Source: Nymphaea colorata (Eukaryota; Streptophyta; Magnoliopsida; Nymphaeales; Nymphaeaceae). From it: DNA of 64,000 nt. Position numbers and translations under genes: made by a program. This document shows positions 1-64,000 of the stretch, piece after piece. The stretch covers positions 14,495,796 through 14,559,795 of the forward strand of contig NC_045140.1 of assembly GCF_008831285.2 (NCBI RefSeq), given 5' to 3'. The notes under the pieces were generated by a model. That model was not told the DNA's origin and ran no database searches. It worked only from the letters and a program-made list of their open reading frames with translations. Numbering within the stretch: position 1 is the first letter of the stretch; each line of letters starts with the position of its first letter.

Positions 1-812
1 AGCAACCAGTCGCCCTCCCCGTCTTTGTAGGTGAGCGTGTAGGTAGACTTCCAGCCGACGCCGTTCATCTGCTGCTTCCTGCATCTTTGCTCTGCAAAAA
101 CTTGGAACCTCCGTCAGGCCATCCATGGCTACGCTTACAGAGAGAGAAAGGCAGAGAAGAGAGAGAGAGAGTGCACCTTCGCCGAACATGTCGGCCAATG
201 TGTTGAGAAGGGTGTGATAGCCCTGGTGAATGTTCAGGTCCACTTTCCTGCCAATGGCGACGCCTTCCATGTTCACCTTCACATACGTCGAACTCTCCTC
301 CTCCCTCGGCTCAACCCATGAGCTGCAGACCGCCTCCTCCGGCGGCGAATTCATGCATGATTTTACGGGCGGCCAGCCTACGATCTGGCTTCTGCAACCA
401 GCAATTTAATTCATGAATTAAACTTCATAATTCTCATATTTTTTCAATATTTCAAAGGAAATCAGCCGACCTTGTGGAACCATCTTCACAGACAAGCGGC
501 AATGTCCTAGCTTCCGAGCAGGCTTCATCATCCATCGCTTCACGGGTGGCGTTTCTTTGGCTATAAGAGAACCCGTGACTCGAGCTTTCAAATTCGCACG
601 TACAATTAAGATCAAGAAGGCTCTCTCCACCACACGAAGAGTCGCGCTTCCTGGAATTGCCTAAACCAGAAGTTCAAGAAGACAAGAAGAAACGAAACAT
701 ACTTAATCATGGGGCTAAACGGAGATGGAGAGAGAGAGAAAGAACAACGTGAATGTGTACCTCTTTCGAAACCGACATGACTGGGAAGACCAAGGGCAAG
801 TTCGAGCTCCAT
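1..812 (-). CDS. AUX/IAA auxin-responsive repressor, IAA29-like, 3' end missing
   Basis: Nuclear repressor that binds ARF transcription factors through its C-terminal PB1 domain and is degraded after auxin-dependent TIR1/AFB binding. Exons read by eye: 761-812, 471-660, 177-391 and 1-91, the last cut by the window edge; all junctions are GT-AG and the phases agree. The start MELELALGLP gives the LxLxL (EAR/TOPLESS) motif at residues 3-9. A basic RKR is at 21-23. The degron core GWPPV is at 86-90 within QIVGWPPVKS. Domain III begins at about 117 (YVKVNMEGVAIGRKVDL, invariant Lys119). Domain IV has YKDGEGDWLL, the acidic OPCA-type face. The short spacer and the GWPPVK-S/T-CM context resemble Arabidopsis IAA29 as I remember it; the subgroup is inference. 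The family is certain. The last part of domain IV and the stop lie outside. Confidence 0.95.
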
Positions 813-3800
813 TTTCGAGGAAGATCATCAGATGAAGAGCGGGGGATGATGAGGGAGGTGAATGAATTTATGGAGGAGAGGGGACAAAGGGGACAAGGGT
901 GAGAGGGGGATATGGGACAAAAGGTGAACAAAGGAAAGCACTAGGCTTTTGTGGGGAGGTAGGTGTGGCCTAATCAAGTTTGTCCGGCTTTTAGCCGACC
1001 CACCCTACCCGGCGGTCGGACCAAGCGGGCCCTTAATAGACCCACTCGCCATACCAGCACCGCCAGTCAACGGACCCCCGGACCAAGCCAAGATGTTTAA
1101 TGCAACTTGTTGCAGCATGCGAATCATCAGCGTCTTGATGTTGAAAAGTTCCGGTCAGACTTTGAATGTTGATTGATGTATAATGCAAGGGCGCGGCTTG
1201 GCTGATGCAGAAACTGAGATCCTCAGAATTCAACATCTTGGACTTTGGGGATGCCCTCATCAGTTTCCGTCCATAAATATGACCATACAACATACTTCAT
1301 CGGTTAGCTGGACGAATTTAATAAGTTCGAAAATTAGTTTTTGTTTTTTTCTTTGGTGAAAGACCCAAAACTGTGAATAACTAAGGGGGTTTGCTCCCTT
1401 AACAAAACCAGATTTTAATGCTTAATTATCAACCTTGATCTTTGTGCACTCTGGTGCCGGTAACATTTTATTTAGTTGCTGTATACATTTGCCATATAGA
1501 AATCAAGTGAGTGCTAGACCTGAGGGCAAATGGCATGCAGAAGGCGTTCATATCACGGGTGTTGCCATATCAACTTTATATTGGAAGGAAATCTGATGAT
1601 GACTTGCTTTCGCTTCGTTTCTTCGAAAATGTCAGCTTTAAAGGCATGTGGAGAAGCTAATGGCGACGTCCCACCGGCACCGGCACCGGCAAGGCTCTCT
1701 GTCCTCGTGACATACCTACCTGTCCCTACCGAAAATAGCTCAATTCTTAGATATTGTCTTAAAACATTTTAAGAAAATGAAACGTCGCCGGGACCCCTGA
1801 ATTGGTCACCAAGTCGGATCAGTTTGCCCACTTATTTTGATTCAAACAGGCTGATTTTGCCCAATTTTGATAATGCTGTTCTATAATATATATATATTGT
1901 CCTTATATATATATATATTAGGACAAAGCACCAACCTTTATTTATTTATTTATTTTTTGGTTTTGATATGTTTGATAGAAGTACCCTTTTTGAGTCGAAG
2001 CAGATCATTTTATGCTTCTCTTTAAATAAAATGTCCGTCTATATCTAATATTTTTCGACCCTTAAGCCTTGTTCTAGCCAGGGGTAACTGCCGCCCTTGG
2101 TATTGAGTTCCATACTTTGGACCTTTATGATATTGAGATCCTGGAATGGACCCGATCTTTCAGATGTCCCTTACTTAATTGTCATTTGAAATATAATTGC
2201 TAAAAAATATAAATTCATCATAAACAACCAAGTCTTCTCGTTCAAAAAATGAAAACTTATCAACCAGGGAGTGCCAAAAATAACGTATATTCGAAATGTT
2301 AACAATAATAATATATGTGAAAATCCGGAATGTTATTATTTTATTTTGAAGAATTATTGTGTACCACTGCACGTGTGAAAGATTAAATATATGGGCGACA
2401 AAGACATGAAATATTAAGTCCCCGAAGATGCCGAGGAGGACAAATCACCTCAATCCGTTTGTCCGCATGCAAGGATGAACGGCAAAGCCACAAAACAATG
2501 GAGACAAAATATTGATGCCCACAACGGCGGAATCTGTAATGCACAAGAAATCAAAAAATTTTTGTGTTCTCCCTTTTTAATCTTCAAATAAGTTCCCTTT
2601 AAAAGGGATGCTCGCCAGGAACAAATATATATATATGCAGAATTTCATGTCCATCTGAAAGTGGATATTCTTTTCCAAATCTAAACGGCAATTGTATGAG
2701 GTAACATGAATTTTTGTTGCTTTCATTTGGTTGGCTGATTCCTGATTATTTGCTCGACCAAGAAATTATTTTCAACGGGAAATAATATAACATGGAGTAA
2801 CTTTGTACATTCAAAGTTTGGTTTGTGTATCTTGAGATCATATTCATAATCACATATTTCGATGAGAACATGTATTTAAACTCCAGTTTTTTAGCATAGA
2901 TCAGTCTAACCCCATCTTAAATTTATTTATCTGATTGTGGGTGAGCGGGGTTTCTCATTGTCGAGGAGAAGATACAAGAAAAAATTAACCATCCAAGGAT
3001 ATGATATGAAGCAATTCATTACCACGTGTCATGGCGGGCAAACGCCCCGCAAGATAATGCAGTCAGGGAAGGGGAAGGGCATGACAACAACCATTCAAAG
3101 GGCAAGGGGGCGACATCAACAAGGGAAGGACCAGAGGCTCTCCCATGCATGTCTGTCCTCTCCCATGGCACAGTGAGAGTGAGAGTGAGAGAAAGAAAGA
3201 AGGAGGAGGTCATGTGAAGGTCATGTGAGGAGCACATGGGTGCACCCCGTGGGGCCTCATCACATTCTCATTCTACAGCAGCCGTCACATCCCACAATCG
3301 CCGGCCAAAGTGTTCCAGCTCCCCCATTCTCTTCCCATCACTCATCACTCACTCCATTTCTCTATCCATGCGTGCATTCAATCCCCGAGTTGGACGTGTC
3401 CTGAGCAAGTTACACAACATAGGACCACGGCGTTCCCGCTGGCTCCATGTGGATTGGGACAAACCTACAAGGACAGTTGGGTACCGTCGCCCCAACTCAG
3501 TACAGAAATTTTTTCTACGCTACTTTTTTAGAGTTTTCAGGCCATTAATTTAATTAACAGGTGTTCTGTTCTATACTTAATTAGATTCTGAAGCAGCTTT
3601 CAGCTTTAGGATAGGGAAAAGGGAGAGAAGCTTCTGCTTCTGTAGAATATCTCCCTTCCAGTCATCTCCAGTAGTTATGAACACAAACATTGAGAGTCTG
3701 AGTGTTGGATTTTCTTTAACCAGTGACCGGTAGAACCAGTGGTGAGGCCAAAACAAAGGAGAAAATCATATCAGTTTGCAAAACGAAGAAACTAAGAAAC

Positions 3801-5365
3801 TTTGTAGGCTGCTGTGAGCAAGTGAGGGCACCAGTACATGTATGTGGCTTGCCACTGCATGGAACAGGACACCACGTTCCTTCTTTCGTGGTGGCAATCG
3901 TGGAGCATGTTCTTGGTGTTCCTTGTTTGGGTAGCTTGCAGGAATGCCGGGCCTCTAGGAACTACGAAGCCACTTGTCCCACCGGCCATAATCGGAGACA
4001 AGATAAAAATGTAAAAGTTATTGTCATTGTTTGTGAGTGCTAAGAGAATTGCTTAATTCTTCGATACTCTTTGTTCATGACAGACGAAGATACTGCCACT
4101 ACCAACAACTCTGCTGCTCTCAATTAGGAAATTGCTAGCAGGAAAGATTGGAAATATGTCACTAATTGGCTTGTCTTTTAGAAGAGGGACAGCATGATGT
4201 GTTTGATACATGGGGAGACTTAAAGGGTCTTTGAATGTTATGCTTTGTTAATCATCCATTGCACCTGTCACACCTTGTCTCTCGATTTCTTTTAATTAAC
4301 GACGCGGAAAAAACCGCAGTTTGCATTACAAAGATTAGCTTTAGTGATAGGGATTCAAGGATATACTTATTTTCGGCTTATCATTTGCTTATAATTTTTA
4401 CTAAAACCCAACTTTTCCAATTTGATGCTTATTAACTTAAAGTGAAACATATGAGCCATCGATTTCAGAAAAAAAAAAGAGGGTGGAGATCAAGTTGCAA
4501 ATGTTGAAACTAAGTTTTTTTTCTTAAAGAGTTGAAATGCCTTCAAAGAAGGAGAGAGACAAAGAGAAAGAAGGAAACAAATGAGTTTCCTTAAATCAAA
4601 CTTCTTTTCTTCTTTGAATGGTATTTTGAACTCCTTAAAATCAATTTAGCTTCTCTATTTATAACTTAATCTCATTGATCTCCTTGGAATTGACTTCACA
4701 AATGTTTCCAATCAAAATTTTTTATATATATATATATATATACCTGACTTTAATAGAAATCATTCGGGTCAATGATTCTAAATAAATCATAGTTGAGATG
4801 AAATAGCAAAAAAAAAACTATTTTTTAGAAATCTGAAGTACCTTTCAATGAAGGAAAGAGAAAAAAATGAAACAAATGAGTTTCCACAAAGGAAACTCTT
4901 TATCTCTTTTTAGGGATATTTTAGACTCTTAACAAAACAATTTGATTTCTATATGTGCAATTTAATTTTCACAATATAATTTCATTGAAATCGACAAGTG
5001 TGGCATATGAGGGGTCTAGCAGTTAGTTAGCTATTCATTTTCCTTCACAATGTAATTTTGATTGTTTACCTAAAATAAATGTAAATTTTATAAGAAGAAT
5101 CATAAAAATTCTTACAGTTTTAATAATATACGCAAAAAAATGAGCAAAAAAAAAGTGAAATTATTGCATCTGGACTAAGATTGGGCGATGGGTTGGGCCT
5201 AAAGGAAAGTTCAAACCTTAGGCCTATTTAAAACCCCTGTCTAGCTTTGCCTGTCCAATTTAACAGGCAGGGCCGGATCATGAGGCCATTAACACCCAAT
5301 GGGGAACAATTTTTCAGAGTAATTTGAAAATTACTATGAAATAGAGCAACGAGTTGATACTTAAG
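813..5365. other. Intergenic, no supported gene
   Basis: The first few hundred bases upstream of 812 should hold the AUX/IAA promoter; I see no convincing TATA box there. The rest is AT-rich with short AT runs near 1,890-1,920 and 4,722-4,741 and a GA-rich patch near 3,175-3,205. Open frames are short, overlap on both strands and show no recognisable domain. Confidence 0.6.
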
Positions 5366-5579
5366 TGGCTTGATTGTTAAAAAAGTATTATTAGTTTGGA
5401 AATTAACTGTGGATCCTACTCTATATCTGGAATAAATTTGTAGTTTTCTCCAATTGTGTCATCCTAGAATAATGGCTTGATTGTTAAAAAAGTATTATTA
5501 GTTTCGAAATTAACTATGGATCCTACTCTATATCTGGAATAAATTTGTAGTTTTCTCCAATTGTGTCATCCTAGAATAA
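5366..5579. repeat. Tandem duplication, 2 x 107 bp
   Basis: The block starting tggcttgattgttaaaaaag at 5,366 recurs at 5,473 with only isolated substitutions (for example gtttggaaat against gtttcgaaat). The two copies abut, so this is a simple, recent head-to-tail duplication in non-coding DNA. Confidence 0.92.
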
Positions 5580-7308
5580 AGATAAAGACATTTTTGGGTT
5601 GGTATTTGGTCCGTTTAATTTCAATCGGGTGCGAATGGCCTCCAAGGACCTATCTATTATTAAAGGGTTGATCAACATGCAGCTAGATATCATCCTCAAG
5701 GAGGTTGGTGCAACGGCCAGGGTGGGGGCTAGTAGGCGGTCAGTCTCTCTGTTCGATATTTCATGGTGTCAACCCTTGGCTGCAAAAGGAGCACACTGAT
5801 ATGTAAATAGTATATAGTGGGGCACATACCTTGAAGTACCACAAAGTTGCCTTGGACTTTGGGGGGATGAGGAGAAGGGTGGGCGAGGAATGCTTCAGCA
5901 TTTACTTATGGTGGAATTAGCATCTCAGCTCATCTGAATGAATGTGCAGCTACATGTCCATCTCCCTGTTCTACATGAAATCTACGCTGATGGTGTGAAG
6001 TCCCCTATTGGTTTATTAAGTTTTGACAGAGTGCCACTGTTGATAGAATCACCGCCACTAGTTCTTGTCTGCGTCAATGAAAGTTTCAAAAATTTTCTTC
6101 CTCGCTAGTAAATATTGGGATTTCATGTTCTAGCACCACCCATGTAGCTGTGAAATGTTGAGAGAATAACAACCACCGCTGGCCATGGTTAATATTCTGA
6201 TGCATGTTAAAAGATTAGACTTGTTTAGTTAACATTTCAAAACTTTTAATCAATGGAAGCTTAGGGAAAGATGTATTTAGCAAACCAATTAGCAATTAGA
6301 TTATAATTCAATTTGCATTTTGAACCAGAGATGGAGCCTAGAACTATAGAGGCGTTGGGGGGCATGGATGGGAAGCATTTAATGCAAAAAATTATTTTTT
6401 ATAAATGCTTTCAGTGCGCCCAAAAGGAAAAAAAAAAAAAACCAAAAAAAGTTGAACAGATTAAAAATAATATTTTCTTTTTAAATAATTTCCAAAATAT
6501 GCCAACTCCCAACCTTTTCCCGGTGCTCACAACTCACTGTCGCCAGATTAGATGGGTGTAAGAGCACAAAGGCAGTAGATCGAGGCTGCAGATGCATTAA
6601 ATGGTAGTTCACAAAGAAACAAGCCGTTTGCTACTGTCAGACGAGCGTAGGCCTTAGCAAAGGTACAGGACCGGTTCCTTGACCGAGTACGTCCTCTGCA
6701 TGTGTTTGACTTGTCCCTGTAGCTGACAGGGTACATGGTTGTTCCCAATACCCATCTCCAACGGACACAAAACTATCAGGATGGCCTTAGTCAACATGCT
6801 CCTCAAGGTGAGCATGCATGTCCAAAGAGGAAGGGATGAACTTCTGAGAGTTGATTCTCTCACATTTCTCATGGAATGAAAGCTTTTTTTCATAACTAAG
6901 TTTTCCAAAAGCATCAGATCAATTATCCTTTTTACCCTATCTTTGTTTTATTTATTGTGACCAATCACCTACCCTTTGTGTATCCTGCTCAATATGGGCA
7001 ACCCTAGTCGATGGCCCATCTTTGTAAAACAAACATAAAAATGAAATAAAATAAAAAATAGAACAAAGTATACTGACCCACCCACCAAAATCTTGGTTTC
7101 TTAGGGCCTGCTCTATCGTTCCGAGAATTTTACTATACATCACAGACAAATGCCCAAGTTTTAAACTTTGTCCTTGACCCGACCCGACTAAAAAATCCAG
7201 GGTTGCTCAACCCATGATACACTGGTAAAAAACCCATCCTACTCTGCCTATGATTTTTTACCTAGATTTTTACATCGAACCATCAAAGTTGTATATATAT
7301 ATATATAT

Positions 7309-7352
<44 letters not shown>

Positions 7353-9600
7353 AGAAAAAAAAAGAAAAGAAAATAAATGCCAGACCCTTAGATTCTAGAT
7401 CCACAAGAATCATTTCAAACCATCGCAAGTATCTATTTCAGCTATTGAGCGAGAAAACAATATACAAAATAATGCTAATGGCCAAAATGCTTTATCTTTG
7501 TTTCTCTCCATCTTTCTTTCTCAATGGTCAATGAAGATACTGTTAATGATTGGAATTATATATGTATATATATAGGAAAGTTGAAATGAGCAGGCTGCGG
7601 GATGGCTAAATATTTAAATCAGCTGCTACAAAACACCATAAGCCTTTACTAAAAATACCATAAATCATAGATTGGTACGTACCAGAACCTTAAATGCTAC
7701 ACCTTATAAACTAATCTTAGTTGTTAAGAACTTAAGATAGATGACCGAAAGAAAAAAAAAAAGAATAAAAAGAAGATACGATATTTTAATCATGTAGCAA
7801 TTATTTAATAACTTTTCTGGTTGTTTCTTTTTTTCATCAATTCATCTTAAAAGGATCAAGCGAACAATATGATGATTCCTTACGAATCTAGCACCTAAGG
7901 ATTCATTTTAATATTAGAGCAACTTTTAATAACATGCAAGTTTATTTGCAAAAAAAAAGTACTAAAGTCAAGAATAAACTTATCAATCTCAATTTTGCCG
8001 GAACGGATTTGTAAGCTGCCGTAAAGCCAGAACTAGCATTTTAAAAAACTCTAAAATTCAGAAAAGTTCCATTGTCGTCTGAACGAAGTCCTGGTCTGAG
8101 TATTTTGCCAACAAATACAATGTTCCTAGTAGCAAAAGGCATTCATATTTAAAGAACTCGAAGCTTACTTACCTCTATCGACCAGTACGTACTAGTGTTC
8201 ATCGGCCTGAGCATCACAAAGCTGACCAGTAGCTTCTGAACCGCCGGAGCTGCTGATTTCATGAATTGACTCGTTCAACGGAATCGGCTGCGAATGAAAA
8301 AAAAAAAAAAATTATTAAGATATTCAACAAAAGAGCGAAAGATAGTCTTTTCACGACCTGGATCGGTATCATAAAGATAGTCTTTTCAATCAATCTTTCT
8401 AAAGCTGAATTAGCCAACTGAGTGAGTGGTTCTGCCTAATCTCAATTGTAAAAAAAGAAAATACGGCAACATTCTCGGTCATACTTCTGATGTTGGACCC
8501 GATCCTTGTTCAGATCAAATCGAGCTCCAAGAATCCACCGTACGTCGACATAATCATGGGCCATTAGATCCGGATATAGGACTTGAGGACAGGATCCAAG
8601 GTGCGTCCTCTGGCTCATCCAACTGAAAAGAAGATGGTTTTTAATCTTTATTAACGCATGTTTCCAAAGGCACTCAGCACCAACTACTAGATGTTTAGTG
8701 ATCATTTTCCCAAAGAGCGGTGACTCTAATCATGTCCTCATCACATAAAAAGAGTTGCTTGCTTCCCCATATGAAAATGAAAACGGTGACGGCCACAATT
8801 TCATTTACATTTACATGCGTAGATCAAGCTTCCATTCCAATGATGCATCTCATGTTCACAGTTTTTCGAAAACATATAAATACCCGATCCATGGTTTATT
8901 CGGATGGAGCTCTTCCTATGTTTTTTTTTGTTGTATTTGAATGTGATATGGATCCGGTACGTGTCCCAATGAGCGTGACCTATGAATTGACATGGTTTTG
9001 GATCCATAGGACCACATCCCAACACGCATTGCATTGCATTGGAAAGGCCAAATCGCAGTCAAACCAAATGACAGGCAGCAGGCGGCAATAGTAACTAACG
9101 GTCAGAACGCTTGTTCAAACTGCTTAAGCTGGTAGGGTTCGGAGCTGTGGATACGCCCGCTATGATCTTCATGTTTTGAATTACTTTTTCCTAGCACCAG
9201 TCAGTACCTCAACTCCAACTCCAAGTTCTTTCAAAGCCTCGGGAGTGCCAATACGGTGGCTTAGGGGGCGCCGGCAGGGGGGGGGGGGGGTTTTGGTCCA
9301 TTTAAGAAAATTTGTTAATATAATATATATATATATATATATAATAAAAAAGTTCCATGGATCGTATATAAAAAATTTGAAAAATGATATTTAAGTTGAA
9401 ACCAGCTTTCATAAAAAATTTCTAATTCTGCTACTACATTAAGCAAGTCTAATACTAACTTGCATGTGCAACTACCCACACAGACCTACTACATATCAAT
9501 ATCTTTTAAATTCCACATTTAAATTTCATATTTTTGAAGACTCTAACATTAGGTTCACCGTATATATTAGTACCCCTTGACTCAAAAAAGTCTTTAGCTC
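5580..9600. other. Intergenic AT-rich region, no supported gene
   Basis: Contains poly-A runs, AT microsatellites and a 14-bp G run near 9,278-9,291. Open frames near 8,430-9,090 overlap on both strands and are not recognisable. I see nothing that supports a gene. Confidence 0.55.
7291..7355. repeat. Compound microsatellite (AT)n-(GATA)n-(GA)n
   Basis: An uninterrupted TA run is followed by gatagata and then about 26 bases of GA, ending in ggaggga. Confidence 0.95.
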
Positions 9601-9625
9601 CGCTGGTGCTTGGGCAGGCAATTTT

Positions 9626-10065
9626 CTAAACCTCCAGGCCTTTCTCACTCTTTTCAATCCTGCGGCTACTGAAAGATGCGGGCCTGCTGGCGGTGGACCT
9701 GGTGGGGCAGCCGGAGGTGGGCCTCGAGCAAAGAGTACCGGTGGTAGCCGTCAGGGTCTGCCGGTCCATGGCCACGACCGACCTGTGCCTCTGGCAGCAG
9801 CAGCGGTAGCAGACTGGGGTCGTCTTAACTTCCCAAGAGAAGGACAAGCGGAAGATGGTCGCATTCCTCTCAAGTTGAACGAGCAAGCAGTCTTTGCTTC
9901 CCACATGGCGAGAGGGTAGTTTTGAAAGGTCGGTTTGAAGCTGTTGGGTCCTGTCCTACGAAATAGCAGCTGACCCGTTAGCAGCGAAACGAGAAGCGGA
10001 CACCGAAAAAGAGAAAAAAGAAAGAAAGGAAAGCCATTGAGGCTGAGGAAGGTTGAAGAAGCCAT
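9626..10065 (-). pseudogene. GC-richer coding-like stretch, unidentified, possibly a gene relic
   Basis: This stretch is clearly GC-richer than its surroundings. A 104-codon open frame (10,065 down to 9,751) starts MASSTFLSLNGFPFF and continues with a basic, Ser/Ala-rich tract that looks like a plastid transit peptide. Two further minus-strand frames stay open downstream: 9,904-9,626, and a frame containing PDGYHRYSLLEAHLRL. The coding-like signal therefore changes frame, as expected for a frameshifted or mis-spliced relic. I do not recognise the protein. It may be chance openness in GC-rich DNA. Confidence 0.2.
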
Positions 10066-11494
10066 TTGTAGGCGGAGGAAGGATGGTGAACGAAAGGGAA
10101 AAGACTGATATTCGTTCGTTGTTTTGTTATCTTAATCGTGGTTTGCAATTCTAAACAAACGATCCATTTTTTGCTTTCTTTTCAATGGTACTGGTTCGAC
10201 TGAAAGGAAAATACTTTTAGTCGACTGCTCGAGGACAACCTTGAAGCGATTAAGCGTAAGGCGAAGATGGATTTACCGATACCGTGGGCGCATGGTCAAG
10301 TTCGGGTACAAAAAACCTGCGCCATGATCTTTCTTGCATTGCGAAATATAGCAGTAGCGGTGAAGATGATTGACACGAACCATGTGAACGAGTACTTTAG
10401 TTTTCTCCATTTCGCCCTCTTTAAGAATCCGAAATTGGATTGAAGTTAAAAGAAATCATCTGACTCCGACCCCATCGGGCCTCAGCTTGTCGGGTTCGTA
10501 TGTCATTCGCTGATCAGACACCAGAATCAAATTAATCTACTTTGCTCATACTAGTCCTTGTTGTTCTTTTGTTCTCTACCCTCCACCGGCCTCTTGATCA
10601 CGACTGTGACTTCATCTTTTCAACCTGATCATTAGCTTTTCGCATGATCCTCCTTGGGTGTATTGAAAAACATAAAAAACAGAGACAAGAACAAACAATT
10701 TAACGTGGCTGGAGTAATGTATTTATAGACCGCCGGAACCCCACCGTCGATAAATGTATCTCCTTACGTCAACAAGCCGTTAAAGCATAACCATTTAATT
10801 AGTCAAAGGATTTTACAGCATTACACGACCAATTTTACTTTTCAAATGATAGCTAGCTAAGTTTATTCTTGAGATTCTCTCCTTGATCTTAACGATCGTC
10901 CAAAGTTTTGATGACATGCTGTTTTCGATGTGCCATGATCTTCTATCGCATTGGGCCAGCATACTTATCGTTTTCAGGGCCATGTTAGTAATTCGTTGGC
11001 CTTGATTCACTGAATTTTTTGAAGTCGCTGAATTCTGTTTGGATTTTAGCAAATCCCAAAGTCAACTTCTTTGGCGCAATACGAGCTGCATGCCAAAATT
11101 AGTCTGTAACACAATTCTGGAACCCAATATCCCTTCCCTTTTTTTTCTCGTAACTGCAAACATGTAGGCCCTTCTGTTAGACAGCCGTGGGACTTAGCAT
11201 GGTTGGTTATCATCGGCCATAGTGGAATACTACTGTGGTTCTGGTTTCTATATGCATCCTCATTCAAAACTAAATGAGGAAGAACGCATTTAATCGTAAG
11301 CCTGCTGCAGTGGTTAAGCAAAAAAAGTATATGGTGATTCAATTTTGGTAGAAACATGTCGTAAATGCCATCGAAGCGGAAACCATCTTGTTTGGAAACC
11401 TAGATACTTTGAAAGCTGTTTCTGCAATTATGTAATTAGTTTTTTGTTGTTTTTAAATATAAAACAGAACAGATAGAGCAGCTTGGCCTGATAA

Positions 11495-11527
<33 letters not shown>

Positions 11528-12130
11528 CACATATGCAGGTTAGTATGAGCCAATTCGCCATATCATTCATGGGTTACGATATGGACAACATTGACATATG
11601 TAAAGCCAGCTCAGACCGCTGATGCATCTCTATCTTAGGCATCTACTAGGGCGATCTCTGAAAGGAATAGAAAGAAAGGACAAGAGAAGAAAAAAGAGGA
11701 TCTAATCTTTAGTAAAGGAGCTGTCGCCCGTACCAGTATGATGCTGAATCTATGTCAAAGTCCCAATATCAAAGCAATGATAAAAGGAAGAAGGCCTCTG
11801 ATACTGTTCCTTTTCTTTTCTTTCTTTCGAATTTTTAATGGTTTCTTATGTTGAACATCAATTCTTTTAGAAAACATTCACTGCGCAGAAAAATATTCCA
11901 AGTTATATAGCGACCATTAATTTATTTTTCGGCTCCATATTCAGAGATGCCTCTACCCACTCGTCTAACGAATACATTTCAAATGTTATCATGCGCAATG
12001 TTGAGAAGCCTCATCTTCGTACAACACCATGGAAAAGCTCAAGTAACAGATTCAGTTACAGTTCAAAATTAATGCAGTGTCTTCAACTTGAAACCTTCCA
12101 CATTCTTCTGATCCTACGTTACAGTAGTAT
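10066..12130. other. Intergenic, no supported gene
   Basis: AT-rich with an (AT)n-(AC)n microsatellite at about 11,493-11,531. Short open frames on the minus strand near 10,813-11,357 have no recognisable features. Confidence 0.55.
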
Positions 12131-12222
12131 GATCATTTAATGCAACACGAAGCATGTAAGCATGATCATTTAATGCAACACGAAGCATGGAAGCATGATC
12201 ATTTACTGCAACACGAAGCATA
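12131..12222. repeat. Tandem repeat, 3 x 33 bp
   Basis: Three head-to-tail units start gatcatttaatgcaacacga at 12,131, 12,164 and 12,197, with few substitutions (the third has ttactgc). Non-coding minisatellite. Confidence 0.92.
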
Positions 12223-14239
12223 TATCGATCTGATCCCGCCACAAATTGTCAGTGTACTTCCTAATGAAGGGTTTCTGTGGTTGAACAACCTCGTAAGGTG
12301 AAATGGGCAGTGACCTGATCCTCTCTAACTCGTATAATACACTCTCCTCTCTGGGTTTCTAAAAACAATATAACTTGGTGTTGGTTTCCCTGTTCCTATT
12401 TGGGCGAGGGGTGAAGGTGGAATTTGAAATTGTCTGAATAATCCTGTGCTGATGACGATGTGTTGGAACACTTGCAGATGCCTTTGCCGTGGGCAGAGGG
12501 GCAGCCTTCGGTATAGGTTCAGATCCAGATCCAAAAACAGTTTCGGAATTTGTCGGATGTCAGTATAAAAAAATGCAAATGCTTTGCAACTTTGACAGTA
12601 GGTGTATCACCTTGACGCCTTTTTCAATTTTGCGGATGGCCAAGAAGCGCGAACAAGTTTTTTGTAGAAATTTGAAGCAACAGCCAGCGTACGGAAAACT
12701 TCATTGAAGATCGAAAACCCTTTTTCAGCAGTATATATGGGTTCAAAGCTTTTTCTCCTTGTAAAAGATCTATATTGTACGATCCAATGCACCTAAGAGC
12801 GTTAATATTTAATCAAAGATTTCCTAAAAGCATGACTTTTTGTTGGAGAATATAGTAAGGAGGGCAATGTGCATGCGCGTATATCAGTATAGGAGATGAA
12901 CCGTTTTATAAAAAGGAGAGGCGTAAACAGTCTGTCTAAGTACAGGTGAATGAGTGCAAGTTGGTCCCAAGAAACATTATTAAAAATTTTAAGACCTTTT
13001 TAGGATAAGCAAGCCGGTGTTAGGCAGACCTTTTACGAAATTATGCTAATGAAAAGCAGGCTTCATCATTGAACTCTATATCTTAAAGTGAAAAACTCGT
13101 GAAAGGCTGCATGAGGCAGCTTCACCAACCTATGATACACTTAGGTGGCTCTTTCTCTTGGCCTTTGCTTTGATCTAGTAAAGGACCGTAACACTTTTGT
13201 TGTGTGTAAGCCTCTTTTTTCTTTCCTTTTTCCTTTTCTCCCCCTCAACAATAGCATGATCAAGAAGCATTTACCATGTGCTGCCCATGCATAAGAGGCC
13301 AGATATTTGCTTCAATTCCGATTGAAGCAATCAGTGCAAATGTGACGGAAGTGCTTAATAGATTCCACAGTAGCTAGCACAGGCCATCGGGCGTGAACTA
13401 GCTTTTGTTGTGGTTTCTTGTTTTCTTTTCTCTGTCCTTCAGTTCAATATACTAACAAAAAACGTTACAGAGGAGGTTTGGGGTTTTCCTTTCTCTGCTG
13501 GGCTACCCATTTTCTTGTCTTAAAGAAATGGGATGACTCCTTAGGATTATAGGACAAAGCTTCACAGTTGTTCACATATACCAGACTTTCACCTACTTGT
13601 CTACTCGATGTAGACAACCTAACGAGTGCTTGAACTAGAGATTCTGCCATATCCAATATGGCCGGTTACAGAAGTGATCATCAAGTGACATGGAAAGTTG
13701 ATCTGCCCTATGGTACAGTGCCTGTTCTGTTTCGGGGAAACCATGAACATTCATCTTTGATCAAAGGCTGTTGTGTGGCGAGTACCAATGTGGGGGAGAT
13801 CTGACAAATTCCGACCCTTACCGGCCCCACCTATCCAATAGTACTGCTGCCCATCAGTGTGTGCACACCAGTTAGGAATCTTGACAAGGCATGTCCAGAA
13901 AACTCCAAGAAATAATAATGATGAAATAAAATAAAGAGACACTTAATTGGTCCAAGATTTGGTGCGAGAGTTGATAGATCTGTGTGTTCAGCTATTTCTA
14001 ATTCCCATCAGTAACGACAGATCATTGTCTGATAGCTCAGGCATCGGGGCCATGTGCAACTTTCATGAGGGCCACACCCTCCTCGTGTTGAAAGCTGTTT
14101 ACTGAGGAGTTGCTAGGATATCAGCTTTCTTGATTTTTCATGCTAGGATTCGTATATAAAATAGTCTAGCTGTTTGGCTCATAAAATAGTCTAGCAAGGC
14201 TGCAGGATTCATGTTTATAAAGCTTTTACACAATATCAT
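12223..14239. other. Intergenic, no supported gene
   Basis: No protein domain or RNA gene recognised. Open frames are short and overlap on both strands. Confidence 0.5.
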
Positions 14240-14485
14240 AATAATTTTTTTATGAAATGTACGTCATATGTGATCTAGGAAAAATAGAATTGCAGTAGAA
14301 ATCTAATTGGTTCCAAAGTTCAACCAGTAATCAATCCTTCCCCACAAACATAACTGAAGCATTATAATTTTTTTATGAAATGTACGTCATATGTGATCTA
14401 GGAAAAATAGAATTGCAGTAAAAATCTAATTGGTTCCAAAGTTCAACCAGTAATCAATCCTTCCCCACAAACATAACTGAAGCAT
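14240..14485. repeat. Tandem duplication, 2 x about 123 bp
   Basis: The unit taatttttttatgaaatgta at 14,242 recurs at 14,365. Both copies run through the same tail ending aacataactgaagcat. Nearly identical, so recent; non-coding. Confidence 0.92.
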
Positions 14486-16600
14486 CAGTGGGACGACGGA
14501 CTTGTTGGTCAATTAGTTTGTCGACATACATACACAGTTGTCAAGAGGATGCTTGATCATATTACCTTTAAACCAAGTAAAATATGTTGGAGTGAACTGG
14601 CAACTCAAACTTAATTATATGATCGAGCTTTGGTTGGCCTGTCACAAGAATGAACTAAGCTCGATTCTCTCGAGTAGTTCATTTTCCAGCTTGGCCGCAT
14701 GGCGATTAATGTGGAGAAAGTACTGGTAGCGGTTGATTTGTAGGTAGACCCGAGCAAGGGAACTCGCCGTCTGCGTAGTACATGCTTTGGTGCTCTTGGG
14801 GTAGGTTTCTCCACGAGTTCCTACCTCCTCTACACAATATTTTGCAACTACTAGACCCGTCCTCCTTCACACACAACCCATGTCTGGTACTGTAAGTGGC
14901 AGGGATGCAACACCCCGGCAGAGAAAAAGATGGCAATTATTGAAAAAGAAGGAAGCACTCCTTTTCCGATTATGCCTTTTGCTGATTTTCATCCCTCCTT
15001 TTTTTCTTATGAGCATTATTAGTCCAAGAAACAGAAAGTAGAAAGCAGAAAATGATAATTTTCTACACCCCTTTTTGCTTTCGTTTCCCACTCTAGTGAC
15101 CGGCAAAGACATTAATAAGAAAAATCCAGGGGATTGCCAATCTCTATTCCTCACGTTTTTGCTCCCTCTCGATACCACTCGCTCTTGAGACTGATGATCC
15201 CCTTCTTGGGGAAAAAGGGTGCTCGGTATCACACCCTTCAAATCCAAAGAAAAGAAAGTAGGGGGAGTTTCTTTTGCTTAGTGGAAGCTGAAGAATCTTA
15301 GTGTAAAGTGTTCTTCGAGGCAGCTTTGCCGTACCTACACGTGCGACTCACACAAGAGTTGGCACTGGAAAAAGTTTGCAAGTTTTCTTGACGCGGGCCC
15401 GTTTAGCCTTTTTGCAGCCTTGTGCTTGTGCAAAGAAAGTTGTAAGAATAATTCCTCTCTCTCTCTCTCTCTCTCTCTTACTTTCCACTGCATCCATATC
15501 GCTTGGTTGAAACTCGAAATAAAACAAGTTGAGGGAGCAGCTGAATGGTCTGGTTAAAGGAAATGAAGAGGTCTTAGACATCATGGCCTCCAGCAATCTT
15601 GGTCCAAGCAAGCAATGATCCCACGGATGCCCACGTCTCCAAGATTTTACAGATTGCTAACCCCCTCAGGAAGATGACAACATTTTTCAACTTTACGCTG
15701 ATATGGTACGATCAGTCTATTACAAAAAACATCTCTTTAAACATCTACATGAATCAACTAATTAAAGTGTTTAGATGAGTAGACATCTCTCTCTCTTACA
15801 CATTGAACCATTGTCGACCTATTTCAAAATTATGTGGGCTGCGAAGCGCACAAGTCTACAAAAAGTAGTAAGAATACCACCTTCGACTCCTTTTTAATGC
15901 TTAAGCAACAGCGACGAATGTGGCTGCTCTTCACGTGATATGGGTTCCGGTCTTGCAGTCCACCCACCTTCCAAAAGCAAATTTCCAGCATCGAACGCCA
16001 CCAACGAAACCCTCCTGGGGTTCGAGATACGGGAAGGGCACTGGGCGTGGCAGTGCATTCAACAGCAAGGCCTGTAGATTTGTGCTTATAGCGCTCTTCA
16101 TACTAACTCAAACAGGCATTTCATTTGATGAGGGCTTTCCTCCATTCTACCTTAAGCACGTATGCCAGGTGATTGGACGATCAAGAAATAACAAAGTAGA
16201 ACATTTGATATAAATTTTTTCTGTAATCATGACAGCGATGATATATAAGTTAAGGGTACATTCCGTGGCAAAATCATCCGGACTACCGGACAGTCGAATC
16301 TTATCATCCTGTCAATAATTAATGGAGTGCTCAGACAAGGCGCTAGAGGGGATGAAGAGGCGCCTACTCTTTTGTGGAACAGTTTCGCTGGGGAGGCAGT
16401 GGCACCTCACAGGCACCAACTTCAAGGAGTCTGGCACAGGAAGTCTGGGTCTCGAACAAACAAACTGTGATTGCAGTTCAAAAAGTATTATATGATTGGT
16501 TGGTATTGGTTTCCCTTGCGGTTTGTGGTCCGCACAATGTGATGAAAAAAGCATTAATTATTTTCAGAAAACATCTCATTAGGTTGTCTTGTTGGCTAGC
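14486..16600. other. Intergenic upstream of the MYB gene, no supported gene
   Basis: Holds a (CT)n run at 15,453-15,479 and AT-rich DNA. The last few hundred bases are the likely MYB promoter. Overlapping open frames near 14,600-15,250 have no recognisable domain. Confidence 0.5.
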
Positions 16601-16602
16601 TG

Positions 16603-16610
16603 TATATAAA
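16603..16610 (+). promoter_or_regulatory. Probable TATA box of the MYB gene
   Basis: tatataaa lies 91-98 bases before the ATG at 16,701, which leaves a plausible 5' leader of about 60 bases. Position and sequence fit a plant core promoter; no transcript data confirm it. Confidence 0.5.
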
Positions 16611-16700
16611 GTCCTTCTTGTCACTTCCGGTGCTTGAGGATATTCATTCGAAATTCCCTTTTGGAATAGGTGAGTGTGATAGGCATTGGGAGGTGCAGGC

Positions 16701-18372
16701 ATGGTGGGTGTGGAAAAGAAAGAGAACGCCAAGAAGGAGCTTAACAAAGGGCCCTGGAAAGCTGAAGAGGACAGGCTTCTAATGAAGTACGTTGAGGCTC
16801 ATGGGGAAGGGAAGTGGGCGACCGTCTCCAAGAGATCAGGTGTAGTTTCTGAAGACTCAAAACGCCATAGAAATTGCTCTCCTAACCTCTGAGTACTTAC
16901 TCAACCAAAATAGCTGTGTTTCCATTGCGAATCGTTAGGGCTCTGTTCCAACGAGGAGATCTTAAGCTTCCTGCCACCTCACATGGACACTCTTTTTGGA
17001 TGTTCTCGATCCAGACTTTGAATAATATTAGCCATTTCAATGCTGAGACAGATTCGAGTTGACAAGTGTTCAGTTACTGAAGGTCCTCATGGAGTCAGCA
17101 AATGAATCACCTTCTCACGAAGAACCGCGCGCACTCTTATGTGCTTTTGCCATGAACTCCGCTTTCCTCTCGCAGGAGCGGAGCATAACGATACATCTGT
17201 CTGTTTTCTTGTTGCATGATAGCTTTATGATGCATCTTCGTTTACGCAAGTGCGTGAAATTAAGTACGATGTAAGTGTATTCCGCGGTTTCCGCCCTAAC
17301 TGTTCATGATACTTGTGCGTTTGCAATATATATTGGAACGCAAACATTTAGGGTCTCCCCTCTACTGCCATCAACGCTAACAAGGTTGTAGGTAAAAATG
17401 GACTCAGTTCATCCTTTCTGACAGGTACAGTTCAATGAGATATTGAACTCTATCTGTCGCTTGTGCTAGCAACTTTTTTAGAGTGGTCATGCTTTCCGAA
17501 TAAGCATTTCATTTTCTACTCCATTTACATCACTAAATTAGCGTGCTCTGCAGGACTATTGCGAGGAGGAAAAAGCTGCAGGTTAAGATGGATGAATCAC
17601 CTAAGACCAAACCTGAAGCATGGTGGAATGTCTGAGGAGGAAGAAGATCTAATCATCCGATTGCATAAGCTGCTAGGCAATAGGTAAATCAATATCGTTT
17701 CTTTTCTTTCTGATACAGAACCGCATGTTGTCAGGTGTTCATTTTAATCTTAACTCTGCATGCATCAAAATCGCAAGGTGGTCATTGATTGCTGGTCGTC
17801 TTCCCGGCCGGACTGATAATGATGTCAAGAACCACTGGAACACTCGTTTGAGCAAGAAGCTAGGGACAAGAAAGACTTCCTTTAAGCCCGCGTGGACCTC
17901 CGTTCGAACTCACCAAGGCAAGGGAAAGAGGCAGCTGAGTGCAGCCAAGGAGTCCAGTCCAGAACCAATGGCGGCACAAGAACCATTATTCATGGAAGAG
18001 GTCAAGGAAGAGGTCTTGCATGGAGACCTCAATCCCATATTCAGTAATAATCACAACGAGATCACGAAGGATGAAGGCGCCAACGACAAAGGGAACGACC
18101 AGAACAACAATGTGATAAATACCGAAAACGATAACAATGGTGATGATAAGGACAATGAATGGAGTTCGTATGTGGAATGTGATGCAGTGTTGCTTCATGA
18201 GCCATACCTTCCAGCCTTGGACTCCATGGATTTGCTGGAGCCCTTTGGTTACGGCATGGAATATATGCCTTGGGATTTCACTGATCAGTATGACCTTGGT
18301 AACTTCTCCCATTACGTTAATGACGACAACTTCAGTGGCTTGGGCCTGCATAGGTTCTATGACAATACATGA
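16701..18372 (+). CDS. R2R3-MYB transcription factor with bHLH-interaction motif
   Basis: DNA-binding transcription factor. Exons 16,701-16,839, 17,554-17,683 and 17,778-18,372 (139, 130 and 595 nt) give 287 residues in one frame. The 139/130-nt first exons are typical of plant R2R3-MYB genes. R2 has Trp19, Trp39, Trp59; R3 has Met72 in the first helix and Trp91, Trp110. The R3 motif D78-L79-x2-R82-x3-L86-x6-L93-x3-R97 matches the signature for binding R/B-like bHLH partners, as in WER/GL1, anthocyanin and tannin MYBs. The tail is Asn/Asp-rich and acidic, ending with [14 protein letters not shown], and is probably an activation region. Odd: in R2 the usual RCGKSC reads RGGKSC, so the first conserved Cys is Gly51. 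Exact subgroup is unclear; WER/MYB5-like is my best reading. A TTG codon lies upstream in frame, but the ATG at 16,701 is the natural start. Confidence 0.95.
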
Positions 18373-20469
18373 TCAGAACGGGAGGCTTCTCTCTGATTGT
18401 TCTTTCTTTGTGGTCTTTTTCTTTGTTGGTGTTCTCTTTTATTTTACCCGTGGAGTTGTAAATCCAGAGTCGACCGGTGAAGCTACTGCTCTAATATAAA
18501 TGCAATAGCTTCTTTCTTTTCTTTTTTTCTTTTCTTTAGGGAGTTGTTGCGAGTCCATTGAAGCTACTGCTGCTTTAGAAAATGCAATAGCTGATCGTAA
18601 GAACCGAGCTAGATGGTCCTGTCATTTGTTGTGTTTGCATGTTAATCAATCGGTCAATCTCCATTAAGCCGAAGAAAAAGGCAGTCTATTTGTGTAAGGC
18701 CAAGTAGACCCTTCGTCAAAGGAGGGCAGATTCTGGTTTCTTGAAATATTAACTTGGGAACTGTGATTCTGCTGCGACGTACTATACTTTGGGACAACTG
18801 TTCTCTTTAGGAAAAGTGCCTTTTCTTTCTTCCGGCCGCCTGCTAAAGCGATATTAAAAAGGAAGAGGGTTAATTTAACTCAAATCGTGTAACTTTTTTC
18901 AGGAAATTCTTCTCATGGGATGTTCCTTTCTCAGTCGTATTGGCTTGCATGCACAGAACTTGAATTCAACAACCATATGCCATAGGACCATCTTTCTCTT
19001 TGTTCGATAGCTTCTTTGGAGATAGAAATATGGTTTCTATGCACTTTGTAAAGCATTATATATCGTGGGGTTGCAAGCCCTACAAGTTGTTCCGAACCTC
19101 CTCTTGGCCGTTTTCAGGTGGCATTGGGCACAAGCAGAAAAATGATGCTTGAGGGCTATTTCTTCCCCCTTCTTGGAAAGTAGAGAAACCATGTTAGCAA
19201 CTGTCCTGCCCATGGCTTCCTACGGCGGATAAGGTGGTCGCTAGAATGGAGTTTCTGTGGTACCAAATGCGCCTACGGGACGTGTTGGAAATTAGCGCTC
19301 CCCACGGCGTACATTTCTTTTAACGGGATACAAAAGGCTTGCAGCAAACAAGGTGTAGATGGTCCTGTCCAGCGTTAGGCAAAGCCTGGCACCATAGCTG
19401 GTTAAGCACTATACGAAAATCGGGGAATAGGAGACGACGCATTATACAAACCGAGGATTCGTTTTGGTTCAAGGAGCCTATGGTAATTAGAAAAGCCAAA
19501 AATCGCAGGACACTAGTTGGGACATTATGGCAGCTTTCACACAAAGGAGAATCATTACCATGCATATCGTACAAATCTTGATTATCACTGTCAATAATGA
19601 CTCATCTCGAATGCTCTAGATTAAAAGCTTTTCTGCATTAGAGTTTGGGGTCTCTTCAGGGTGAAGACTTACTCGGATCTGATTTAGGTGGGCCAAAAAG
19701 ACATGGGGATGATAGCCCTGGCCTTTTTCCGTTCGCAGAGTTACATACAGACAAGGCAAGTATAAAAGGAATTAGGAAGTCTTTGAACATACGTAACTTT
19801 GAGCCTACATGGAGCGTCTGCCATGTATCTACTTTCTTTCACACTTGATGGAGCTTAACCATGTCACAACAAAAGCAAAAAAAAGTTCCGTTTGGTGCAT
19901 GTCTCTCTCCTCTCTTTCTCTTGTCGAGAGGGGAAAAAAAGAAACTGAAGAACTTTAATCATTCTCTGAAAAGTAGATCCTGCTTGGCAAATTTTCCATC
20001 GGATAAGCTTTTAAGACCTGTCTCCTTTACTGTCTTTTCCTTTTTTCTCCCTTTTCCTGCTGGCAGTGGGATCTGCTTCAGTGAAGAAATACATATACAC
20101 AAAATTAGGAATAGATTGTCATTGACGCAGTTTTCATTGGCAGGTGCCAGTTGTGACGCCAAGATTTTTTTTTTATTACGAACGGCAATTGGCCACTCAA
20201 TCATCCGCATGTCAATTCCTAATTATTCCTTGTTACTGCATATAGAATCAAGTGCTAATAAAACAGAATCATGGTGTCCTCTGAGAAGTTGTTTGATTGA
20301 GGAAACGCAACGTTGTTTGGACGCTGGTATGCTGCACATCGTGGGGTCACTGTAACGCACAAGCGATGGAGGCGGTGCAGCAGCAGACATGGCCGAAAGC
20401 TCGCCTCCCATGTGATCCGAATTTATCAAATCCAATGCTTCACACAAATGGGTGGAACAACTGAATCAG

Positions 20470-20501
<32 letters not shown>

Positions 20502-21010
20502 GGCCGGCCTGTCCATAGGCCACTTTAGCAAACAGAAGCCAGTCCAATAATTGTGTCTTTGAAATGCCATTATACGTACAGCCATTCATAGAAAACCTTT
20601 CCTGGTATTCCAGGACAGCTACCAAACAGCATCCCAGGTCTGCACCCAAGATCTGAAGTCCTTTGCTTGAATCAGCCAACCTCTCCATCAAGTATGGTAT
20701 GCTAAGCCTGTCGCTTAGTGCAGGCAACTCAAATTCAAATGCCCATCACATCATCTGAGGGAGAACGGTGAACCCCGATGTAAACAAATTTCAAAGCCCC
20801 ATGCCCTTGAAGAGGGGTTTCTCTGTGCTATACTTCAGAGACACCAATCTAAAACCATAAATTTGCATGTTGGAACCTAGGTCTAAGGTCCATTTATATC
20901 TGGCAGCCCCACGAGACTCTCATCACTGCCCCAAAGTCAATTGTAAATTTGTTAACTATGTATTTAACATTCAATGGAACAAAAATTATGGTTTCGTCAC
21001 TAGGCTATAG
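18373..21010. other. Intergenic downstream of MYB, no supported gene
   Basis: The MYB 3' UTR probably occupies the first 100-200 bases. Further on there are short overlapping open frames, a (GA)n run at 20,468-20,501 and no recognisable domain. Parts near 19,200-19,560 look weakly coding-like on the minus strand and could be LINE debris, but I cannot show it. Confidence 0.45.
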
Positions 21011-21211
21011 GCAACCACCAAAACGAGACTTGCCCGTTATGTGGCTTCCGCACAAACATTTTTGAAGGATAAACAATTCTTGGTTGTTGGTATGACCGAC
21101 CGGATCCCCCACCTCCTGTCTTCCTTAAACGCGGCTCTTCCTCATGGGTTCAAGATATCTGCGATTGACATGCGGTCGGTGGGAAGGATAAACAATTCTT
21201 GCTTGTTGATC
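21011..21211 (+). other. Unidentified coding-like fragment between two 26-bp direct repeats
   Basis: A frame open from just after a stop at 21,008-21,010 reads ARYVASAQTFLKDKQFLVVG, then MTDRIPHLLSSLNAALPHGF, with coding-like codon use. It ends at a TAG at 21,212. There is no ATG near the start. A 26-bp sequence beginning gaaggataaacaattcttg occurs at 21,064 and 21,183 with one mismatch. I do not recognise the protein; a relic exon or chance are both possible. Confidence 0.2.
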
Positions 21212-22249
21212 TAGCCATGAGCTCCTTGCATCCATCAAGAGAGAGAGATTTCCATAGAATAACGGGAGACCAAGATACTGGGTGGAAGAGAAGCCCTTAC
21301 TGGTCTAAGACTGATCTTATTCTAACAATGAGAACCTCATCCTGGTGGGGAGGAATAATTGTATATTTGTGGTGGTTGATTTTAAGCCTCGCATGCTGGC
21401 ACAAGCCATCAAAGAAGTTAGCAATTTCCCGAAAGAAGGAACACTGGCTTTGTTAAAAGGGAGAACATCAGTCTGCAAAAGCAAGCATGCCAAGACTTCT
21501 ACCTCCTATAGTGAAACAGGAGTGACAATCCTCTTCTGTCGCTGCCTGAGAGGGTCTTCATGGTGGAGGCCTCCCTTGATATCTGATATCAAAGAAGGAG
21601 CCAATTCTACCGTTAATCATAACTACGGCTGAGGCAGTAGGGACACAATTGTCACACTCGGCCTTCAAGACTCCTACGCACTTCCTCTTCCCCGGAGGGC
21701 CTCCAATCGAAGGGTCACCATAGCGCTCATTTGAGATCTCCCGCAGAGGACAACATCCTAGGATCCCCACCCATCGCTCAGCCCACGCACCATCCACTCC
21801 TGCCTTTGGAGCGTCGACCTCTGCTGCTACTGGCCCCACCATCCTTTCTCCCCATCTGCTGCTCCTGTTCTCTTACTCTGAAAGTGAAGTCGGAGGCACC
21901 TCATCCACCGTCTCAATCTTGCATGTAAATTCTAAGAAAGGATTTGTTGAACTGCTCTAGTTTTTTCCCCCGAGCTATCTTCCTTGAAATGGATTGCACC
22001 CCTGGCTCCGCCTGAACGACTGAAGGCCTCCTTAATTCTGCCCGTTTGGTCCTCGCAACGTTTCTCAATCTGAAGAGGAGACCTATCTTTTGTCTCCCAC
22101 ATTTTGGGCTTCTTCCAACAGCAATACCAATTTATTTTAAGATTGAACATGTTGAATAGTTCTGGTCATGTTCAAAGTCAACCTAGCCTCGTCGGCATCC
22201 TCCCTAGTGAATGTTTTCTTTCTCAACATTCTGGCTGTTTAGTGCAATA

Positions 22250-22820
22250 AGAGGGCAGGATTTGACAGATACGAATTTACACCGCATTGCCTGCAGAAAC
22301 GCATGCAGCTTTCGTAAATGACAGTGTGGGCGAGGACCAGGTCTTTGCCCAACACAAGATCCACCTCAAGCTGACAGGAGCGTCTACGCATATACGGGCA
22401 AAACCTTTCCTCTCGATTTTCTTCGTTGGGACATCAACCTCTAATAGCCCCCCTGAAGGCTTGCAATCACGGCCTGGAAAACCTTGTTGTTCCAAAACTC
22501 CAACTCCAGCTTCAAATCAAGCAGCTGGACCCAAAAGAATGGGCTGACTACTGGATCAAGGGAGAATGGTTGCCTAGCAACCATCTCTTTGCAAGCAAAG
22601 GCTCCCTTCGATAAACCAGGTCTGTTTCTTCAAAAGCAACGAGAGCTCGAACTTTCAGCTGATTCTAACCAAAAAGTCCCCTTTGCCTAGGAACTGGTCG
22701 TCGATCACCCCCTCCCAAATCGCACCCAGCTTTCTGAATACCTCCAGATAGTTGATTCTTGCTTTGCCTTTGAGACCCAAGATGCCCATGGCTACCCACT
22801 GAAATGGGCGCTTCATCTAC
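22250..22820 (-). pseudogene. Decayed L1-type LINE ORF1 (DUF4283 / zinc-knuckle region)
   Basis: Minus-strand reading frames, joined across at least two frame changes and in-frame stops, give the layout of plant L1-type ORF1 proteins. In order they are: GKARINYLEVFRKLGAIWEG, FLGKGDFLVRIS, QTWFIEGSLCLQRDG, FFWVQLLDLKLELEFWNNKV, then LEVDVPTKKIERKGFARICV, and finally VIYESCMRFCRQCG. These match the DUF4283 pattern (..flvrF.., ..W..l..lP.e.W.., ..vD..T.....fARvCV..) followed by the start of a CCHC-type knuckle (YE..p.fC..CG). The frameshifts show that it is dead. No reverse transcriptase region could be recognised downstream. Confidence 0.7.
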
Positions 22821-23350
22821 TCATATTCATCTTTAGGAATGAAGATTCCCATCGCCCATCGACTTCTTCAACCTTGCGCGGCACCTCCTCAAGATTCTGA
22901 TCTTTCTGCTCTCCAGCCACGCAATGGAGGAAAGTCCTCCCTGAATTCAATGTCCATACCCCTCCTTCCGTCTCAGGCATCAAATCTTCCCTCCCCTACC
23001 GGGAGCTCCCATTTCAGCCATAACACGGTCACGACATAGAAACACTAGCAGAGAGAGTTTTCGACATCCCCAATCCAGTGCCTCAAACAAGTCGTTCTAA
23101 AGATGATTTTTTGAATAAGAAAGCGTCTCAATTTAGCAAAGATTTTAATGTAAGGAAATGTGTCTACCCGTTTAAAGGAGATTTTCATCCACAATAAGGA
23201 TAACTTCCATAACTAGAAAAGCACGCAGTTTTGTTTGTAGGCGTGCTAGCAACTTGCACATATACATGGACACTAGCAGCATAGCTGCTCAATTACGTTA
23301 GCATGAATAAAAAAAATTACCCAAAAATAGAAAGAACTTTACATGAAAAT
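22821..23350. other. Short intergenic gap 3' of the TBC gene
   Basis: Contains the upstream end of the LINE debris and probably the TBC gene's 3' UTR (minus strand). No other feature is seen. Confidence 0.5.
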
Positions 23351-43415
<20,065 letters not shown>

Positions 43416-43677
43416 GTCAATCGAAGAAGCCAATCCGATCGGCTAGATGATTTCGAGAAGAATTATTGGAATGGGACCCGATTGGCGGATAGTTGGTGAT
43501 CGTTTCTTCTCGGGGAAGCAACCTAACAGTTTAGCGAACGAATACGCTATAACGCGGTTTCGGCGGGTTGCTTCGCGGGTCGAGGGAAATATACGGCATA
43601 TCACCGAAGTGACGCAAGAGCCACCACAGCAGCATATAAGGAACTAAACTGCTTAGTTAGAGACCACCTGCGTAAGG

Positions 43678-44659
43678 GATGAAAAACGAGGCCTCCCATA
43701 TTTTTTGTTAAAAGTATATCCCAAACAAAATATCAACATTTATAAACATGACTTAACATAAAATATGTCATAATTTAAATTGTTTTTATGTTTTTTTTCT
43801 TTCTAGTGAAATTTTGACCACGTTATAAGAGCTGTTCATTTTTATTATGATAAATGACTGATTGGCTTGAAAAATATTAAATTAATATGTGTTTTTCATT
43901 AAAGAATCTTTAAATTATATTAACATGTTGGACTGTTAAAAAAAAGTATCTAAATAATCAAGTTTGAGGTGTTTGATTTTTATCCCTAATCTAGTCTTCA
44001 CAGTTCTATCAATTATTATTATTATCTGTATCACTATTCTATGTGCACCCTGACATAATACATGCCTTTTTTGTTGACTCAATAGAAAATTGTATGTTGA
44101 TGGTCGAAATGTTGGTGATACATAGAAGGGTGCCCAGTATGTTGCACCTCAACAAAAAAAGTTACCTGTTGCCTTATTCAACATAGCGATCGTCACTCGT
44201 GGCTAACATGACAACTCCATACCAGAATCTTATGACTAGTGCTGTGTTATAACATTCTTAATAAGGCCAACACTTTTAACTTTCCATGCAGCTAAGAACC
44301 TTTTGTGACCAAATCCAAACACCAGTCCTCCTTTGTCTTGCCTTGGAACAATGGAACGCTTAAATTATTTCAAAGGGAATAAGTCCACTCCTCAACCAAG
44401 AACGTCCCACAAACTATATAACAGTATATATATATATATATATAACCAATACAACCAACCACTTAACGTGTTATTTATAAGTCCTAAAATTCTTTATAAT
44501 TTTAAACACATGAATAAACTTTTCAAAATGGGGCATTACAGTCCACCTTGTTTAAGGTACATATGTCTGGAACCGAGGTATGAGTGTTGAAGCGGTTTTG
44601 ATACCACAATAAAAATTTGAACTACTCTTATATAAAGCTTGGGCCTCTAGTTGATGGAA
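43678..44659. repeat. Left arm of an imperfect palindrome of about 1 kb
   Basis: From gatgaaaaacgaggcctccc rightward, this arm is the reverse complement of 46,218 down to 45,128, with scattered substitutions and one gap of about 100 bases around an (AT)n run. It starts about 260 bases upstream of the TBC start codon. It contains a reverse-strand primer-binding-like site, ggttttgatacca, at 44,594-44,606. Confidence 0.92.
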
Positions 44660-45013
44660 CATAATTGTTATTGTTTCATGAATCACATATTTCTTATTCA
44701 AGTCACACTTGCTATTTGGGTCACCCTGTATGAAGATTTGACTCCTTTCTACTGTCAATTGACCCATCCAAGATAAAAAAAAAAAAAAAAAAGTTACGCA
44801 TTTGGGGTCGAACACAATAATCATATGTTTGGACTTGAAAAGGCTAAAATGCTCACTAGTTAAGAAGGACCCCCTACATAAGCAGAAATAAATCAAAGTT
44901 GGGAAAGGTTTCTCTTCTTAAGCTTTTTTATAAATTAAAATAATGAATAATTAGTTCAACACTCAGACTTGAGGCCCTACAAGTGATGATGCATGTAACT
45001 AAATGGGGTGAAT

Positions 45014-45251
45014 TGTAACACCTCACTTTTAAAAGTTTCATGATATATATCTATAGGAACAATATTAGGGGACTTAGTAAAGGGGTTAATAAGTGGTTAG
45101 TTATTTTAGCCCTTTGATGTTGAAATCCATCAACTAGAGGCCCAAGCTTTATATAAGAGTAGATCAAGTTTTTATCGTGGTATCAGAACCGCTTCAACAC
45201 TCATACCTGGGTTCCACACATGTACACATATGTACCTTAAACAAGGTGGAC
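45014..45251 (+). mobile_element. TRIM-like LTR retroelement remnant with tRNA-Met-type primer-binding site
   Basis: An LTR-like unit starts tgtaacacctcac at 45,014 and carries a TATA-like tatataag at 45,150. It is followed at 45,178-45,190 by tggtatcagaacc, close to the initiator tRNA-Met primer site TGGTATCAGAGC. At 45,252 a second unit starts tgtaatgccccattttgaaa, similar to the first. LTR of about 164 bp plus about 74 bp internal would fit a TRIM. The LTR does not end in CA next to the site, so this is not certain. Confidence 0.4.
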
Positions 45252-45343
45252 TGTAATGCCCCATTTTGAAAAGTTTAGTCATGTGTTTAAAACTATAAAG
45301 AATTTTAAGACTTATAAATAACACGTTAAGTGGTTGGTTGTCT

Positions 45344-45386
<43 letters not shown>

Positions 45387-46218
45387 TGTTAAAACAAAAG
45401 TTGATAAGGGGCAGGTTGAGATTCACTAGGCTGGGGGCTGAACTTGATGCAGAAGTAGACTGGTTTGTTATATAGTTTGTAGGACGTTCTTGGTTGAGGA
45501 GTGGACGTATTCCCTTTGAAATAATTTAAGCGTTCCATTGTTCCAAAGCAAGACAAAGGAGGACTGGTGTTTGGATTTGGTCACAAAAGGTTCTTAGCTG
45601 CATGGAAAGTTAAAAAGTGTTGGCCTTATTAAGAATGTTATAACACAGCACTAGTCATAAGATTATGGTATGGAGTTGTCATGTAGCCACGAGTGACGAT
45701 CGCTATGTTGAATAAGGCAACAAGTAACTTTTTTTGTTGAGGTGCAACATACATGGGCATCCTTCTATGTATGTATCACCAACATTTCGACCATCAACAT
45801 ACAATTTTCTATTGAGTCAACAAGAAAGGCATGTATTATGTCAGGGTGCACATAGAATAGTGATACAGATAATAATAATAATTGATAGAACTGTGAAGAC
45901 TAGATTAGGGATAAAAATCAAACACCTCAAACTTGATTATTTAGATACTTTTTTTTAACAGTCCAACATGTTAATATAATTTAAAGATTCTTTAATGAAA
46001 AACACATATTAATTTAATATTTTTCAAGCCAATCAGTCATTTATCATAATAAAAATGAACAGCTCTTATAACGTGGTCAAAATTTCACTAGAAAGAAAAA
46101 AAACATAAAAACAATTTAAATTATGACATATTTTCTGTTAAGACATGTTTATAAATGTTCATATTTTGTTTGGGATATACTTTTAACAAAAAATATGGGA
46201 GGCCTCGTTTTTCATCCT
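45128..46218. repeat. Right arm of the imperfect palindrome
   Basis: Reverse complement of 43,678-44,659; about 470 bases of unmatched spacer lie between the arms. Longer than the left arm because of (AT)n and adjoining sequence at about 45,345-45,470. Its outer end at 46,218/46,219 is also the start of the inverted TBC copy. Confidence 0.92.
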
Positions 46219-46439
46219 TATATTCTGTTGTTTAGTTGTGGATTTCTGGTTCCTCTCATCATATTGCTTCATTTAAGTAAGAGTTGAAAAAAATAGCTAC
46301 TTTAGGTATCCTTTCCTAATCTTTCCATTGTTAAAAAATAATTAATGTTCATTCTGCGGTTTTGCTTGTTTAAGAAGCTAGAGATCATTAGTTCATTTTT
46401 TAATAAATGTATATGTTTACTCTTCAAATGTTATCACAG

Positions 46440-46764
46440 TGGATGACATTCTTGGACTCTGAAGGGCGGATAGTAGATTCAAAAGCTTTAAGGAAACGGA
46501 TTTTTTATGGAGGAATGGAGAAGAATTTACGTAAAGAGGTCTCGGAATTGAAGTCACATCAATGTGTTTTTTTTTTTTTTTTTGACAAAATAAACTTTTT
46601 GCTTCATATTTGATGGTTTTTAAGATCAAACTAAGAATATGTACTGCATGCAGGTTTGGAAACTTTTATTAGGATACCATAAGTATGATTCAACATATGC
46701 TGAGCGTGAATATCTTGCTGCCATGAAGAAGTCAGAGTATGAAAAAATTAAAGGCCAGTGGCAG
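46440..46764 (+). pseudogene. Orphan copies of TBC exons 9 and 10, plus strand
   Basis: Exon 9 copy 46,440-46,538 and exon 10 copy 46,654-46,764 keep open frames and GT-AG borders, encoding WMTFLDSEGRIVDSKALRKR and on to GYHKYDSTYAEREYL (parent HEYDS, so one Glu-to-Lys change). No promoter, start or other TBC exon lies in the same orientation nearby. This is a gene fragment, not a gene. Confidence 0.88.
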
Positions 46765-47375
46765 GTTTGCAATTTGAGTTTTTTTTTCCCCTTCCTTATT
46801 TAGGTATACATGTTCAAGAAAGTTGTGGACTATCTGTTCCCACTTAATTTATGATCTAGGTTCTCCATTAATTTTTTGTAACATCCAATGTGATTGTTAT
46901 ACTTTAGGCGTAAATGATGTCTGTATCTTTGTGTGTCAGAAGAGATCTTTTTAATGGTCTGGCTACTGTCAATTTTGATGAGTGTAATTCAATTGAAGAA
47001 TAGAAGGTTGTTCTATGATCTACTGCTTTTGTGTTTGCTGATCATGACAGAATATAAATAAAGCGACGATGGTGTCATCATGAGACACAAACAATGTTTA
47101 CTTGCTTGGGTTTATATGTTTTTGTTGGTTGCTAATCCTTACAGGAATCCAACTTTTACCTCTTGAAGACGTAGGATTCAGCTAAATACACACACATGGA
47201 AATGCTAAATTGAAGTTAAGACAAAGGCCTGATGCACATTTAATTTTGGTCTAATCTGGTTTCTTCCAGATACATGAGCTCAATATCAGTTTGAAAACAG
47301 GTATATCTAATCTGTTTGTCCTTTGAGCATCACATTTTTCCTGGAACGTTGGTGCCAGTCTTAATTAATCCAAAC

Positions 47376-47714
47376 CTATGCCGCCACATAGGTACACTTA
47401 CAGGTATGGGTACGGCAATTTTAGAAATCTTGGTACGGGGGTACGGAAAACAAAAGTGTGCATGTTTACACACACTCACAAAACACAGTATTAAGACAAT
47501 TTTTAATAGTTTCTTTCATCATTTTTACATATAATCTCACAAAATAAATAAACTAACAAAAATGTGGTTAAAATGTAAGAAAAAATGAAAAAAGGTTTGG
47601 ATCAGTTCTGACCTAGAACTGATCCAAATGTACGACGGCCGTACCAGTACCAGCGTACCGCTATACTGGTACTTGTACGTGGGCATACATATCCCACGTA
47701 CCACTGTGACATAG
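47376..47714. mobile_element. Duplicate copy of the intron-10 TIR element (30,954-31,302)
   Basis: Flanked by atccaaac (47,368-47,375) and gtccaaac (47,715-47,722), 7 of 8 identical. Ends ctatgccgccacataggtac and ggtaccactgtgac-atag. It was copied with the surrounding block. Confidence 0.75.
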
Positions 47715-49436
47715 GTCCAAACTAGTCCTATGAGGTCCATCTGCAGTTTCATAGTCCATATTAAATTGGACTGACTTTCTGACATCAGTTAGAACTAGTG
47801 CTATTCTGCATGGCTAGCCAAGATGAATGAGAAAAATGGAACTCAGGTTAGGTGTTCAATTTGTGGGTTGAGTGGGAGGGCATATAAAAAATGAGCTCAA
47901 CAAGCTTTCTTGTCTATAAGGAAAAAAGAAAAAAGATCATTACAAACTGGAAGCAGCTTGATGAACTACTGAGCTAATGCTCAAATTGGTTCACTTTGGT
48001 GGAAGAACAAAAAACATTGCAATAAACCTGGAGGCCTATAGGGTTTGGACTTCATGTCCTGTGCAAGCCAAGCACCTTAGCTGTTTTTGTCAAAACTGCA
48101 TTTTTTGGTACAAACTACAAATAAGTTAATTCTTAACTACTTCATGAGCTGCTGAACACATCATTTGTTTCTGTTCAGCTTGCAGAGCTTATTATATGTG
48201 AAGGAGCTCTGTCATGAATGCAGGCCAAGGGCTTGTGCCATTTCGCACAAGATGTACCACAGCTTGGTTAGTTATGATCTTTAAGTGAAGGAATCGGGCA
48301 TTTCCTTGTGGAAGTCTGATTGAGATAGTAATGGGTAAGGCTATTTTTCTGGATCTGATCAACCTTCACATCTATATCACATAGGTGGTGTATGATGGTA
48401 AGGTGGAACACAATTAAAAAAAACTTGGGTGCAGGAACATGGCTAATGATAGCCATTGGGTGCCTTTGGTGTATGTACTCTTCTTTTGGGCCATTAAATT
48501 GAATTTAAATGAGCTTTTACAAAAGTGAATAGCATTGGGTGAGCCATTGAATTGTTGGTTGGAAAGAGAAGGTAGCATTTTTTTTTTCTATGAATGACAA
48601 AAAAGTAATGGAAAGAGTTTTAAGTTTAACAAAAGATTAATGGGATCGTTATTAAGTAAAAATGCATAAAGGTATCTCTCTCTTTTGGAGGACCTATCAA
48701 AGAGTGAGACTTGCACTATTCGGAGTAAATGAGCATGCAAAAGAGATTGAAGTTTTCAAAGAGGCAAATAATGAGATGACTTACTAATTAAGTAAAATGT
48801 CTGAAGGGCTCTCTCTTTCTCTAAAACCATGTACAGCTGTTAAATTGTTAAGCAAAAGCATAATATAATGACCAAATAAAAAGTAAAACCAAAAAATTAT
48901 TAGAGCTTCGTGTCAAAATGAACTGGAAAGGGTGCATGGTGCATCAAGTTCTTCCAACAAGGCTTTGGCTGTGTCCACATCCGGGCTTATGTCTGCTTTG
49001 CTCACACAGGTGCTTCTGCCTTTTAGGCTTGTCCATCTGACATAGCTTTACGTGCATTTGCATTTGAATATTTATCAAATTCAGACGTTGTACAGAAATA
49101 TACAAAAGTCCAGTTTGAGCAAATTGATTGTAAGCTTGACCGTATTTCTTTTAGGCCAACTAACGTTTCAAGTTTGGCCTTGTCTTTTACTCAATGTTAT
49201 CATAATTGGCCAATTTGTCTCGAATCAGTGACAATCTATTTGATTTGGTGGCTGATTCGAGGTTGCATGTGTCAGCTTTTAACTACTTTCAAAATATTTT
49301 ACGTTTTCTTGCATTTCTAATTACACACACACACAAAATGATTGTTAATACTTTTGGCCAAATCACAGCTGATTGACTGAATCGGCAGCACTGCTGGTTC
49401 GGTTCAGGAATCAACATTTACAACATTACTTTTACC

Positions 49437-49800
49437 CTATGTCACATTGATATGGGTGTGAACCATTTTTAAAAAATTTGAGTATGGGGGTACGACTGTA
49501 TATAAGTAACAAAAAATAAGAATTCAAACAAGCAAAACAACACGTTCATGGTTCAAAATTTATAGACTATGAAGAAGAAACTAATGAACAAAGAATGGAA
49601 GTAACATACTAAAAATTCAAAAAAAAAAACAAAGAAAACCTTAAATTTTCGATAGAAATGGACTTGGTCAACATTGACTGAGTTCAAAAAAGGACTGATA
49701 TGGTCCTGGGTACATTGACCATACTGGGGATGTATCCCGAGGCACACTGGTACCGTACCCATATGGCATGGGTACGCCTTTATGTACCCATGTGACATAG
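49437..49800. mobile_element. Duplicate copy of the intron-10 TIR element (28,905-29,262)
   Basis: Ends ctatgtcacattgatatggg and gtacccatgtgacatag. Flanked by cttttacc (49,429-49,436) and cttctacc (49,801-49,808), an 8-bp duplication with one mismatch. Confidence 0.78.
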
Positions 49801-49852
49801 CTTCTACCCACACCCAAACCATTGATTTCGTTAGTTCGTTAGATGTGGAATT

Positions 49853-49944
49853 CTATGTCACATAGGTACGGGTATGGATACCGGTATGAGTACGAGTACA
49901 GATCATTTTCAAAAAACTTGGGTATGGGATACGGCTGTACACAT

Positions 49945-49991
<47 letters not shown>

Positions 49992-50998
49992 AAAAATTGC
50001 AACTGACTTAAAGAACATGATATAGATCATATCATGTCGAACATCTGTATCAATGCCGCTGAGGCACCTGCAGCTAAGCTGGCTAAGGTTCTTCAGGTTA
50101 TTTAAGTATCACATTTGTCATTTTTATGAACGTTACTACTTAAAGTTATATGTTCCTTGTCATGTCATTTATTTTTTTCATTTGGCATTACTGGTAGTGA
50201 CATTCACACGGATTCCAAATGCAATAACATAAAAAACATCAAATAGAACAATGCACAATATTTTGGCTTGATATAGAGAAAGCATAGCGTAAGGCACACA
50301 ATCTAATTTATGAGCAGTGCACACGTATGCTCCTTAAAGTTATAGCATGGTAGCTTACAGCAAAAATGGTAGCTTACAGCAAAAAGATGCTTCAAGGTGA
50401 CTGAAACATAAGCAAACAGATCTAGTAGCAATAAAAATGCATGATAGTTACATTATTGACAGGCACAAAAATAACTAGGAAGATGCAGTTAACAGGGATC
50501 ACGATATATCACAGATTCACAGTCACAGTCGGTGTTTGAAAGTTGAAACCCTCTCGGGTAGAGAAAGGGCGAGCCAGAGGGAGAGGTGATGCGTTTTCAG
50601 GCGATGGGTTTTTTGCACACTGTCTCCGTCGCCGGTCACAGTCACAGTCGGTGGAGCCGATGAAAATGAAAACAAAAAATGAAAAAAACAAAGTCGCCTG
50701 CATTCACCTCCCCTGCCATCGCCTATGTTCGCAAGGCGGCAAGGGTTTCGACATTTCGTTTTAAGTTTTTTTTTTTTGTCAAAATGATTTTTAACATTAA
50801 ATGAAATAAACGTTTAAAAAAATAGATAAAATTGGACCCGGTCAATGTTGACCGTGTCCAATTTTGGACGGATACGGTCTCCGGTACGTTGACCGTACCC
50901 AGTACGGTCAACGCGTACCAAGGCCGTACCCAGGCCCATACCGGTATCGGTACCGGTGTCGTACCGGTACAGGACGGTACGCCCCCTTTGTTACATAG
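49853..50998 (+). mobile_element. 1.15-kb TIR element with captured-looking exon, ends with unmatched target flanks
   Basis: Left end ctatgtcacataggtacggg at 49,853; right end gtacgccccctttgttacatag at 50,998. GTAC/GGTACC-rich subterminal repeats occur at both ends and an (AT)n run at about 49,949-49,987. Flanks differ: gtggaatt on the left, actgtaac on the right. So this is a chimera of two insertions. A GC-richer stretch at about 50,510-50,770 and a 21-codon open segment at 50,034-50,096 look like captured gene sequence. No transposase. Confidence 0.65.
50034..50096 (+). other. Possible captured exon inside the 1.15-kb element
   Basis: Reads MSNICINAAEAPAAKLAKVL plus Q, with phase-0 GT directly after it (caggttattt). 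The other element copy has the same 63 bases on the minus strand at 54,533-54,595 with only a few changes (one is Lys to Gln), again followed by GT. Source gene not recognised. Too short to exclude chance. Confidence 0.35.
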
Positions 50999-53900
50999 AC
51001 TGTAACTAGTCTGTGGAGCTTACAAATTACAATGTGAATTCATTTCTAGGTTTCATTTCTTTTCAACAAAATACTTTTGGTTGCATTGAATAAATTAATT
51101 ATCACAAAAATGGCAGGAATCCACTTTGTTATTTATTATCACTAAAAATTCATGGCCACAGATTGGCTTTTGTCATAACAACTTTTTCTCAACAAATGAA
51201 CGGGACCTATAAACAAGGCAAGGATAAGTAAAAATATATTAAGTTCATAGCGATGGGATATCACATGCTTACATCAGATGGCTCTGAATTCAATGTAAGA
51301 TCACCATAAACCTTAGGATCCTCAGCAAGATTTCCTGTGCCACTGGGTGCAACAGAAGTGGTAACAGGAGTAGGCTGGTTCAACAGTGGCCTTTGATAAT
51401 CACCACCAAAGAAATTGGCTTTCACGAAACAGATGAGATGTTGTGTCACGTGCAAACTTTGTGACGAGAGAAAATTTCTCCAAAACTTGAATAGAAAGAT
51501 CACGAGCAGGATCACGATCCTTTTGATGTAGGACTCGAGTGTCTTCTGAGGTAAAGACATTCCCTTCATTGCTGCCCCGACTGGTGGTCTCGTTTGCATG
51601 TTCAACTGAATTAACCAAGTTAAGTGCAGATGCTCCCTTTGTAACTGTAACAATCCTTGGGAGTTCCAAAGAAGAAAGGCTTCGCTGCAATGACAGTTTA
51701 AGCCGTCCAAAATTTGAGAAACAATATAAACGGCACGTCACTGATAGTTCAGTTTCATTTGTAACACCAAAAAGCAGTTTACTCAATGCAAATAAACTAA
51801 CATTACAAGGAAAAGACCACAGTACTCCAATTTACAAGTTTCAGAATGCAAAGTTCCCTACCTGAAGAGGGTCCTGAAAATCATTTACAAGGAAAACATT
51901 TGCATCATCTGCAGACCTGCAAAAACCAGTTTCACATATTAGTTATCCAATGAAACTCTGAAAGACAGGCATACAAGATTATTGTAATTTTGAAAAAAAC
52001 AGGCAATTATTTGCCAAATGAATAATCTGTCAAAAAGGCAAACATAACCACGATCCTCTTAAAGAATTCATCAACTTCAGGACAGCCTTCTTCAAACTCA
52101 AAAAAGTAGACATAGATGGCTAAAGTTCCACGCTGCATGTTTGCACAAAATAAACCCGGCGTGACACATAGCCTCACTCTTACATATGCCAGAAGAAGGC
52201 TGGAAATGTGGGCTTTCCAGCTCAGATCATTGTTCAGACACAAAAGCCACCTGTCTTATCTGCAACCCAAGACTCAAAGGTAGTTCTTACTTCATTGTAC
52301 GTAATAATGATCCAGGTATCACCTAACCTAGACGTTCAGCTTTTTCGCATACAGAAGTTATGTCACCAATCTACAGTTCCAATTTCACTGCACATATACT
52401 TGAACAAAGTACAGAAAAGGGAAACAATCAAGAGAAAAAAAGTGATTTTTTTCTTGTTCAGGTTTAGGAATTAGGACAACAACTTCCCCTTAACAGACTT
52501 GTACACTAGCCTAAGACTCTAAACAGTTCATCTAGACTTTCAAATCAAACTTTCAGGAGGGAAGAGGTGTCAACTATTTATCCACCCGGAGATGAATAGA
52601 CTAGAAGCACCTCCAGGGCTTTAGGTTCCCTAGAGTATATACCAATACATCTTCAAGCATGGTAATGTCTACCCTCTGGTGCACAAAGTCATAAGAGGAA
52701 GACCTCCTTTCGATATAGATTCCTTTTGTGAAATGAACAACTTTAATTATTAAGAGTTTTAATCTAGGAATGTCCATGGTGCCACCAAGTCATCAAATTA
52801 CTGTCACCCAGATGTCAAATATAAAAGGCACAAGAGATCATATTATTTAAAGCATCAGTATTAGAAATATAATCTTCATTGGCACATAAAATATGGTGTT
52901 AGTTAAGCATTATCAAGGAAAAAGCTTAGACATGGAAGATATCAAAGCAAACGAGAACAAACCTAGCAAGAAAGACATGCTGCTTTAAAGCCCCAAGAAA
53001 TTCACGCACACCTCCATTGTAGAAGTACAGATTTGGATATGCAACGCCTAAGGATATGAAATTTTCATAGGAACACATCAATAATCAGAAGTCAGACAGA
53101 TCATCTAGTAAAAGAACCTAATATTAACTTGAAAATGTCAGTATGATTTTTAAAAAGAGGGTTGGAAATCACACTGCAACCCTTCTTCTAGGAATTCCTT
53201 AGATGGATGACAGAAAGAATAGAAGAAAAAAAAAAAAAGTTCCTCCCACAAGGAAAATATCTTCCATCTTTCCAACCTAGAAACTGCAACGAAGGCTCTT
53301 AAATTTAATCAGGCTCTCCATGACTGCCAAAAGAAGGCCCAGAGAAAGCTGTTACATGGAAACTATACATGGACAATCAACAAAGTCCATAAAATATGGG
53401 AAAAATACAGAAAGCCAACGTCAGACAACCCAAGCTAAGAAGAACATGTAGATTCCATTAGTTAAAAATTGGACAAAGGTCAAAGTAAAAGAGTCCTTTA
53501 TCATCCACATAATATTACTGTAAAATCAGACTCCAAAAAAAAAAAAAATTATGGTTGTCGTTGTTTATATAGGACCTTGAAAGAGGGCAACTTCATGTAG
53601 CAGGTTGTAATGTACTCATATATTGCACAACTACAACCTCATCTGGGCATTTATGCAAACCAGATACAGTTTAAACTTGCTTTTTCAGAACCCTCCAGAC
53701 CTGTAACTCCCTCACGCATATTCTGATATGACATTTCCTTGCTAGGATTTTTCTCTTTCAGTTGCGGGAACAAGCAGTGTAGGAAGCATTACAGGCCCCC
53801 TTTCTAAAAGCTGAGCAATTTGAATGATTGCTACAAGTTGATTAAAACAGACATCCAGTAGGAAAGTCAACTTGGCAAATAAAATGGAACTCAAAGCAAA

Positions 53901-54188
53901 TTGCTAGTTTCAGAAAAGAAAGTTAAAACATTATGGTACAAAAAGGACAAAACCAAACATAATGGGAAATAAAAAGACAAACCAATAACTTACTATGTGC
54001 TCAGTTTACTGCAAGATCATTGAACTCTCAAACACAAAGTTACAAACCATCAAATAAATGACGAGCCTTCAAAGTCTCCAAGATGTAACAAAACAGCAGC
54101 AAAAGAATGACGAAGAAATTTTACCAGGTTTCAATACCACAATAATGTATTGCCAGCCAAAGGTTGGAGTATGCCGACGAATAGATCT
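50999..54188. repeat. Same-orientation copy of TBC gene block 38,281-41,487
   Basis: Starts actgtaactagtctgtggag exactly at the transposon end and follows the parent in the same orientation through exons 7, 6 and 5 and part of exon 4, stopping in gaatagatct. It shows substitutions and small indels throughout; exon 5 looks unchanged by eye. All other copied blocks are inverted, so this one has been flipped. Confidence 0.93.
51273..54188 (-). pseudogene. Partial copy of TBC exons 4-7, frameshifted and truncated
   Basis: Exon copies: 4 (54,125 up to the break at 54,188, 5' part missing), 5 (53,047-52,963), 6 (51,916-51,862) and 7 (51,684-51,273). Exon 7 has 412 nt against 414 in the parent: two bases are missing where the parent reads caccaccatcaagaaattga, at about 51,405-51,412. 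The frame is lost within the residues after SHLFRESQF. Exon 1-3 and 8 copies are absent. Dead fragment. Confidence 0.9.
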
Positions 54189-54704
54189 TCAATAATGTAA
54201 CTATCATGCATTTTTATTGCTACTAGATCTGTTTGCTTATGTTTCAGTCAACTTGAAGCATCTTTTTGCTGTAAGCTACCATGCTATAACTTTAAGGAGC
54301 ATACTTGTTTACTGCTCATAAATTAGATTGGGTGCCTTACGCTATGCTTTCTCTATATCAAGCCAAAATATTGTGCATTGTTCTATTTGATGTTTTTTAT
54401 GTTATTGCATTTGGAATCCGTGTGAATGTCACTACCAGTAATGCCAATTGAAAAAAATAAATGATATGACAAGAAACATATAACTTTAAGTAGTAACGTT
54501 CATAAAAATGACAAATGTGATACTTAAATAACCTGAAGAACCTGAGCCAGCTTAGCTGCAGGTGCCTCAGCAGCATTGATGCAGATGTTCGACATGATAT
54601 GATCTATATCATGTTCTTTTAAGTCAGTTGCAATTTTTTTATGCATATATATATGAGCTTTTTTGATATATATGTGTGAATATGTTATTTTGTTTGAAAT
54701 TTTT

Positions 54705-54785
<81 letters not shown>

Positions 54786-54891
54786 TACATATATATATGT
54801 CCGTGTGTGTACGGCCGTACCATCATACTCAAGTTTTTTGAAAATGATCCATACCCGTACCCGCACCCGTACCCGTACCTATGTGACATAG
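54189..54891 (-). mobile_element. Left half of the same TIR element, inverted
   Basis: Read on the minus strand from 54,891 (ctatgtcacataggtacggg) it matches 49,853-50,459, then stops abruptly at 54,189 against the exon-4 copy. An (AT)n run of about 30 bases and a (TTTA)n run lie at 54,717-54,786. Outer flank is gttacagt, the inverse of actgtaac at the other element's right end. Confidence 0.8.
54717..54786. repeat. (AT)n-(TTTA)n microsatellite
   Basis: About 30 bases of AT run into about 40 bases of ttta units within the element half. Confidence 0.95.
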
Positions 54892-57348
54892 GTTACAGTC
54901 AATCCAATGCTTATAAGGTCTTGCCTTTTGGACAATATGGAGCCTATATCACATTATCCAGATAAATACGCTTGTGGCTCAGTGTTGAACTGTCAAGTTT
55001 TATTTTTATGTATTCTTTAGAAAAACAAATTGTTGGAGAAACACACCTTCTGCAGCTGCTCTACTGCCTCAGCATTATAGCGTATTGAATGAATGTCCTA
55101 GAGCAATTTGTGTTAATGTACTCCTGTTTGTTGTTTTTCATGGTAAAAATACTTGGGACAAGCATAGAGCCTTTCTGCTGCTGTAACCTCAGAACATGTA
55201 TCTCTTGTATATTTTTCTCTTCAATGGTGGACCTATGTGTGGACGGCCTTGTGATTGTAGATACTCTTTCTATCCTACGTCTTTTTCCCCTATAAATTAA
55301 GTGAAGATGACTTTGAAGAAAAAAAGAATCTGTTGAGTCTTGATCCTGTGTTGCTGGCACTAAAGGCTCATGGAATCATTTCAAAATGAATTCCTTTGAT
55401 CCGCCTATTTTAATTGTTTCTTAAAAGTAATGGTGACCTTGTGGCTTAGTCTTCCTATTGTAGTAAGAAATTGAAAATGGTTTTATACCAACATCTTGTC
55501 ATGAAACCAGCAGAATCATTACTATCACACTGCCACTGGAGATGCAGAATGAGTTGAGATGGTTTAAGTTGACTTAGGGTTCACTAATTCAAGATGACCT
55601 TATGCTTTTTTTGTTGATTGAATCAGTAAGGCCTTGAGTCTGGATTCATGTGTGTAGTCGTGTTGACAGATCAAGGGTGGATGCTTTCGACCAAACTTTG
55701 TTTTGGTGGTTATACAAACACCATATCTAACATAAACCAGAACATGGTTTTTTTTCTTTGGTGGTTATCTGTTGTTATCATCTTTTAAGAAAATGCAGAA
55801 CTAAGAGAACAATTAGATTTGGTGGTGGCAAATGTGTTAGGGACTAGGGATTAATTTGGACTGACCTCTTGGGCAGTGACCATGTGTGTGCACGCATTTG
55901 CCTTCATATATGTCTGAGCATGCACACAAAAGCTAAGTCACACGGACGCTGCAAAATGACTACTGCACCTGTGTCCACAGTACTCGGGTGCGGGTGCGGA
56001 CAGGGGTGCCGCCCGGATTCGCACCCAACACAAGTCAACAAGAGTCGGTCATCCATTTTGACATGCACCCGACTTGCGTTTGACTCGAGTTTTGATGCGG
56101 TCAAACCGTGTCAAGCTTTTATTTTAAAAGTTTTGAACGTTAAAAAGAAGGTTTGGGGCACGATCGTATACCCTCTTCCTCTCCTCCCATGTGCTCCTCC
56201 CTTGCGTGAGTTTTGCTGGTTTTGTTGAAGCATCCAGCGGAATGGAAGGTCATTTCCTTGAGGGGGTTGAACGACGGCCGGCAGCGACGTGCGATGGGTC
56301 TTCGAGTGGAACTGAAGACTTCTCTGCCCTATTTCAGTAGTATTGTTGTCTGCATCTTTCTCAACCCTATCTCCGGCAAAACAGTTGTTTTTCTATCTGT
56401 CTCTCGCTTGATTCTGCCATATGCACATCCTCATTGCACCCTTGAGTTTGTATTTCACTTTGTTGTGTCACTGATTCAACTAACAACTCACAGCACAAGT
56501 GCTTATATTTTTTATGTTTTATGCTTAAATCAGTAAATGTTCCTATTTGACTGTTAGTTTTTTCACTTTCTAAGTTTTGTGTTTTGCTGCAACGACTGCT
56601 ATTTCTTGTTAGCATTTTTTTTTCAATTTCTGTGTTGTGTCCTGTTTTTGTTGTTTTTTGTTTACTTGTTTAATGTTTGTACTTCGTAAGCATGTTAATG
56701 CTTATATGTTGCATTCATTTGTGCAATACATTATAACTTATAAGTATATAATATATAATATTCATATATAGTTTACCCATAAAGTGTGTAGTGTAGAGTG
56801 TATAGAATATAGTGTATACTCTTAATTTCTTAATTCTTATTGTATATACATATATATATTATAATAATAATAAAATAATAATAAATACTCTCACCACACT
56901 CCCGCACCTAAATTTTTTTTGGATGTGCCGCTTAGCACCCGCACCCCCCACCTATGTGACATAGCACAAAAGTTAGGGTAGGGAAGATATTTCTCCCTTT
57001 TTAATTGTGGAAGATATTTCTACCCTTTTAATTGTGTTTGTGTTGAAGATAAGTTGAAGAAACTAATAGACTTCCCCCTTTATCTAAGGGAGTGGTTCTT
57101 TGCTTAAAAAGTTCACCTTTAGATCATTTTGTTATCTGTTCTAAGTTTCTTCTATACACTGCAGACTGTTTGTTCCCAAAATTCTTTTGCAAGGACCATC
57201 TCTGCGTGAGAGTTAATTTGTAGATAAAGTGCCTGTGTATCTCCGCTTGATATTTGATAGTTTCAATGAAGACTTTTCATGACAAGTTGGTCACATTATT
57301 TCAACTTTCATGATTGCTGTTTTGGAAACCTCAATGGAGAAATTGTTT
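54892..57348. repeat. Inverted copy of TBC intron-7 block 35,823-38,288
   Basis: Starts gttacagtcaatccaatgct and follows the reverse complement of 38,288 down to 35,823, including the 1-kb TIR element. It ends at gagaaattgttt. No exon is included. Confidence 0.92.
55933..56964. mobile_element. 1.03-kb TIR element with perfect 8-bp TSD cacaaaag
   Basis: Left end ctaagtcacacggacg; right end ccccccacctatgtgacatag. The duplication cacaaaag is perfect at 55,925-55,932 and 56,965-56,972. Subterminal repeats are GGGTGCGGG-type and an AT-rich tract lies near the right end. It contains no recognised protein. This is the best evidence for the family's 8-bp target duplication. Confidence 0.85.
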
Positions 57349-57595
57349 AATGCAAAATTCTCTCCTTGAAAAACCGAAAATGACAGATTCAGGGTAAATT
57401 GTACAATGCATGATGTAGAACATTTCACTTATAAGCAGAAAAAGCCGTATTATCTGAGTAACTATGTGAACATGGACGCAGCTAATGAGTTACGGGGAAT
57501 GGGAGATCAGCAGTGTTAGTTTTTGTACTTTGGTATATTTTAGTAATTTTTTTGTTCAGTAATATATATTATTATATGAATATAAAAAATTAATT
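57349..57595. repeat. Direct repeat copy 1, part A
   Basis: Starts aatgcaaaattctctccttg and recurs in the same orientation at 58,337-58,590. Its later part is also the inverse of TBC intron 14 around 24,150-24,320. Confidence 0.88.
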
Positions 57596-57619
57596 TATGT
57601 GTTTATTTACTTAGATCTT

Positions 57620-57621
<2 letters not shown>

Positions 57622-57678
<57 letters not shown>

Positions 57679-57758
57679 ACAGCCGTGTCCCTATACCCAA
57701 ATTTTTGAATGTTTTTTGTGCCCATACCCACACATGTACTTGTACTCATATGATATAG
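57622..57758. mobile_element. (AT)n plus one end of a TIR element
   Basis: An (AT)n run of about 55 bases (57,622-57,676) is followed by tacggg-type complement repeats and the end actcatatgatatag at 57,758. Inverse of the element end at 23,984-24,103. Confidence 0.45.
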
Positions 57759-58336
57759 CTCCTATGATATAGTAAGACACCAAAGTGTGACAGCGACAAT
57801 GGAATTTGTACCTTCAATCTCTTGAGTGTGAGTCACCTTGCCGCCCAATTGCACCATGCTCCTTATCTGTTGCTTGAAACCCAGGGCCAGCTATGATAAC
57901 ACTGAAATAGACAGTCAGTTGAAAATTAATTCTCTTTTCAATTTTAATTAATGGTATGTGGTTGTCTGCCATCTCCCATATTGAGAAGGCTTTCATGGAG
58001 CACTGAAACAATTACAGTAAGTCAGTGACGTCAAGTTTCAAACTCCTTTTTGTAACTGAAGCAAATGGAAGCAGATATGTACAGATTTGTGTCGTGGTGG
58101 TTTATAGATTATATGTGCTTCATGTTTTTCTGCCAGTTCTGTCTGTCTTTTCATATGTCGTAACGTGTAATTGTGACGCTAAAGTATTAAAAGTAGCAAA
58201 TCATGGGTATTATATGTGCACAAGGATCTGCTTTCACTCCAGCTTAATGATATGCTTCATAGGGGTTGCTATTGTTGTTCAAAAGACTGACGTATATAGG
58301 AAAGACCTAGGTTCCACGTCTGTCGAACACCCAAGT

Positions 58337-58735
58337 AATGCAAAATTCTCTCCTTGAAAAACCGAAAATGACAGATTCAGGGTAAATTGTACAATGCATG
58401 ATGTAGAACTTTTCACTTATAAGCAGAAAAAGCCGTATTATCTGAGTAACTATGTGAACATGGACGCAGCTAATGAGTTACGGGGAATGGGAGATCAGCA
58501 GTGTTAGTTTTTGTACTTTGGTATATTTTAGTATTTTTTTTGTTCAGTAATATATATTATTATATGAATATAAAAAATTAATTTATGTGAAACCCAGGGC
58601 CAACTATGGTAACACTGAAATAGACGTAGTAGTAGAAAATTAATTCTCTTTTCAATTAATGGTATGGTTGTCTGACATCTCCCATATTGAGAAGGATTTC
58701 ATGGAGCACTGAAACAAAACTTTTACAGTAAGTCC
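58337..58735. repeat. Direct repeat copy 2, parts A and B joined
   Basis: 58,337-58,590 repeats 57,349-57,595, and from gaaacccagggcc onward about 145 bases repeat 57,876-58,020. In copy 1 these two parts are separated by the AT/element insert, so copy 2 shows the uninterrupted arrangement just upstream of the GARP gene. Confidence 0.85.
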
Positions 58736-58797
58736 GAAGCACTTAGTGGAGATTTGATACGTGCTGTTCATTTTTTCCACGAGGTGCCTCTCAACAG

Positions 58798-58804
58798 TAT
58801 AAAT
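58798..58804 (+). promoter_or_regulatory. Possible TATA box of the GARP gene
   Basis: tataaat, 50 bases before the ATG at 58,854. This is close for a plant leader, so the real start may be elsewhere. Confidence 0.3.
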
Positions 58805-58853
58805 TGATGGAGGGAGGGAGAGGTGGAGGGAGCAGGAAGGGGGTGGCCTCAAG

Positions 58854-61719
58854 ATGGAGTTCAGCAATGTAGACAACAGTGGTTCCAAGGGCAGCCATGA
58901 AAGCTCGGATGACTGTGAAGAAAGCGACGAAGAAAAAGGTTTTCCGAGAAATCATGGCAAACGACTGCCCCTTCATCCTAAGCCTCGTATAAGGTGGACG
59001 AATAGTTCATCAAATGTTTGTAGAGGCTACCAACCGGCTCGGAGGATGCAACTGTTAGTCTCTATCTCTCTCTCTCTCTCTCATTTTTCAGTCTGTGTGT
59101 GTGTGGGGAGTGTGCACAATTTCGACGGCATGCATGGACGTGTATCAACTGTCATATTACAGCGAGTTCTCATGGCTGATTTGAATTGAAGATGCAACAC
59201 CGAAAAACATAGTAGCAGAAATGGGCGTTCAGGGCCTTACGATCCGTCACGTGAAGAGCCACTTGCAGGTATACAAATGATTTCTCGGCCATTTTAATTT
59301 GTCTCAACTTTTTCGCTGCTAGATTATTTTGTCCCAGTACGTTGATTTAAAAAATATGTACATTTGTTTCTTCTTCTTCTTCTTTCATTGGCTTGAACAG
59401 AATTATCGACGGCAGCAGAAACAATCGGCCACAAAGAGGCAGGAAGAGATCTCTATTCATGGTTTGTCAAGTTCTCCACTCAAATCCATCTACTCGAACA
59501 TCCCACATCCATTCATTTGCTTGGTCCACTGTCCTCCCGTTTTAGTGGCAAATTTGGTGACCTGGATTAGAAATATAAACTCTTTCTTTGCAAATGCCAC
59601 AAATTATTATGTTCAATCTTTTGAGGTTGTTCGGATCTCTAGAATCTTACACGGTATATCCATACTTCAATCTGTCTGCCCTTAAAAAATATCAAAAGGC
59701 AATCATATGACATCCTCATTTTACATCTCCTACAGCGATGAAATTACCACATGTTCACTCTTATTTCATAGCAGTGATGTCTGAGTTTCATCTTCAGATT
59801 ATGGGAGCTCGAGTATTCAAACTGAAGTGGGTACATCCCAACCAGTAAATCCCGTGCAAGCAGCAGCCGGCCTGTAAGTAATCCACCTGCCATCTTCTCT
59901 TTCTACCAGCTTTGAAGTTCCTGTGGAAATATGAGTGTCTGCTACTTCTAGCCGTCACAGTAATTCAGAATGACGGAACGTTTGTGGCCACAGGGGAGGG
60001 CAATTTGTGGAGCCTGCCATCACTCCCTGCAATGGAACCCAAAACTGGAACTCGACTTTGACGCCAATGCCGACATATCAGTAAGAAAGCTTGATTGTCA
60101 TCTTCTCACTCTTTTGTTTCTGTAATGCTTCTGTATGTGTTCCAGACTTCCATGTACTTGTCCTAGCATGTGATAGACTTGATAGATAGTGAGGACAGTA
60201 TAGAACTTAACCGGTCAACTGGGTTCTTTGCTTGTTGTGAAATAGGGGAGACAACTTTAGCAATCCGCCGTTTCCTCAAAATGAGAAGAGTTTGCTTGTA
60301 GATGAAGAGGTACTCCTGCTTTCTCTCTTGCTTGCCTCTGTTTGGTTCTCATTGTTTTCTGATGAGCTGGTGTGGTGTCTTTCTTGTTATGTGGAAGTTT
60401 TTCTTTTTCTACAACGATCCCTTCCTCATCGGTTTCTTGAATTGGTCGATTGGTTTTTAAGATTTTCAACACGATGGTCTTGTTCTTGAATGTTTGAACA
60501 CGTCTGCACTTGTGTCCATAACCTTCGTAGTAACGCAATATTGAAAGCTAACCTAAGTTGGTTAATATGGAAAAAAGATGTTCTTATCCTCAATCACATG
60601 ATAGGTAACATTTTAACAAAATCTACAGGTGACCTTTATGACACTGAATGCAGGCTTTCAATTTCAAAGCCCTATTAGTCTCTATAAAACTTATTATCTT
60701 TCAATCTGTAGGATTTTCTAAATCAGAAAGTTCAAACTGTTGATTCTTAAACCTTCTCTTAAAATCTAATAAATTCATTGCAAAAAGTTTGTTCTAAATG
60801 TTGACCTTTAGGTCCTCCAACTTGGAACGATCATATTGGTGCGTGCAATTAGTTGTGAGCAGGAAAGATCACATCCAATTTTTCTGTAATTGTGTTTCAG
60901 AAATTATTCCCGCCATTTTATTTATGTCCAAAATAATATGTGATCAAGAGCATGTGTACACTTGTCGCAAAACTTGACAGAGTCTGCTAATCAATTCAAC
61001 GGTCTCTATTTCAATTTGCAGAAATAGTCTGCTAAGAGAAGAGGACGAAGCTGGAAAACTTGAAAACCTAGTTCGGTCTTTCCCAATTATCAGGATGTAT
61101 CTTGTGAATTTTTACTAAAATGCTATGCATATATGGTCATCCGAATACATATGTAAGGAGTTAAATTAATTGGTTCAACTTTGGTTTATATACATGTATG
61201 TGTGTGTGTAATTTCAACGATGAAAACTTAAGAACCAATATCATACTTTCACACAAGTTTTCATATCTCAATCATTTTTACAGATATTTGAACCGCATAT
61301 GTAAAGACATCCTCTATCTTTTCTTCTTCTCCCTCATGTCCAAGCTGGGGATTGAACAGACCCCTACCATAGACGCAACAAAGTTTACTTACTGAATTCA
61401 AGACCAATTTGAAAGTCTTTTTAAGTCCAATCCCGTCTACGAGCATGAACTATGAAATCCCTGTCATATGCCGTTGCTTTTAATTTCATCCATATATCTG
61501 TATAACCTAATGGAGTGGTCATGGTTCCGTCTGCAGATGCATTTGCTGATCTCTTCCGCTGCGGAAGAACAACTCTCTAATTCAATGATGGGGGTGGCAG
61601 GCAGCACCCAAGAGAGGGCGCCATCACTTGGAAGCAGCACCAACCTTGTACTTCAGATCCCCGAAGAAATCACAGCATCTGATGAGACATTCCTAGATCT
61701 AGATGACTGGCCTTCTTAA
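58854..61719 (+). CDS. G2-like (GARP, MYB-SHLQ) transcription factor with 2-nt frameshift in exon 1
   Basis: Plant transcription factor with a single MYB-like GARP domain. Exons: 58,854-59,053; 59,192-59,268; 59,401-59,461; 59,798-59,873; 59,994-60,080; 60,246-60,309; 61,537-61,719. All are GT-AG with matching phases from exon 2 onward. Exon 1 opens MEFSNVDNSGSKGS, then KPRIRWTN starts the domain. The domain resumes two bases out of phase as VHQMFVEATNRLGGCN, then ATPKNIVAEMGVQGLTIRHV and KSHLQNYRRQQ in exons 2-3. The C-terminus ends DETFLDLDDWPS. Total 748 nt; two more bases would give 249 codons. The net loss is at about 59,001-59,006 (aatagttcat). As written, the gene cannot make its DNA-binding domain. 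Either a young pseudogene or a sequence error. No coiled coil of the MYB-CC type is seen. Confidence 0.85.
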
Positions 61720-64000
61720 GGCAGCCTCATCTCCCCAACTAGAACAGGGGAAGACACCCAAGTCAGCAAGCGATTCGGTGGAGTTGTTCAGCATGGTCTT
61801 CGTTGTTCTCGTTTGCGATGCTTCTAGCATCATACTTTGCAGTTTGTTTTTGAGGTTTTTCAGCTAATGAGAGTGAATATGGAGGGCACCCAACTGCCGC
61901 ATAAATGTGTTCTAGGTAATTTGAGAGTTGATATTGCAGGAGAATGTCAGCTCATCTGCCCAGTTACCCTTAGAGAAGTGGGATAAATGTCTTCCCACTA
62001 AGCAACAGCTGTAATGCTATGTTTGAAACTCTTTTTTGCTTTTGTGTTTGATGGCTTTTGGCAATATGAAATGTTGTTGCGTCTGATGAGTGTTGGCAAT
62101 ATGAAATCTTGGTGCGTATGTTTTCCAAGTTAACTGGAACTAGATGAGTGTTCTAGCGAGGGAGCAAGAGCAGCAACGCCAAAAAAGCCACCAATTCGCT
62201 TCTGCCTGAAATGCCAGTGCTTGATAAGCTAGACACTTGATTGAATTGGATCTCATTGGCTGCATCTTGATCCCCAAGATGCCTGTATGATTTACGACTG
62301 AAAATGGTCGAACCTTCTTTACTGGCTCTTGTCTTCTTCCTAGCATGGCTTCTCCCGCAACTTTTTGTACTTTTTATGAAGCCTTGCATCAGGCTGTCAG
62401 ATGGCGCTTTCTTTGTTCCTTCTGTGCGGCAGGGAGCTTCTCTTCTCTTGGCTTTTCAGTTTTCCACCAGTAAAAACGGCAATCGATAATTTTTTTCTTT
62501 TTAAAAAGTGGAAATCAGGCGAGCATTAGCATGATTTGCACGGAGAGCTTCTGCAATCCTTGAATAATGTTTCCTTTTTTCACCATGAGAATTACGCAGA
62601 AACACTCAACCTTTTGAAGTAATAACAGAAACGATTTGACTACATGTATGTGTCTTTAGTTTTACCGCTTGTCTTGGTGAGTTTTCAGATGAAAAAAACT
62701 GAAAGGGCTATTCGGCAAAAGCAAACTGTGTTACTAAATTTCTCACGTTCATGAGACACTATAATATTATGTTCTACGAATCTGCCTAAATAGTAACAAG
62801 TTTCGAGGTTGTTTGGTAATAATAAGAGTCTGTAACTATTCTATAAATTTATCCAAAAATTTAAGCAGGTTCCAGAAACATTACAATATAATGTTTTATG
62901 AACCTGTCCCAATTTTAATGTGAATTCATAAAACAGTAGCAAGTTCCTATAGATAAGCGACCCCTTACAGTGCCCAGGTGCGGTGACACCCTTAAATGCC
63001 ATGTATTTGTTGAAATTGAGTTTGTAATTTTTACAAAATGTCCCCTCCAAACAAAACAGGTTTTAAAAAGTGATTAAAAAAATTAGTTTATCACAAAACC
63101 TGGTTTTTACAAAAAAGTCATTTTCTGAAAGAACGTCTCGGGATAATCACCCTCCTTATTGATTCTGGTGCTGAACTGTTAATATTAATATTGTTGATCT
63201 TCTCAGTTCAACTTCCTAGCCTGGGGGTGGGGGTGCGAATGTTCATTAATGTTGTATCTCTCCTGGCTCAGGCCTCTCCTTTTTTTCTGATCCCACTAAT
63301 TTTTAATGATTTGTCTGGCTTGTCATGACTCTTCATCAGTCCATCGCATCTAAATCTTCATTTAATAAGCACCTTAACTGTTCTTAAAAAGAGAAAAAGG
63401 TTGGTGGATGATGATTTGATGCACCATTTAAATTTTAAACTCCAAGGGAACATATATTATTTTTTTATCTTTACTACAAACAAGCGATCTTAGTTTTGAT
63501 TAACCTTTTTGTTGTTATCCGCAGATAAACGCGTCAGACTTTTTTTGTTTTTTAAATGTTCATGAGTAACTAATTCATGATCAGCAGTCAAAGAAGTTTG
63601 TCCAGTGATGTGATAAAATAGTAGGGCCTGACACACCGACGCATCCCACAGAAAAATTTCGTCCTACTTTAGAAACGACAAACTTTTTTAGAGAGAAATT
63701 AAGTTTCAAAAAGCTATCGATCTCCCCCGCATAGAGTCATTGAAACTCGTAGTGTATTTTCTGGTAAAATACCGGCTACTCTGATATGGTATTGCCAGCA
63801 AAACTTATAAAGTTGACCTGCCCATTTTTTCTTTTCATGCACAAGTCAGATTCCATAATAATATAAAACCAATGGACTAAAAGTTGTTGCCTCACAAAAT
63901 CAAATTTTTAATGCGAATTGACCAAAATTTCTTGGCTTATGAAAGTAAACCTTTTACAAGTTGCAGGATGATGATATGAAAGCTCCAAGGGTCAAACCTT
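61720..64000. other. Intergenic, no supported gene
   Basis: The GARP 3' UTR probably takes the first 200-400 bases. The remainder is AT-rich with short open frames on both strands (for example 62,140-62,389) that show no recognisable domain. Confidence 0.5.

Follow-up and report, generated by a model that had tools for sequence, protein, structure and literature searches.

We identified a 3.7-kb inversion (5.0 kb including its arms, 3.2 kb for the flipped piece of the gene alone) inside a diverged duplicate of a plant TBC (Rab-GAP) gene, with an element of one transposon family at each breakpoint and a single 8-bp target-site duplication split between the two elements. The inversion with its split target site is real in the assembly. 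A homology-directed inversion between two oppositely oriented family elements, in any form, has a slightly better than even chance of being its origin. What makes the locus most interesting is that the inverted arms consist mainly of a fragment captured from elsewhere in the genome.

At one breakpoint lies an element of full length (1,146 bp; 49,853-50,998, plus strand) that has a terminal inverted repeat at either end, and at the other, adjoining inverted block B2 (described below), a fractured element that has only its 5′ end (703 bp; 54,189-54,891, minus strand). The octamer ACTGTAAC directly follows the right end of the full element at 50,998/50,999 (50,999-51,006, plus strand), and its inverse, GTTACAGT on the plus strand, directly follows the 5′ end of the fractured element at 54,891/54,892 (54,892-54,899, minus strand); these are the two halves of the duplication, just where a preliminary description of this DNA had placed them. 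That description had also reported one unbroken copy of the octamer in the parent gene, and we found this empty site at 38,281-38,288 (plus strand). When 34 + 34 flanking bases of the two element ends were joined, all 68 of 68 were identical to the unbroken parent gene. Since the parent site is unbroken, the claim that the insertion came after the gene duplication holds as well. The word actgtaac is common in the window, by which we mean the whole 64-kb stretch of DNA analyzed (eight occurrences versus 1.66 expected; 0 of 100 shuffles reached eight), so that weight rests on the exact positions and not on the word. Two random 8-mers of the window agree with a probability of 6.8e-5.

The parent region, comprising a TBC gene of the TBC1D15 kind and its flank, occupies 23,354-44,658 on the minus strand. 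RabGAP-TBC matches were obtained at 25,970-26,212 and 23,354-23,731, and a TBC1D15 chain match without a Pfam match at 31,798-32,064 (E = 1e-4); a Rab-binding-domain match at 41,842-42,195 was weak and below threshold. Diverged copies of pieces of this region are found at 45.1-57.3 kb. The sequence that serves as the empty-site reference is a paralogue, not an allele. We named the blocks by their parent coordinates (C, 43.7-44.7 kb; B2, 38.3-41.5 kb; B1, 35.8-38.3 kb; A, 28.9-32.5 kb). In the copy, block C lies in two pieces at 45,126-46,217 (minus strand; parent 43,677-44,658; 10/746 and 11/234 substitutions), followed by the displaced block A at 46,217-49,849 (minus strand; parent 28,856-32,458; 150/3,522 substitutions), which aligns with parent 32,458-28,856 in minus orientation. 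Block B2 lies at 50,999-54,188 on the plus strand (97 substitutions in 3,161 sites; the match itself runs from 50,995 to 54,188, equivalent to parent 38,277-41,487 in plus orientation), and block B1 at 54,892-57,348 (minus strand; parent 35,821-38,288; 142/2,384 substitutions). Parent 24,575-28,855, which includes a TBC exon, gave no second match within the 64-kb window, and parent 32.5-35.8 and 41.5-43.7 kb had no match in the copy.

The order of parts in the copy is C - A - full element - flipped B2 - fractured element - B1. These block matches agree with the earlier observation that B2 is in parent orientation and that the blocks adjoining it are inverted. The join between C and A at 46,217 has a 1-bp overlap, and no microhomology is visible at the join between B2 and the fractured element (54,188/54,189). 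Substitutions relative to the parent amount to 1.3% in C (4.7% in its 234-bp outer piece), 3.1% in B2, 4.3% in A and 6.0% in B1. The divergence of B1 and B2 is unequal (chi-square P = 2e-7) although both adjoin the same target site; conversion or constraint could underlie this gap.

According to the preliminary description, flipping 50,460-54,188 in silico should yield one intact element with the octamer on both sides, as well as a collinear inverted TBC block. The first part proved correct: the flip produced an element of 1,242 bp that has gttacagt on either side. The second did not: the flip renders only the B2/B1 join collinear (38,288/38,289), and block A (3.6 kb) is still found between C and B2. 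Restoration of collinearity by flipping is ruled out by the block order, which is C-A-B2-B1 in the copy versus C-B2-B1-A in the parent. Since block A is still displaced after the flip, rearrangement beyond the B2 inversion is needed; the order of the copy would follow from tandem duplication combined with two deletions, from a permutation or from a single multi-break event.

On a rival account of the whole locus, a single multi-break or template-switching event, by staggered breaks or replication switching, would have duplicated one element and scrambled C, A, B2 and B1, leaving the inverted arms as by-products. One element would be enough for this, and such an event would also explain the out-of-order blocks and the 1-bp overlap at 46,217, why no microhomology is visible at 54,188/54,189, and why the 10 bases at 49,843-49,852 match the parent poorly. 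It needs a break exactly at the end of a terminal repeat, however, and its prediction for the arms is at odds with their sequences, as described below; we regard it as quite improbable.

The first ~600 bases of the element had been reported to occur twice as inverted repeats, and the two arms, of 607 and 703 bp, are indeed inverted and homologous. In their inner part, 438 of 449 aligned bases are identical, and in their outer part, 80 of 89. The arms also differ by ~49 and ~64 alignment columns in and after the AT tract, present only in 54,189-54,891, and by a 19-bp duplication in 49,853-50,459 only. Since false flips are known to occur between inverted arms of such length (0.6-0.7 kb), an assembler might have flipped the segment that lies between these two. 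Several observations argue against such an artefact: 11 substitutions and the 19-bp duplication distinguish the inner arms from each other, and the AT tracts are unequal in length; queries with parts of B2 (802 bases) and B1 (1,001 bases) each hit two places in the genome, with no un-inverted alternative contig found; and the window lies inside a 30.9-Mb sequence (genome, 407.8 Mb in 783 contigs). An assembly error is very unlikely.

In the window, element ends of the CTATGTCACATAGG type and accompanying 8-bp duplications are seen repeatedly. Among 67 end pairs tested there, 8 had no more than two mismatches in their 8-bp flanks; these correspond to five distinct elements and one likely chance pair, two pairs being parent and copy of one element each. 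A perfect CACAAAAG flank pair borders 55,933-56,964. The likely chance pair, at 54,879-55,735, uses an inward-facing site. Elsewhere in the genome, 17 of 27 family loci had an end pair with at most one flank mismatch (12 of them perfect), and the other 10 had no end pair with two or fewer; element lengths were mostly 1.0-1.2 kb. These family ends with recurrent 8-bp duplications indicate that the element is a non-autonomous terminal-inverted-repeat transposon. Its target-site duplication has the 8-bp length of the hAT superfamily, a length that other superfamilies can also produce, and the terminal repeat presumably does not fit the hAT consensus. The 3′ part of the full element (50,460-50,998, plus strand) is family-typical and occurs at no fewer than tens of loci among the matches listed; in genome searches with the element body, 40 of 419 and 40 of 907 candidates were scored, and the counts are lower bounds.

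The repeated element half had been taken for element sequence, but most of it turned out to be a captured genomic fragment of ~0.45 kb, which accounts for most of each arm. Among the matches listed in two whole-genome searches, the inner arm was found at three places: arm 1, arm 2 and C3:24,508,641-24,509,105, a locus 10 Mb away. The captured fragment lies at 49,977-50,459 in arm 1 (plus strand), where homology to the C3 locus covers element positions 125-601, and at 54,189-54,663 in arm 2 (minus strand), where it covers arm positions 229-697 of 703; in both arms the homology is followed by TATTGA. Because family-typical ends surround the arms, the C3 locus appears to be the source and the arms the copy. 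In family loci such as L022 and L052, the counterpart of ~50,464-50,501 lies within ~260 bp of the family 5′ part, without the captured insert. The cut in the fractured copy falls 6 bp (TATTGA) past its captured part; in the full element, family sequence begins again at this point or right beside it. The C3 locus and an open frame of 274 codons on the opposite strand overlap at the end of that frame, which we take for a gene; it resembles a WD40 protein below the Pfam cut-off, had no match in the PDB, and may be like UTP4.

We compared both arms with the source over 446 columns. The arms share 31 differences from it, whereas 5 are found in arm 1 only and 5 in arm 2 only, with one column in which all three sequences differ. 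Five of the 31 shared differences lie in the terminal TATTGA, six bases that do not belong to the source; without these, 26 remain in ~440. The many shared and few private differences show that the arms parted well after the capture; capture during the inversion itself is ruled out by 31 (26) shared versus 5 + 5 private differences.

The inner and outer parts of the arms have diverged to different degrees. The inner arms differ by 2.4-2.5%, and the outer 84 sites contain 8 substitutions and 4 gaps, which makes them more divergent than 84% of 630 family pairs when substitutions are counted and than 94% when all differences are; these pairs came from 36 other family 5′ ends outside the window, at loci picked by their likeness to the element, with one element (L007) included twice. 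As a relative of each arm in the outer end, the other arm ranks 14th and 36th of 37. The outer part is not fast-evolving in the family, as judged by the ratio of its median divergence to that of the last 200 bases (0.59; 120 pairs, 16 complete elements), a check that sets it against the family 3′ part, not against the captured part. The probability of at least 8 outer substitutions is 0.001 at equal rates, 0.05 at a doubled, 0.28 at a tripled and 0.59 at a quadrupled outer rate. Fisher's test of outer versus inner substitutions, in which the outer comparison is short, gave P = 0.002, or P = 0.03 without CpG changes; CpG transitions account for 3 of 9 outer substitutions.

Inner arms that are alike, combined with outer ends as unlike as those of unrelated members, suggest homology-directed copying between two distinct elements. 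The sequences are thus suggestive of arms that are mosaics of two different family elements with one common captured segment: in this check for chimerism, the inner arms are closely akin and the outer ends differ at family level, on 84 outer sites that are partly CpG and with no other element copy that carries the captured segment among the matches listed. A single multi-break event predicts outer arms as similar to each other as the inner ones, contrary to what was observed.

On the reading that we favor, homology-directed inversion, a diverged, inverted duplicate of the TBC gene would have received a non-autonomous element at actgtaac with an ordinary 8-bp duplication, and this element would already have carried the captured fragment of another locus. 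A second family element in opposite orientation would have stood ~3 kb away. Homology-directed repair would then have inverted the intervening segment and so moved the halves of the target-site duplication apart. Such repair would have been at least partly non-reciprocal, leaving the captured segment (~0.45 kb) on both sides and outer ends from two family members; it may have proceeded by crossover with conversion, or by copying from a broken element followed by end joining. We infer in this way the order of events, the prior state of the second element and the repair route.

As ectopic recombination would have it, oppositely oriented homologous copies lie at both breakpoints, and the actgtaac duplication is split and inverted, with an empty site in the parent. 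An exchanged duplication of the second element's own was not found. The 8-bp flanks of the full element are mismatched (more than two mismatches), and for gtggaatt on its left (49,845-49,852) no partner lies next to the fractured copy, which is truncated on its other side. This word occurs four times in the window, never at the expected place in the parent. Only 4 of these 8 bp agree with the parent, so that an ordinary insertion of the second element is not visible there; in the whole 10-bp spacer between block A and the element end (49,843-49,852, plus strand), 5 of 10 bases agree without gaps.

The preliminary description had proposed recombination with an oppositely oriented partial element. 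The inverted homologous arms, the split duplication and the empty site speak for that proposal, but plain crossing-over is not the only route to them. As the mosaic arms favor a homology-driven route, its core idea, recombination between opposed elements, is more likely right than wrong. One specific route, which we consider unlikely, is that the inversion generated its own long inverted repeats: an ordinary family element beside block A would have broken at its AT tract, and its broken end would have acquired the captured segment by copying from the composite element and been attached to the 3′ half of the composite, with the leftover ends joined together. It would explain why the arms are alike in the captured part and unlike in their outer ends, and why arm 1 passes from the AT tract straight into the captured part. 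Taken alone, it leaves the cut of the fractured copy within 6 bp of the captured/family border unexplained, and this cut has no good explanation in homology-directed inversion.

Aberrant transposition offers a different account. In a reversed-ends transposition, a full element by A and a fractured 5′ element by B2 would have stood in direct orientation, and transposase would have joined a 3′ end from one element and a 5′ end from the other into actgtaac between B2 and B1. B2 would thereby have been inverted, one new duplication split and the inter-element DNA lost. On paper, this yields the exact order A - full element - octamer - inverted B2 - fractured element - octamer - B1. The locus does have ends from two elements that share a single split 8-bp duplication, the family makes 8-bp duplications, and the maize Ac/fractured-Ac inversions are alike in topology in the available portions of their reports (PMC8225341, PMC9910405). 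Such a transposition needs two copies of the composite element, however, and among the matches listed the composite occurs only at this locus; nor does it explain arms that are alike inside yet different at family level outside. On balance, we hold it to be rather unlikely.

Homology-directed inversion remains our preferred reading, and the locus is a clean natural instance of genome rearrangement by mobile DNA along a route already known; what is unusual is the fragment of another locus inside both facing copies. Both the empty site and the split duplication lie inside one 64-kb window, and the source of the arms in the same genome provides an outgroup for dating. The locus is therefore a natural test case for telling transposon inversions that arise by recombination from those that arise by aberrant transposition, a distinction drawn in the Drosophila and maize papers. 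If the mosaic reading is true, a captured genomic fragment served as homology for a rearrangement.

Pack-type terminal-inverted-repeat transposons are non-autonomous elements that carry a fragment of another locus between family-typical ends. The element described here likewise has a captured fragment between such ends; unlike them, its captured piece is present at this one locus only, among the matches listed, and forms the inverted-repeat arms of an inversion. Tandem duplications produced by reversed-ends transposition in maize, in the excerpted text of PMC3744419, share with our locus an altered segment order, a junction at which an element lies, and a target duplication without a partner on one side, whereas in maize the other 8-bp copy was identified and here the A-side partner was not found.

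The maize Ac/fractured-Ac inversions at p1, as described in the same portions of PMC8225341 and PMC9910405, have 8-bp duplications at both junctions and have lost the inter-transposon segment. They were isolated from a known progenitor, whereas here a progenitor with directly oriented elements would be hypothetical and the arms look mosaic. Both systems have a full and a fractured element at opposite breakpoints and a split 8-bp duplication, and successive local rearrangements were reported in maize as well. In Drosophila buzzatii, the Galileo study distinguishes recombination from aberrant transposition by chimerism as judged against outside copies (PMC2775673, in the part available, as are the points that follow). 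Its two copies are similar in size and structure, its chimerism was established at 53 variable sites with outside copies, and its inversion is polymorphic. At our locus, one of the copies is fractured, the proposed mosaic is based on 84 outer sites, and the uninverted reference is a paralogue. Despite these differences, in both cases each breakpoint has a copy of the same DNA transposon, the two copies face opposite ways, the target duplications have been exchanged, and the target occurs once where the sequence is not inverted; there is evidence for chimeric copies in Galileo, and the arms described here are suggestive of them.

Comparison of the window with itself revealed that the diverged duplicate of the TBC (Rab-GAP) gene region is permuted: its blocks run C-A-B2-B1 (45126-57348), whereas the order in the parent is C-B2-B1-A (28856-44658). 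Sharp block joins were found in the copy at 46,217 and near 57,348. Block B1 (54892-57348) has diverged from the parent by 6.0%, compared with 3.1% for the adjacent block B2 (50999-54188; P = 2e-7 for the difference). In block C, the main piece is just 1.3% diverged from the parent, and the outer piece 4.7%.

The fractured transposon, which retains only the 5' end of the element and lies between B2 and B1, was cut no more than 6 bp from the border between the fragment captured from another genomic locus and the 3' part typical of the element family (50459/50460 and 54188/54189). Block B1 contains a 1,032-bp element of this family (55933-56964) with a perfect 8-bp duplication, CACAAAAG.

To the right of the copy, 57348-58734 is a local duplication, in which 57,348-57,601 and 58,336-58,589 are 99.2% identical. 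Both units have a relative in the parent region at 24,122-24,323, and a 5' end of the transposon family lies between them, at 57,758. Elsewhere in the window, two tandem duplications (5366-5579 and 14237-14485; periods of 107 and 123 bp, respectively) are each 98% identical. A MYB-like gene is present at 17439-18369, in which the frame 17,677-18,369 matches Pfam Myb; judging from the appearance of its sequence, we take it to be of the R2R3 type.
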